NCBI RefSeq assembly: GCF_009906855.1
Contig: NZ_CP047650.1
Location: forward strand, 2,728,001-2,792,000
Length of the DNA stretch: 64,000 nucleotides
Reading direction: 5' to 3'
DNA from: Xylophilus rhododendri
GTDB taxonomy: Bacteria > Pseudomonadota > Gammaproteobacteria > Burkholderiales > Burkholderiaceae_C
Of the stretch, positions 1-64,000 are shown one piece after another; within the stretch, counting starts at the first letter, position 1; the number at the start of each line of letters is the position of its first letter. The translations under genes and the position numbers were made by a program. The notes beneath the pieces were generated by a model, which saw nothing but the letters and a program-made list of their open reading frames with translations, ran no database searches and had not been told where the DNA came from.

Positions 1-2
1 AG

Positions 3-611
3 CCGGCGGGCTGTCGCGATGCGGTGGACGCGATCAGCATGATGACCCAGTGGGTGTACGAACCGCTGGAGAGCGAGCTGCAGGCCCTGGCGCTGCAGGC
101 CTGCACGGCGCTGCCGCGGCTCTGGACCCTGCTGCCGGCGCTGGGCCGGCTGCGGCCCGGGACGCTGCCGCCCGGCGCCTGGGAGCGGGCCTGGGAGCAG
201 GCATTGAACAGCGCACCGGGCGGCACCACGCCCCTGGCGGCACGGCAGCGGATCCGCGCCCTGCTGCCCGGCCTGCCCTGCCGCGCGGGCCGCGACAGCC
301 TGCGGCCCCTGCTCGACGCCACGCTGCGCTGCCTGGCGCCGGACGACCTGGCGCTGGCCCTGGTCGAGATGGCCGGCATCCTCGGCCATCCGGGCCGGGT
401 CTGCATGCCGGCGGACGCCCGACTCGTGCTGGCGCTGTGCGGCGAGCTGCCCTTCTACCTGCGCGAGCGGCCGCTGGCCGCATGGCGAGCGCTGGGCAGC
501 GCCCTGCCGGCCGGCGCCGCGGAGCGGCTGGACACGCTGCTTGCCACCACGACCGGGGAGCGCGAGGCCTGGACCGCCGCACTTCCACGGGCCGAGCCGC
601 CGGCGTCCTGA
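3..611 (+). CDS. Unrecognised protein, 5' end outside the window
   Basis: The frame is open from the window edge to a stop at 611, so the true start may lie upstream. An internal GTG at 24 would give 195 residues. The product is rich in Leu, Ala and Arg and looks helical and soluble, with no signal peptide or membrane segment. I do not recognise the family. Its size and composition would fit a helical accessory protein of a larger upstream operon, such as a type III secretion component, but that is a guess. It converges on the MFS gene that follows, and their 3' ends overlap by about 157 bp. Codon use is GC-rich at third positions and nothing better covers 24-454, so I think it is real. Confidence 0.45.
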   Translation, partial: PAGCRDAVDAISMMTQWVYEPLESELQALALQACTALPRLWTLLPALGRLRPGTLPPGAWERAWEQALNSAPGGTTPLAARQRIRALLPGLPCRAGRDSLRPLLDATLRCLAPDDLALALVEMAGILGHPGRVCMPADARLVLALCGELPFYLRERPLAAWRALGSALPAGAAERLDTLLATTTGEREAWTAALPRAEPPAS

Positions 612-1825
612 AGCGCCGCCGGCGCCGCCGAATCCTGCGCCCGCAGGGCCAACGCCACACCCAGCACCCCGAGCGCCATCAAACCGCCGAAAGCCGCCAC
701 CGCCGGCCAGTGGCCGAAGCGCCAGAGCGCCCCGGCGGCCGAGCCGAGCACACTCGATCCGGCGTAGTAGCACAGCAGGTAGATCGCCGAGGCATGGCCC
801 TTGTGGCCCTGCGCCAGCCGGCCCACCGCGCCGCTGGCCACCGAATGGACCATGAAGAAGCCCACCGTCACCAGGCTGATGCCGGCGATCACCAGCGGCA
901 GCCCGTCGGCCAGCGTCAGCGCCAGCCCGAAGAAGGACACCAGCGCGCCGCAGCCGATCACCCGCGCGCGGCCCAGCCGGTCCACCAGCGCACCGGCGGC
1001 CGAGGAGGTGAAGATGCCGAAGACATAGGCCAGGAAGATCAGCCCCAGCGCCGTCTGCCCCAGCCGGTAGGGCGCGGCCACCAGGCGGTAGCCGATGTAG
1101 TTGTAGACGGCGATGAAAGTGCCCATGCAGAGCACGCCCACCAGGAAGAAGGGCCGCAGCCGCGCATCCTGCAGGTGCTTCTTCCAGGCCGCCAGGTGGT
1201 AGGGCAGGTTCAGCCCCGGCTGGCGCTGGAAATGGCGCGAGGGCGGCAGCAGCCAGATGAAGGCCAGGGCCGACAGCGCCGCCACCACCGACAGCGTGCC
1301 CATGGCCGCGCGCCAGGACAGGAACTCGGTCAGCGCCCCCATGGCGACCCGGCCCATCATGCCGCCGAAGGCGGTGCCGCCCACGTACAGGCCCATCACC
1401 TTGCCCAGGCGCCGCTGCGGCACTTCCTCGGCCAGGTAGGCCATGGCCACCGCCGGCACCCCGCCCAGCACCAGCCCCTCCAGCGCGCGGGCGACCAGCA
1501 GGGTCTGCCAGTTCGGCGCGAAGGAGGCCAGCAGGTTGAGCAGAGCCGCCGAGCCCATCGAGACGAACATCAGCCCGCGCCGCCCCACCGCTTCCGACAC
1601 CATGCCGGCGCAGACGATGGACAGCGCCAGCAGCGCCGTGGTGAGCGACAGCGCCAGCGAGCTGCTGGCCGGGGTGAGGCCGAACTCCACCGAGAACTCC
1701 GGCAGCAGCGGCTGCACGCAGTAGATCAGGGAGAAGGTGGAGAAGCCGGCCAGGAACAGGGCCAGGCTGATGCGGGGGATGTCGTGGCGCTCGCCATCCG
1801 CGGTCGCAATATCAGGGTTAACCAT
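455..1825 (-). CDS. MFS transporter, YnfM-like exporter
   Basis: Inner-membrane transporter with about twelve hydrophobic segments, probably a proton-driven exporter of small molecules or drugs; the substrate is unknown. The start is ATG at 1825 (MVNPDIATADG), followed by a first helix containing SLIYCVQPLLPEF. The typical MFS loop between helices 2 and 3 is present (SEAVGRRG). At 456 residues it is longer than the usual roughly 400. The last 60 or so residues after the final helix are low-complexity Ala/Ser/Arg sequence, and they lie antisense to the end of the preceding gene. This looks like a lost or displaced stop codon. It is followed on the same strand, upstream, by the homocysteine methyltransferase gene, 71 bp away. 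Confidence 0.86.
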   Translation of the reverse strand: MVNPDIATADGERHDIPRISLALFLAGFSTFSLIYCVQPLLPEFSVEFGLTPASSSLALSLTTALLALSIVCAGMVSEAVGRRGLMFVSMGSAALLNLLASFAPNWQTLLVARALEGLVLGGVPAVAMAYLAEEVPQRRLGKVMGLYVGGTAFGGMMGRVAMGALTEFLSWRAAMGTLSVVAALSALAFIWLLPPSRHFQRQPGLNLPYHLAAWKKHLQDARLRPFFLVGVLCMGTFIAVYNYIGYRLVAAPYRLGQTALGLIFLAYVFGIFTSSAAGALVDRLGRARVIGCGALVSFFGLALTLADGLPLVIAGISLVTVGFFMVHSVASGAVGRLAQGHKGHASAIYLLCYYAGSSVLGSAAGALWRFGHWPAVAAFGGLMALGVLGVALALRAQDSAAPAALQDAGGSARGSAAVQASRSPVVVASSVSSRSAAPAGRALPSARHAASGRSRR

Positions 1826-1896
1826 GATGCGAGCGTAACGGCTAAGTCCGCTCAGCGCCGGGTCGGCCGGCGCTTCCCCGACGCAGATGCCCGGAT

Positions 1897-2991
1897 TTAG
1901 CCGGCCACCAGCTCCCGGAACGGCGCGCCATTGAGCGGCCGCGCCGCCATGGTCTTCACCGCCGTGTTGATCGCGCCGATATGGTCCGGCGTGGTGCCGC
2001 AGCAGCCGCCGACGATATTGACCAGCCCCTCGGCCGCGAACTCGTGCAGCAGGCGGGCGGTGACGTCCGGCGTCTCGTCGAAGCCGGTGTCGCTCATCGG
2101 ATTGGGCAGGCCGGCGTTGGGATAGCAGCAGATGAAAGTGTCGGCCGCGGCCTTGTGCAGCTCCTGGATGTAGGGCCGCATCAGGGTGGCGCCCAGGGCG
2201 CAGTTCAGGCCGATGGCCAGCGGTTCGGCATGGCGCACGCTGTGCCAGAAGGCGGTGACGGTCTGGCCCGACAGGATGCGGCCGGAGGCGTCGGTGACGG
2301 TGCCGCTGATGATCAGCGGCAGGCGCTCGCCGCTGTTCTCGAACCATTCGGCGATGGCGAAGAGCGCGGCCTTGGCGTTGAGTGTGTCGAAGATGGTCTC
2401 GACCAGGAACAGGTCGCAGCCGCCCTCGGCCAGGGCCTCGGCCTGCTCGTAGTAGGCCTGGCGCAGGGTTTCGAAATCGACGTTGCGGGCGCCGGGGTCG
2501 TTCACGTCGGGGCTGATCGAGGCGGTCTTGGGCGTGGGGCCGAAGGCGCCGGCGACGAAGCGGGGTTTGTCGGGGGTGCTGAACTTGTCGCAGGCGGCGC
2601 GCGCCAGGCGGGCCGAGGCCAGGTTCATCTCGCGCGCCAGGGCGGCCATGTCGTAGTCCTCCTGCGCGATGGTGGTGGCGCCGAAGGTGTTGGTCTCGAT
2701 CATGTCGGCGCCGGCGGCGAGGTAGCCCTCGTGGATGGCGGAGATCACGTCCGGCCGGGTCAGCGAGAGCAGCTCGTTGTTGCCCTTCACGTCGCGGTGG
2801 AAGTCGGTGAAGCGGCTGCCCGCGCCGTCCGCGCCGCCATAGCCCTCGCCGCGGTACTGGGCTTCGCCGAGCTTGAAGCGCTGGATCATGGTGCCCATGG
2901 CGCCGTCGAGGATGGCGATGCGTTCGGACAGGATGGCCGGCAGAGCGGCGGCTCGGGTGTAGCGGGGGTGGCGGGCGGTGGGGCTGGGCAT
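1897..2991 (-). CDS. metH: Methionine synthase, N-terminal homocysteine-binding half (split MetH)
   Basis: Zinc-dependent homocysteine S-methyltransferase domain of cobalamin-dependent methionine synthase, here a stand-alone protein of 364 residues. ATG at 2991 gives MPSPTARHP. The N-terminal [11 protein letters not shown] motif is characteristic. Zinc ligands are visible as the Cys of GLNCALGA and the adjacent Cys pair of [12 protein letters not shown]. It lacks the pterin, cobalamin and reactivation modules. These are encoded by a separate gene at 36575-39322, about 34 kb away, and the two products should act together to methylate homocysteine. No SAH-type riboswitch is visible upstream here, unlike at the other half. 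A 211-bp region separates it from the divergent recQ. Confidence 0.94.
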
Positions 2992-3202
2992 GGGGCATTG
3001 TAGGAAAAAGGCAATGGCCGGGCCCGGGCGGGGCGGTCCGCCTCCCGCACCCGCTGCCGAAGACCTGCGCATCCTGGTCCAGGGCCCGGGCACCGGCGCC
3101 CGACTGACGGCGCGGCCCGGCGCTGCCCGGTAGAGGACAATCGCGCCTTTCCTCCAACCGTCCCGCAGACGGCCGCCCGATGCGGACCGTCTCAGCGCCT
3201 CG

Positions 3203-5089
<1,887 letters not shown>

Positions 5090-5183
5090 GGGGCCGCCGG
5101 GCTCATCGCAAACCCGGTTCCCCCGGGGCGGCCGGCGCTCCTAGAATGGCCGGGCCCCCTCACCGCCCGCGAACGGCCCCGCC

Positions 5184-5384
5184 ATGACACTGCCCGTCGA
5201 CGCCTCCACCAACGCGCCCGCCCCCGACAACTCGCACGATCCGCGCGCCCATATCGCCGGTTCGCCCGACGCGCGGCCGCACGATCCGATCGAGGAGGTG
5301 ACCAAGGTGATTCCGCTGGTGCTGCCCTTGGCCGGCGGCGTTCTCATGTTCCTGCTGGCCTTCATCGCCATCTACATGGCGTGA
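5184..5384 (+). CDS. Small single-span membrane protein
   Basis: 66 residues. A polar, Pro/Asp-rich N-terminal half is followed by one hydrophobic segment (about residues 41-65, PLVLPLAGGVLMFLLAFIAI). The protein ends almost at the membrane helix, so it is probably a tail-anchored inner-membrane peptide with a cytosolic N-terminus. I do not recognise the family. It starts 95 bp after recQ on the same strand and ends one base before the convergent GntR gene. Coding is supported by the clean hydrophobic helix and the third-position GC bias. Function is unknown. Confidence 0.6.
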   Translation: MTLPVDASTNAPAPDNSHDPRAHIAGSPDARPHDPIEEVTKVIPLVLPLAGGVLMFLLAFIAIYMA

Positions 5385-5385
5385 G

Positions 5386-6132
5386 TCAATCCCGGGTGGC
5401 GATGTCCGCCCGCACCCGCTTGAGGTGGCCTTCGATGTAGAAGGCCGCCGCATCCCCATCCCCGGACACCACGGCTTCGTAGATCAGCCGATGCTCCGCC
5501 ACATAGAGCTGGATGCGCTGCGCGTCGTAGATGCCGTCGTCGCGCAGGCGCTGCCACAAGGGCTGGTCCATCGACTTGGCGATCTCGTCGGCGATCTTCA
5601 CCACCAGGGCGTCGCGGGTCATCACCGCCAGCTGGCGGTGGAACATCGAGTCGGCGGTGTTCCAGGCGGCCTGCTGGGCGGGGTCGCCGATGTCCTGCAC
5701 GTCACTCATCTGCTGCAGGTAGCGCTCGGCCAGCGGGTCGCGCGCCTTGTGGCGGGCCGCCAGGCGGGCGATGGCCGGCTCGATCAGCATGCGTACGTCG
5801 AGGATGGAACTGGGGCTGATGTCGGCGTCGCGCGGCGGTGCCGGCGGGGCCTGGTCATCGGGCGGCGCGCCGGCATCGGCGGCGGTGGTGACATAGGTGC
5901 CGGAGCCGTGCCGCGTCAGCACATGGCCCTCGTTCTGCAGCGCGCCTATGGCTTCCCGCACCGCCGGGCGGCTGACACCGAAACGCAGCGCCAGCTCCCG
6001 CTCGGACGGCAGGCGCGAGCCGCCGGGAAAGGCGCCGCTGACGATGCCCGAGCGGATCGCGTCGGCGATCTGCTCGTAGACCTGCTTGGCCCTGAAACCC
6101 GGCGCGGCGATGAGGGGCTCGACTGAATTCAT
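5386..6132 (-). CDS. GntR family transcriptional regulator, FadR/FCD type
   Basis: DNA-binding regulator of 248 residues. The N-terminal winged helix (about residues 10-75) has the classic LPSERELALRFGVSRP recognition segment. A Pro/Asp-rich linker (about 85-110) leads to a C-terminal all-helical FCD ligand-binding domain with the metal-ligand pattern expected of the family (Asp and His residues around DSMFHRQL and AEHRLIYEAV). I chose ATG at 6132 (MNSVEPL) over an upstream extension because the domain begins soon after it. It is divergent from the binding-protein/OCD/molybdoenzyme/AcnX genes, and the shared intergenic region carries repeated inverted elements. It is therefore probably the local repressor, with the pathway substrate or an intermediate as inducer. 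Confidence 0.92.
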   Translation of the reverse strand: MNSVEPLIAAPGFRAKQVYEQIADAIRSGIVSGAFPGGSRLPSERELALRFGVSRPAVREAIGALQNEGHVLTRHGSGTYVTTAADAGAPPDDQAPPAPPRDADISPSSILDVRMLIEPAIARLAARHKARDPLAERYLQQMSDVQDIGDPAQQAAWNTADSMFHRQLAVMTRDALVVKIADEIAKSMDQPLWQRLRDDGIYDAQRIQLYVAEHRLIYEAVVSGDGDAAAFYIEGHLKRVRADIATRD

Positions 6133-6186
6133 CCGCGGATTGTGCGGCCCATCCGCCCGCCGCAAAACAGTGCAGGGATTTCCCGC

Positions 6187-6307
6187 GAACCACTTTCGGC
6201 ACCATTCTGGTTTCATTGCAACCACTTCTTCAGACCAAAAGCGTAACCAATTCGGCGAAAACCGAGGTTGGCACGGATTTGGCTAATAAAACTTACCAAA
6301 GTGGTTC
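6187..6307. promoter_or_regulatory. Candidate GntR operator region with paired inverted repeats
   Basis: Two copies of the 11-bp palindrome ACCA-N3-TGGT lie at 6201-6211 (N3 = TTC) and 6295-6305 (N3 = AAG), 94 bp apart. In addition AACCACTT occurs at 6188 and 6220 and inverted at 6299, so GAACCACTTT (6187-6196) and AAAGTGGTTC (6298-6307) form a perfect 10-bp inverted pair flanking the region. It lies between the divergent GntR gene and the catabolic genes, the expected place for looping repression. The half-site order differs from the classical FadR TGGT-N3-ACCA. Assignment to this regulator is inference. Confidence 0.45.
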
Positions 6308-6326
6308 TAACCCGGGAGTTGTCGTC

Positions 6327-7289
6327 ATGAAGTCCTTTGCTCCGTTCGCCCTGGCCCTGTCCTGCCTCGCCGCGCTCGTGCCGGCGGTTTCCGTCGCCGA
6401 GGCCTATCCCACCAAGCCGGTGGAAATCGTGGTCGCCTACCCGCCCGGCGGCGGCAGCGACATGACGGCGCGCACCATCGCCGACGCGGCGCGTCCGCTG
6501 ATGAGCATTCCGCCGCTGGTCATCAACCGGCCCGGCGCCAGCGGCTCGATCGGCTGGGCCTATGTGGCCACCGGCGCGCCGGACGGCTACCGGGTGATCG
6601 TCGTCACGCCCGAGATCCTGGTCGTGCCGCTGATGGGCATCGGCAAGACGACCGTGCAGGACTTCCAGCCGATCGCCCGGTTCTCGGACGACCCGCTGTC
6701 GCTCACCGTGCGCGCCGACGCGCCCTGGAAGACGATCGACGAGTTCATCGCCTATGCCAAGGCGCATCCGGGCGAGGTCACCATCTCCAACGCCGGCAAC
6801 GGCACGCTCTCGCACATCGCCACCGCCGCCATGGGCGACAAGCTGGGCACCGCCTTCCAGCCCGTGCCCTACCAGGGCACCACGCCAGCGGTGATGGGCG
6901 TGCTGACCGGCGACGTGATGGCCACCACCATCCCCAACGCCGAACTGCGCGAACATGTGAAAGCCGGCAAGATGCGCACCCTGGCGGTGATGTCCGAGAA
7001 GGCCGCGCCCGGCATGGACGGCATCCCCACCTTCAAGGAGAAAGGCTACGACCTGCAGTTCAGCGGCTGGCGCGGCATTGCGCTGCCCAAGGCCGCGCCC
7101 AAGGAGGTGGTGGACTACTGGCGCGACGTGGCGCGGCGCATCTCCGAATCGCCCGCCTTCCGCACCACCGTCATCAAGCAGAACCTGACACCCGCCTTCG
7201 CCGACGCGCCGGAATTCACCGCCGCCATCGCCAAACAGGACGACAGCTTCAAGAAGATGTGGCCCGGCCTGAAACTCGACAAGCAGTAA
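6327..7289 (+). CDS. Tripartite tricarboxylate (Bug/TctC) family substrate-binding protein
   Basis: Periplasmic solute receptor of 320 residues. ATG at 6327 follows a GGGAG ribosome binding site about 8 nt upstream. A Sec signal peptide covers residues 1-26, with probable cleavage after AEA. The mature start YPTKPVEIVVAYPPGGGSD is the standard Bug-family opening, and the NRPGASGSIG ligand-binding motif follows. No TctA/TctB membrane partners are in the window, which is usual for orphan Bug receptors in Burkholderiales. It is the first gene of a four-gene cluster, with 7 bp to the OCD gene. It presumably delivers, or senses, the carboxylated substrate of the pathway. The ligand is unknown. Confidence 0.95.
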   Translation: MKSFAPFALALSCLAALVPAVSVAEAYPTKPVEIVVAYPPGGGSDMTARTIADAARPLMSIPPLVINRPGASGSIGWAYVATGAPDGYRVIVVTPEILVVPLMGIGKTTVQDFQPIARFSDDPLSLTVRADAPWKTIDEFIAYAKAHPGEVTISNAGNGTLSHIATAAMGDKLGTAFQPVPYQGTTPAVMGVLTGDVMATTIPNAELREHVKAGKMRTLAVMSEKAAPGMDGIPTFKEKGYDLQFSGWRGIALPKAAPKEVVDYWRDVARRISESPAFRTTVIKQNLTPAFADAPEFTAAIAKQDDSFKKMWPGLKLDKQ

Positions 7290-7296
7290 GGAACCC

Positions 7297-8277
7297 ATGG
7301 CAGTGCACGATGCCCTGCAGGTGATAGACGGCCCCGCGACGGCCGCCGCCCTGCCCTTCGCCCCCCTGATCGCCGCGCTGCGCCAGGCCTTCGCCACGCC
7401 GATGGAGGTGCCGCTGCGGCATCACCACCACATCGAGCAGCCCGACGGCAAGACCGCCACGGTGCTGCTGATGCCGGGCTGGGCCGATGGCTATATCGGC
7501 ATCAAGCTGGTGACGATCTTCCCGGGCAATTCGGCGCGCTCGCTGCCGGGGCTGTTCGCCACCTACCTGCTCTGCGACGGCCAGACCGGCCAGCACCTGG
7601 CGCTGATCGACGGCAACCAGATCACCGCGCGGCGCACGGTGGCCGTGTCGGCGCTGGCGGCCTCCTATCTCGCTCGCACCGATGCGAAGCGGCTGCTGAT
7701 CCTGGGCGCGGGCCGCATCGCGCGGCTGGTGTGCGAGGCCTATCGCGCGGTGCGCGATATCGAAGAAGTGCGGGTATGGAACCCGACGCCGTCGCGCGCG
7801 CAGGCGCTGGTCGCCGAGCTGCGTGCGGCGGGGGTGCGGGCGGAACTCGCCGGGCCGCTGGAGGACGAGGTGCGCCAGGCCGACATCGTGAGTTGCGCCA
7901 CCCTGTCCACCCAGGCGCTGGTGCGCGGCTCATGGCTGCGGCCGGGCACCCATGTGGACCTGATCGGCGGCTTCACGCCCGGCATGCGCGAGAGCGACGA
8001 CGCGGTGTTCGCGGGTGCCACGGTGGTGGTCGATTCGCTGGACGCGCTGGCCGAGGCGGGCGACCTGATCTCGCCGATCGCCAGCGGGGTGCTCTCGCCC
8101 TCCAGCATCCGCACCCTGCCGATGCTGTGCGACGGCAGCGCTACAGGACGGGTGTCGGCCGAGGAGATCACCGTCTTCAAGGCGGTGGGCACGGCGCTGT
8201 CGGACCTGACCTCGGCCGCGCTGGTCTACCGCGCCACCGGCGCAAGGGCCGAAGCCCCCGCCGAAGCGCTGGCCTGA
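7297..8277 (+). CDS. Ornithine cyclodeaminase/mu-crystallin family protein, possible imino-acid reductase
   Basis: 326-residue cytosolic Rossmann-fold enzyme of the OCD/mu-crystallin family. The NAD(P)-binding glycine motif LGAGRIARLV lies near residues 135-144, and the family segments GYIGIKLVTIFPGN and DGNQITARRT are evident. Family members include ornithine and lysine cyclodeaminases, alanine dehydrogenases and the delta-1-pyrroline-2-carboxylate reductase LhpI. The aconitase X gene two genes downstream makes the reductase role the most attractive reading, because aconitase X dehydrates cis-3-hydroxy-L-proline to the substrate of LhpI. That is inference from context; sequence alone does not fix the activity. 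It is separated by 7 bp from the genes on both sides. Confidence 0.92.
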   Translation: MAVHDALQVIDGPATAAALPFAPLIAALRQAFATPMEVPLRHHHHIEQPDGKTATVLLMPGWADGYIGIKLVTIFPGNSARSLPGLFATYLLCDGQTGQHLALIDGNQITARRTVAVSALAASYLARTDAKRLLILGAGRIARLVCEAYRAVRDIEEVRVWNPTPSRAQALVAELRAAGVRAELAGPLEDEVRQADIVSCATLSTQALVRGSWLRPGTHVDLIGGFTPGMRESDDAVFAGATVVVDSLDALAEAGDLISPIASGVLSPSSIRTLPMLCDGSATGRVSAEEITVFKAVGTALSDLTSAALVYRATGARAEAPAEALA

Positions 8278-8284
8278 GGCTTCG

Positions 8285-11200
8285 ATGGGCGGCACCGCGT
8301 TCAAGCCCGGCTTCTGCACCCTGTGCCGTTCGCGCTGCGGCACGATCCACGAGGTGCGGGACGACCGGCTGATCGCCGTGCGGCCCGACCCGACGCATCC
8401 CACCGGCGAGGCCATGTGCATGAAGGGCCGCGCCGCGCCCGAACTGGTGCACAGCCCGCACCGGGTGCTGACGCCGCTGCGGCGCACGGCGCCCAAGGGC
8501 GCGGCCGATCCGGGCTGGGTGCCGATCGGCTGGGAAGAGGCGCTGTCGGAGACCGCGCGGCGGCTGTCCCAGGTGCGCGAGGAGTCCGGCGCGGAGGCGG
8601 TCGTCTTCGCGGTCACCACGCCCAGCGGCACACCGCTGTCCGACAGCATCGACTGGATCGAGCGTTTCGTGCGCGGCTTCGGCAGCCCCAACCTCTGCTA
8701 CGCCACCGAGATCTGCAACTGGCACAAGGATTTCGCCCATGCCTTCACCTTCGGCAGCGGCATGCCGGTGGCGGACTACGAAAACGCCGAACTGATCCTG
8801 CTGTGGGGACACAACCCGGCCAATACCTGGCTGGCGCAGTCGGGCGCCATCGGCAAGGGCCGTGCTGCGGGCGCCAGGATGCTGGTGGTCGATCCGCGTC
8901 CTACCGCGCTGGCCCGCCAGGCCGATGTGTGGCTGCCGGTGCGGCCGGGCACGGATGCCGCGCTGGCGATGGGCCTCGTGCGGCTGCTGCTGCGTTCGGA
9001 GCGTTTCGACCGGGACTTCGTGCGCGACTGGACCAACGGCCCGCTGCTGGTGCGCGGCGACAACGGCCTGTTCCTGCGTGAATCGGATGTGTGGCCGGGC
9101 GGCGGCGAACGCTTCGTCGCCTGGCAGGACGGCCCTGTGCCGTATGACCCAGACACGCCGGACCAAACCGGCCTGCTGCTGCGTGGCACCGTCCAGGTCA
9201 CGCTGGCCGATGGCCGAACACTGGCCTGCGACACCGCCTTCGAACTGATGGCCCGGGGCGCCGAAAGCTACGACCCGGCCACGGTCGAGGCCCTGACCGG
9301 CGTCGCACCCGACGCCCTGCAGAAGGCAGCCGACCTGCTCGGCGAAAGCCGGCGTGCGGCCTACCACTCCTGGACCGGCATCGGCCAGCACACCAACGCC
9401 ACCCAGGCCGAGCGGGCGGTGGCGACGCTGTATGCCCTGACCGGCGCCTACGACCGCATCGGCGGCAACCGGGTGCGCAAGGCGCAGCCGACACGCGGCG
9501 TCAACCTCTTCGGCCAGATCGCACCGGAGCAGCGGGCCAAGGCGCTAGGCCTGGCCGAACGGCCGCTGGGGCCGCCCTCGCAAGGCTGGGTCACCGCGCG
9601 CGATGTGTACCGCGCCGTGCTGGAGGGCGAGCCCTACCGGCTGCGGGCGATGGTGGCCTTCGGCACCAACCCGCCCGTCTCGCAAGGCGATACCGAACGC
9701 GCGCGCGAGGCCTTGAAGGCACTGGAATTCCACGTCCACTGCGACCTGTTCATGACCCCGGCGGCCGAGTACGCCGACATTTTTTTGCCGGTCAACACGC
9801 CCTGGGAGCGCGAGGGCCTGCGCATCGGCTTCGAGATCAACGACGAGGCCGCCTCGCTGGTGCAGCTGCGCCAGCGCATGGTGAGCCCGCGCGGCGATTC
9901 GCGCTCGGACAACGACATCGTGTTCGACCTGGCGCGGCGACTCGGCCTGGACGAACTGTTCTTCGGCGGCAGCCTGGAGGCCGGCTGGAACCACATGCTG
10001 GAGCCGCTGGGCATCACCGTGGCCGAACTGCGCGCGAATCCCCAGGGCCTGCGTTTTCCGGTCGATGGCAGCGAGGCCAAGTACCGCACGGGCGGCTTCG
10101 CCACGCAGACCCGCCGGGTCGAGCTGTATTCCGAACTGCTGCTGCGCCACGGCCAGCCCGCCGTGGCCACCCATGTGGCGCCGGCCGAGCCGGCGGGCGA
10201 TGCCTTCCCGCTGGTGCTGAGTTCGGCCAAGAACGGCTACTACTGCCACAGCCAGCACCGCAGCCTGGTGTCGCTGCGCAAGCGCGCGCCCGATCCGGTG
10301 GCCGAGATCGCGCCGGCCCTGGCGGCGGCGAGCGGCATCCGCGAAGGCGACTGGGTGCGCATCAGCACCCGGGTCGGCACCGCGCGATTCGTGGCGCGGC
10401 TGGCGCCGGGGCTGGCCGGGGATGTCGTCGTGGCCGAGTTCGGCTGGTGGCAGCCCTGCCCCGAACTCGACCGCGCGGGCGACAGCCTGGCGAGCAATTT
10501 CAACGGCCTGATCGATGCTCGGGCCTGCGACCCGGTGAGCGGCTCGGTGGCCCACCGGTCCTTTCGCTGCGAGCTGGCGCTGGACGCCGCCTGGGCGCAG
10601 AGCCAGCGCCGCTGGGAGGGCTGGAAGACCTTCCGGGTGGCCGAGCTGCGCCAGGAAGCCATCGGCGTGCTGGGCATCCACTTCGAGGCGCTGGAGCCCG
10701 GCCCGCTGCCGGACTACCGGCCCGGCCAGCACATCGAGACCCGCCACGACCTGGACGGCACACCCACCAGCCGGGCCTATTCCCTGACCGGCGCCGCGGT
10801 GGTCCAGGACCGGCGCGGCTACCGCATCGCGGTGCGCCACCAACGCGGGCAGTCGGCCGAGGGCATCGCCTACGAAGGCCTGGTGTCGGGCCATCTGCAC
10901 CGGCAGCTGCGGGTGGGCGACCGGGTGGAGCTGCGGGCGCCTTCGGGCAGCTTCGTCCTTCCCCGGCACAGCGAGCAGCCGCTGGTGCTGGTGGCGGGCG
11001 GCATCGGCATCACGCCCTTCGTCTCGCTGCTGGAGTCGCTGCCCGATGGCGATCCGCTGGAGATGCTGCTGCTGTATGCCAACCAGAACAGCGGCACCCA
11101 TGCCTTCGCCGAGCGACTGGCCTTCCACGCGGCGCGGCTGCCGGGGCTGGTCATCCGCAATCACTACAACGCGCCCTTGCCGCAGGACCGGTTCGACTCC

Positions 11201-11641
11201 GGCGAGCGGCTCAACGGCGCGCATATCGCCGACGAGTGGATCGCCCGACGTGCCCGCGTCTATATGTGCGGCCCGGGTCCGCTGATGGATGCCGTGCGGG
11301 CCGACCTGGTCGCACGCGGCATGCCGGCCTTCGACATCTTCAGCGAGGTGTTCCGCTCGCCGCCCAGGCCGCTGGCCGGGGGCACGCAGTCCTTCGGCGT
11401 GACCTTCGCCCGCTCCGGCCGCCAGGTGCGCTGGTCGCCGCGCGACGGCACGCTGCTGGCCTTCGCCGAATCGCTCGGCGTGACCATGGCCAGCGGCTGC
11501 CGGGTGGGCCAGTGCGAGTCCTGCGCCACGACCGTGCTCTCCGGCGAGGTGCGCCACCTGCACGGCGCCGAGCCGGAAGATGCCAGGGTCTGCCTGAGCT
11601 GCCAGGCCGTGCCGGCCAGCGAACTGGTGCTGGACGCATGA
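8285..11641 (+). CDS. Molybdopterin oxidoreductase fused to FNR-type reductase and 2Fe-2S ferredoxin
   Basis: A 1118-residue single chain with three functional parts. (1) A DMSO-reductase-superfamily unit: N-terminal 4Fe-4S site Cys11, Cys14, Cys18, Cys45; a molybdopterin region in which Cys144 (TEICNWHKD) sits where NapA-type enzymes place the Mo ligand; and a dinucleotide-binding domain at about 640-760. (2) A ferredoxin-NADP reductase-like module: FAD motif RAYS at about 830 and NAD motif AGGIGITPF at about 902, then the CGP motif in VYMCGPGPLMD. (3) A plant-type 2Fe-2S domain with Cys1072, Cys1077, Cys1080 and Cys1106. Electrons could thus pass between NAD(P)H and molybdenum inside one polypeptide. 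There is no Tat signal, so it is cytosolic. It sits 7 bp after the OCD gene and overlaps the AcnX start by 4 bp. Substrate and direction are unknown. Confidence 0.92.
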   Translation: MGGTAFKPGFCTLCRSRCGTIHEVRDDRLIAVRPDPTHPTGEAMCMKGRAAPELVHSPHRVLTPLRRTAPKGAADPGWVPIGWEEALSETARRLSQVREESGAEAVVFAVTTPSGTPLSDSIDWIERFVRGFGSPNLCYATEICNWHKDFAHAFTFGSGMPVADYENAELILLWGHNPANTWLAQSGAIGKGRAAGARMLVVDPRPTALARQADVWLPVRPGTDAALAMGLVRLLLRSERFDRDFVRDWTNGPLLVRGDNGLFLRESDVWPGGGERFVAWQDGPVPYDPDTPDQTGLLLRGTVQVTLADGRTLACDTAFELMARGAESYDPATVEALTGVAPDALQKAADLLGESRRAAYHSWTGIGQHTNATQAERAVATLYALTGAYDRIGGNRVRKAQPTRGVNLFGQIAPEQRAKALGLAERPLGPPSQGWVTARDVYRAVLEGEPYRLRAMVAFGTNPPVSQGDTERAREALKALEFHVHCDLFMTPAAEYADIFLPVNTPWEREGLRIGFEINDEAASLVQLRQRMVSPRGDSRSDNDIVFDLARRLGLDELFFGGSLEAGWNHMLEPLGITVAELRANPQGLRFPVDGSEAKYRTGGFATQTRRVELYSELLLRHGQPAVATHVAPAEPAGDAFPLVLSSAKNGYYCHSQHRSLVSLRKRAPDPVAEIAPALAAASGIREGDWVRISTRVGTARFVARLAPGLAGDVVVAEFGWWQPCPELDRAGDSLASNFNGLIDARACDPVSGSVAHRSFRCELALDAAWAQSQRRWEGWKTFRVAELRQEAIGVLGIHFEALEPGPLPDYRPGQHIETRHDLDGTPTSRAYSLTGAAVVQDRRGYRIAVRHQRGQSAEGIAYEGLVSGHLHRQLRVGDRVELRAPSGSFVLPRHSEQPLVLVAGGIGITPFVSLLESLPDGDPLEMLLLYANQNSGTHAFAERLAFHAARLPGLVIRNHYNAPLPQDRFDSGERLNGAHIADEWIARRARVYMCGPGPLMDAVRADLVARGMPAFDIFSEVFRSPPRPLAGGTQSFGVTFARSGRQVRWSPRDGTLLAFAESLGVTMASGCRVGQCESCATTVLSGEVRHLHGAEPEDARVCLSCQAVPASELVLDA

Positions 11642-13350
11642 CGGCGCTGCACCTGCAGGCCCAGTCCTGGACCGAAGGCAGGGCGGCGGGCGAACTGCTC
11701 TGGTCCGACACGCCGCTGAGTTTCTGGGGCGGCATAGACCCCGCCACCGGCACCGTCATCGACCAGCACCACCCCCTGTGCGGCCAGAGCGTGCGCGACC
11801 GCGTCCTGGCCCTGCCCAGCGGCCGCGGCTCCTGCACCGGCAGCAGCGTGATGCTGGAGCTGCTGCTGAGCGGCAACGCACCGCGCGCCCTGGTGCTGGC
11901 GGGCGTGGACGACATCCTGCTGCTGGGCGTGCTGGTGGCGCAGCGCATGTTCGGCCGGAGCATTCCGGTGCTCAGCCTGTCGCCGCAGGATTACGCGGCG
12001 CTGGAGGGCGCGGCTACGGTCCACGTCGGGCCGGATGCGGGCGATGCACCGGGCGCCAGCCTGATCACCCGAACGGCAGCCGTGCCGCCACTGGCGCTCA
12101 CCGCCCGCGACCAGGCCCTGCTCGCAGGCGCCGAAGGCCGCGCGCGGCAGGTGGCGATGGAGATCATCGTGCGTATGGCCGGCGTGGCCGGCGCCCCCCG
12201 GCTGATCGACATCCGGCAGGTGCATGTCGACGGCTGCATCTACACGGGCGACGCCTGCCTGCGTTTCGCGCAGCAGCTGGTGGACTGGCAGGGGCGGGTG
12301 GCGGTGCCGACCAGCCTCAACGCCATCTCGGTGGACCGCTGCGGCTGGCGCGGGCAAGGCGTGGCGCCGGCCTTCGGCGAGCCGGCCGAAGCCCTGGCCC
12401 AGGCCTATGTGGACCTGGGCGCCGCGCCCACCTACACCTGCGCGCCCTATCTGCTGAACGGCGCGCCGCGCCTGGGCGAGCAGATCGCCTGGGCCGAGTC
12501 GAACGCGGTCATCTACGCCAACAGCGTGATCGGCGCCCGCACCGCCAAGTATCCCGATTTCCTCGACATCCTGATGGCGCTGACCGGCCGCGCGCCCGAA
12601 GCCGGCTGCCACCTGGACCAGGGACGCAAGGCCGCCATGCGCATCGCCGTGGACCTTCCCGAGGGATTCGACGACTCCCTCTACCCGCTGCTCGGCTACC
12701 AGGCCGGCTTGCAGAGCGGCCGGGAGATTCCGCTGCTGGCCGGCATGGAATCGACCCGGCCCGTCGCGGACGACCTGCGGGCCTTCGGCGCGGCTTTCGC
12801 CACCAGTTCGGCCGCGCCCATGTTCCACATCGCCGGCATCACGCCGGAGGCACGCGATGCGCAGGCGGTGATGGCCGCGGGCCTCGCCATTCCCACGCAG
12901 CGCATCGACCGCGCGGCGCTGCTGAATGCCTGGCACGAACTCAACCCGGCCAGGACCCGTCAGGTCGAGCTGGTCGCCCTGGGCAATCCGCATTTCTCGA
13001 TCCGCGAGATCGTGTGGCTGGCCGCCCTCTGCGCCGGGCGTACCCGGCATGCGGATACCGATGTGGTCGTCACCACCAGCCGCTTCGTGCTCGACAGCCC
13101 GGAGGCCGCCGGCAGCGTGGCCGCCCTGCGGGCCTTCGGCGTGCGATTCGTGGTCGATACCTGCTGGTGCATGGTGCAGGAGCCGGTGATCGCGCCGCGG
13201 GTGCGCACGGTGATGACCAACTCCGGCAAATACGCCCATTACGCGCCCGGCCTCACCGGCCGGCAGACCCGCTTCGGCAGCCTGGCCGATTGCGTCGATG
13301 CGGCCTGCACCGGCCAGGCCCCGGAGGGCCCGCCGGACTGGCTGCGCTGA
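11638..13350 (+). CDS. Aconitase X, small (DUF126) and large (DUF521) domains in one chain
   Basis: 570 residues. ATG at 11638 overlaps the previous stop as ATGA, indicating translational coupling. The N-terminal 140 or so residues are the small swivelling domain ([18 protein letters not shown]). From about 150 onward comes the large domain with the family segments around Cys200 (VDGCIYTGD), Cys268 (TYTCAPY) and the C-terminal TCWCMV (Cys509, Cys511), which include likely iron-sulfur ligands. Characterised bacterial aconitase X enzymes dehydrate cis-3-hydroxy-L-proline, and archaeal ones dehydrate phosphomevalonate. Many are encoded as two subunits; here they are joined. With the OCD-family gene nearby, a hydroxy-amino-acid dehydratase role is likely, but the substrate is not proven by sequence. 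Confidence 0.92.
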
Positions 13351-13391
13351 GGGGTCCGATGAAGCTACGGGTAGACCCGTAACACGCATAG

Positions 13392-13413
13392 TTCAATGCA
13401 TATTTTGCATGAA
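13392..13413. promoter_or_regulatory. Inverted repeat upstream of pckG
   Basis: TTCAATGCA (13392-13400) and TGCATGAA (13406-13413) form an inverted repeat with one unpaired base, in the 235-bp gap before pckG. It is AT-rich against a very GC-rich background and about 170 bp upstream of the start. It could be a regulator site for pckG or a chance element. No further gene is visible in this gap. Confidence 0.28.
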
Positions 13414-13585
13414 ACTGGCCCGAAACTTCGTGCGTCGAAAAGCGCGGATTCATAGAATCGTCATCCGGGCGGCCGAAGAGCCGTCTGCTGAGTCGTTTTT
13501 TCAGAGCCCGAAAGCCGCCAGCCGCAGGCCGATCCCCTTCGCAGGGGGGCTCCGACAAGACGATTTTTCAACTCGGAGATTCCCC

Positions 13586-15460
<1,875 letters not shown>

Positions 15461-15485
15461 TCGGCAGCCGTCTGGACAAAGAAAA

Positions 15486-15511
15486 AGCCGCCTGAATCAG
15501 GCGGCTTTTTT
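15486..15511 (+). terminator. Rho-independent terminator of pckG
   Basis: AGCCGCCTG and CAGGCGGCT form a 9-bp stem with an AAT loop (15486-15506), followed by six T residues. It lies 25 bp after the pckG stop. A run of A residues on the left side means it may also act on the opposite strand. Confidence 0.9.
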
Positions 15512-15541
15512 CATGGTCTCGGGGTGCGCGTCTCGCGGTCG

Positions 15542-15568
15542 AAAAAAAGCCGTGGCCAAAACCACGGC
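15542..15568 (-). terminator. Rho-independent terminator of the small minus-strand gene
   Basis: GCCGTGG (15549-15555) and CCACGGC (15562-15568) form a 7-bp stem. Read on the minus strand it is followed by seven T residues (15542-15548). It lies 25 bp beyond the stop of the small gene ending at 15594, back to back with the pckG terminator. Confidence 0.8.
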
Positions 15569-15593
15569 GAGAGAGGAGACACGCAATCCGGTA

Positions 15594-15851
15594 TCAGTAG
15601 AACGCGACCTTGTTCGGTGCGCCTTGCTTCATCGCGCGGCTGATGTCGGCCATCACGCGGGCATCGGCCAGAGCCATTTCCCACATCTTGTGGTCTTCGG
15701 CGGCGGTGCGGTGGTCGGCCATGTAGGCGGCGACACGTTCAGCCAGGCGGCGCAGCGGCGCACCGATCGCACGGACGATCTTGGCGGCGCGGTCGGCACC
15801 GGCTTGTTGGCTGTCGAAGGAGGAAAAAGAGGGGTGAACAAAAGCGGTCAT
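15594..15851 (-). CDS. Small hypothetical protein, 85 residues
   Basis: ATG at 15851 (MTAFVHPSF) follows a GAGAG ribosome binding site and is preferred to an upstream TTG. The product is a short, charged, helical cytosolic protein (RAAKIVRAIGAPLRRLAERV, then ADARVMADISRAMKQ). The last segment faintly recalls small DUF1127-type basic proteins, which are often RNA-related, but I cannot assign it. It is divergent from the LysR gene, sharing a 114-bp AT-richer promoter region, and has its own terminator. That makes a real, independently transcribed gene likely. Confidence 0.7.
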   Translation of the reverse strand: MTAFVHPSFSSFDSQQAGADRAAKIVRAIGAPLRRLAERVAAYMADHRTAAEDHKMWEMALADARVMADISRAMKQGAPNKVAFY

Positions 15852-15939
15852 GGTGAACTCTCGGTGGTTACCGGACAACTCCGTCCGGCGGGATAGGGGT
15901 AATACTAGGGTTTACCCACCTGCCATTCAACTTTATTTA

Positions 15940-15959
15940 GGTGATTGATATCATTCACC
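15940..15959. promoter_or_regulatory. Near-perfect 20-bp palindrome ahead of the LysR gene
   Basis: GGTGATTGATATCATTCACC is symmetrical except at one pair and ends 6 bp before the LysR ATG, in the region shared with the divergent small gene. Position and symmetry suggest autoregulation by the LysR protein or a competing repressor that blocks transcription or translation start. Binding is inferred, not shown. Confidence 0.45.
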
Positions 15960-15965
15960 GCAGTG

Positions 15966-16934
15966 ATGTCTGAACTCAATTTCCGCAGCTTCGACCTGAA
16001 TCTCCTGCGTGTCTTCGACGAGGTGATGGCCGAGCGCAGCCTCACCCGGGCCGCCCACAACCTCTCGCTGACCCAGCCGGCGGTGAGCAATGCACTGAGG
16101 CGTTTACGCGACAGCCTGGGCGACGAGCTGGTGCGCCGCCACGGCCAGGGCATGGAGCCCACACCGCGCGCGCTGGCCATCTGGCCGGGCGTGCGGGAGG
16201 CCTTGCGGCAGATGCAGCGCTCCCTGTCGCCGCAGAGTTTCTCGCCGGCCACGGCCGATCAGTCCTTCACCCTGTCCATGGCCGACGCCACCGCCACCGT
16301 GCTGATGCCCGGGCTGGTGCAGATCCTGGAGACCGAGGCGCCCGGCGTGCAGCTGCGTGCCCTGCCGCTGTCCACCCGCGACCCGCGCCAGCTGCTGGCC
16401 GACGAGAACGCCGACCTGGCCGTGGGTTATTTCCCCGCCGTGCTGGCCGACCTCACCGCCCGCAGCCAGGCCGGCGAAGACCAGACCTATGCCTTCCAGC
16501 GCCTCTACCACGGCGAATACGTGTGTGTGATGCGGCAGGGCCATCCGCTGTCGCTGCTGTCGGATGCCGAATTCACCACCGAGCGCTTCTGCGCCGCGCG
16601 CCACATGCTGGTGAGTTTCTCGGGCCGGCCCTATGGCTTCATCGACGAGGCGCTGGCGCTGCTCAACCGGCAGCGGCGCGTCACCGTGACGGTCAACCAG
16701 TTCTTCACCGCCGGCCGGGTGGTGGCGCAGTCCGACCTGCTGACGGTGCTGCCGCGCCATTTCGTCGGCGCCACGGGGCTGGCCGACCGCATCGTCTGGC
16801 GGCCGCTGCCCTTTCCCGTGCCCACGGTGCATGTGGATGCGCTGTGGCACCGGCGCCACCAGAATTCCGCCGCGCACGAATGGCTGCGCAACTCGGTGAC
16901 GCGGGCGGCCGAACTGGCAGGGCCGATGGCATGA
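15966..16934 (+). CDS. LysR family transcriptional regulator
   Basis: 322 residues, standard LysR length. ATG at 15966 gives MSELNFRSFDLNLLRVFDEV. The N-terminal winged helix-turn-helix (about residues 15-70) contains LTRAAHNLSLTQPAVSNALR. The rest is the effector-binding domain, which resembles the NahR/DntR/LinR group. Those regulators respond to aromatic or chlorinated effectors, but the effector here is unknown. It heads a same-strand run of four genes (metallophosphoesterase 25 bp downstream, then flavin reductase and thioesterase). It also faces a divergent small gene across a palindrome, so either side could be its target. Confidence 0.95.
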   Translation: MSELNFRSFDLNLLRVFDEVMAERSLTRAAHNLSLTQPAVSNALRRLRDSLGDELVRRHGQGMEPTPRALAIWPGVREALRQMQRSLSPQSFSPATADQSFTLSMADATATVLMPGLVQILETEAPGVQLRALPLSTRDPRQLLADENADLAVGYFPAVLADLTARSQAGEDQTYAFQRLYHGEYVCVMRQGHPLSLLSDAEFTTERFCAARHMLVSFSGRPYGFIDEALALLNRQRRVTVTVNQFFTAGRVVAQSDLLTVLPRHFVGATGLADRIVWRPLPFPVPTVHVDALWHRRHQNSAAHEWLRNSVTRAAELAGPMA

Positions 16935-16959
16935 ACGGCGGCAAACGCATGATGGCGGC

Positions 16960-17784
16960 ATGAAACTGCAGCTGCTGTCCGATCTGCACCTCGAAGTGCA
17001 GCCCGATTCCGTCTTCGAACCCCTGCCCGATGCCGACCTGCTGGTGCTGGCCGGCGACATCGGCGCCGACAAGCCCGGCTCCCTGCTGCCCGAGCCCGAT
17101 TTCGGCCTGACCCGTTTCTCGCCCCTGCCGCAATACGGCGCCTGGCCGAAGCCCGTGGTCTTCGTGCCCGGCAACCACGAATACGACGCGCAGGATTTCG
17201 ACGCCGCCCACGGCCGCCTGCGCCGCCTCTGCGACCGCCTGGGCATCGCCTGGCTGGAGCGCGAATCCATGGTGATCGATGGCGTGCGTTTCCTCGGCAG
17301 CACGCTGTGGACCGATTTCGACGCGCTGACGCCGGCAAAGGCCACGCCGCAGCAGGCCGACGCCGCGCGCAGCAAGGCGATGCGGGCGGCCGACTTCTAT
17401 CTCTCCAAGACCGGCAGCTCGCGCCAGGGCCAGCCCTGGCTGGCCTCTTCCGTGCGGGCGCAGAGCCTCGTCTGCCAGCAGTGGCTGCGCAGCATGCTGG
17501 AGCGCGAATTCGACGGCCCGACCGTGGTGGTCAGCCATTTCGCGCCCAGCCTGCGCAGCGCCGACCCGCGCTACGGCCTGGTGCCGGGCACCGCCGGTTT
17601 CTGCAACCGGCTCGACGGCCTGCTGGCCCATGCACGGCTGTGGCTGCACGGCCATCTGCATGCGCCGAGCGACTATGTGGAGAACGGCTGCCGCGTCGTC
17701 GCCAACCCGCTGGGTTATGCCCACAAGGACGAACAGCAGGGTTTCCGGCCGCGCCTGCTCGTCGATGTGCCGGGGGCTGGATAA
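16960..17784 (+). CDS. Calcineurin-like metallophosphoesterase
   Basis: 274-residue cytosolic hydrolase with the full metallophosphoesterase motif set: SDLHLE (Asp8, His10), AGDIG, GNHEYD, SHFAP and HGHLH. These coordinate two metal ions for hydrolysis of a phosphoester. Its substrate is unknown; relatives act on nucleotides, phosphoproteins or nucleic acids. It follows the LysR gene by 25 bp, so it is probably cotranscribed with it. The flavin reductase gene starts 46 bp downstream. Confidence 0.92.
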   Translation: MKLQLLSDLHLEVQPDSVFEPLPDADLLVLAGDIGADKPGSLLPEPDFGLTRFSPLPQYGAWPKPVVFVPGNHEYDAQDFDAAHGRLRRLCDRLGIAWLERESMVIDGVRFLGSTLWTDFDALTPAKATPQQADAARSKAMRAADFYLSKTGSSRQGQPWLASSVRAQSLVCQQWLRSMLEREFDGPTVVVSHFAPSLRSADPRYGLVPGTAGFCNRLDGLLAHARLWLHGHLHAPSDYVENGCRVVANPLGYAHKDEQQGFRPRLLVDVPGAG

Positions 17785-17830
17785 TCCGCTTCCCGCAGTG
17801 CTCACTGCCGCCCCGGCGGCGCCGAACTTG

Positions 17831-18349
17831 ATGCCATCCGCTCCACCGGCGCTCCAGGCCCGTGCCCCCTCCTTCTCCGCGCCGGAATTCCGCACCGCGC
17901 TCGGCATGTTCGCCACCGGCGTCACCATCGTCACCGCCCGCACGCCCGAGGGTGCGCTGGTCGGGCTGACGGCCAATTCCTTCAACTCGGTGTCGCTGGC
18001 ACCGCCGCTGGTGCTGTGGAGCCTGTCGCACGCGTCGAGCTCGATGGCGGCCTTCCTGCAGGGCACGCACTACGCCATCCATGTGCTGGCGGCCGAGCAG
18101 AAGGACCTGGCCATGCAGTTCGCCAGCCGCGGCGCGGACCGCTGGGCCGGCGTGGAATTCAGCGAAGGCACGAGCGGCGCGCCGCTGATCCGGGGCGCCG
18201 CCGCCACCTTCGAATGCTTCAGCCGCAGCCGCCATGTGGAGGGCGACCACACCATCTTCGTCGGCGAGGTGGAGGCCTGCCACCACCGCGCCGACGCCCG
18301 GCCGCTGCTTTTCCACGGGGGGCGCTTCTTCACCGAACTGCCGCTCTGA
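17831..18349 (+). CDS. Flavin reductase-like FMN-binding protein
   Basis: 172 residues of the HpaC/RutF/NtaB flavin reductase family. These enzymes use NAD(P)H to reduce free FMN or FAD for two-component monooxygenases. The family core is clear: FRTALGMFATGVTIVTA near the N-terminus, then LTANSFNSVSLAPPLVLWSL and a C-terminal GDHTIFVGEVEAC. ATG at 17831 is the chosen start; an immediately preceding TTG is possible. No partner monooxygenase gene is adjacent, so its oxygenase, if any, is elsewhere. The thioesterase gene follows after 35 bp on the same strand. Confidence 0.9.
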   Translation: MPSAPPALQARAPSFSAPEFRTALGMFATGVTIVTARTPEGALVGLTANSFNSVSLAPPLVLWSLSHASSSMAAFLQGTHYAIHVLAAEQKDLAMQFASRGADRWAGVEFSEGTSGAPLIRGAAATFECFSRSRHVEGDHTIFVGEVEACHHRADARPLLFHGGRFFTELPL

Positions 18350-18384
18350 GACTTCCAGAACAACGACCCCACGGAGCCCCGCCC

Positions 18385-18828
18385 ATGTCCAGCATCACCC
18401 TGCGATTCCTCGCCGAGCCCAGCACCGTCAACTTCGGCGGCAAGGTGCACGGCGGCACCGTCATGAAATGGATCGACGAGGCCGGCTATGCCTGCGCCAC
18501 CAGCTGGTCCAAGCGCTATTGCGTGACGGTGTTCCTGGGCAGCATCCGCTTCCACCGGCCGATCATGATCGGCGACCTGGTCGAGGTGGAGGCGCGCATG
18601 GCCTACACCGGCCGCACCAGCATGAACATCTCGGTGGAGGTGCGCAGCGGCGACATGAAGAGCGGCACCATGGAGAAGACCACCGAATGCCTGATCGTGT
18701 TCGTGTCGGTGGACTCGCACGGCCGGCCCATCGTGGCGCCCAGCTTCAATCCCGAGACGCCCGGCGACATCGCCCTGGCCCAGCGCGCCAAGGCGCACCT
18801 GGACGCGGCGCGCGCCACCTCGAACTGA
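18385..18828 (+). CDS. Acyl-CoA thioesterase, YciA-like hot-dog fold
   Basis: 147 residues. ATG at 18385 has a CGGAG ribosome binding site. The hot-dog fold signature is plain: the catalytic region NFGGKVHGGTVMKWIDEAG, then GSIRFHRPIMIGDLVEVEA. It hydrolyses acyl-CoA thioesters in the cytosol; chain-length preference cannot be read from sequence. It is the last gene of the LysR-led run and converges on the response regulator gene with a 13-bp gap. Confidence 0.93.
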   Translation: MSSITLRFLAEPSTVNFGGKVHGGTVMKWIDEAGYACATSWSKRYCVTVFLGSIRFHRPIMIGDLVEVEARMAYTGRTSMNISVEVRSGDMKSGTMEKTTECLIVFVSVDSHGRPIVAPSFNPETPGDIALAQRAKAHLDAARATSN

Positions 18829-18841
18829 GGCGCCCGGCGGC

Positions 18842-19492
18842 TCAGGCCGTGGCGGTGCGCAGCAGGTTGGCCAGTTCCACCGCCGAGCGCACGCTCATCT
18901 TGTCGAACACCCGCGCGCGGTGCACTTCCACCGTGCGCACGCTGATGTCGAGCTGGTCGGCGATCAGCTTGTTGGGCAGGCCCTCGACCACCAGGCGCAT
19001 CACGTCGCGTTCGCGGTCGGTGAGTTCGGTGAGCTGCTTCTGCACCACCTGGGCCTCGCTGCGCCGCACCAGCACCTCGGCCGAATGCTGCAGGGCGCGT
19101 TCGATCCGGTCGACGAGCGCGTTGTCCGAGAAGGGCTTCTCGCAGAAGTCGAAGGCGCCGCGGCGCACCGCATCCACCGCCGTGGGCACGTCGCCATGGC
19201 CGGTGAGGAAGATCACCGGCATCACCGTGTGCAGGCCGCGCGCCACCAGGGTGTCGAAGAGCGCCAGGCCGCTCATGCCGGGCATGCGCACGTCGAGCAG
19301 CAGGCAGCAGGGGCGCGACAGCGGCGACAGGCCGACGCCGCTCTCGGCCTGCTGCAGCAGCTGGTCGAAGGCTTCGGCGCTGGCGTAGGTTTCGCTCATC
19401 AGGCGGCGCGAGCGCAGCAGCCAGGCCAGGGCGTCGCGCACGCCGGAATCGTCGTCGACGATGAAGACGGTCGCATCGAGTGCCAGAACCAC
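18842..19492 (-). CDS. Two-component response regulator, FixJ/DctR type
   Basis: 216 residues. The receiver domain has acidic residues Asp13-15, the phosphoacceptor Asp67 (LLLDVRMPGMSG), the Thr of FLTGHGD and the Lys of EKPFSD. It is joined to a LuxR-type helix-turn-helix (LTDRERDVMRLVVEGLPNKL), typical of the FixJ/TtrR/DctR group. The start is GTG at 19492, five bases past the kinase stop, with AAGG upstream, which implies translational coupling. Its partner is the kinase encoded immediately upstream. Targets are probably transport or respiration genes, by analogy with FixJ and DctR; none can be named here. Confidence 0.93.
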   Translation of the reverse strand: MVLALDATVFIVDDDSGVRDALAWLLRSRRLMSETYASAEAFDQLLQQAESGVGLSPLSRPCCLLLDVRMPGMSGLALFDTLVARGLHTVMPVIFLTGHGDVPTAVDAVRRGAFDFCEKPFSDNALVDRIERALQHSAEVLVRRSEAQVVQKQLTELTDRERDVMRLVVEGLPNKLIADQLDISVRTVEVHRARVFDKMSVRSAVELANLLRTATA

Positions 19493-19497
19493 GTGGA

Positions 19498-21585
19498 TTA
19501 ACCTTTCTTGCCCGCGGGCAGGGTGAAGAAGAAGACGGTGCCCGCGCCCGGCTGGGGCGCGTGGCCGAGCTGGCCGCCGTGCTGCTCGATGACGGTGCGG
19601 CACAGGCTCAGGCCCAGGCCCATGCCTTCGCTCTTGGTGGTGAAGAAGGGGGTGAAGAGCTGGGCCTCGACGTCCGGCGCGATGCCGGGGCCGCGGTCGC
19701 ACACGCGAAATTCGAGCCAGTCCCCGCGCGCATCGGGCACGGCCGGGCGGGCGCCGATCTCCAGGATGCGCTGCGGGATCGGCATCTGCGCCATCGCCTG
19801 CATGCCGTTGCGCGCCAGGTTGAGCAGCACCTGCTCGACCATGGTGCGGTCGCACAGCACCGGCGGCAGTCCCGCATCGACCCGGATGCGCACCTCCACG
19901 TTGAGCTTGCGCGCCTGCAGGCCGATCAGCGGCATGACCGCGTCGATCACCGCGCGCGGCGTGATGGCCTCGCGCGACTGGTCGCGCCGCCGCACGAAGT
20001 CGTTGACGCTGCGGATCACCCGTCCCGCCCGCTCGGCCTGCTCGGCGATGCGGTTCATGGCCATGGAGATGTCCTGCACCGTGCCCTGGTCGGGCGCGGC
20101 GCCGCGCGCGTTTTCGTGCGAGAGCAGGTTGAGCGAGCCGGTGGCATAGCTGGAGATGGCCGCCAGCGGCTGGTTGAGTTCGTGGCTCAGCAGCGAGGCC
20201 ATCTCGCCCACCGTGGCCAGGCGCGCCGTGGCCTGCAGCCGCTCGGCGCTGGCGCGCGACAGCTCCTCGATGCGGCGCTGCTCGCTCAGGTCCAGGAAGG
20301 CGCCCATCCAGCCGGTGTGCAGGCCCTGGGCGTTGATCAGCGGCGCCTCGATGATCAGCACCGGAAAACGCGTGCCGTCGCGCCGCATGAAGACCGATTC
20401 CACGCCCTCCTGCGGCGGCGGCGGGGCGTCGCCCGAGATGCGGTAGGCCTGGCGCCGGCGGTTCTCCTCGGCGCGTTCGGGCGGCCAGTAGGGCAGGTCG
20501 CCGTCGTGGCCCAGCAGTTCGTGCGAATCGAAGCCCACCATCTTGCAGAAGGCCGGATTGATGTAGGTGATGCGGCCCTGCAGGTCGCGCGCGCGCAGGC
20601 CGGTGACCAGCGAATCTTCCATCGCCTTGCGAAAGGCCAGGGCCTCGGCCAGGTCGTGCTCGGCCTGCAGGCGGCGCCGGTTGTCCTTGGACAGCAGCAC
20701 CAGCACCGATACCAGGGCGATCGACATGAAGGTGACCAGCGCCGTCAGCACATTGGGGAACACGCTGGGCGCGCCGTGCCAGCTGTCCATGCGCAGCACC
20801 AGGGCGGTGCCCGGCAGGTCGAGCAGCTGGTGCGCGGTGAACAGTCGCGTGCCGCGCCTGGTCGAGCCATGGCGCGCGGCCAGGCGGGTGCCGTCGGGCT
20901 CGGTGAAGGAGATGTCCTGGTGGCGGATGATGTTGGGCCCGACCAGGTCCGACAGGATCTCCTGCAGCGCGAAAGTGGCCACCACATAGCCCGCCGGCTG
21001 CAGGCCGCGCTGCACCGGCACGCAGAGTTCGACCACCTCGAAGCCCAGGCCGTCCTGGCGGCGCATGAAGTAGCTGGGCGAATACATCGGCGTGCCGGTG
21101 CGCCGCGCGGTGGCGCAGGTGAGCGATTCCTCGATGCTGCTGAGCCTTTCGGACTCGCTGCGCAGCGGCGGCGGCCGGTAGGGGCTGTCGATGCCCGAGA
21201 GCAGGCGCAGCGAGCGGTCGCGCGACTCGATGCGCACCAGCTCCCGGCGTTCGCGCAGCAGCTGCCGGGCGGCATCGCTCCAGGCCTCCGGCGGCGCGGC
21301 GGCGCTGGCCGGGCCGGCCGAGGACTGCAGGGCCTGAAGGCTCTGCATGTCGCGGCCCAGGCCCAGGCGGATGTCGGCCACCGCATCGGCCACGTCGCGC
21401 TCCACCCGGCCCTGCACCTGGCTGGCCTCGTAGCGGCCGGCCAGCCAGACCAGGGTGACCAGCATGGACACCACCAGCACGATCAGCACCGGCCACAGCG
21501 ACCAGCGGCGCCAGGCCATGGGCCGGCCGACCGGGAAGAACACTCCCGGCTTCAGACGCGGCAGGCTGATCGGCGAGAAGTTCAT
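19498..21585 (-). CDS. PAS-domain sensor histidine kinase, DctS/FixL type
   Basis: 695 residues. ATG at 21585 (MNFSPISL). A first membrane helix lies at about residues 28-50, an extracytoplasmic sensor region of some 220 residues follows, and a second helix lies near 275-300. A PAS domain with its PAC segment occupies about 325-455. The H-box SHELNQPLAAISS has the phosphoacceptor His468, and the ATPase domain shows NLARNGMQAM, DRGPGIA and GMGLGLSLCRT. The HELNQP form places it with FixL and DctS. The periplasmic sensor suggests detection of a small molecule such as a dicarboxylate; this is inference. It is probably transcribed with the Nit amidase gene 32 bp upstream. Confidence 0.93.
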   Translation of the reverse strand: MNFSPISLPRLKPGVFFPVGRPMAWRRWSLWPVLIVLVVSMLVTLVWLAGRYEASQVQGRVERDVADAVADIRLGLGRDMQSLQALQSSAGPASAAAPPEAWSDAARQLLRERRELVRIESRDRSLRLLSGIDSPYRPPPLRSESERLSSIEESLTCATARRTGTPMYSPSYFMRRQDGLGFEVVELCVPVQRGLQPAGYVVATFALQEILSDLVGPNIIRHQDISFTEPDGTRLAARHGSTRRGTRLFTAHQLLDLPGTALVLRMDSWHGAPSVFPNVLTALVTFMSIALVSVLVLLSKDNRRRLQAEHDLAEALAFRKAMEDSLVTGLRARDLQGRITYINPAFCKMVGFDSHELLGHDGDLPYWPPERAEENRRRQAYRISGDAPPPPQEGVESVFMRRDGTRFPVLIIEAPLINAQGLHTGWMGAFLDLSEQRRIEELSRASAERLQATARLATVGEMASLLSHELNQPLAAISSYATGSLNLLSHENARGAAPDQGTVQDISMAMNRIAEQAERAGRVIRSVNDFVRRRDQSREAITPRAVIDAVMPLIGLQARKLNVEVRIRVDAGLPPVLCDRTMVEQVLLNLARNGMQAMAQMPIPQRILEIGARPAVPDARGDWLEFRVCDRGPGIAPDVEAQLFTPFFTTKSEGMGLGLSLCRTVIEQHGGQLGHAPQPGAGTVFFFTLPAGKKG

Positions 21586-21617
21586 GGTGGCAGGCGCGGC
21601 CCGGCGATCGGCCATGC

Positions 21618-22439
21618 CTACAGCCGGCGGTGGGCCAGCGCCGGCAGGCGCCCGCGCACCGCGGCGAGTTCGGCGATATCGAGTTCGGCCGAGGCGACGC
21701 CCGCGCCGTCCTCGCCGCGTTCGGCCAGCAGACCGCCCCAGGGCCCGATCAGCATCGAATGGCCCCAGGTGCGCCGGCCGTTGGCATGCACGCCGCCCTG
21801 GGCCGCGGCGGCGACGAAGGCCAGGTTCTCCACCGCCCGCGCGCGCAGCAGCAGCTCCCAGTGCGCCTGGCCGGTGACATGGGTGAAGGCCGAGGGCACC
21901 AGCAGCAGATCGCAGCCGGCGGCCGAGTACGCGCGGTAGAGCTCGGGAAACCGCAGGTCGTAGCAGATCGACAGTCCCACCCGCCAGGTGTGGCCGTCGC
22001 GCGAGGGCAGGTCGAACCAGGCCGGTGCGGCGCCGGGCAGCAGGGTGCGGGATTCGTCGTAGGCCTTCTGGCCATCGTCGAAACAAAACAGGTGCATCTT
22101 GTCGTAGCGCGCCACCGCCCGGCCTTCGGGGTTGAACACGGCCAGGGTGTTGGACACCCGTGCCGGCTCGCCGGTGCTCACCGGGAAGCTGCCGCCGGCG
22201 ATCCACAGGCCGAGCTCACGCGCCGCCTCGGAGAGGAATTCCTGGATCTCGCCGCCCTCGCCCCAGGTCTCCTGGATCGCCAGCTTGTCGGTGTCCTGCT
22301 GGCCGAACAGGCAGAAGTATTCGGGCAGCACGGCCAGCTCGGCGCCCTGGCGCGCCGCCTGTTCGAGCAGGCCGCGGGCGCTGGCGAGATTGGCCGGCAG
22401 ATCGGGGCCGGAAACCATTTGCAGGGTGGCGACTTGCAT
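21618..22439 (-). CDS. Nit family carbon-nitrogen hydrolase, probable deaminated glutathione amidase
   Basis: 273 residues of the nitrilase superfamily, Nit1/Nit2 branch. The catalytic triad is visible as Glu40 (LPEYFCLFG), Lys114 (YDKMHLF) and Cys159 (SICYDLRFPELYR). Members of this branch repair deaminated glutathione or hydrolyse omega-amides such as alpha-ketoglutaramate. The bacterial Nit1-like role in metabolite repair is the likeliest. ATG at 22439 starts directly at the first strand (MQVATLQMVSG). It lies 32 bp before the sensor kinase on the same strand, an unusual pairing. The gene across the 155-bp divergent gap is unrecognised. Confidence 0.93.
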   Translation of the reverse strand: MQVATLQMVSGPDLPANLASARGLLEQAARQGAELAVLPEYFCLFGQQDTDKLAIQETWGEGGEIQEFLSEAARELGLWIAGGSFPVSTGEPARVSNTLAVFNPEGRAVARYDKMHLFCFDDGQKAYDESRTLLPGAAPAWFDLPSRDGHTWRVGLSICYDLRFPELYRAYSAAGCDLLLVPSAFTHVTGQAHWELLLRARAVENLAFVAAAAQGGVHANGRRTWGHSMLIGPWGGLLAERGEDGAGVASAELDIAELAAVRGRLPALAHRRL

Positions 22440-22594
22440 GGCGAACTCGGTGGGGTGGAAGGGATGGGGCGGCAGGCGCGATTGTCGCGCGCGCCGGGCG
22501 TGGGGCCTTTCGGCTGCACGGGCGGCCTTGCGCGCGCGGGCCGCGGCCCTGCCGCCGGGGCAGCACACCATGGCCGATTTCGCTGCAGCACACC

Positions 22595-23608
22595 ATGCAT
22601 CCATTGCCACCACCCCGGACTCTCAGCGTGTGGCCCGCCGGCCATCCCGCGCATACGACGATCGACCGCACGGCCCGGGCGGCCCGCCGGCCGACGACCC
22701 CGGCAGCAGCGCACCACGGCCTGCCGCGCGTGCTCGACTGCCTGCTGGGCCTGTGTCCGCGCCGGCCGCGCGGCACGACGGCGCCGGCCCGGTCGCCCGA
22801 CCTGGCGACGATCCCGGTGCCGGCGGCGTCCATCGAACTCAAGGACTTCAGCCCGCCAAGCGGCCCGGCGCCGCAGACCCGCTCCATCCAGGCCACGCGC
22901 CTGCGGGCACCGGCGGGCGATGCCATGTACCGGCTGCTGCCCGCGGGTTTTCGCGAGCGCGACGAACTGCTGGCCTACAGCCTGCCGGGCGTGGATGGCC
23001 GCAAGCGCTATCACGAGCAGCAGAAACCCACGGCCCCGGCCGGACTGGAGATGCTCAACATCCTGACCATGGACTTCAGCGGCCAGGACTTCCGCACCCT
23101 CGGCAGCCGCGGCGAACTCGACACCTTCGTGCTCGCCCGGCACGGCCAGCCCGCCGCCCGCAACTACCGGGACGAGGACCTGCGCGACTTCCACAACCAG
23201 CCCCACGCCGGCCGCACGGAACTCCGCCTGGCCACCGGCAGCCTGCAGCCCGACGGCTCGATGGTCTTCGGCAAGCCCTGCGGCAACGAGCTGGTGCCCG
23301 CGATCAATGCCTCGTCCTCGGTCGGTCTGCGTTTCCTGGTGCGGACGGCCGATGGCCAGCCGCAGCGGCATGCGGTGGTGGTGCGCTGCAACGGCGGCCC
23401 GCTCTACGAGTTGACCGATCCGCGCCAGCGTGTGCCGCGCTACCGCTCGGCAGGTTCGATGCTGACCGCCATCAAGGCCTGGCTGCACGAACTGGGCCTG
23501 CCCGGAGAAACCACCCAGCCCTTCAGCCTGTTCTACCGGGCGCCCCGGCCGGCCTCGCCCGAGCCGGCGGGCCCTGCAGCGACCCTGGCGCGCGCTGGCC
23601 GGTTCTGA
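22595..23608 (+). CDS. Unrecognised protein, 337 residues
   Basis: I do not recognise this protein. From ATG at 22595 it has a disordered, Pro/Arg/Thr-rich N-terminal third (about residues 1-100). A folded-looking remainder follows, with mixed hydrophobic and polar segments such as LEMLNILTMDFSGQDFRTLG and VGLRFLVRTADGQPQ. There is no clear signal peptide, membrane helix or Cys-rich motif, and no obvious ribosome binding site. It stands alone between divergent nit and convergent yhdP (10 bp gap). A disordered N-terminus on a globular domain would suit a secreted effector, but nothing specific shows that. Later starts are possible. Confidence 0.6.
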   Translation: MHPLPPPRTLSVWPAGHPAHTTIDRTARAARRPTTPAAAHHGLPRVLDCLLGLCPRRPRGTTAPARSPDLATIPVPAASIELKDFSPPSGPAPQTRSIQATRLRAPAGDAMYRLLPAGFRERDELLAYSLPGVDGRKRYHEQQKPTAPAGLEMLNILTMDFSGQDFRTLGSRGELDTFVLARHGQPAARNYRDEDLRDFHNQPHAGRTELRLATGSLQPDGSMVFGKPCGNELVPAINASSSVGLRFLVRTADGQPQRHAVVVRCNGGPLYELTDPRQRVPRYRSAGSMLTAIKAWLHELGLPGETTQPFSLFYRAPRPASPEPAGPAATLARAGRF

Positions 23609-23618
23609 GCTGCCTGGA

Positions 23619-26600
23619 TCAGGGCGTGGCCGCGGGCCGGGCCACCTTGACGATGTGCGGCGTCGTCCAGCCGCCGGTGATGTCGAACTCCTGCGTGGCC
23701 GCCTCAATCAGCGGGCCGCGCAGCACCGCCTGGGCCAGGAAGGTGCTCAGGCCGATGGCCGGATTCACCATGGCCGCCAGCAGCGAGGCGGTGCCGGCAT
23801 TGATCTCGGGCACCACCACCACCCGCAGGTTCTGGGTCTCACGGCGGATGTCGGCGCTGCCGTCCATCTGCACGGTGGCGGCCACGCCCTTCATCTCCAG
23901 CTGGTCGGTATGGGCGATGCCGTCGGCGATCTGCACGTCGCCGCGCACATGGTCGAAGGCGAAGCCCTCGCTGAAGACGTCGCGGAAGTCCAGCGTCAGG
24001 CGGCGCGGCAGCGACTGCAGCGAGAGCACGCCCAGCAGCTTGGCCAGGCCGGGATCGGCCTTGAGGAACTGGCCGCTGGCCACATCCAGGTGCAGCTTGC
24101 CGTCCATGGAGGCGTAGTCCGGACTGAAGGGCGAGCCCTGCCAGTCGACCTGGCCGCTCAGCTGGCCGACGCCGCGCGCGATCACGCCGGGCATGCCGAG
24201 CCGGCCGAGCAGCGCGCCGCTGTCGCGCAGGTCGAGGCGGAAATCGAATTCGGTGCGGCGTGGCGTGCCCGGCGCGCGCCGGCCCCAGCGGCCGGTGGCG
24301 GCGAAGGTGGCTTCGGGCATGGCCAGCTGGAGCTTGTCCAGGCGCCATTCGGCGTCGCGGTTGACCGCCTGCACTTCCAGGCGGCCGAGGCGGCGGTCCT
24401 TGAGCTGGAAGTCGTCCACCACGATGTCCAGCGCCGGCAGCGGGCCGGCGGCGGCGGACGAGGCGGGCTGCACGCTGCTGTCGGTGAGGGATTCCACATC
24501 CTGCGCCGCCGTCTCCGGCACCTGCAGCCGCGCCAGCCGGGCATAGACGCGGGCCGGCGCCGCATCGGCCGCCTGGCGGTATTCGAGGTAGCCGCCGAGT
24601 TCGCGTGCGTCGACATTGGCTCGCCACAGTCCGGCCTCGTGCGAACCGCCGACCACCACCTGGTGCAGGGTGCGCCCGGCGGCGGTGAACTCGTCGGCAC
24701 GCAGGGCCAGGGTGTCGGGCAGGTAGTCGGCGGATTCCGAACGCTGCGTGGCGGCGGCCGCATCGGCCGTGCCGGTGCCGGTGCCCGCCTGCTCCGCCAC
24801 CCTGCGCAGCACGGCCCGCCAGGCATCCACGTCCAGCTGCGCCAGATGCACATTGGCGGCCACGCCTTCCGTGGGCAGCGGCTGCTCCTCGCCCGGCTGC
24901 AGGCCGATGGCCAGGCTGCCGGCGATCACCCGCGGCTTGTCGCCTTCGAGCGAGCGCAGGTAACGCACGGCCACCACATCGCCCAGGTCCATGGTGAGTT
25001 CGTCGCGCCGCGTGGCCTCGCCCGGCGCGGCCGGCAGCAGCCGGGTCTGGAAACGCAGCGGCAGGCTGGCTTCTGCGCTCTTGCCCAGGGGGGCGGGCAG
25101 GTCCAGCGCCAGGCCCTGCAGGCTGCTGCTGACGCTGACCTGGGGATGGCCGTCCTCGCTCTCCACCGTCACGCTGTAGCTGGTGCCGCCCTGCGCCGCC
25201 GCCGCCAGCCGGGGCACGGCGCCCAGCTCCGGCGCATCGCGCAGGCCCTCGGCCGTCAGCGTGCCCCGGGCCTGCAGGGACAGCCGGTGCAATGGGGCGC
25301 CCTGGCCATCGACCGCGCCAGGCACCGGCTGCAGGCCGCCTTCGACCTGCAGATCGCCGCCCAGCATGCGCGCCTGCGTGCCGAAGAGCGAGAAGCCGCC
25401 CTCGCTGAAGGCCACCGTGCCGCGCGCCTGGCCCAGCAGCGGCAGCTGCGGCGCCAGGCGCAGGTCGTTGCCGCCCAGCACCACCTCGCCGCGCACCCGG
25501 CTGTCGTGCAGCGCGGCGACCGGCAGCGACAGGCCCAGTTGCAGCTCGGCATTGCCGTCGGCCGTGGCATGCGAAAGGGCGTGGCGTGTCATGCCGGCCA
25601 GCGGCGCCGCGTCCACGATGGCCAGCATCTCGGCCAGCGGACCGCGCGCCCGCGCCTGCACATTCACCACCGTGCGCGACAGGTCGGGAATACGCACGTC
25701 GGCGCGCAGCACCTGCACTTCGCCGGCCAGCAGGGGAGGCGTCTTCGCACTGCGCGGCGCCGGCGGCTCGGCCCCGCGCGCACCGGTCGCCCGCATGGAT
25801 TCGGGGGACTCCAGCCGTCCCGAGGCATTGCGGATCTCCATGCCGCGGCCTTCGAACACCAGCTCGCCCGCCAGCCGCACCAGGGCCGGCCAGGGCAGCG
25901 CGCCTTCATGCTCGATCTCGGGCGGGGCATAGGCGTAGGTCACGTCGCGCAGCCTGGCGGCGATGCGGAACTGGCCCAGCTTGGGATCGTCGAAGGGCAT
26001 GTGCCGCAGGTCGCCCTGGACGCGGAAATCGGCCGAGGTGGCCACGCCGGCGCTGACCGATTCACGCACGTAGTCGCGCGCCTCGGGGGCTATCGATTGC
26101 GGCAGGTAGCGCCAGACGCGGGTGCCGTCGGCGCGTGTCATGTGGCCGGTGAGGTCGAGCACGCCGGGCAGGCGCTGGGCGGGATCGGCCTCGTCGCCGC
26201 TGCGCCAGCTGGCCTGCAGCGCGCCGGCGGCGTCGGCGTTGGCGAACTCCGCATGCGGGACCTGCACCGCCAGGCGGCCGTCGGCGCCGTGCTGCCAGCG
26301 CAGCTCGGCCCTCAGGCTGTCCAGCGGCACGACCGGGTCGGCGAACACACCCGGCACATCGAGCGCACCCGAGCGCACCGCCAGGCTGGCCTTGCCGCCC
26401 GTCTGGTCCAGATCGAAATCGAGGTCCGCGCCGCGGATGCCGGGACGGCCCAGGGGCGGATGCACATGGCGGTGGCCGTGCGGGTCCTGCGCCCGCAGGG
26501 CGGCCTCGACGGCGGCGGCGGCGGCCAGGTGATCGGCGTCGGGCGGGATGCTGGAGACACTCAGGCCGGTGACGCGGCCGCGCGCCGCATAGCGGGTGGC

Positions 26601-27863
26601 CGCGCCCTCCCCGCCTTCCCAATGCGCCGTCAACGATTCGACCAGGCCTTGCGGCGCCCGCTCGGCCAGCAGGCGCTGCGCCTGGGCGCCCAGCGGCAAG
26701 CCGCTGGCGATGCGGGCCAGCTCGGCCAGGTCAAGCCGGTCGGCGCCGATCTCGGTGCGTCCCGGCGCGGCGTTGAGGTGGCGCAGGGACAGGTTGCCGC
26801 CGGGCCATGCATCGCCGTCCGTGGAGACGAAGGCCAGCCGCTCGGTGGCTAGCTCGAAACCCGCCTCGTCACGCCGGCCGGACAGGCGGGCGCTGAACTG
26901 CCGCAGGGCCAGCGGCGCGGGGGCTTCGGCAAAACGCAGGGCCAGGTCCTGCAGCGCGACGTCGGCCGTCACGCCGGAAACGGCGCCGGCATCCAGATCC
27001 GCCCAGGCTTGCAGCGAACCCTTGCCGGCCGCCTCGGACAGGCCGAAGAGCGGCGCGGGCGATGACAGCGAACCCAGGATGCCGGCCAGCTGCGCATGCA
27101 GCCGGCCCAGGTCCACATCCGGCATCCCGGCATAGAACGGCCCCTGCCAGTCGCGCCACTGCCCGGGTCGCAACGACAGCAGCGGCTGGCTGAACTGGCC
27201 GACGAGCGTGACACGGCCGCCCAGTTCGGCCGGCGGCGTCGCGGCGATCCGCATGGCATGGCGCCAGCCGCCGTTGCGCAGCAGCAGTTCGATGTCGGTG
27301 AGGGATTGCGGCGCGGCAGCGCCGGCTTCGTCGGTCCAGCGCAGGGTGCCGTGGCGCACCACCACCTCGGTCTGCGAGAACAGCCAGTCGGCGCCGCGGC
27401 CGCCGCCGGACGGGTCCGGGTGCAGCTCCTGGCCGGCGACGAAAAGCCGGCCATCGGCCGTGCGGCGCACATCGAGTTCGGGGCCCTCGAGATAGAGCTG
27501 CTCGAATCCCAGATGCAGCAGCGAGCGCGGCGACAGCGCGGCCACCACCAGCGGCAGCCTCAACGCGGTTCGGCCTTCGCGGTCCAGCACGGTCACGTCC
27601 GACAGCGCAAAACTCGGCACCAGCCAGCCCGAACGCGCGGTGATCGTGGCGATGCGCACGGGCGCCCCTACAAGGCGCGAGGCCTGCGCCTCGATGCGGG
27701 GACGGTAATCGGCGATTCGCGGCACAATCCAGCCGTGGATCACGCACCATGCGGCCACCAGAGACAACCAGGCGGCCAATAACGACCAGAAGATCCCGCT
27801 TGCCACGGCAGATGCTGCCCTCCAGGCCCGCGCAGGGTTCTTCTTATCGGTCGGTTCAGTCAT
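23619..27863 (-). CDS. yhdP: YhdP family AsmA-like envelope protein
   Basis: 1414 residues, within the large size of the YhdP family (TIGR02099-type). ATG at 27863. One N-terminal inner-membrane helix (about residues 22-46) is followed by a very long periplasmic domain rich in beta strands. These proteins are thought to form bridges that carry phospholipids from the inner to the outer membrane. The C-terminal region (SGQVDWQGSPFSPDYASMDG, then ADIRRETQNLRVVVVPEIN) matches the family's conserved end. It is divergent from glnE with a 95-bp gap, an arrangement I associate with beta-proteobacterial genomes. Confidence 0.93.
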   Translation of the reverse strand: MTEPTDKKNPARAWRAASAVASGIFWSLLAAWLSLVAAWCVIHGWIVPRIADYRPRIEAQASRLVGAPVRIATITARSGWLVPSFALSDVTVLDREGRTALRLPLVVAALSPRSLLHLGFEQLYLEGPELDVRRTADGRLFVAGQELHPDPSGGGRGADWLFSQTEVVVRHGTLRWTDEAGAAAPQSLTDIELLLRNGGWRHAMRIAATPPAELGGRVTLVGQFSQPLLSLRPGQWRDWQGPFYAGMPDVDLGRLHAQLAGILGSLSSPAPLFGLSEAAGKGSLQAWADLDAGAVSGVTADVALQDLALRFAEAPAPLALRQFSARLSGRRDEAGFELATERLAFVSTDGDAWPGGNLSLRHLNAAPGRTEIGADRLDLAELARIASGLPLGAQAQRLLAERAPQGLVESLTAHWEGGEGAATRYAARGRVTGLSVSSIPPDADHLAAAAAVEAALRAQDPHGHRHVHPPLGRPGIRGADLDFDLDQTGGKASLAVRSGALDVPGVFADPVVPLDSLRAELRWQHGADGRLAVQVPHAEFANADAAGALQASWRSGDEADPAQRLPGVLDLTGHMTRADGTRVWRYLPQSIAPEARDYVRESVSAGVATSADFRVQGDLRHMPFDDPKLGQFRIAARLRDVTYAYAPPEIEHEGALPWPALVRLAGELVFEGRGMEIRNASGRLESPESMRATGARGAEPPAPRSAKTPPLLAGEVQVLRADVRIPDLSRTVVNVQARARGPLAEMLAIVDAAPLAGMTRHALSHATADGNAELQLGLSLPVAALHDSRVRGEVVLGGNDLRLAPQLPLLGQARGTVAFSEGGFSLFGTQARMLGGDLQVEGGLQPVPGAVDGQGAPLHRLSLQARGTLTAEGLRDAPELGAVPRLAAAAQGGTSYSVTVESEDGHPQVSVSSSLQGLALDLPAPLGKSAEASLPLRFQTRLLPAAPGEATRRDELTMDLGDVVAVRYLRSLEGDKPRVIAGSLAIGLQPGEEQPLPTEGVAANVHLAQLDVDAWRAVLRRVAEQAGTGTGTADAAAATQRSESADYLPDTLALRADEFTAAGRTLHQVVVGGSHEAGLWRANVDARELGGYLEYRQAADAAPARVYARLARLQVPETAAQDVESLTDSSVQPASSAAAGPLPALDIVVDDFQLKDRRLGRLEVQAVNRDAEWRLDKLQLAMPEATFAATGRWGRRAPGTPRRTEFDFRLDLRDSGALLGRLGMPGVIARGVGQLSGQVDWQGSPFSPDYASMDGKLHLDVASGQFLKADPGLAKLLGVLSLQSLPRRLTLDFRDVFSEGFAFDHVRGDVQIADGIAHTDQLEMKGVAATVQMDGSADIRRETQNLRVVVVPEINAGTASLLAAMVNPAIGLSTFLAQAVLRGPLIEAATQEFDITGGWTTPHIVKVARPAATP

Positions 27864-27958
27864 GTAGATGGGCAGTCGCTCGGCATGTCGGAACCGTTTT
27901 TTTAGACACTCACGCGTTAGTCGTCGTCAAAAAAGTGCATGGCATGTCCTCAGGAATT

Positions 27959-30745
27959 ATGACCGCCCGATCCGAGCTGGCACCCACGGTGCAAGACGCC
28001 GTCGCGCCGTCGGACAGAACGCACGACAGCGACCAGGCCGGCTATTCGCGCTTCGTGCAGCGCCTGCGCCGGCGTTATGCCGACTCCCTGCACCTGCTGC
28101 AGGCCGGCGAACCCACCCGGGCCAGCATGGCCGAGGCCCTGGCCGCCCTGCGCGCCCAGGGCGAGGAATGCGGCGCGGCCTTGCGCATCCTGCGCCAGCT
28201 GGTGCTGGAGCGCCTCGCCACCCTGGACTGCGACGAACTCGCTCCTTTGGCAGTGGTGATCCGCGGCATGACGGAGCTGGCCGAGCTGGCGCTGGACGCC
28301 GCCTGCGCCGAAGCCTTCGCCCAGCTCGACGCCCGCCACGGCGCCCCCACCAACCCCGACGGCAGCCGCTGCGAGTTCTGGGTGGTCGGCATGGGCAAGC
28401 TGGGCGGGCGCGAACTCAATGTCTCCAGCGACATCGACCTGATCTACGTCTACGAAGCCGAGGGCGACACGCCCGGCGGCCCGGAAGGCCGCGGCCGCAT
28501 CACCCACCACGAGTACTTCGCCGGTGTCGTCAAGCTCATCACCCAGCTGATCGGCGACGTGACCGAGCACGGCTTCGTCTTCCGGGTCGACCTGATGCTG
28601 CGGCCCAACGGGCGCTCCGGCCCGGCCGCCGTCTCGCTGCCCGCGCTGGAGGAGTACTTCGTGGTGCAGGGCCGCGAATGGGAGCGTTTCGCCTGGCTCA
28701 AGAGCCGCGTCGTGGCCCCGCGCGCCTGCCTGGGCGGCACGGCGGTGACCGCGCTGCGCCAGGTGGTGCTGCCCTTCGTCTTCCGCCGCTACCTCGACTA
28801 CAGCGTGTTCGACGGCCTGCGCAGCCTGCACCGGCAGATCCGCGAACACGCCACCCGCCGCAGCGCCGGCAAGCCCGAACGGGCCAACGACGTGAAACTC
28901 TCGCGCGGCGGCATCCGCGAGATCGAGTTCACCGTGCAGCTGCTGCAGCTGGTGCGCGGCGGCCAGTTTCCCGAACTGCGCCACCGCGCCACACTGGAGG
29001 CACTGCGCCGGCTGACACACGCCGGCCTGATGGACGCCGAAACCTCCGGCGCCCTGGCCGAGGCCTACACCTTCCTGCGCCGGGTGGAGCACCGCATCCA
29101 GTACCTGGACGACCAGCAGACCCATGCCCTGCCCCATGCCGATGCCGACCTCGACTGGGTCGCGCGCAGCATGGGCTACCGGGAGACCTGCCCCTTCCTG
29201 CACGCCCTGGACGCCCACCGCGAACGTGTCGCCCAGGAGTTCGACACCCTGCTCGGCGGCAATGCCCCGGGCGGCTGCAACGGCAAGGGCAGCTGCTCGC
29301 GCGGCGCCAGCGCGCCGCCGGATTTCGACACCCTGCTCGAACGCCTGCCCGAGCGGCTGCGCGAACGCATCCGAGAGTGGCGCGACCATCCACGCATCAA
29401 CGCCCTGCGCGAGGAAGACCGCGGCCGGCTGATCAAGCTGATCCAGCGCACCGCGCAATGGCTCAACGACGGCTCCGTCACCGAAGCCTCCGCGGTGGAG
29501 ATGGTCGAATGGATGGAGCCCCTGCTGCGCCGCCAGAACTACCTGGCCCTGCTGCTGGAGCGCCCGCCGGTGCACCGCCGGCTGCTGCAGCTGCTGGGCG
29601 CGGCCAAGTGGCCGGCGCGCTACCTGCGCCAGCATCCGGGCGTGATCGACGAACTGGCCGGCCCCTTCCTGCTGGCCGAGCGCTTCGACGCCGCCGAATA
29701 CGAAGGCGAGCTGGAACGCCGCCTGACCTCGGTGCAGAACACCGCCGAGGACGACGACGAGACCCTGCTCAACCTGCTGCGCCGCGCCCACCACGCGGAA
29801 GTCTTCCGCACGCTGGCACGCGACATCGAAGGCGTGATCGGCGTCGAACAGGTGGCCGACGACCTGAGCGCGCTGGCCGATGCCACGCTGCGCATCACCG
29901 CCCGCTGGTGCTGGCAGCGCCTGAAGAACCGCCACCGCGACGACGCCGAGCCGCCCTTCGCCGTCATCGGCTACGGCAAGCTCGGCGGCAAGGAGCTGGG
30001 CTACGGCAGCGACCTGGACATCGTCTTCGTCTACCACGACGAGGACGAGCGGGCCGGCGAGGTGTACTCGGCCTTCGTGCGCAAGCTGATCAACTGGCTG
30101 ACGGTGAAGACGGCCGAGGGCGACATCTACGAGATCGACACCGCCCTGCGGCCCAATGGCAACTCCGGCATGCTGGTGACGAGTTTCGAGGCCTACGCCA
30201 AATACCAGCAGCAGCGCGGCAGCAATACCGCCTGGACCTGGGAACACCAGGCCATGACCCGGGCGCGCTGCGTGCTGGCGCCGTCCATGTCGGACGACGG
30301 CTTCGACTGGCGCGCGCGTTTCGACGCGGTGCGCGAGGCGGTCATCACCGCGCCGCGCGACGACGCCGCGCTGGCGCGCGAGATCGTCGCCATGCGCGAG
30401 AAGGTGCGCGCCGCCCATCCGGTGAAGGCCGGGCGCTTCGACGTCAAGCACAGCAAGGGCGGCATGGTGGATGCCGAGTTCGCGGTGCAGTACCTGGTGC
30501 TGTCGGCCTCGGGCCGCTGCGCCGAGCTGCGCGACAACGTCGGCAACATCGCCCTGCTGCAGCGCGCCGAGGCGGCCGGCCTGCTGCCCGAAGGCGTGGG
30601 CCAGCGTGCGGCCGATGCCTACCGCGACCTGCGCCGGGCCCAGCACCATGCGCGGCTGAACGAGGCCTCGCCGCAGTTCGCGGAGGATGCGATGTCGGCC
30701 GACCGCGATGCGATCCAGGCCTTGTGGAGCGCCGTCTTTGGCTAG
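27959..30745 (+). CDS. glnE: Bifunctional glutamine synthetase adenylyltransferase/adenylyl-removing enzyme
   Basis: 928 residues, close to the usual 945. It adenylylates and deadenylylates glutamine synthetase in response to P-II and glutamine, tuning nitrogen assimilation. Both nucleotidyltransferase domains are complete: an N-terminal removase site (GMGKLGGRELNVSSDIDLIY) and a C-terminal transferase site (GYGKLGGKELGYGSDLDIVF). ATG at 27959 has AGGAA just upstream and is preferred to ATG at 27944. Between the halves there is a short Gly/Cys-rich loop (GGCNGKGSCSRG), probably a flexible linker insert. The stop overlaps the likely start of rlpA. Confidence 0.96.
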   Translation: MTARSELAPTVQDAVAPSDRTHDSDQAGYSRFVQRLRRRYADSLHLLQAGEPTRASMAEALAALRAQGEECGAALRILRQLVLERLATLDCDELAPLAVVIRGMTELAELALDAACAEAFAQLDARHGAPTNPDGSRCEFWVVGMGKLGGRELNVSSDIDLIYVYEAEGDTPGGPEGRGRITHHEYFAGVVKLITQLIGDVTEHGFVFRVDLMLRPNGRSGPAAVSLPALEEYFVVQGREWERFAWLKSRVVAPRACLGGTAVTALRQVVLPFVFRRYLDYSVFDGLRSLHRQIREHATRRSAGKPERANDVKLSRGGIREIEFTVQLLQLVRGGQFPELRHRATLEALRRLTHAGLMDAETSGALAEAYTFLRRVEHRIQYLDDQQTHALPHADADLDWVARSMGYRETCPFLHALDAHRERVAQEFDTLLGGNAPGGCNGKGSCSRGASAPPDFDTLLERLPERLRERIREWRDHPRINALREEDRGRLIKLIQRTAQWLNDGSVTEASAVEMVEWMEPLLRRQNYLALLLERPPVHRRLLQLLGAAKWPARYLRQHPGVIDELAGPFLLAERFDAAEYEGELERRLTSVQNTAEDDDETLLNLLRRAHHAEVFRTLARDIEGVIGVEQVADDLSALADATLRITARWCWQRLKNRHRDDAEPPFAVIGYGKLGGKELGYGSDLDIVFVYHDEDERAGEVYSAFVRKLINWLTVKTAEGDIYEIDTALRPNGNSGMLVTSFEAYAKYQQQRGSNTAWTWEHQAMTRARCVLAPSMSDDGFDWRARFDAVREAVITAPRDDAALAREIVAMREKVRAAHPVKAGRFDVKHSKGGMVDAEFAVQYLVLSASGRCAELRDNVGNIALLQRAEAAGLLPEGVGQRAADAYRDLRRAQHHARLNEASPQFAEDAMSADRDAIQALWSAVFG

Positions 30746-31904
30746 TGCGCGCTGGCCGTACCGCTCCGCTGGCCTGATGGCGGCGGTGCTGGCGGCCCTG
30801 CTGGCCGGCTGCGCCAGCAAGCCCGGCGGCGGAGCCCGGCCGGGGCGCGACGGGCCGGACGCGAATCCGCCGACCAACCTCTCTTCGGTGCCCGATGCCG
30901 AGCCGCGCAGCGAAGCCATCCGCGCCGGCGGCCCCAACAAGCCCTATGTGGTGCTGGGCCGCGCCTACAGCCCGCTGGACCCCAACGCCAGCTACCGCGA
31001 AAGCGGCCTGGCCTCCTGGTACGGCCGCAAGTTCCACGGCGCCTCCACCAGCAGCGGCGAGCCCTACGACATGTACGCCATGACGGCGGCCCACACCACC
31101 CTGCCCATTCCCAGCTACGCCCGGGTGCGCAACCCGGCCAACGGGCGCGAGGTGATCGTGCGGGTGAACGACCGCGGCCCCTTCCACGACGGCCGCATCA
31201 TCGACCTGAGCTACACCGCCGCCTACAAACTCGACCTGCTGCGCGGCGTGGCGCCGGTGGAGGTGGAACGCATCACGCCGGTGGAGATCGCCTCGGGCAG
31301 CTGGCGGCGGGGCAACACGGGCACCGCCTTGGCCCAGGCGGCGCCGCCACCGCCCGCTCCGATGGTGCAGGTGCCCTCCTCGGCCGTGGCTTCGGTCGCC
31401 TATGCGCAGCCGGCACCACCACCGCCGCCGGCGCCTGCACAGTCACTGACCGTCTACACGCCCCCGGCCGTCGAGCCGGGCGACACAGCCGGCTTCACCG
31501 CCGTGCCCCTGCCGGCCGAAGCCCGCAGCGCCGACCAGGACGGCGCCAGCCCGCCGCCCCCACGCAGCATCGTCGTGACCACCCTGCCGGCCCTGGCGCC
31601 GGCAAGCCCTGCGGCGGCAAGCCCCGCACCTGCCCCGGTCGCCGGCCCTGCCGACATGGCCGCAGCACCGCCGCCCGCCGAATCCGGCTTCTGGGTGCAA
31701 CTCGGCGCCTTCGCCCGCCCCGAGGGCGCCAGCGCCCTGGCACGCCGCGCCGGCGATGCCGGCACCACCGTCTCCGTCCTGCAGGACGGCGCCTTGAAAC
31801 GCGTGCAGGCCGGCCCCTATCCCAGCCGCGAAGCCGCCCGCGATGCGGCCCGCCGCCTGGGCGAGGCGCTGCAGCTCGCGCCGGTCGTGGTGGAGCGCCA
31901 CTGA
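30738..31904 (+). CDS. rlpA: RlpA family septal lipoprotein with SPOR domain
   Basis: 388 residues if translation starts at TTG 30738, overlapping the glnE stop. That start gives an Arg-containing n-region before the hydrophobic MAAVLAALLAGC, whose LAGC is a lipobox. ATG at 30777 is the alternative but would leave almost no n-region. The double-psi barrel domain (about residues 90-180) has SGLASWYGRKFHG and VRVNDRGPFHDGRIIDLS. A long Pro/Ala-rich linker leads to a C-terminal SPOR domain (GFWVQLGAFARPEG), which binds denuded septal peptidoglycan. RlpA in some species is a lytic transglycosylase acting on such glycan. Probably cotranscribed with glnE. Confidence 0.88.
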   Translation: MASARWPYRSAGLMAAVLAALLAGCASKPGGGARPGRDGPDANPPTNLSSVPDAEPRSEAIRAGGPNKPYVVLGRAYSPLDPNASYRESGLASWYGRKFHGASTSSGEPYDMYAMTAAHTTLPIPSYARVRNPANGREVIVRVNDRGPFHDGRIIDLSYTAAYKLDLLRGVAPVEVERITPVEIASGSWRRGNTGTALAQAAPPPPAPMVQVPSSAVASVAYAQPAPPPPPAPAQSLTVYTPPAVEPGDTAGFTAVPLPAEARSADQDGASPPPPRSIVVTTLPALAPASPAAASPAPAPVAGPADMAAAPPPAESGFWVQLGAFARPEGASALARRAGDAGTTVSVLQDGALKRVQAGPYPSREAARDAARRLGEALQLAPVVVERH

Positions 31905-32020
31905 ACCCCTCACGGCGGCACGGCCATATGCATATGGGTGATGACCCGGAGGCAGGCGGCTAACATCGGCGGTTTCGCCGCGCCTTTTCTGCGGCTTCTC
32001 CCCATCACAGCAGACCGCAT

Positions 32021-32794
32021 ATGAGCGCTTTCAACGAAGAACGTGTTCTCAGTGTCCACCACTGGACCGACCGTCTTTTCACCTTCACCACCACGCGCGA
32101 TGCCTCGCTGCGTTTCTCCAACGGCCACTTCACCATGATCGGCCTGAAGGTGAACGACAAGCCGCTGCTGCGCGCCTACAGCATCGCCAGCGCCAACTAC
32201 GAGGAGCACCTGGAGTTCCTCAGCATCAAGGTGGACGACGGCCCGCTGACCTCGCGCCTGCAGCACATCCAGGTGGGCGATTCGATCATCGTCGGCCGCA
32301 AGCCCACCGGCACCCTGCTGTGCGACTACCTGCTGCCCGGCAAGCACCTCTACCTGCTGGGCACCGGCACCGGCCTGGCGCCCTTCCTGTCGATCATCCG
32401 CGACCCGGAAACCTACGAGCGCTTCGAGAAGGTCATCCTGGTGCACGGCGTGCGCCAGGTCGACGAGCTGGCCTACCACGACATGGTCACCGAGCACCTG
32501 CCTCAGCACGAGTTCCTGGGCGAGATGGTGAAGAACCAGCTGCTCTACTACCCGACGGTGACGCGCGAGAGCTACCGCAACATGGGCCGCATCACCGAGC
32601 TGATGGAGAACGGCAAGATGTTCGCGGACCTGGGCCTGCCTCCGCTGAACCCGGCCGACGACCGGGTGATGCTCTGCGGCAGCCCGGCCATGCTCGCCGA
32701 CCTGAAGCACATGCTGGAAACGCGTGGCTTCAAAGAGGGCAACACGTCGAAGCCCGGTGACTTCGTCATCGAGCGAGCCTTCGCCGAAAAGTAA
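32021..32794 (+). CDS. fpr: Ferredoxin-NADP+ reductase
   Basis: 257 residues, the size of bacterial Fpr. FAD-binding motif RAYSIAS and the stretch KPTGTLLCDYLLPGKHLYLL are typical, followed by NADP-binding GTGTGLAPFLSI and the CGSPAM motif. It transfers electrons between NADPH and ferredoxin or flavodoxin, often for iron-sulfur assembly and oxidative-stress defence. ATG at 32021. The 116-bp region after rlpA contains the palindrome CATATGCATATG (31925-31936), a possible regulatory site. It converges on the yihY-like gene with 12 bp between stops. Confidence 0.96.
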   Translation: MSAFNEERVLSVHHWTDRLFTFTTTRDASLRFSNGHFTMIGLKVNDKPLLRAYSIASANYEEHLEFLSIKVDDGPLTSRLQHIQVGDSIIVGRKPTGTLLCDYLLPGKHLYLLGTGTGLAPFLSIIRDPETYERFEKVILVHGVRQVDELAYHDMVTEHLPQHEFLGEMVKNQLLYYPTVTRESYRNMGRITELMENGKMFADLGLPPLNPADDRVMLCGSPAMLADLKHMLETRGFKEGNTSKPGDFVIERAFAEK

Positions 32795-32806
32795 GCCGCA
32801 GCCAAG

Positions 32807-33727
32807 TCAGGCCGGGTGATCCCCCGGCTCGGCCAGCGCCTGCGCGCATCCGGCGGAAAACAGCAGCACCGCCGACGAGAAATAGATCCACACCAGCACC
32901 ACCACCAGCGACCCCGCCGCGCCATAGGCCGACACCACGGCGGCGGTCGACAGGTAGAAGGCCAGCACATGCTTGCCCACCGCGAACAGCGCGGCGCCCA
33001 GGCAGGCCCCCGTCACCAGGAAACGCATGGGCGGCTTCGGTCCGCCCGACATGCGCATCAGCCCGGTGTAGAGCAGCGCGGTGAAGACGAAGGACAGCGA
33101 CTCGTTGGCCAGCTTGAGCACCGGCGCCAGCACATGCCAGCGCGCCACCTGCACCTCGACCATCTGGAAGGCCGTGGTGACCACCAGCGACACCAGCAGC
33201 AGGAAGCCGAAGGCCAGCACATAGGCCACGCCCCGCAGCCGCAGCTTGGCGGTGTTCCACCAGGGTGTATCGGGCGGCTTGCGGCCCTGCAGCCACATGC
33301 GTTCCATGGCGGACTCGAGTTCGGCGAACACGCCGGTCGCACCGATCACCAGCAGCACCGTGGCGATCAGCGATGCACGCAGGCCCTGGGACGGCTGCCT
33401 GGCGCTTTCCATGGCCTGGCGCACCACCTCCGCGCCACGCTCGCCGACCACACTCTGGATTTGCGAGACCAGGCTGTTCTCCAGCAGGTTGCGGTCCACC
33501 CACCAGCCGAACACCGCCACGATCAGCACCAGCAGCGGCGCCAGGCTCAGCATGCCGTAAAAGGACATGGCGGCGCTCATGCGCAGGCCTTCGGCCTCGG
33601 TCCACAGCACGGCGGCCTTCCAGAGCGGCGTGACGACGGTCCGCACCGGCCACCACAGCACCTTGAACAGGATCCACAGCCGCCCCGCCAAGGTGGTCGG
33701 CGACTGGGTGGAGGGGTGCGCGAACAT
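32807..33727 (-). CDS. YihY/UPF0761 family inner-membrane protein
   Basis: 306 residues with about six membrane helices. The family hallmark appears early: LRMSAAMSFYGMLSLAPLL, then the central GATGVFAELESAMERMW and the C-terminal SAYGAAGSLVVVLVWIYFSS. The family was once called ribonuclease BN, wrongly; its role is unsettled, with transport or envelope function proposed. ATG at 33727 is chosen; another in-frame Met lies a few codons upstream. A 95-bp gap separates it from the glycine-zipper gene on the same strand. Confidence 0.92.
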   Translation of the reverse strand: MFAHPSTQSPTTLAGRLWILFKVLWWPVRTVVTPLWKAAVLWTEAEGLRMSAAMSFYGMLSLAPLLVLIVAVFGWWVDRNLLENSLVSQIQSVVGERGAEVVRQAMESARQPSQGLRASLIATVLLVIGATGVFAELESAMERMWLQGRKPPDTPWWNTAKLRLRGVAYVLAFGFLLLVSLVVTTAFQMVEVQVARWHVLAPVLKLANESLSFVFTALLYTGLMRMSGGPKPPMRFLVTGACLGAALFAVGKHVLAFYLSTAAVVSAYGAAGSLVVVLVWIYFSSAVLLFSAGCAQALAEPGDHPA

Positions 33728-33822
33728 GGAGCGAGCATGAACCGCCTCGGGCCGGGCCCAAGGCGGACGATCCCCGCTGAATCGGTAGGCGGATGCCGAC
33801 GCCTCGCGACGCCGACGCCCGC

Positions 33823-34670
33823 TCAGTAACGGCCGGTGGAGTACTGGCCCTGCGGCTCGTTGACCGTCTGGTAGGCCGGATCGCGCGCCGCCTGCGTGGA
33901 ATAGGTGTGGCCCTGGCCCAGGCGGAAGCCGTTGCCCTCCACCGTCACCCGTTCGCCCACAGGCACCGGAGCGGTGTGGTTGTAGGTACGCACGGTGCCG
34001 TTGTCCATGCGGACCTTGATCTGGTAGGTCGTCGTGGTGCGGGTCCGTTTCTCGACCGTATTGCCCAGGTACGCGCCACCACCCGCGCCCAGCAGCGTGG
34101 CCGCCATGCGCCCGTTGCCATGGCCGACCTGGTTGCCCAGCACGGCCCCCAGCACGCCACCGGCGACCGCGCCCACACCGCTGGCCGGCGCGGCCTGCTG
34201 GATCGGCGTGACGGATTCGATGCGGCCGCAATCGGCACAGACCGGCGCACGGGCCACGGGCGCCGCGGCCGGCTGCGCATAGCTGCCGGTATAGCCCGTG
34301 CCCGAACTACGCGGGGCCGGCGCGGGCGCGGTGACCACCGGGCGGGATGCGGCGACGGCCGGCGGCGCGGTGACCACCGGTGCGGCGGAAGCCACGACAG
34401 GCGCCTTCTCCGAAAGCACATCTTCCCGCGTCAGCGCCTGGGCCGATGGATTGCCCGCCGCCGAAGCCAGCGACTGAGGCTGCGCAGCATCGTCGCGATG
34501 TACGTTTTGCCACAACAAGGTGCCCCCAGAGCAGCCACCGCCACGGTCAGCACGCCGACGGCAGCCCACAGCGGGCGGTTGACCGGACCGGATGTCGCGC
34601 CGGGCGGCGGGGCACTCACGGGGGCGTGGCGGTTGGGCTGGCCGGGGGAGGTGTCGAAGACGGGGTCCAT
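33823..34670 (-). pseudogene. Glycine-zipper (Rick_17kDa-like) membrane protein, broken by a one-base frameshift
   Basis: From ATG at 34670 the frame reads MDPVFDTSPGQPNRHAPV, then a membrane helix (LWAAVGVLTVAVAALG), and then goes wrong at the C run 34523-34527 (GGGGG on the coding strand). The adjacent frame continues sensibly as GTLLWQNVHRDDAA down to a stop at 33823. One extra G would join them into a 282-residue protein: N-terminal helix, Pro/Ala-rich linker, a glycine zipper (GVGAVAGGVLGAVLGNQVG, GAGGGAYLGNTVEK) and a C-terminal beta domain. The cause may be a real mutation, slippage in the G run, or a sequencing error. The family associates with the outer membrane. Confidence 0.85.
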
Positions 34671-34799
34671 GATGAGAGTCCTTTCGCTGCGGGGCGTTGC
34701 CCCTGAAGGGGCCAACGCGCCGATGGGCACCACGGTACACAGGACGGCGGTACCGTCTGTATAGGCTTTGTAAGAGTGGGTAAGGATCGGCCAGGCCCC

Positions 34800-36101
34800 C
34801 TATTGGGTCAATGCGAGGCCGCCGCCCAGTCTTTCGCCCACGCTGCGGCGCACCGCGTCCGGCGCGGATTCCAGCACTGCGGGCCATTCGGCCTGGGCCT
34901 GCCGAACCAGCAGCCGTGCCTGACGAAGGTGATTGGGCACGCGCCTCAGGCCTGCCGCCTTCAGCAACGCTTCCAGGTCTCCCCAGCCGAAGGCGCGCAG
35001 TTTTTTGTCGATCGCACGATTCACGCCGTAATCTCCCGGCGCCACCGCGTCGAACAGCGCACTGACGCACACCGGGTCGTACAGGGGCGACAGCTGCGGC
35101 TGGCGGCCATCCGGATACACCAGCGCCCAGTTCTTGAAATGCGCGTCGGTATTGCCCATCAGCACGAAGGCCACAAAACGGCCGATGAATTCCCGCACGT
35201 CCACCACAGGACGCAGCGACAGCGTATCGAGCAGCGCCAGCATGTTGGCGTAGTCGCCCACCAGGTCGCGGCCGTACTTGTGCCGGGGCTCGTATTGCAG
35301 CACCTGGGCGAACTCCTCCATGTGCACCCGCAGTCCGTCCGGGCCCCGGTCGAAGCGCTCCACCGCCAGGATCTGCTCGCACGGCAGCGTTTCGGGCAGA
35401 TCTGCATCCGCGCGGGAGATGACTGTGGCCCGTGCGCAATCCAGCCCCAGGGCCGCGCAGAGCCGGTAGCCAGTGGCTTCGTTGGCGACCAGGTCGGGAT
35501 GGCGGACGCTGGGAAGCTTGAGGATGGTGGAGCCTGCCGCGCCGTGCTTCTTCACCACGTAACGTCGGCCGTCCTGGATCGCCGAAAACTTGGTCACCAC
35601 GCCGGGCAGGGAGGCGGCATCCTCCACCGGATATTCGACGAAGCCGGGCTCCAGCACGTCCAGCCCCAGCGCGGTATGCCAGTGCCGCACCGTATCGGGA
35701 ATGCCCTCCTGCGCGGGGACCGGCTCCACTTCGATCGCCCCCATCAGGTCGTGGCCGGCGGCGGCCAGCAGTTCGAACTCGTCGTCCGGGCCGCAGTGGC
35801 GCTCGGCCGCCAGCCGCTCCCGGTTGTGGCCTTCGGGCAGCAGGTTGGCGAACCAGGTCGGCCAGCGTCCGTTGTTGCGCACCAGGCGCTCGTCGCGGGT
35901 GGATTGCAGGATCGCGCGGGTGGCCGCATCGTCCCGGCCCTGGTAGGCCAGCGAGAGCGTGGGCCGCTGCGCATCCTCGATGTATTCGCGGTCGAAGGAG
36001 GCGCGCAGGATGTCGCCGTACTGCGAGAGATAGCCGATGGGCCGCCGGCTGCGGTCCGGCAGATGCAGGTACATCCGCAGGTATTTGATCGAAGTGCTCA
36101 C
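34800..36101 (-). CDS. hipA: HipA family serine/threonine kinase toxin
   Basis: 433 residues. In HipA systems this kinase phosphorylates a translation factor (glutamyl-tRNA synthetase in E. coli), halting growth, and its partner HipB neutralises it and represses the operon. Here the N-terminal subdomain has GRWPTWFANLLPEGHNRERLA, the nucleotide loop GAAGSTILKLPS lies near residues 190-201, and the catalytic segment is LMGNTDAHFKNWALVY with the metal-binding Asp of SPLYDP following. The ATG overlaps the hipB stop as ATGA. All key motifs are intact, so it should be active. The target here is unknown. Confidence 0.92.
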   Translation of the reverse strand: MSTSIKYLRMYLHLPDRSRRPIGYLSQYGDILRASFDREYIEDAQRPTLSLAYQGRDDAATRAILQSTRDERLVRNNGRWPTWFANLLPEGHNRERLAAERHCGPDDEFELLAAAGHDLMGAIEVEPVPAQEGIPDTVRHWHTALGLDVLEPGFVEYPVEDAASLPGVVTKFSAIQDGRRYVVKKHGAAGSTILKLPSVRHPDLVANEATGYRLCAALGLDCARATVISRADADLPETLPCEQILAVERFDRGPDGLRVHMEEFAQVLQYEPRHKYGRDLVGDYANMLALLDTLSLRPVVDVREFIGRFVAFVLMGNTDAHFKNWALVYPDGRQPQLSPLYDPVCVSALFDAVAPGDYGVNRAIDKKLRAFGWGDLEALLKAAGLRRVPNHLRQARLLVRQAQAEWPAVLESAPDAVRRSVGERLGGGLALTQ

Positions 36102-36403
36102 GGCTTGCGGCGCGTGATGTGGTCGACGACGGAAAGCGGCGCACTGGCGCCCGGTGGCTGGCCCAGCAGCCGTCCACCCGAGCGCACGAAAGCCTGGACC
36201 TCGGCCTGCAAGGTGCTGGGCACCAGCATCAACTCCATGCCCAGCGCGCGCGCCATTTCTTCCACGCTCGACAGCCGCGGATCGACAGCGCCGGACTCGG
36301 TCTTGTTTACCGTCATGCGGGTCAGGCCGGCGGCATCCGCGAGCTGCTCCTGACTGAGTCCTGCTGTTTTCCGGGTACTCGACAGGTCTTGGACAATGCT
36401 CAT
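36098..36403 (-). CDS. hipB: HipB-like XRE antitoxin and repressor
   Basis: 101 residues. A helix-turn-helix occupies about residues 8-62 (STRKTAGLSQEQLADAAGL, then TRMTVNKTESG). The C-terminal tail after it is probably the kinase-contacting part. I chose ATG at 36403 (MSIVQDLSS) because an upstream ATG at 36439 would fall inside the operator palindrome. It overlaps hipA by 4 bp. In HipBA pairs the antitoxin binds palindromes in its own promoter; one lies 23-42 bp upstream of this start. Confidence 0.9.
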   Translation of the reverse strand: MSIVQDLSSTRKTAGLSQEQLADAAGLTRMTVNKTESGAVDPRLSSVEEMARALGMELMLVPSTLQAEVQAFVRSGGRLLGQPPGASAPLSVVDHITRRKP

Positions 36404-36425
36404 GGGAACGTGCTTTTCGACAATT

Positions 36426-36445
36426 TTGCTAACGAACATTAGCAA
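36426..36445. promoter_or_regulatory. Candidate HipB operator
   Basis: A perfect inverted repeat, TTGCTAA-N6-TTAGCAA, in the AT-rich stretch upstream of hipB. Length and geometry (20 bp, 6-bp spacer) match an XRE-dimer operator, and the position fits autorepression. No second full copy was found nearby by eye. Confidence 0.6.
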
Positions 36446-36574
36446 TCAGCTGCCGGTCGCGCAAGCTCCATGCACATCAAAGCAATCATTTATAAAATAA
36501 AGATCACTATAGTTATCTTAGACGTTGGCGGTGTTCGGCCTTACGGTCGAACGCGCCTCGCGCCAGAGGCCGGC

Positions 36575-39322
<2,748 letters not shown>

Positions 39323-39326
39323 GGAA

Positions 39327-39358
39327 CTCACCTGAGGGGTCGCGGTACTACAGGTGAG
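39327..39358 (-). promoter_or_regulatory. Riboswitch expression platform masking the metH ribosome binding site
   Basis: CTCACCTG, the aptamer's 3' strand extended by two bases (39358 to 39351 on the minus strand), is an exact complement of CAGGTGAG (39334 to 39327), which holds the Shine-Dalgarno sequence 4 nt before the metH ATG. Without ligand the 8-bp helix would hide the ribosome binding site. With SAH bound, CTCACC is taken into the aptamer and the site is freed. This is translational control inferred from base pairing. Confidence 0.75.
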
Positions 39359-39428
39359 CGTCGTTGCGGCGGAACCGGGTTTCCGAGCCTGACGGGGCGC
39401 TGGGCCGCCGCTGCAACGCTCCTCGGAA
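39353..39428 (-). promoter_or_regulatory. S-adenosylhomocysteine (SAH) riboswitch aptamer
   Basis: On the minus strand the conserved SAH aptamer elements occur in order: CCGAGGAGCGTTGCAGC from 39426 downward, CAGGCTCGGAAA in the middle, and GCAACGACGCTCACC ending at 39353. The CCGAG/CTCGG helix and the GAGCG/CGCTC long-range closing helix are intact. This motif is known upstream of ahcY and metH in Burkholderiales. It should raise MetH synthesis when SAH builds up, so that homocysteine is recycled to methionine. Confidence 0.93.
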
Positions 39429-39526
39429 ACAACAGGGCATTTTAACGGCGAGGCACCCGCGAACGGCGAAACGGTTGAAATAGCCGCCACCGCGCCGCAA
39501 CTGCGGTGCAGAAAGCGATGCCCACC

Positions 39527-40585
<1,059 letters not shown>

Positions 40586-41902
40586 TCAGCCGAGGAAGGC
40601 GAGATTGGCGGCGGCAATCGCGCGGAAGTCCGCCGAGATGCGTTCGTCGGTAGCCGCCGCCCGCCAGAAGCTGCGGGCCAGGGCCAGCGCGGCCGGCCAC
40701 TGGTCCAGCGTGGCGCTGGTGGGCCGGGGCTGGCGGGCGGCGAAGTCCTGCGCCACCAGCTCGCCGCCGATCGGTGCGTACAGCATGGGCAGCATGTCGT
40801 AGGTGGGCGACAGGGCCCAGTCGTCGCGGTCCAGCAGCAGGGAGATGTTGCCGTAGTGCCGGTCGGTGTTGGCGATGAGCTGGCCGTAGGCCTCCAGCAG
40901 CCGCAGGTGTTCGGCGTCGCCGGGGCGCAGCAGGCCGCGCGCAGCCATGCGGGCCGCGGTGGCGGCCCAGTTGTCCATCTCGCCGATGTATTCGGCGTCG
41001 TAGGCCAGCAGGGAGACCATGCCGATGCGGCCTGCCCGCGTGCGGTCGAAACGCTCGGACTCCAGGAACACCCGGCCGCCGCCCATGCAGATCTGCGTGC
41101 GGGCGGCCGGCAGGCCGGCGCTGGCCAGGGTGTACAGCGCCAGGTGCTCGCAGACCAGCAGGTCACGCACCCGCTGGTCGACCGGCGTGGCGCCGGCCGG
41201 CGAGAACTTCACCAGCACATGGCGGTCCACCGAACGCACGCAGAACTTGGGCTGTTCGCCGCCGGCCGAGGAGCCGGGCAGGGTGCCGGACATGGCGCGT
41301 TCGGCCAGCGCGGGGTAATCGGCCGGCGAGTCGGCCCGGGCGGCGCGCGCGGCCAGGGTGTGGAAACGCTGGAAGGCCGGCTCGCCCACGATCAGGTTGC
41401 CGGGCAGGTCGTCGCCGAAGAGCACCAGGGCGCGCAGCACGTCGTCCTCGCTCCAGTGGCGCGGATCGTTGCCCAGGGCCAGTTCGGGATGGGCATTGGC
41501 GAAGGTGCGGCCCATGAAGCCCTGGGGCCGCATGTCGGCCAGGAACCAGGGCAGGCCGTCGTGGCGCTGGCTGACGCCGTCGGCCTCGTCCACCCAGGTG
41601 GCGCCGCCCTCCAGCGGCACGAGGCTGGCGAAGGGCGTGGCGGCGCCCTGCCCGTCGATGCGCACCACCGGCACCGCGTCGCCCACGCCGGGCACCCGGC
41701 GCGGCAGCACATAACGCTGGCTGCGCGCCGCACCCACCTTGCGCACCGTGCCGGCCTGCAGCAGCGGCGCCAGCGCGCGCGACACCGTTGGCTGGCTGGC
41801 GCCCAGCTGCTGCTGCAGTTCCGCGCTGGACAGCACGCCGCCCTGGCGGCGCAGGGCGGCTAGGATGTCGTTTGCCGTGCGGGGAGCGAGCTTGCTTGCC
41901 AT
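40586..41902 (-). CDS. yjjJ: HipA-like kinase with N-terminal winged helix, YjjJ/HipH type
   Basis: 438 residues, matching E. coli YjjJ (HipH) in size and plan. An N-terminal winged helix (residues 1-70, LSSAELQQQLGASQPTVSRA) stands in for a separate HipB and should bind DNA. It precedes a HipA kinase with SSAGGEQPKFCVR, the nucleotide-contact KFSP, catalytic LIANTDRHYGNISLLL and the metal-binding Asp of LSPTYDMLP. There is no antitoxin gene beside it. ATG at 41902. Upstream is an AT-rich region with a perfect palindrome, a likely self-operator. Whether it is toxic is unknown. Confidence 0.9.
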   Translation of the reverse strand: MASKLAPRTANDILAALRRQGGVLSSAELQQQLGASQPTVSRALAPLLQAGTVRKVGAARSQRYVLPRRVPGVGDAVPVVRIDGQGAATPFASLVPLEGGATWVDEADGVSQRHDGLPWFLADMRPQGFMGRTFANAHPELALGNDPRHWSEDDVLRALVLFGDDLPGNLIVGEPAFQRFHTLAARAARADSPADYPALAERAMSGTLPGSSAGGEQPKFCVRSVDRHVLVKFSPAGATPVDQRVRDLLVCEHLALYTLASAGLPAARTQICMGGGRVFLESERFDRTRAGRIGMVSLLAYDAEYIGEMDNWAATAARMAARGLLRPGDAEHLRLLEAYGQLIANTDRHYGNISLLLDRDDWALSPTYDMLPMLYAPIGGELVAQDFAARQPRPTSATLDQWPAALALARSFWRAAATDERISADFRAIAAANLAFLG

Positions 41903-41912
41903 GAATTGATTT

Positions 41913-41978
41913 ATGAATAGATAATTTTAGGAGAAATTTCTTTCATATCAATGATCTACCTTTATTCATGAATAGATA
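41913..41978. promoter_or_regulatory. Palindrome and repeats upstream of the YjjJ-like gene
   Basis: TATTCATGAATA (41963-41974) is a perfect 12-bp palindrome, and ATGAATAGATA is directly repeated at 41913-41923 and 41968-41978. The region is strongly AT-rich against its surroundings and lies just upstream of the kinase start. It probably holds the promoter and binding sites for the kinase's own winged helix. Confidence 0.42.
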
Positions 41979-42086
41979 CTGGATAGATCAGGCGTGGCAG
42001 TTGCGGGGACAGGCGAACGCCTTTGGCAGCCAGGCCATGCGCTTCGCGGGACAATCGCGGATTCCACCCTTTCCTGCTTCAGCAAA

Positions 42087-42563
42087 ATGAAAATCGCCAA
42101 AGACTCGGTCGTCACCCTCCGCTTCACCGTCACAGACGCCAAGGGCCAGGTGCTCGACAAGGGCAGCGAACCCATGGCCTATCTGCACGGCGGCTACGGC
42201 AACACCTTCCCCAAGATCGAGGAAGCGCTCGAAGGCCAGGAAACCGGCTTTTCCACCACTCTCTCCCTGGCCCCGGCCGATGCCTTCGGCGAGCGCGACG
42301 AATCCCTGGTGCGCACCATCCCCAAGAGCGAGTTCCCGCCCGGCGTGAAGGTCGGCGGCCAGCTGCGCGGCAGCAACGACGAAGGCGGCGAGCAGGTCTA
42401 CCGCGTGGTCAAGATCAAGGGCCCCGAGGTGCTGCTCGACGGCAACCATGCGCTGGCCGGCCAGGCCCTGCGTTTCGGCCTGAAGGTCGAAGGCGTGCGC
42501 GCCGCCACGGCCGAGGAACTGGCCCACGGCCACGTGCACGGCGAGCACGGCCACCAGCACTGA
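42087..42563 (+). CDS. slyD: FKBP-type peptidyl-prolyl isomerase SlyD
   Basis: 158 residues. ATG at 42087 (MKIAKDSVVTLRFTV). The FKBP half shows LDKGSEPMAYLHGGYGN. The insert-in-flap chaperone domain follows (LAPADAFGERDESLVRTIPKSEF), and a His-rich tail ends the protein (HGHVHGEHGHQH). It catalyses prolyl isomerisation, acts as a folding chaperone and can bind nickel through the tail. The tail is shorter than in E. coli SlyD. The sui1 gene follows 7 bp downstream, probably cotranscribed. Confidence 0.95.
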   Translation: MKIAKDSVVTLRFTVTDAKGQVLDKGSEPMAYLHGGYGNTFPKIEEALEGQETGFSTTLSLAPADAFGERDESLVRTIPKSEFPPGVKVGGQLRGSNDEGGEQVYRVVKIKGPEVLLDGNHALAGQALRFGLKVEGVRAATAEELAHGHVHGEHGHQH

Positions 42564-42570
42564 TCGTTCG

Positions 42571-42921
42571 ATGGCGCTCGTCTATTCCACAGAAGCCGGT
42601 CGCGTCTGCCCCGATTGCCGCCAGCCGATGGCCGGCTGCACCTGCCGCCAGCAGGCCCAGGAGCAGGCCAGGCGCGGCGACGGCACCGTGCGCCTGGCCT
42701 ACGAGACCAAGGGCCGCGGCGGCAAGGGCGTGACCGTGCTGCGCGGGCTGGCGCTGGATCCCGAGGAGATCGCCAAACTCGGCAAGACCCTGCGCAGCGC
42801 CTGCGGTGCCGGCGGCGCGGTCAAGGACGGCGGCACGCTGGAGATCCAGGGCGACCACCGCGACACCGTCTCGCGCCTGCTGGAACAGCGCGGCATCGCT
42901 TTCAAACGCACAGGCGGCTGA
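42571..42921 (+). CDS. yciH: Sui1/YciH family translation initiation factor-like protein
   Basis: 116 residues, homologous to eukaryotic eIF1. The Sui1 core is clear: TKGRGGKGVTVLRGL, LDPEEIAKLGKTL, then GGTLEIQGDHRD and a C-terminal LLEQRGIAFKRTGG. It is thought to act on the 30S subunit to influence start selection, and it is not essential in E. coli. The N-terminus carries two Cys pairs (CPDC, CTC), which could form a small metal site. Located 7 bp after slyD. Confidence 0.95.
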   Translation: MALVYSTEAGRVCPDCRQPMAGCTCRQQAQEQARRGDGTVRLAYETKGRGGKGVTVLRGLALDPEEIAKLGKTLRSACGAGGAVKDGGTLEIQGDHRDTVSRLLEQRGIAFKRTGG

Positions 42922-43131
42922 GCGGCACCTGACCGAAAAGCGCATCCGCCACGCGCGCATGCCGCGCCCACTGGGGCAGGAATACGCCAGAAGCCGCCTG
43001 GCGGATTCAATGCGTTGCGCCCATGCCGCGCGCGGCCTTGGCGACGTCACGGGAATGCTGCAAATTGTTGCAATCCCCGTTAACGTCGGCGTTCGGCGCA
43101 ATCCGCGCCCTCCCCCCCCCGGACCCAAGCC

Positions 43132-44478
43132 ATGAAAAACCAGCGTGTCAAATCGCAGGGCGTACTGGGCAGCCTGCTGAACGCCGTTTCGATGCGTCGC
43201 CAGCTCGATGCGCTCTACCGCAACCAGGCGGTGATCGAATTCAGCCCCGAGGGCGTGATCCTCGCGGCCAACGGTGTTTTCGAGGAGACCATCGCTTATT
43301 CCGAGGCCTCGCTGAAGGGCCAGCACCACCGGCTGCTGGTGGATCCGGGCGAGGCGCAGTCGCGCGATTACGCACAATTCTGGGAGCGGCTGCGCTCCGG
43401 CGAGGCCTTCGTGGGCCGCTGCCGGCGCATCCGCGGCGACGGGCGCGACATCTGGCTGCAGGCCAACTACAGCCCGGTCGTCACCCGCAGCGGCAAGGTG
43501 ACGCGGGTCGTCAAGTACGCGATGGACATCACCGAGCAGGTGCTGCGCGAAGCCGAGGCGCAGAGCCAGCTGACCGCTGTCGGCCGCAGCCAGGCGGTGA
43601 TCGAGTTCGCGCTCGACGGCACCATCCTGCGCGCCAACCGCAACTTCCTCGACACCCTGGGTTATGCCGACGAGCGCGAGATCGTCGGCAAGCACCACCG
43701 CATCTTCGTGCTGCCCTCGGAGCGCAACTCCCTGACCTACACCCAGTTCTGGCACGAGCTGGCTTCCGGCCATTTCCACCAGGGCCAGTTCTGCCGCCAG
43801 GCGCGCGACGGCCGCGAGATCTGGATCGAGGCCAGCTACAACCCGGTGATGGACGAGACCGGCCGGCCCTTCAAGGTGGTGAAGTACGCCACCGACATCA
43901 CCGCCCGCTTCGAGGCCACCCGCACGCTGCAGGGCGCCTTCGAGCAGCTCACCGCGCTGGTGCAGCAGAGCGCCGAGAAGGCCGCCGAGGCGCACCGGCA
44001 GACGCAGGACGTGCTGTCCACCGCCGTCAGCGGCACCGCCGCCACCGAGCGTGCGGTGGAGGCCATGGGGGCGATCCGCCAGGATTCGCAACGCATCTCC
44101 GACATCGTCGGCCTGATCGACGGCATCGCCTTCCAGACCAATCTGCTGGCGCTCAATGCGGCGGTGGAAGCCGCGCGGGCCGGCGAGCAGGGCCGGGGTT
44201 TCGCGGTGGTGGCGGGCGAGGTGCGCACCCTGTCGCAGCGCAGCGCGGGGGCGGCGCACGAGATCAAGTCGCTGATCGCCGATTCCAGCCAGCGGGTGCG
44301 CGAGGGCGACAGCCATGTGCAGGAAACCGGCAAGGTGATGGCCGGCATCCGCAGCTCGGCCTCGCAGGTGTCGGACATCATGGGCGGCATCGCCGAGGCG
44401 GCGCAGACGCAGCACGCCCGCATGGGCGCGGTGCACCAGGCGATGTCGCTGCTGGAGGCGGCCGTCGTCCGCAACTGA
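43132..44478 (+). CDS. Soluble PAS-PAS methyl-accepting chemotaxis protein
   Basis: 448 residues with no membrane helix. Two PAS domains in tandem (about residues 28-140 and 150-265), each with the core QAVIEF and a closing VVKYAMDIT or VVKYATDIT, are followed by a short signalling domain. Its hairpin tip [20 protein letters not shown] is canonical. The layout resembles cytosolic redox or energy sensors such as BdlA and Aer-like receptors, where PAS pockets hold haem or flavin; the cofactor here is unknown. A run of nine C residues lies 11 nt before the ATG, in place of a ribosome binding site. Confidence 0.93.
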
Positions 44479-44487
44479 GCGCCAGGC

Positions 44488-45231
44488 TCAGTAGGGCGCG
44501 CTCCAGCGCTGGCCGTGGCCGCGCAGCACCACCTGGTGCGGCGCGATGGATTCCAGGATCACGCCGGGGGCGGCCAGATCGCCCTCGTGCAGCACCTGGC
44601 CGTTGACGATCACCATGCGGTAGGCCGGATTGCTGGAGTAGCTGGCGCCGGAGACGCTGAGCTGCGGCAACTGCTGGCGGGCGGAGGCGGGCAGGTCCTG
44701 CAGTTGCGGCACCGGGGCTGGCGCTGCGCTTGCTGCAGGGGTCGGGGCTGGCGCCGGTGCCGCAACGGGGGCCGGCGTTGCGGTCGGCGCAGGCTTTGCG
44801 GCTGACGCGGCGGGCGCCGGGGGAGGCGGAGGCGCGAGCACATCGACCGGCTGCGCCTCCACCACCGGCGGCGGCACCGCAGGCGGGGGCGCGGGCGCAG
44901 GAACCGGCGCGGTCACCGCAGCGACGGGCGCCACCGGTGCAGGTGCCACAGGTGCCACAGGTGCGACAGGTGCGGCAGGCACGGCCGCCGCAGGCGCCGG
45001 CGGCACGGGCACGGCGGCCGGCGATGCACCGCCCGCCCGGCCCGTCCACCAGACACCGGCACCCACCGCCGCCAGCACGGCGACCAGGGCCACCGCGCCC
45101 GCCAGCGGCAGGCGCGAACGTTCTTCGGCGAGCGGCGCCACCGGCACGGCCTGCGGCGTATGCAGCCCCGGCACGGCGCCACGGCCGCGTTCGGCATCGG
45201 CGCGCCGCAGGGCATCGAGGATCAGGGACAT
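44488..45231 (-). CDS. gspB: GspB-like type II secretion assembly protein
   Basis: 247 residues. MSLILDALRRADAERGRG is the typical GspB/ExeB opening. One membrane helix lies at about 42-62, and a Pro/Ala/Val-rich periplasmic linker of some 110 residues follows. A C-terminal globular domain (LQDLPASARQQLPQLSVSGA, then GQVLHEGDLAAPGVILESI) closes it. GspB with GspA helps place the secretin ring in the peptidoglycan and outer membrane. It starts 6 bp after the ExeA-like gene, the usual order. No other type II secretion genes are in the window. Confidence 0.88.
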   Translation of the reverse strand: MSLILDALRRADAERGRGAVPGLHTPQAVPVAPLAEERSRLPLAGAVALVAVLAAVGAGVWWTGRAGGASPAAVPVPPAPAAAVPAAPVAPVAPVAPAPVAPVAAVTAPVPAPAPPPAVPPPVVEAQPVDVLAPPPPPAPAASAAKPAPTATPAPVAAPAPAPTPAASAAPAPVPQLQDLPASARQQLPQLSVSGASYSSNPAYRMVIVNGQVLHEGDLAAPGVILESIAPHQVVLRGHGQRWSAPY

Positions 45232-45237
45232 GGGATT

Positions 45238-46881
45238 TCAGTTTCCTTGCAGACGCGGCTCTTGCACGCCGCTGGCGCGGTTGAGCCGCATGGCGGTGAG
45301 CGGTCCGGCCATGCCGTCGGGCGGCAGGCCGTGGGCCAGCTGGAAGCGGGAGATGCGTTCGGCGCGCGGCATGGCCGCGGGCAGATCGGGCAGGGCCTGG
45401 GCCAGGCGGGCGTCGAGGGTCGTGCTGTCCTTGGCCGAGGCCCGCCACAGGGTCAGCAGCTCGCCGCGCCACCAGCGCGCCAGTTCGGCGGCGGTGACGC
45501 TGCGCGGCTGGCCGTCCAGTTCCAGGATCACGCCCCTGGCATCGAGCCCGCGCAGCAGCACATAGGCCTGGCGCCGGCTGCTGCCGACGCTGAAATGCAG
45601 GGTGAGCACGGCGGGCCTGTCGAGCTGGTGCAGCAGGTCCAGGCCGGCGCGGCTGGCGCGGAAGCAGCGCAGGTCGCGGGCGGCGAGCGTGTTGCAGTTC
45701 ACGGCGGCCGGCGGCAGGCCGGCATCCCAGGCGCCGGCCAGTTCGCGCAGGGCGGTGTCTTCGCTGCCGGCCAGGCCCGGCAGGACGGCGGCGAGGCGGA
45801 AATCGGAAGCCGGCGGCGCAGTGGCGGCATCGGGCGCCGCTGCGGTGGCAGCAGGCTCGGGAACGCCGGCCGCCGAGGTCGGCACCGCTTCGATCGCCGG
45901 CGCAGCGGCCGCCGCGGCCGGGCTCGCCGCCGCGACGGCATGGGGCCGGTTGGTCCACACCGCGAAAGCCGCCGCGCAGGCCAGGCCGGCGACCGCCACC
46001 ACGGTCGCCCCGGCACGCAGCATCCGCTGCCCGGCCGGACGTGCCGCACGCTGCGGCATGGCGCCGAAGACTTCGAGCGCCGCACGTCCGAGCATGCGGC
46101 GGTCCACGCTGCGCACGCCCGCCGAATAGGCGCCCAGCAGCGCCCGGTCGCACAGCAGGTTGATGCGGCGCGGCACACCGCCGGTCAGCTGGTGGATGCG
46201 GGCGAGCACCCGCCGGTCGAACGGCAGCGCGCCGCTCCAGCCGGCCACCGCGAGGCGGTGGCTCACATAGGCCTCGACCTCGGGCAGCGACAGCGCATCC
46301 AGATGGAAACGCGCCACCACCCGCTGCGCCAGCTGCTCCAGCTCGGGCCGCGCCAGCAGCTCGCGCAGCTCGGGCTGGCCGATCAGCACGATCTGCAGCA
46401 GCTTGCGTTCGGTGGTCTCCAGGTTGGTCAGCAGGCGCAGCTGCTCCAGCACGTCGATCGACAGGTTCTGCGCCTCGTCGATCACCAGCACCGTGTTGCG
46501 CCCGGCCGCGTGCGAGGCCAGCAGGAAGGCATTGAGCGGATCGATGCAGTCCTTGATCGTCTCGGCCGAGCCCGGCGCGGCCGGCGCGTGCGGCACCCCG
46601 AACTCGTCGTTGATGGTGCGCAGCAGCTCGATCGCGCTCTGCTTGGGGTTGTAGACGTAGGCGACCTGGCAGTGCTCGGGCATCTGCTCCAGGAAGCAGC
46701 GGCAGACCGTGGTCTTGCCGGTGCCGATCTCGCCGGTCAGCAGCACGAAGCCGCCGCTGGCGCCCAGGCCGTAGAGCAGATGGGCGAGCGCCTCGCGGTG
46801 GCGCTCGCTCATGAAGAGATAGCGCGGGTCCGGCGCGATGGAGAACGGCGCCTGCTGCAGGCCGAAGGCGGATGCGTACAT
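45238..46881 (-). CDS. gspA: ExeA/GspA-like AAA ATPase with peptidoglycan-binding domain
   Basis: 547 residues. ATG at 46881 (MYASAFGLQQAPFSIAPDPR). Walker A GEIGTGKTT lies at residues 50-58 and Walker B VLVIDEAQNL follows; the sensor region is LTGGVPRRINLLCDRAL. A membrane helix at about 280-297 leads to a periplasmic part ending in a peptidoglycan-binding fold (ISRFQLAHGLPPDGMAGPLT). ExeA-type proteins use ATP to remodel or anchor at the wall for secretin assembly. It is the middle gene of a three-gene operon, 5 bp after the membrane protein and 6 bp before gspB. Confidence 0.92.
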   Translation of the reverse strand: MYASAFGLQQAPFSIAPDPRYLFMSERHREALAHLLYGLGASGGFVLLTGEIGTGKTTVCRCFLEQMPEHCQVAYVYNPKQSAIELLRTINDEFGVPHAPAAPGSAETIKDCIDPLNAFLLASHAAGRNTVLVIDEAQNLSIDVLEQLRLLTNLETTERKLLQIVLIGQPELRELLARPELEQLAQRVVARFHLDALSLPEVEAYVSHRLAVAGWSGALPFDRRVLARIHQLTGGVPRRINLLCDRALLGAYSAGVRSVDRRMLGRAALEVFGAMPQRAARPAGQRMLRAGATVVAVAGLACAAAFAVWTNRPHAVAAASPAAAAAAPAIEAVPTSAAGVPEPAATAAAPDAATAPPASDFRLAAVLPGLAGSEDTALRELAGAWDAGLPPAAVNCNTLAARDLRCFRASRAGLDLLHQLDRPAVLTLHFSVGSSRRQAYVLLRGLDARGVILELDGQPRSVTAAELARWWRGELLTLWRASAKDSTTLDARLAQALPDLPAAMPRAERISRFQLAHGLPPDGMAGPLTAMRLNRASGVQEPRLQGN

Positions 46882-46886
46882 GGCGG

Positions 46887-47750
46887 CTAGCTCCGGGCGC
46901 GGGGCGCGATGGGTGAGATGGCCGCGCCCACCAGCAGTATCAGCAGCCGCCGCAGGCCCCACAGGAAGACCAGCGGAATCACCACCGTCTGCAGGATGAA
47001 CACGGCCAGCAGGCGCAGCAGGTGGTCGGCCGCGTGGGCGGCGATATCGCGGGCGCGGGCGGCGACTTCGGGCGCCTTGGCGGTCCAGGCGGCGGCTTCG
47101 GCGGGCAGGTCGCGCAGGGTCTTCATCCAGCGGCCGAACCAGCCGGTGTCGGCCTGCGGCGCGGCCGCCGGCGTGGGCTCCAGCAGGTCGGGCGCGCCGG
47201 CCGTGCCGCCCAGCGCGGCCTGCGCCTGGGTGTATTCGCCCGCCAGGAAAGCGCGGTAGACCAGTTCGTTGCCCGCCGCGATCACCGGCAGCCCGAAACG
47301 CAGCAGCAGCAAGCCCACCAGCAGCGGCGCCAGCCGGGCCGCCGCCGGGCGCCGCTGCCAGCGCAGCAGCGCCCAGGCCGCCACCACCAGGCTGAGCGCC
47401 AGCGACACCGACCAGTGCGACGCGATCGGCAGCAGCAGCCACTGCACACCGAAGGCCAGGCAGGCCGCCAGCATCAGCGTGGAGAACTGCTCGACCAGCT
47501 CGCTCACCGGCTGCAACGCCTGCCCCGGCGCCAGCACCACGCCGACCCCCGCCGGCTCCACCGCCACCTGCGTGCCCTGGGCCACCGCCAGCACCGCATG
47601 GATGGCGCGCGCGGTGGCATAGGTGGCGACGGCGCGGGTGAGCCCTTGCTCGGTATCGCGGCGGGCCGCCTGGTCGGGCGGAAACACCCAGGCCAGCAGC
47701 AGCACGGCCAGCAGGACGGTGGCAAGAAAGGCGGGACGTAGACGTTGCAT
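46887..47750 (-). CDS. Multi-span membrane protein of unknown function
   Basis: 287 residues with several hydrophobic segments: near residues 7-25, 90-108, 114-130, 143-162 and 245-275. A loop of about 70 residues precedes the last. It has no motif I recognise. It is first in the operon with gspA and gspB, 5 bp upstream of gspA, so a link to envelope or secretion assembly is plausible by position only. ATG at 47750 gives MQRLRPAFLATVLLAV. It is divergent from the DUF2076 gene. Confidence 0.75.
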   Translation of the reverse strand: MQRLRPAFLATVLLAVLLLAWVFPPDQAARRDTEQGLTRAVATYATARAIHAVLAVAQGTQVAVEPAGVGVVLAPGQALQPVSELVEQFSTLMLAACLAFGVQWLLLPIASHWSVSLALSLVVAAWALLRWQRRPAAARLAPLLVGLLLLRFGLPVIAAGNELVYRAFLAGEYTQAQAALGGTAGAPDLLEPTPAAAPQADTGWFGRWMKTLRDLPAEAAAWTAKAPEVAARARDIAAHAADHLLRLLAVFILQTVVIPLVFLWGLRRLLILLVGAAISPIAPRARS

Positions 47751-47902
47751 GCGCCAAGGATAAAGCGAGGCAGTGACAGCCGGTGCCGGGCGCGCCGCTT
47801 AGGCCGGGCTTAAACGCCCTGTCCGCGAAGCCGAAATACACACGCGCGGCCATTCGCGGGTTTATCGTGGCGTCCACGCTTTTCGACCGAAGGAGCCGAT
47901 TC

Positions 47903-48655
47903 ATGACCCCCCAAGAACACACATTGCTGGACACCTTCCTGGCCCGCCTGCAGGCCGCCGGCCCGGTGGCCAAGGACGCGGAGGCCGACGCGCTGATCCG
48001 CTCGCGCCTGGAAGGCCACCCCGACGCCGGCTACCTGCTGGTGCAGCGCTGCCTGCTGGTGGAGCGGGCGCTGGCCGAGGCCAACACCCAGATCGCCGCC
48101 CTGCGCCAGCAGGCGCAAGCCTCCGGCGGCGGCAGCTTCCTCGGCGGCGGCGTGCCGGAAGGCTTCGGCCGCCAGCCCTCGCAGGCCTACAACCCCGAGC
48201 CGCGCTGGGATGCCCGCCAGGACGCACCGCCGCCGCAGGCCCCGGTGCAGGCCCAGCCGCAGGGCTGGCGCGATCGCCTCTTCGGCGGCGGCGCCGCGCA
48301 GCAGGCGGCACCCGCTGCCGCCGGCCCGAGCTTCCTCGGCACCGCGGCCACCACAGCCGCCGGCGTGGCCGGCGGCATGTTCCTCTTCAACGGCATCGAG
48401 CACCTGCTCGGCGGCAACCACGGTGGCGGCCTGGGCAACAGCAACAGCCTTTTCGGCGCCAACGATGCGGGCTCGCTCGGCGGTCCGATGACGCAGAACA
48501 TCACGGAGAACGTGTTTCTGGAAGACGACCGCGCAGGCGGCGACAAGCGCCAGGGCTTTCTGGACGGAGACCTGGACGACAGCGGCGGCAACGCCGACAA
48601 CTGGGCCGACAACGATGCCGGCAACTACCCGGACGACGGCGACAACTTCATCTGA
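47903..48655 (+). CDS. DUF2076 family protein
   Basis: 250 residues. ATG at 47903 with a strong AGGAG ribosome binding site. The N-terminal helical domain (MTPQEHTLLDTFLARLQAAG, then AGYLLVQRCLLVERAL) is the DUF2076 signature. A Gln/Pro/Ala linker and a glycine-rich segment with a short hydrophobic stretch (GVAGGMFLFNGIEHLLGG) follow, and the tail is very acidic, rich in Asp, Gly and Asn. The family is periplasmic or envelope-associated with unknown function. It stands alone with its own terminator. Confidence 0.88.
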   Translation: MTPQEHTLLDTFLARLQAAGPVAKDAEADALIRSRLEGHPDAGYLLVQRCLLVERALAEANTQIAALRQQAQASGGGSFLGGGVPEGFGRQPSQAYNPEPRWDARQDAPPPQAPVQAQPQGWRDRLFGGGAAQQAAPAAAGPSFLGTAATTAAGVAGGMFLFNGIEHLLGGNHGGGLGNSNSLFGANDAGSLGGPMTQNITENVFLEDDRAGGDKRQGFLDGDLDDSGGNADNWADNDAGNYPDDGDNFI

Positions 48656-48681
48656 TCCTGTCGCCGACCGGTCGGCCCACC

Positions 48682-48714
48682 ATGCCCGCGAGGTTCCGCC
48701 TCGCGGGCATTTTT
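48682..48714 (+). terminator. Rho-independent terminator after the DUF2076 gene
   Basis: ATGCCCGCGAGG (48682-48693) and CCTCGCGGGCAT (48699-48710) form a perfect 12-bp stem with a 5-nt loop, followed by a T run. It begins 26 bp after the stop. Confidence 0.92.
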
Positions 48715-48733
48715 CTTGGGCTTCAACCCTCCG

Positions 48734-48773
48734 CCGTCATCCGGATTTCACGGCTTCGTCATCGTTCACAAAT
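48734..48773 (+). promoter_or_regulatory. Candidate Pho box upstream of phoX
   Basis: Four 7-bp units spaced by exactly 4 bp: CCGTCAT (48734), ATTTCAC (48745), TCGTCAT (48756) and CACAAAT (48767). The 11-bp period and similarity to CTGTCAT fit a PhoB site. It lies 72 bp before the PhoX start. An E. coli-like PhoB is assumed; no phoB gene is in the window. Confidence 0.6.
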
Positions 48774-48845
48774 ACGGTACATGCGCTTGAAGAACCGCAT
48801 ACAAAACAGCCGCGCATTCCTACCCACGTGAACGACGACGTATCC

Positions 48846-50897
48846 ATGACCAAGATCCACGAAGCCTCCGCTACTTCCGCTCATTCCGCTCCCACCCGCC
48901 GCGCCGCCCTGCGCCTGTTCGGCGCCGCCCCGATGCTGCCCCTGGGCACCGTGGCCTTCCTGTCCGGCTGCGGCGGCGGCAACGATGCCGTCGTTGTGCC
49001 GCCCGCAGGCGGTGGCGTGCCGGTGCAGGCCGCCAACTTCCAGTCCGCCGAATTCATGGCCATGGCCGCGCCCAGCCTGGCCACGCCCGCCGCGATGGCC
49101 ACGACCACGGTCGGCTCCACGATGCGGATCAGCTACGACAACGGCAGCACCACCGATTTCGCCCTGGCCTACCAGCCCTTCTTCATGACCGGCGACATGG
49201 TGCCCAACGGCAGCGGCGGCACCATCCTGGCCGGCGGCTATGTGGATGCCTACAACCAGCCGATCATGGACAACTCGGTGGCCGGCAAGTCGCGCCAGTT
49301 CTTCTCCGACTCGCCCGACGGCACCTCGCTGCTGACCCTGGCCAACCCCACCGTGCCGGGCATCAAGGGCAAGGCCGTGTTCGCGGTCGTGCAGTTCGAA
49401 TACACCACCCGCGACCAGTCCGGCGCCGGCACTTACGGCACCCTGCCCTCGCCGATCGCCGTGCTCACGCTCGATCAGGACCAGGCCACCGGCAAACTCA
49501 CCCTGGTGAAGTACCACAACGTGGACATGTCGGCCGCCCACGGCCTGTGGATCACCTGCGGCGCCAGCCTCTCGCCCTGGAACACCCACCTGTCCAGCGA
49601 AGAGTACGAGCCCGACGCCTACGTCGCCGCCAGCACCACCATGTTCAAGGCCTTCAGCAAGAACGTGTTCGGCAGCGAGACGGTCGCCAATCCCTACCAC
49701 TACGGCCACCTGCCGGAAGTCACCGTCAACCCCGACGGCACCGGCACCTGCAAGAAGCATTACTGCCTGGGCCGCATCTCGCACGAGCTGGTGCAGGTGA
49801 TGCCGGACAACCGCACCGTCATCATGGGTGACGACTACACCAACGGCGGCTTCTTCATGTTCATCGCCGACAAGGAAAAGGACCTGTCGGCCGGCACGCT
49901 GTACGTGGCCCGCTACGACGCCGGCTACTCGATCGACCCGGCCGCCGCCGCCACCAGGATCAACTGGATCAAGCTCGGCCACGCCACCAGCGCCGAGATC
50001 GAACGCCTGGCCAACACCCTCAAGGCCACCGACATCCTGGAAGTCGTCTACGCCGTGCAGAACGGCAGCAACGACGCCGTGCCGCTGACCCCCGCCGGCA
50101 CCATCGACAGCAGCTTCACGCTGATGTACTGCGACGGCAAGGCCAACTGGGTGAAGTTGAAGCCCGGCATGGAGAAGGCGGCCGCCTTCCTGGAGACCCA
50201 CCGCTACGCCAACCTGAAGAACGGCTCCATGGCCTTCACCAAGATGGAAGGCACCACCGTCAACATCAAGGACAAGATCGCCTACTCGGCCCTGCAGAAC
50301 ATCCAGGACTCGATGGTCGTCAACGGCAAGGGCTGGCTGGCCCGCAACAACATCGCCCTGCCCACACGTCTGAGTGCAGGCGGCGTGATGGCCCACAACC
50401 TGGCAGGCGCGCAGAAGGACAGCGACGCCGCCGCCATCAACAGCGAATGGGTGCCCACGCAGACCCGCGCGCTGCTGGTCGGCGAGGACATCACGGCCGA
50501 CGCCCTGGGCAACACCTCCAACCCCAACAAGATCGGCAACCCCGACAACCTGAAGTTCTCCGAGAAGATGCGCACCCTCTTCATCGGCGAGGACAGCAGC
50601 AGCCACGTGAACAACTTCCTGTGGGCCTACAACGTGGACACCAAGAAGCTGTCGCGTGTGATGTCCATCCCGGCGGGCGGCGAATCCACCGGCCTGCATG
50701 CGGTCGACGAGATCAACGGCTGGACCTACATCATGAGCAACTTCCAGCACGCCGGCGACTGGGGCAGCATCCACAGCGTCGTGCAGCCCACGCTGGACCC
50801 GCTGATCCGCGCCAACTACAAGGACCGCTTCGGCGCCTCGGTGGGCTACCTCACCGGCGCGGCCACGCAGTTCTCGGTGGGCGCCCGCAAGGCCTGA
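48846..50897 (+). CDS. phoX: PhoX-type alkaline phosphatase (DUF839)
   Basis: 683 residues. ATG at 48846. A twin-arginine motif (TRRAALRLF, Arg18-Arg19) is followed by a hydrophobic stretch ending in LSGC (Cys42), suggesting Tat export and possibly lipid anchoring. The mature part is a DUF839/PhoX beta-propeller, with segments such as GLWITCGASLSPWNTHLSSEEYEP and GDDYTNGGFF near metal ligands and FIGEDSSSHVNNFLWAYNVD toward the end. PhoX enzymes are calcium/iron-dependent phosphomonoesterases that release phosphate outside the cytosol. The upstream Pho box supports phosphate-starvation control. It converges on gapA across a bidirectional terminator. Confidence 0.91.
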   Translation: MTKIHEASATSAHSAPTRRAALRLFGAAPMLPLGTVAFLSGCGGGNDAVVVPPAGGGVPVQAANFQSAEFMAMAAPSLATPAAMATTTVGSTMRISYDNGSTTDFALAYQPFFMTGDMVPNGSGGTILAGGYVDAYNQPIMDNSVAGKSRQFFSDSPDGTSLLTLANPTVPGIKGKAVFAVVQFEYTTRDQSGAGTYGTLPSPIAVLTLDQDQATGKLTLVKYHNVDMSAAHGLWITCGASLSPWNTHLSSEEYEPDAYVAASTTMFKAFSKNVFGSETVANPYHYGHLPEVTVNPDGTGTCKKHYCLGRISHELVQVMPDNRTVIMGDDYTNGGFFMFIADKEKDLSAGTLYVARYDAGYSIDPAAAATRINWIKLGHATSAEIERLANTLKATDILEVVYAVQNGSNDAVPLTPAGTIDSSFTLMYCDGKANWVKLKPGMEKAAAFLETHRYANLKNGSMAFTKMEGTTVNIKDKIAYSALQNIQDSMVVNGKGWLARNNIALPTRLSAGGVMAHNLAGAQKDSDAAAINSEWVPTQTRALLVGEDITADALGNTSNPNKIGNPDNLKFSEKMRTLFIGEDSSSHVNNFLWAYNVDTKKLSRVMSIPAGGESTGLHAVDEINGWTYIMSNFQHAGDWGSIHSVVQPTLDPLIRANYKDRFGASVGYLTGAATQFSVGARKA

Positions 50898-50920
50898 CGA
50901 CCAGGGGCTGCGGCCCCATG

Positions 50921-50950
50921 AAAAAAGCCCCGCATCCGCGGGGCTTTTTC
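50921..50950. terminator. Bidirectional terminator between phoX and gapA
   Basis: AGCCCCGC (50926-50933) and GCGGGGCT (50938-50945) form an 8-bp stem with an ATCC loop. A residues on the left and T residues on the right give poly-U on both strands, so it should end both convergent genes. Confidence 0.87.
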
Positions 50951-50967
50951 GTTGAGGCGCGAGCCGC

Positions 50968-54626
<3,659 letters not shown>

Positions 54627-54702
54627 GGGAGGGGGTTCCGGCTGTTGGGAGATCGTCGAAGAGCCGGCGATTTTACCCGCCGGGCCCAGGCCGGCGCACG
54701 AA

Positions 54703-55992
54703 TCAGGGCGGATGCCAGCCGTCGTTCAATGTTTTCAGGAAGACGACCACGTCGCGGATGTCGGCCTCGCTCCATACCGGACGCTGGCCGGGGCGGCGGC
54801 CGTCGAAGGGCGCGTCGGTGTTGAGGTTGGCGTGGTACCGGGCGGGCAGGTCGTCGAACTTGGCCGGTTTGCCGTCCTTGCCGCGCGGATAGAAGCGCCC
54901 GGGGTGGGTGTCGCGCTGCACATAGAAGCGTAAGACTTCGTCGAGCGAATGGAACACGCCGTTGTGCATGAAGACCTGGCGGGTGGCCACGTTGCGCAGC
55001 GAGGGCGTGCGGAACAGGCCGCAGTACTCGGGCCGGTCCTTCAGGTCGGTGCGCAGCGGGCCGCACAGGCCCAGGTCGAAATAGGCGGGGTCGGCATTGG
55101 CCGGGATGGCCGCATTGCGCGGCACGCCGATGGCGATCAGGCCGAAGTCGGAGAACAGCGGAAAACCGCCGTCCGGCGTGATGCGGCTGATGTGGCAGGA
55201 GGCGCAGTTGCCCTTCTTCTCGTCCTCGAACAGCGCCAGGCCGCGCGCCTCCTGCGGCGTGAATTTCGCCTGCTTCCGCAGCACCGCATCGAACTTGCTG
55301 TCGAAGGGATAGAACTCCTCCGGCGTCTCCTGGAACACCTCCAGCGCCATGCCGGCCCAGCGGAAGGCCTTGGCCTCGTCGTCGAAGATGTCCTGGCCGA
55401 AGGTGGCGCGGAACTGCCCGGCGTAGGACGCCTGGCGCAGCTTGGCGACGACGGCGGCGGGCGATGCGTTGGCCATCTCGTAGGCGGACAGCAGCGGCAC
55501 CGCGGACTGGGCATGGGTGGAATCGGCGCGGCCATCCCAGGTGTGGCCGCCGGTGGGGCCGGCGTCCACGCTGTCGTCGCCGTCGTTGTCGAAATGGTGT
55601 TCGCTGAAGGCGGTGACGGTCTGCACATAACGCAGCGAGGGCACGGCACGCACGCCGGGCTGCTGGCCGTCGGGGCCGCCGAGCTGCACCGACAGCGCGT
55701 TGGGCGGACCGTATGCGTGCTGCGGACTGTGGCAGCTGGCGCAGGACATCTGGCCGGAGGCCGACAGGCCCTTGTCCGAGAACATCGCCCGGCCCACGGC
55801 GGCCATCTCGGCGGCGCTGGGCTGGCGCGCCAGGGTCAGGGCGTAGGTGGCATCGGCCGATGGCGGCTTGGCCTGCGCGACGGGTGCCGCAGGGGCGGCC
55901 GGTGCGGCCGCGGGTTCAGCCGGCCGCTGGCAGCCATGCAGCGCCAGGGCGAACAGGACGGGAAGAAGGGAAAGCAGGCGGCGGTTCGGCAT
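54703..55992 (-). CDS. Di-haem cytochrome c peroxidase family lipoprotein
   Basis: 429 residues. A lipoprotein signal ([11 protein letters not shown], Cys21) indicates an envelope-anchored protein. Two haem c motifs, CASCHSP in the first domain and CASCHIS in the second, mark the bacterial cytochrome c peroxidase/MauG family. The family reduces hydrogen peroxide in the periplasm or oxidises protein side chains. An array of three 7-bp Pho-like repeats lies 16-44 bp upstream of the ATG, unexpected for a peroxidase. It is divergent from the AcpA-like phosphatase with a 147-bp gap. Confidence 0.92.
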
Positions 55993-56007
55993 GGAGCGCC
56001 GCAGGCT

Positions 56008-56036
56008 ATGACGGTTTCATGGCAGTTGCGTGACAG
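56008..56036 (-). promoter_or_regulatory. Candidate Pho box ahead of the di-haem peroxidase gene
   Basis: On the minus strand CTGTCAC, CTGCCAT and CCGTCAT occur with exact 4-bp spacers (56036 down to 56008), close to the CTGTCAT consensus and with an 11-bp period. It points at the peroxidase gene, 16 bp from its ATG, and could also serve the divergent phosphatase gene. Confidence 0.6.
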
Positions 56037-56139
56037 CCGTTGCGGGCAACAGAACGGATACAAAAGGCCATGAATGTGTCATGTCTGCGAAGGACCATGC
56101 GCGCCGGCCCATATTCAACATCCAACAGGTCCAGAGCCC

Positions 56140-58287
56140 ATGAACTTCCAAGCCCCTTCGCGCCTCCTGCCCATCGCGGCACTGGTCGCAGGCCTCTCCG
56201 CCTGCGGCGGCAGCAACTCGCCCACCGTCGTCAGCACCACCAGCGGCGTGGTCACCGGCAGCTACTACCAGAACGCCCTGGTCTGCCTGGACGCCAACAA
56301 CAACAGCCGCTGCGACACCGGCGAGACCAGCGCCCGCACCGATGCCAACGGCGCCTTCAGCCTGACGGCCAACGGCACGGCCGCCACCGCCGTGGTCGCC
56401 GAGATCGGCACCGACGCCAAGCGCTACGACCCGGACACCAAGGCCACCACCGCCGTGACCTCGGCCCTGGTCTTCCGTGCACCGGCCCAGGCCAATGGCG
56501 TGGTCAGCGCGCTCAGCACCGAACTCGTCGCCCTGATGGACCGCGGCCAGGACTTCGCCACCGCCAAGGCCACGCTGGCTGCCCGCCTGGGCGTGTCGGC
56601 CGACCTGCTGCTGGCCAACCACAACACCATGACCGATGCCGTCGCCAAGGGCACGATCAAGGGTGAGATCGACCAGATGACCGTGCGCATCGCCGCCGCC
56701 GTGGCCGCCGCCGGCACCGGCGACCGCGTGGCCGCGCTCTCCAAGAGCCTGGCGGTGGATGCGGATCTGTCCAACGTGAAGACCGTGGTCGTGATCTACG
56801 CGGAAAACCGCGGCTTCGACAACCTCTACGGCCTCTACCCCGGAGCCAACGGCGTGCCCGGCGTGAACCCCACGTCGGACGGCGTCATCACCGCCCAGAA
56901 GGACTTCGACAACTCCACCCTGGCCACCCTGCCGCCGGTGTGGAGCGGCGTCACCGCCAGCGGCCAGACCCCCGTCATCACCCAGGCCGAGACCGTGGGC
57001 TGGGCCAACAAGCCCTTCCAGATCGACGCCGCCGCGGGCATCCAGGCCACCGGCAAGGTGGTGCCGCAGTCGGTCATCACGCGTGACCTGGTGCACCGCT
57101 TCTACAACAACCAGATGCAGATCAACGGCGGCGCCAACGACAAGTTCGCGGCCTACTCCGATGCCGGCGCCCTCTCCATGGGCTACTACGACGGCAGCAA
57201 GATGCAGATGTGGAAGCTGGCGCAGGAAGGCGTGCTGGCCGACAACTTCTTCATGGGTGCGTTCGGCGGTTCCTTCCTGAACCACCAGTACCTGATCTGC
57301 GCCTGCGCGCCGGAGTACCCGAACGCCGACACCGCCACGGCCAAGCCGACCATCTCGGCCATCGACACCGACGCCAACGGCAACTTCGTGCGCCTGACCC
57401 CGGCCAGCAACAACCCGACCAGCGTGCTCAACGGCGCGGCCACCTACAGCGCCGACGGCACCATCACGCCCAAGGACGCGGCCGGCAAGTTCTATGCGGT
57501 CAACACCATGCAGCCGCCCTACCAGCCGAGCAGCAACGCACCGGCCTCGACGGACAGCACCCGCCTGTTCGCCACCACGACCAGCGCCACCACCCTGCCG
57601 CCGCAGACCGCCGCCAACATCGGCGACCTGCTGACCGCCAAGGGCGTGAACTGGGCCTGGTACGCCGGCGCCTGGAACAGCACCCTGGCCAACGCCACCT
57701 CGGCCACGCGCACCAGCTTCGCCAGCCCGCCGAACTTCCAGTTCCACCACCAGCCCTTCAACTACTTCGCCGACCTGGACCCGAGCACCCACGCCGCCGA
57801 CCGCGTGGCCCACCTGCGCGACTTCGACACCCAGTTCCTGGCCGACGCCGCCGCCGGCACCCTGCCCGCCGTCACCTTCTACAAGCCGCAGGGCAACCTG
57901 AACCAGCACGCCGGTTATGCCGACGTGGCCTCGGGCGACCAGCACATCTACGACGTGATCCAGAAGCTCAAGGCCAGCCCGCAGTGGAAGAACATGGTCG
58001 TGGTCGTCACCTATGACGAAAACGGCGGCTTCTACGACCACGCCAAGGTGCCGAAGGCCGACCGTTGGGGTCCGGGCACCCGTATCCCCGCGCTGATCGT
58101 CTCGCCGTATGCACGCAAGGGCTACGTCGACAAGACCCAGTACGACACCGCTTCCATCCTGCGCCTGATCACCCGCCGCTTCGGCCTGAGCAAGCTGCCG
58201 GGCCTGGTGCAGCGGGACAATGCGCTGATCGCCAACGGCTTCGTGCCGATGGGCGACCTGACCGCCGCCCTGGACTTCTCGCAATAA
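56140..58287 (+). CDS. acpA: AcpA-type acid phosphatase/phospholipase C family lipoprotein
   Basis: 715 residues. ATG at 56140; lipoprotein signal MNFQAPSRLLPIAALVAGLS with a lipobox Cys22. An N-terminal domain of about 180 residues, with a DANNNSRCD segment and low-complexity Ala/Thr sequence, precedes the phosphoesterase fold (PF04185-like). Metal or nucleophile segments in that fold are VVVIYAENRGFDNLYG, FGGSFLNHQYLIC and VVVVTYDENGGFYDHA. AcpA of Burkholderia and Francisella is a broad acid phosphatase; phospholipase C activity is the alternative. It shares an intergenic region containing a Pho-like array, consistent with phosphate scavenging beside phoX. A strong terminator follows. Confidence 0.92.
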   Translation: MNFQAPSRLLPIAALVAGLSACGGSNSPTVVSTTSGVVTGSYYQNALVCLDANNNSRCDTGETSARTDANGAFSLTANGTAATAVVAEIGTDAKRYDPDTKATTAVTSALVFRAPAQANGVVSALSTELVALMDRGQDFATAKATLAARLGVSADLLLANHNTMTDAVAKGTIKGEIDQMTVRIAAAVAAAGTGDRVAALSKSLAVDADLSNVKTVVVIYAENRGFDNLYGLYPGANGVPGVNPTSDGVITAQKDFDNSTLATLPPVWSGVTASGQTPVITQAETVGWANKPFQIDAAAGIQATGKVVPQSVITRDLVHRFYNNQMQINGGANDKFAAYSDAGALSMGYYDGSKMQMWKLAQEGVLADNFFMGAFGGSFLNHQYLICACAPEYPNADTATAKPTISAIDTDANGNFVRLTPASNNPTSVLNGAATYSADGTITPKDAAGKFYAVNTMQPPYQPSSNAPASTDSTRLFATTTSATTLPPQTAANIGDLLTAKGVNWAWYAGAWNSTLANATSATRTSFASPPNFQFHHQPFNYFADLDPSTHAADRVAHLRDFDTQFLADAAAGTLPAVTFYKPQGNLNQHAGYADVASGDQHIYDVIQKLKASPQWKNMVVVVTYDENGGFYDHAKVPKADRWGPGTRIPALIVSPYARKGYVDKTQYDTASILRLITRRFGLSKLPGLVQRDNALIANGFVPMGDLTAALDFSQ

Positions 58288-58326
58288 CGATAAAGCGCTA
58301 CGCGGGACCCCGGTCCCGACAGCCTG

Positions 58327-58353
58327 AGGCCCGCGACCCCGCGGGCCTTTTTT
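58327..58353 (+). terminator. Rho-independent terminator of the AcpA-like gene
   Basis: AGGCCCGCG (58327-58335) and CGCGGGCCT (58340-58348) form a 9-bp stem with an ACCC loop and a following T run, 40 bp after the stop. Confidence 0.9.
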
Positions 58354-58372
58354 GTGCCCGGATAATGTTGGC

Positions 58373-59128
58373 GTGCCCTTCACGCCCGCCGACATCCCCC
58401 ACCTTCAAGCCCCCGCCATGCTGCTGGCCGCCGGCCGCGGATCACGCATGCGGCCGCTCACCGACCGCTGCCCCAAACCCCTGCTGGAACTGCGCGGCAA
58501 GCCGCTGATGCAGTGGGCGCTGGAAGCCATGGCGCGTGACGGCATCGAGCGTGTGGTGGTCAACACCGGCTGGCTGGGCGAGTTGATTCCGGCGCGGCTG
58601 GGCGATGGCTCGGCGCTGGGACTGGCGCTCGAATATTCCGAGGAGACCCGCGACTTCGGCGATGCCCTGGAGACGGCCGGCGGCATCGCCCGCGCCCTGC
58701 CGCGGCTGGGCGAGGTCTTCTGGCTGGCCGCGGGCGATGTGTTCGCGCCCGACTTCGTCTTCGATCCCGCGGCAGTGGCACGTTTTACGGCCGGCGACGC
58801 CCTGGCCCATCTCTGGCTGGTGCCCAACCCGCCGCAGCATCCGCGCGGCGACTTCCACCTGGCCGAAGACGGCCGCGCCAGTTCGCCACCCGCCGACGAC
58901 CCGGCCCCGCGCCTGACCTATTCCACCATCGGCCTGTTCCGCGCCGCCCTGTTCGCGCCGCCGTGGTGCGACATCCCCGCCGGCAACCCGAACGGCGTGG
59001 CTGCACCGCTGGCTCCCCTGCTGCGCGCCGCGATGGCGCAGGGCCGCATCACCGCCGAACGCTACGACGGCCGCTGGGCCGACGTGGGCACACCCGAGCG
59101 CCTGGACCAGCTCAACCGATCCGACTGA
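58373..59128 (+). CDS. murU: N-acetylmuramate alpha-1-phosphate uridylyltransferase
   Basis: 251 residues from GTG 58373; ATG at 58418 is too close to the nucleotide-binding loop to be likely. Signature loop LLAAGRGSRMRPLTDRCPKPL is typical of sugar-1-phosphate nucleotidyltransferases. WLAAGDVFAPDF supplies the metal-binding Asp, and WADVGTPERL ends the protein. MurU makes UDP-MurNAc in the recycling pathway that bypasses MurA and gives intrinsic fosfomycin resistance. Its usual partner AmgK is not adjacent, so generic nucleotidyltransferase is the fallback. pepP follows after 27 bp. Confidence 0.89.
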   Translation: MPFTPADIPHLQAPAMLLAAGRGSRMRPLTDRCPKPLLELRGKPLMQWALEAMARDGIERVVVNTGWLGELIPARLGDGSALGLALEYSEETRDFGDALETAGGIARALPRLGEVFWLAAGDVFAPDFVFDPAAVARFTAGDALAHLWLVPNPPQHPRGDFHLAEDGRASSPPADDPAPRLTYSTIGLFRAALFAPPWCDIPAGNPNGVAAPLAPLLRAAMAQGRITAERYDGRWADVGTPERLDQLNRSD

Positions 59129-59155
59129 ACATCCCACGAACGGAAGCCACCGCAC

Positions 59156-60550
59156 ATGACCGAAGCCTTCGACCCCTCGATCTACGCCGCCCGCCGCGCC
59201 CGCCTGGCCGCCCAGCTGGGCGCCGACGGCATCGCCATCGTGCCGACCGCGCCGGAGCGCCCGCGCAACCGCGACAGCGACTTCCTGTTCCGCCACGACA
59301 GCTACTTCTACTACCTCACCGGTTTCACCGAGCCCAACGCCTGGCTGGTGCTGGCGGGCGATGGCCGCAGCACCCTGTTCTGCCAGCCCAAGGACGTGGA
59401 ACGCGAGATCTGGGACGGCCTGCGCCTGGGCCCCGACGCCGCGCCGGAAACACTCGGCGTGGACGAAGCCGTGTCGGTCGCCGAACTCGACAGCCGCCTG
59501 CCGCGCCTGCTGGAGAACCGCGACACCGTCTGGTACCCCTTCGCCACCCATGCCGGGCTGGAGACCCGCGTCGACGGCTGGCTCTCCAAGGTGCGTGCGC
59601 GAGTACGCATGGGCGCCCTGGTGCCGGAGCAGCAGCGCGACCTCTGCGGCCCGCTCGACGAGATGCGGCTCTTCAAGGACGCCTACGAGATCGACGTGAT
59701 GCGCCGCGCCTGCCGGATCAGCGCCGAGGCCCATATCCGCGCCATGCAGGCCAGCGCCCGGCTGCTGCGCCAGGGCGTGGACCTGCGTGAATACCACCTG
59801 GACGCCGAGCTGCTGCACGCCTTCCGCATGGGCGGCTCGCAATACCCCGCCTACAGCTCCATCGTGGCGGCCGGCGGCAATGCCTGCGTGCTGCACTACC
59901 GCGCCGATGCCGCGCCGGTGCGCGACGGCGAGCTGGTGCTGATCGACGCCGGCTGCGAACTCGACGGCTATGCCAGCGACATCACGCGCACCTTCCCCGC
60001 CAACGGCCGCTTCAGCGGGCCGCAGCGCGCGCTCTACGACCTGGTGCTGCAGAGCCAGTACGCGGCGGTGGATGCCACGAAGCCCGGCGCGCGTTTCAAC
60101 GACCCGCACGAGGCCACCGTCAAGGTGCTGGCGCAGGGCCTGCTGGACCTGGGCCTGCTCGATGCCGGCAAGGTCGGCGGCGTGGACGACGTGATCGAGA
60201 AACGCGCCTACTTCCGCTACTACATGCACCGCACCGGCCACTGGCTGGGCATGGACGTGCACGATTGCGGCAGTTATGTGGAGCCGAGCGAGGCGCACAC
60301 GCTGATCGAGCGGCGCGATCCGCTGTCGGGCGAGATCGTGAAGAGCCGGCCCAGCCGCATCCTGCAGCCGGGCATGGTCACCACCATCGAGCCGGGCCTC
60401 TATGTGCGGCCGGGGGAGGATGTACCCGAGGCCTTCTGGAACATCGGCATCCGCATCGAGGACGATGCTCTGCTGACAGCTTCCGGCAACGAGCTGCTGA
60501 CCCGTGGCGTGCCCGTGGACGGCGACGAAATCGAATCCTTGATGAAGTAG
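59156..60550 (+). CDS. pepP: Xaa-Pro aminopeptidase P
   Basis: 464 residues. ATG at 59156. An N-terminal AMP_N domain (RNRDSDFLFRHDSYFYYLTG) is followed by a pita-bread metallopeptidase. The five metal ligands are visible at about Asp264 (LIDAGCE), Asp275 (ASDITRTF), His362 (RTGHWLGMD), Glu412 (TTIEPGLYV) and Glu435 (GIRIEDD). It removes an N-terminal residue from peptides whose second residue is proline. Same strand as murU, probably one operon. It converges on the glycosyltransferase gene with a 6-bp gap. Confidence 0.96.
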   Translation: MTEAFDPSIYAARRARLAAQLGADGIAIVPTAPERPRNRDSDFLFRHDSYFYYLTGFTEPNAWLVLAGDGRSTLFCQPKDVEREIWDGLRLGPDAAPETLGVDEAVSVAELDSRLPRLLENRDTVWYPFATHAGLETRVDGWLSKVRARVRMGALVPEQQRDLCGPLDEMRLFKDAYEIDVMRRACRISAEAHIRAMQASARLLRQGVDLREYHLDAELLHAFRMGGSQYPAYSSIVAAGGNACVLHYRADAAPVRDGELVLIDAGCELDGYASDITRTFPANGRFSGPQRALYDLVLQSQYAAVDATKPGARFNDPHEATVKVLAQGLLDLGLLDAGKVGGVDDVIEKRAYFRYYMHRTGHWLGMDVHDCGSYVEPSEAHTLIERRDPLSGEIVKSRPSRILQPGMVTTIEPGLYVRPGEDVPEAFWNIGIRIEDDALLTASGNELLTRGVPVDGDEIESLMK

Positions 60551-60556
60551 CCCCGG

Positions 60557-62002
60557 TTACTCCCCCAGCTGCGCATTGCGCTGCTGCCGCCCCCAGCCGC
60601 CGCGCCCGGTCAGGAACATCACCCAGCCCAGCGCAGCGCCGGTATGGCGCAGCAGCTGGAAGGTGAAGGGCTCGGCCAGCGCCGCCAGCAGTCCGCGCGC
60701 GAAATCCACCCGCTGGCCGCCGCCGGCCCAGCGCCGGTACAGGTGGATGGACCAGAGGTGGAACACCAGGTCGATCGCCAGCTTGATGCCGATCACCGCG
60801 CCGGCGGCCGCCAGCAGGCTGATGCGGCCGCTGGCCAGGTCCCAGACCAGCAGGCCGAAGGCGGTGAGGCCGAACAGGGGCTGCAGGGTGTCGATGGCCT
60901 TGACCGGCAGCATCAACGTGCCCATCCAGCCGTAGCGCCGGTCGCCCACCATCTCGCGGTAGCGCAGCTGGGTCTGCAGGAAACCGCCGAACCAGCGGCG
61001 GCGCTGGCGCAGGAAGGCGCCCAGGCTGGCCGGCGCATCGGTGCGGGCGCGGGCATCGCCCAGCACCCGCACACGCCAGTCCAGGCCCTTGTGCACGGCG
61101 TGCCGGCGCATGCGGTGGGTGAGTTCGTAGTCCTCGACCAGGCTGGCCGCATCGAAGCCGCCCACCTCGATCAGCTCGGCGCGGCGGTAGGCGGCGAAGG
61201 CGCCGGAGACCAGCAGCAGGCTGTCCATCCGCATCCAGGCGAAACGCGAGAGGAAGTTGCGCAGGTACTCATAGGTCTGGAACCACTGGAACAGCCGGCC
61301 CTGCCAGCCGGCGCGGCAGACGGGGGTGATGACGCCGGTGGCGATCATCAATTCAGGCTCGGCCGCGAAGGCCCGGCGCACGGCGGCGATGGCGCCGGGC
61401 TCCAGCAGGGTGTCGCCATCGACGGTGAGCACGATGTCGCAGTCGGCCAGCGGCAGCGCGGCGTTCAGCGCGACGGCCTTGCCGCCGTGGGGCAGCGGCA
61501 GCCAGCGCAGCGAGGGATGCAGGCTGCCCGCGCCGCTGCTGCGGCCCGGCTGCGTGGACGGCACGCCGTAGCGGCAGGTGAGCAGCGCGGCGGTGGCGTC
61601 GGTGGAGCCGTCGTCCACCACCACGATGCGCTCGGGCGGGTCGGTCTGGCCCAGCAGCGCGGACAGGGTCACCGGCAGCACCGCCGCCTCGTTGTGCGCC
61701 GCCACCAGCACCGCCACCGTGGCCGTGCCGCGCGGGGCCGGCAGGGCGGCGGGTTCGCGCGGCGGCAGGCGCAGCATCCAGGTCTGCGTGGCGACGAAGA
61801 CCAGCAGCAGTGTGTCGTAGCTCACATAGGCCACGCCCACCGACCAGGCCAGCACGCCGCCGTGCGAGAAGGCCATGGCGAACAGCGCCACCCACACCAG
61901 CAGCACCGCGCCGTGGATGGCGAGGCTGCGCCAGGGCGTGGGACCGAAACCGGCGGCGGGCTGGGCGCGGGCACGCGCGAGACGGAGCGGATCGTCGGGC
62001 AT
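60557..62002 (-). CDS. Membrane glycosyltransferase family 2
   Basis: 481 residues. Two N-terminal helices (about 28-75) precede a GT-A domain with VLVAAHNEAAVLP, VVDDGSTD, VDGDT and the processive-type LVEDYELTHRM and RQRRRW motifs. Three to four helices close the protein. The D,D,D,QxxRW-like set resembles processive synthases such as PgaC, BcsA or hyaluronan synthase, so it probably builds a beta-linked polysaccharide from a nucleotide sugar at the inner membrane. No partner exopolysaccharide genes are nearby. ATG at 62002. The divergent cytochrome b561 gene starts 132 bp away. Confidence 0.92.
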   Translation of the reverse strand: MPDDPLRLARARAQPAAGFGPTPWRSLAIHGAVLLVWVALFAMAFSHGGVLAWSVGVAYVSYDTLLLVFVATQTWMLRLPPREPAALPAPRGTATVAVLVAAHNEAAVLPVTLSALLGQTDPPERIVVVDDGSTDATAALLTCRYGVPSTQPGRSSGAGSLHPSLRWLPLPHGGKAVALNAALPLADCDIVLTVDGDTLLEPGAIAAVRRAFAAEPELMIATGVITPVCRAGWQGRLFQWFQTYEYLRNFLSRFAWMRMDSLLLVSGAFAAYRRAELIEVGGFDAASLVEDYELTHRMRRHAVHKGLDWRVRVLGDARARTDAPASLGAFLRQRRRWFGGFLQTQLRYREMVGDRRYGWMGTLMLPVKAIDTLQPLFGLTAFGLLVWDLASGRISLLAAAGAVIGIKLAIDLVFHLWSIHLYRRWAGGGQRVDFARGLLAALAEPFTFQLLRHTGAALGWVMFLTGRGGWGRQQRNAQLGE

Positions 62003-62134
62003 GGAGGGGGGAGGGTTGGTGCTGCGGAACAACCGGTGCGCGCCCCCGGCCACCGGGCGCCATCGCAGCGATCTGAGAGCTTACGCGGCAAAAGGTTCGG
62101 CGGATTCCGCGGTCAGCCACTACAGTGCGGTCCC

Positions 62135-62725
62135 ATGTCCCCGGCACCCTCCTCCACCCTCTTGCAGGCCGGCTACACCCGGCCCGCCATCGTGCTGCAC
62201 TGGCTGATCGCGGCGGCCATGGTGGCCAACGTGGCCATCATCCTGTCGGTCGAGCACCTGCCCGACGACTGGGTGCGGCCCGCCGTCGACACCCACAAGT
62301 CGTTCGGCATCACCGTGCTGGGGCTGGCGCTGCTGCGGCTGCTCTGGCGCATCGGCCATAGGCCGCCCGCGCTGCCCGGCGCCTGCGCCCGTTGGGAGGT
62401 GGTGGCCGCGCACATCGTGCATGTGCTGCTCTACCTGGTGATGTTCTGGATGCCGCTGTCGGGCTGGCTGCACGACTCGGCCTGGAACGAGGCGGCCACG
62501 CATCCGATGAAACTCTTCGGCACCATCGGCTGGCCGCGGGTGGGTTTCATCGAGAACCTGGCGCCGGATGTGAAGGAGCCGCTGCACACCCTTTTCGGCC
62601 AGCTGCACACCTGGGGCGCCTATGTGCTCTACGGACTGCTGTTCCTGCACATCGCCGGCGCCCTCAAGCACCAGTTCTTCGACCGCGAGGCGGTGCTGCG
62701 CCGCATGTGGTTCAAGCGCGCCTGA
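62135..62725 (+). CDS. cybB: Cytochrome b561
   Basis: 196 residues with four membrane helices and His residues positioned for two b haems (IVLHWLIAAAMVAN, VDTHKSFGITVLG, AHIVHVLLYLVMFWMPLSGW, LHTWGAYVLYGLLFLHIAGA). This family passes electrons from ubiquinol or to superoxide and other acceptors in the inner membrane. ATG at 62135. It overlaps the convergent MFS gene by 14 bp at the 3' ends. Confidence 0.94.
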   Translation: MSPAPSSTLLQAGYTRPAIVLHWLIAAAMVANVAIILSVEHLPDDWVRPAVDTHKSFGITVLGLALLRLLWRIGHRPPALPGACARWEVVAAHIVHVLLYLVMFWMPLSGWLHDSAWNEAATHPMKLFGTIGWPRVGFIENLAPDVKEPLHTLFGQLHTWGAYVLYGLLFLHIAGALKHQFFDREAVLRRMWFKRA

Positions 62726-63896
62726 GGGCCAGCCCTTCCGACATCGCCCAGCGCAGCAGCGCCAGCACGCAGACCGCCGCGCCGACGATGCAGACGCCGT
62801 CCCATTCGGCCGCCGAATAGGCCCAGGCGCCCAGCGCCGAACCCGCCGCGCCGCCCAGGAAATACGAGGACATGTAGCAGGTGGTCAGCCGGCTGCGCGC
62901 CGCTGGGTCCAGCGCATAGATCGCGCTCTGGTTGGAGATGTGGGTGCCCTGCACGCCCAAATCCAGCAGCAGGATGCCGCCGACCAGCGCGATCTGCGAA
63001 TGCCCGCCCAGCCACAGCAGGCCCCAGCCCAGCACCCCCAGCAGGATGAAGCCGCCGGTGGCCTGGCGGTTGTAGCCGGCATCGGACAGCCGCCCCGCCG
63101 CCTGCGCGCACAGCGCGCCCGCCGCCCCGATCAGCCCGAAGAGCCCGATGGCGGCCTCGCCGTAGCCGTACTCCTTCTTGAGCAGGAAGGCCAGCGTGGT
63201 CCACAGCGCCGCGAAGGCCGCGAAATTGAGCCCGCCGATCAGCGCCCTGCGCCGCAGCACCGGCTGCTGCCCGAACAGGCGCGCCACCGAGCCCAGCAGC
63301 GCCGCATAGCTGCCGGTGGACGTCGGCGCGATGGCCGGCAGCAGCCGCCAGCACAGCAGCGCGAAGACCGCCATCAGGCCCGAGGCCAGCAGGTACACCG
63401 CGCGCCAGCCGGCGCCGTCGGCGATCAGGCCGGCGAAGGTGCGCGCCAGCAGGATGCCCAGCAGCAGCCCGCTCATCACCAGGCTCACCGTGCGGCCGCG
63501 CCGCTCGGGCGTGGCCAGGTGCGCGGCCAGCGGCACCAGGATCTGCGCCGTGACGCTGGTGAACCCCACGCAGACCGAGGCCGCCAGCAGCAGCGAGAAA
63601 CCCGGCGCCAGCCCCATGCCCAGCAGCCCCGCCGAGGTCAGCGCCGCCGTGCCGGTGATGAGCTTGCGCCGCTCCAGCCGGTCGCCCAGCGGCACCAGGA
63701 AAACCAGGCCGCAGATGTAGCCGATCTGCGAGCAGGTCACCAGCAGGCCGGCATGGCCGATGCTGACGTGGAAGACCTGCACGAAGAGCGCCAGCAGCGG
63801 CTGCGCGTAGTAGTTGCTGGCGACGGAGAGGCCGCTGCCGACCGCCATCAGGGCGGTCAGCGCGGGGGTCATGCGGGGGGCGGCGGTGGATGTCAT
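62712..63896 (-). CDS. MFS transporter, drug-efflux type
   Basis: 394 residues with twelve hydrophobic segments. The loop after helix 2 carries the family motif GDRLERRKL, and helix 1 has SNYYAQPLLALFVQVF, typical of a YdhP/YnfM-like efflux branch. Probably an exporter of small molecules; the substrate is unknown. ATG at 63896. It overlaps cybB by 14 bp at the convergent end and starts 55 bp from the gene cut by the window's right edge. Confidence 0.93.
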   Translation of the reverse strand: MTSTAAPRMTPALTALMAVGSGLSVASNYYAQPLLALFVQVFHVSIGHAGLLVTCSQIGYICGLVFLVPLGDRLERRKLITGTAALTSAGLLGMGLAPGFSLLLAASVCVGFTSVTAQILVPLAAHLATPERRGRTVSLVMSGLLLGILLARTFAGLIADGAGWRAVYLLASGLMAVFALLCWRLLPAIAPTSTGSYAALLGSVARLFGQQPVLRRRALIGGLNFAAFAALWTTLAFLLKKEYGYGEAAIGLFGLIGAAGALCAQAAGRLSDAGYNRQATGGFILLGVLGWGLLWLGGHSQIALVGGILLLDLGVQGTHISNQSAIYALDPAARSRLTTCYMSSYFLGGAAGSALGAWAYSAAEWDGVCIVGAAVCVLALLRWAMSEGLALRRA

Positions 63897-63951
63897 CGCC
63901 CCGGACGATAGCCGCTGCGCCGCTTTCCTGCCGGCGCGGCGGCTGGCCGGG

Positions 63952-64000
63952 TCAGGGCTGCACGTAGGACTTGGTGCTGTAGAAGCCGTCGGCCAGCTTG
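63952..64000 (-). CDS. C-terminal end of a gene cut by the window edge
   Basis: Fifteen codons and a TGA are visible on the minus strand (KLADGFYSTKSYVQP). The tail would suit a periplasmic binding protein of an ABC transporter, but this is far too short to assign. The frame and the spacing from the MFS gene, same strand, support a real gene end. Confidence 0.4.
   Translation of the reverse strand, partial: KLADGFYSTKSYVQP

Follow-up and report, generated by a model that had tools for sequence, protein, structure and literature searches.

A fused molybdenum oxidoreductase encoded beside a cyclic imino-acid reductase in Xylophilus rhododendri

What might a molybdenum enzyme that carries its own reductase and ferredoxin be doing beside genes of cyclic imino-acid metabolism? 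The question is raised by one gene of the window, by which we mean the whole 64,000-nucleotide stretch of Xylophilus rhododendri DNA analysed here (source assembly 5.87 Mb, 2 contigs). Our analysis suggests a role for molybdenum, beside cyclic imino-acid genes, that has yet to be described. The reading we prefer, to which we give a probability of about 0.4, is that the gene encodes a cytosolic reductase that converts an imported oxidised cyclic imino acid to a ketimine, which the product of a neighbouring gene would reduce to proline or pipecolate. The features concerned are as follows.

5386..6132, minus strand: divergent GntR/FadR-family (FCD) regulator (Pfam GntR and FCD; start by coding score)
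6327..7289, plus strand: TctC/Bug-type solute-binding protein (Pfam TctC, E 5.7e-46; start by coding score)
7297..8277, plus strand: ornithine-cyclodeaminase-family Delta1-pyrroline-2-carboxylate/Delta1-piperideine-2-carboxylate (Pyr2C/P2C) reductase (NCBIfam NF004793, 417.9 bits, cut-off 322)
8285..11641, plus strand: fused molybdenum oxidoreductase, flavin/NAD reductase and 2Fe-2S ferredoxin (1118 aa, single open frame)
8303..8452, plus strand: 4Fe-4S domain with C11/C14/C18/C45 (Pfam PF04879 and conservation)
8462..9937, plus strand: molybdopterin oxidoreductase domain, signature EICNWHKDxAH with C144 (Pfam PF00384 and signature conservation)
8714..8716, plus strand: codon of C144, probable metal ligand (aligned with the acetylene hydratase ligand cysteine in PDB alignments; conserved in 95/95)
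10211..10555, plus strand: molybdopterin dinucleotide-binding domain (Pfam PF01568)
10712..11299, plus strand: flavin- and NAD-binding domains, R830-x-Y-S and GGIGITP at 905-911
11411..11614, plus strand: plant-type 2Fe-2S ferredoxin domain with C1072/C1077/C1080/C1106 (Pfam PF00111)
11638..13350, plus strand: gene after the molybdenum gene (NCBIfam NF051439, 849 bits, cut-off 700)

Architecture of the fused chain

The fused chain is a real, intact open reading frame. A frameshift or assembly join, which the earlier note had raised, is ruled out as the source of the fusion: of the best 120 proteins among 2905 matches, query included, 119 combine molybdenum, NAD-binding and Fer2 domains, and one of these matches the full length of the query at 84% identity. 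The same note had described an oxidoreductase of the DMSO reductase superfamily that is self-contained, its reductase and ferredoxin being part of one unbroken chain with intact cofactor motifs, and domains and conserved ligands bear this out. Six Pfam matches exceed their curated cut-offs: Molybdop_Fe4S4 (residues 7-56), Molybdopterin (60-551), Molydop_binding (643-757), FAD_binding_6 (810-890), NAD_binding_1 (902-1005) and Fer2 (1043-1110). The first three, within a molybdenum domain of approximately residues 1-775, stand in the order of the DMSO reductase superfamily. In an alignment of 95 sequences (including three Mo-only relatives and one separate-gene pair that was concatenated), C45 and C144 are kept in all 95, C11/C14/C18 in 94, C1072/C1077/C1080 in 91 (4 gaps at each position) and C1106 in 90 (4 gaps), and the numbers that had been assigned to these nine cysteines are all correct; R15 is found in 88 and N145 in 92. 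Cys144, a cysteine and not a selenocysteine, is the probable metal ligand and would hold a Mo-bisPGD centre; the genome encodes MobA (above its family model cut-off). The chain is probably cytosolic because no leader is visible by eye before the Fe4S4 motif that begins at residue 11.

The remainder of the chain is a module of the phthalate dioxygenase reductase (PDR)/VanB type, in which flavin, NAD and 2Fe-2S parts follow in order with four ferredoxin cysteines, as judged by Pfam, conservation and fold. Flavohaemoglobins are the closest solved relatives of residues 778-1025 by both sequence and fold, and phthalate dioxygenase reductase matches the whole module; the flavin is FAD in flavohaemoglobins and FMN in phthalate dioxygenase reductase. 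The predicted structure has low confidence in the ferredoxin domain (pLDDT <50 at 1070-1079 and 1093-1099). In phthalate dioxygenase reductase, VanB and self-sufficient P450s such modules serve oxygenases or a P450, whereas here the partner is a molybdenum enzyme. We suggest that NAD(P)H would pass a hydride to the flavin of the fused chain, from which electrons would move to the 2Fe-2S cluster, the 4Fe-4S cluster and the centre at Cys144. The opposite direction, with substrate oxidation at the molybdenum site and formation of NADH by the module, seems to us highly improbable. NAD+-dependent formate dehydrogenases, which are relatives, do move electrons from molybdenum to NAD, but modules of the oxygenase/flavohaemoglobin type take electrons from NAD(P)H, and the residue after C144 is Asn, in place of the His of formate dehydrogenase H.

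Comparison with known enzymes and distribution of the family

The nearest solved fold to the molybdenum domain is that of acetylene hydratase (Pelobacter acetylenicus, 2e7z), the matched chain of which has 727 residues and, unlike the fused chain, neither a reductase nor a ferredoxin part. We take the ligand cysteine of acetylene hydratase to be C141, its Asp13 to be catalytic and its Ile142 to be the hydrophobic residue next to that cysteine; at the aligned positions the fused chain has R15 and N145, which rules out that identity. Soluble formate dehydrogenases (FdhF, FdsA) belong to the same superfamily and share the 4Fe-4S and molybdenum domains (TIGR01591, E 8.8e-71). Formate dehydrogenases have Cys or SeCys followed by His (a SeCys-His pair in FdhH), whereas the fused chain has Cys-Asn, and with a TIGR01591 score of 238.9 against a cut-off of 666.25 bits we rule out a formate dehydrogenase. 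Some assimilatory nitrate reductases are fused to a CysJ-type flavoprotein; as is proposed for the fused chain, they are cytosolic members of the superfamily fed by NAD(P)H within one chain, but through a different reductase module, and identity with NasC is ruled out (NF047855, 156.8 against 1100 bits). The record of one relative, L116, carries the label nasC. Membership of the known S/N-oxide reductases (BisC/TorZ) is likewise ruled out (TIGR00509 BisC model, 110.1 against 1017.55 bits). None of the six Pfam matches obtained at E 0.001 is to a MOSC family, and the N-hydroxyl reductases mARC and YcbX offer only a functional analogy.

We found no characterised homologue of the fused chain, but the idea that its architecture is peculiar to this protein finds no support: the single-chain family is large and sporadically distributed, with members in 6 of 299 genomes of the taxonomic family (a count that includes the genome of the window). 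A related unfused form, a molybdenum gene with a separate PDR/VanB-type gene, is carried by two Variovorax plasmids (39 plasmid records were surveyed and regions examined in 12, one of these without annotation). Many Mo-only relatives also exist; the gene context of L090 (L099), L091 (L100) and L096 is uninformative.

Gene neighbourhoods of the family

Most of the functional information is held by the adjacent Pyr2C reductase and hydroxyproline dehydratase, on which the earlier note as given is silent. The reductase scores above the equivalog cut-off of its model, and a true ornithine cyclodeaminase is ruled out (PRK07589, 117.9, cut-off 350). The gene might instead start at 7303. On the other side, the ATG of the downstream gene overlaps the stop of the molybdenum gene by 4 bases, as read from the sequence. 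Aconitase X (AcnX) is present in the window locus. Elsewhere in the source genome a frame of 1345 aa matches proline dehydrogenase, whereas AmaB finds no match at E 1e-60; proline is therefore the likely end product here.

The fused chain and a Pyr2C-type partner recur in dozens of related bacteria. Among 80 named loci (the best 80 of 312 found, with counts that depend on tool thresholds), 46 have the reductase directly next to the molybdenum gene on the same strand, and a further 6 have it at another place in the locus; L102, L103 and L104 duplicate contigs already represented by L019, L060 and L013, and each contig is counted once. Genes in unannotated loci were called with a coding-score script, and proteins labelled 'by eye' were assigned without models. 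All five reductase partners that were scanned (window, L009, L071, L077 and L135) pass the NCBIfam Pyr2C/P2C reductase cut-off, and the tree of the molybdenum proteins agrees with that of the reductases (n=52, Mantel r 0.66, a value reached in 0 of 999 permutations).

Against our reading, a reductase at 40% identity is absent from the locus in 28 of the 80, and some members have neighbours of other kinds: metal-efflux genes near L062 and L065 (by eye) and L114 (by annotation), a nitric-oxide reductase near L109, and an aromatic meta-cleavage cluster around L113. These neighbours, together with loci that hold only the molybdenum gene and a transporter and with the sporadic distribution of the family, would suit a general detoxifying reductase of N-hydroxyl compounds, oximes, nitrogen oxides or metal oxyanions, for which amino-acid genes are frequent but non-obligatory company. 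We consider this quite unlikely, as it leaves unexplained both the 46 immediate pairings with one ketimine reductase and the agreement of the trees. For 21 of the 28 reductase-lacking loci, a reductase homologue at E 1e-40 was absent from 12 of 20 genomes; 9 of these 12 have a homologue of the MLD2 family, which is broad. Some Pyr2C reductases belong to that family, according to PMC4113996. We note that L056 and L057, among the reductase-lacking loci, carry a 32-33% relative of the reductase. Also against our reading, L138 lies with hydroxy-acid genes.

GntR or LysR regulators flank many relatives. An AtoE-like carboxylate (SCFA) transporter is found in 51 of the 80 loci. The dedicated transporter, at E 1e-100, is found in 4 of 399 genomes searched; in three (G390, G666 and G713) a Mo-family gene lies beside it, and the fourth (G224, L127) has a shortened copy without one, so that this distribution reveals little about what is transported. 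AcnX is near only 4 of 81 loci (L014, L068, L071 and the window), and L071 has an MLD2-family gene that is above no cut-off. The window and three members of its clade share neighbours with 3-hydroxyproline catabolism (T3LHyp dehydratase, aconitase X and Pyr2C reductase), two papers on which (PMC5144071 and PMC4113996) do not contain 'molybd' in the main text; among the matches listed from the open-licence PMC literature we found no paper linking a molybdenum oxidoreductase to these genes. Genes for trans-3-hydroxyproline dehydratase, for P5C dehydrogenase or of pipecolate type are present in a few related loci. In favour of our reading, P5C dehydrogenase is above cut-off in Rhodococcus opacus and L101, and the R. 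opacus locus has an annotated proline dehydrogenase that scores below its NCBIfam cut-off. AmaA (pipecolate-oxidase-like) occurs in 6 of the 80 loci and in L135, below the NCBIfam cut-off, and AmaB (P6C-dehydrogenase-like) in 5 of the 80, with the L083 copy above cut-off. The low scores of AmaA and of the R. opacus proline dehydrogenase count against our reading, as does the scarcity of AcnX. A 48% paralogue adjoins an aminobutyraldehyde-dehydrogenase-family gene, that is, 1-pyrroline metabolism.

The bond that may be broken

We infer the electron path, the direction of the reaction and the entry at the ketimine, and the pathway position comes from gene context. On our preferred reading, a cyclic imino acid with a five- or six-membered ring, imported in oxidised form, would take two electrons at the molybdenum centre, most likely with loss of oxygen from the nitrogen of a cyclic nitrone or an N-hydroxy proline or pipecolate, to give Delta1-pyrroline-2-carboxylate (or Delta1-piperideine-2-carboxylate). 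The ornithine-cyclodeaminase-family neighbour would then form L-proline (here) or L-pipecolate (Bradyrhizobium-type loci), to be oxidised for carbon and nitrogen, and aconitase X would feed cis-3-hydroxy-L-proline into the same ketimine. More tentatively, it is possible that the family is a new class of self-sufficient molybdenum enzymes, driven by NAD(P)H, that deoxygenates N-oxygenated pyrrolidine- and piperidine-2-carboxylates and so supplies the ketimine for catabolism by way of proline or pipecolate, with substrates such as nitrones from the N-hydroxyornithine or N-hydroxylysine of siderophores, or the N-hydroxypipecolate of plants. That the N-O bond is the one broken is a guess: nothing in the sequence names such a substrate, the chain falls outside the known S/N-oxide reductases, and we are not aware that the proposed nitrones have been described as common in the environment. 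The N-oxide, hydroxyl-removal and hydroxy-imino-acid substrates suggested earlier are all compatible with the gene neighbourhood.

The main rival holds that a two-electron dearomatisation turns imported pyrrole-2-carboxylate into Delta1-pyrroline-2-carboxylate and that the neighbour then reduces this to proline. Exactly one two-electron step separates the two compounds, the AtoE-like SCFA transporter would suit a small monocarboxylate that lacks an ammonium group, and microbial metabolism of pyrrole-2-carboxylate is known but poorly understood, according to PMC12899673. We nevertheless regard this reading as unlikely. The couple, roughly estimated at -440 to -475 mV, is uphill from NADH, so that the second step would have to pull, and the six-membered loci, with AmaA/AmaB-like genes, would require a four-electron reduction of picolinate; moreover, we know of no dearomatising member of the DMSO reductase superfamily. 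We favour N-O bond reduction, a two-electron step that would be the same whichever the ring size and that is of a kind usual in the superfamily.

Very unlikely, in our view, is a reductive dehydroxylase that resembles the gut catechol dehydroxylases and takes a ring hydroxyl from, for example, 3-hydroxy-Delta1-pyrroline-2-carboxylate. Catechol dehydroxylases lie near acetylene hydratase, which is the best solved relative by profile and fold, and 4 of 9 members of the window's clade have hydroxyproline dehydratases as neighbours. However, 3-hydroxy ketimines aromatise spontaneously, the dehydratases already take off the 3-hydroxyl without redox cofactors, and both AcnX and trans-3-hydroxyproline dehydratase are absent from the loci that carry AmaA/AmaB-like genes.

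If the proposed pathway position is right, a coupled assay with one neighbour gene would give access to the substrate. The JGI name for the family is only 'anaerobic selenocysteine-containing dehydrogenase/ferredoxin-NADP reductase', and many of its hosts are aerobes; the proposed reading would explain the family. If true, it would add molybdenum to the catabolism of proline and pipecolate, and a single protein would serve as a simple model of how electrons are passed on in the DMSO reductase superfamily, in analogy to the self-sufficient P450s.

A molybdoenzyme outside the named families tested

The earlier note had described a molybdenum (Mo) oxidoreductase, a flavin/NAD module and a 2Fe-2S ferredoxin in a single chain, and it was right to do so. 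The gene for this 1118-residue Mo protein lies between two others:

7297-8277 (+), the reductase, an ornithine-cyclodeaminase-family Delta1-pyrroline-2-carboxylate (Pyr2C)/Delta1-piperideine-2-carboxylate reductase
8285-11641 (+), the Mo protein
11638-13350 (+), aconitase X (AcnX), a cis-3-hydroxy-L-proline dehydratase

The domains, ligands and neighbours of the Mo protein are observed directly. Judged from its sequence, the Mo domain is a DMSO-reductase-superfamily member outside every named family tested; among the matches listed, none of 25 NCBIfam models (43 matched) was over cut-off, and identities as formate dehydrogenase, NasC or BisC were rejected, with scores far under all three model cut-offs. 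The best PDB profile match of the domain is acetylene hydratase (E 1.2e-80), but Asp13 and Ile142, active-site residues of that enzyme, correspond to Arg15 and Asn145 in the Mo protein. Similarly, where formate dehydrogenase H has selenocysteine followed by His, the Mo protein has Asn145 at the His position. A motif around C144, EICNWHKDxAH, marks the family in an alignment of 95 sequences (C144 in 95, N145 in 92, W146 in 93, H147 in 92, K148 in 94, D149 in 93 and H152 in 90), and two of the three Mo-only relatives included keep CNWHKD.

The architecture is not unique. Two strains, Variovorax paradoxus VAI-C and Variovorax sp. RA8, have the Mo gene (annotated in two pieces in RA8) and a gene for a phthalate dioxygenase reductase-type (PDR/VanB) module as separate neighbours. 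When the Mo protein of VAI-C is the query, its best 120 matches show Mo-only and fused relatives intermixed at like identity; the single chain thus reflects fusion (or fission) inside a larger family and is not a one-off. Distribution is patchy, with hits at E 1e-150 in 6 of 299 genomes from the taxonomic family of the window and in 4 of 369 from its class, counts that include its own genome and some matches to the Mo domain only. The Mo family is also plasmid-borne (39 plasmid records at E 1e-100). On two Variovorax plasmids (L112:11396-18940 and L117:11694-18532) the unfused Mo and PDR pair adjoins opposite-strand dihydroorotase, dihydroorotate dehydrogenase and phosphoribosyltransferase genes. 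Elsewhere in the window, MetH is apparently split (by eye, from sequence) into a homocysteine methyltransferase part and a pterin/B12 part, at 1897-2991 (-) and 36575-39292 (-), about 34 kb apart.

Gene neighbourhoods and the cyclic ketimine

Scanning genomes for the Mo protein turned up 312 relatives, of which the best 80 loci were kept (L-numbers name loci, within this set or beyond it). In 46 of these 80 a reductase partner, defined as the same family at at least 40% identity, directly neighbours the Mo gene on the same strand with no more than 150 bp between them; another 6 have it elsewhere in the locus, and 28 lack it. The Mo and reductase trees are correlated (Mantel r 0.66, 0/999 permutations, n=52). 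An AtoE-like SCFA transporter (PF02667) is present in 51/80 loci. A regulator of the LysR type, as a rule transcribed divergently, occurs in 45 of 83 clustered loci; in the window the divergent regulator is of the GntR type. At L127:6463-10162 a shortened dedicated SCFA-type transporter copy without a Mo enzyme adjoins MobB-, MoeA- and MoaD-like genes (by eye). The window falls in a nine-member clade (FastTree support 0.995) that contains all four AcnX loci (window, L014, L068 and L071). Proteins of the ornithine-cyclodeaminase and MLD2 families encoded in such neighbourhoods are reported to reduce Pyr2C (PMC4113996), the source cited on the neighbourhoods being Watanabe et al. 2016 (PMC5144071); the string "molybd" does not occur in the main text of either paper.

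What the Mo-gene contexts share is a cyclic ketimine with a five- or six-membered ring. A Rhodococcus opacus plasmid carries the Mo gene with the reductase and transporter genes and, after them on the opposite strand, an annotated proline dehydrogenase (210.6 bits, below the cut-off of 500) and a P5C dehydrogenase (827.3 bits, above 613.6); in L101 Mo and transporter genes precede a P5C dehydrogenase (815.5 against 613.6). An AmaA-like pipecolate oxidase is found in 6/80 loci and in L135 (444-481 in the four scanned, below the cut-off of 600), and an AmaB-like P6C dehydrogenase in 5/80 (806.6 against 730 in L083), most of them in Bradyrhizobium loci that also contain LIV-type transporter genes, the reductase and the Mo gene. 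L084, a 48% paralogue, lies downstream of a gene scoring 818.7 for an aminobutyraldehyde dehydrogenase subfamily (cut-off 615) but falling short of the stricter TIGR03374 (842.9 against 909.3). In the window's genome a proline dehydrogenase match (E 6e-11) lies in a 1345-residue frame, and no AmaB homologue was found at E 1e-60, an empty result that is weak evidence; together these suggest that proline is likely the end product in this organism.

A proposed reductive step

Electrons would pass from NAD(P)H through flavin, 2Fe-2S and 4Fe-4S to Mo, so that the enzyme would run in the reductive direction, its product entering metabolism at the ketimine. The substrate might, speculatively, be pyrrole-2-carboxylate, whose microbial metabolism is termed known but poorly understood (PMC12899673) and which would fit the carboxylate transporter and the loci with five-membered rings, but its reduction is uphill from NADH by our rough estimate and the idea extends poorly to six-membered loci. 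We favour N-O reduction: it would suit either ring size and a two-electron step, and is ordinary for the superfamily; the bond broken may, again speculatively, be that of a cyclic nitrone or N-hydroxy acid. Such cyclic nitrones would arise from N5-hydroxyornithine or N6-hydroxylysine by alpha-deamination.

Members in other contexts

Several observations count against this reading. Among the 28 reductase-less loci, L056 and L057 hold a 32-33% identical relative, under the 40% threshold. For 21 of the 28 (20 genomes), a search at E 1e-40 found a reductase homologue elsewhere in 8 genomes and none in 12, 9 of which have an MLD2-family homologue, itself weak evidence. L134, L136 and L137 have no ketimine reductase within the stretch read.

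Some neighbourhoods also weigh against it. Reductase-less members in L062, L065 (both by eye) and L114 (annotated, an Enterobacter ludwigii plasmid) have genes for copper/heavy-metal P-type ATPases or efflux close by, and possibly act on a different substrate. On a Sphingobium yanoikuyae plasmid (L109:7977-15140) the annotated surroundings of a 47% relative include nitric-oxide reductase, truncated haemoglobin and an Rrf2 regulator. On a Novosphingobium megaplasmid (L113:7959-11216) a 39% identical relative sits inside a meta-cleavage cluster with a 2-hydroxymuconic semialdehyde dehydrogenase above cut-off and hydratase- and decarboxylase-like genes under theirs. The genes after a Mo-only relative at L138:8221-14289 are a malate/lactate/ureidoglycolate dehydrogenase (above cut-off), an HpaI-type aldolase (below cut-off) and an RraA-like gene (by eye), which suggests hydroxy-acid chemistry in that branch.

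Given these neighbourhoods and the reductase-less loci, the Mo family may cover more than one substrate. Its useful feature is a conserved Mo-reductase module that would supply the metabolism of proline and pipecolate, apparently undescribed, as judged by a search of the open-licence PMC literature and by NCBIfam, where no model was over cut-off among the matches listed.
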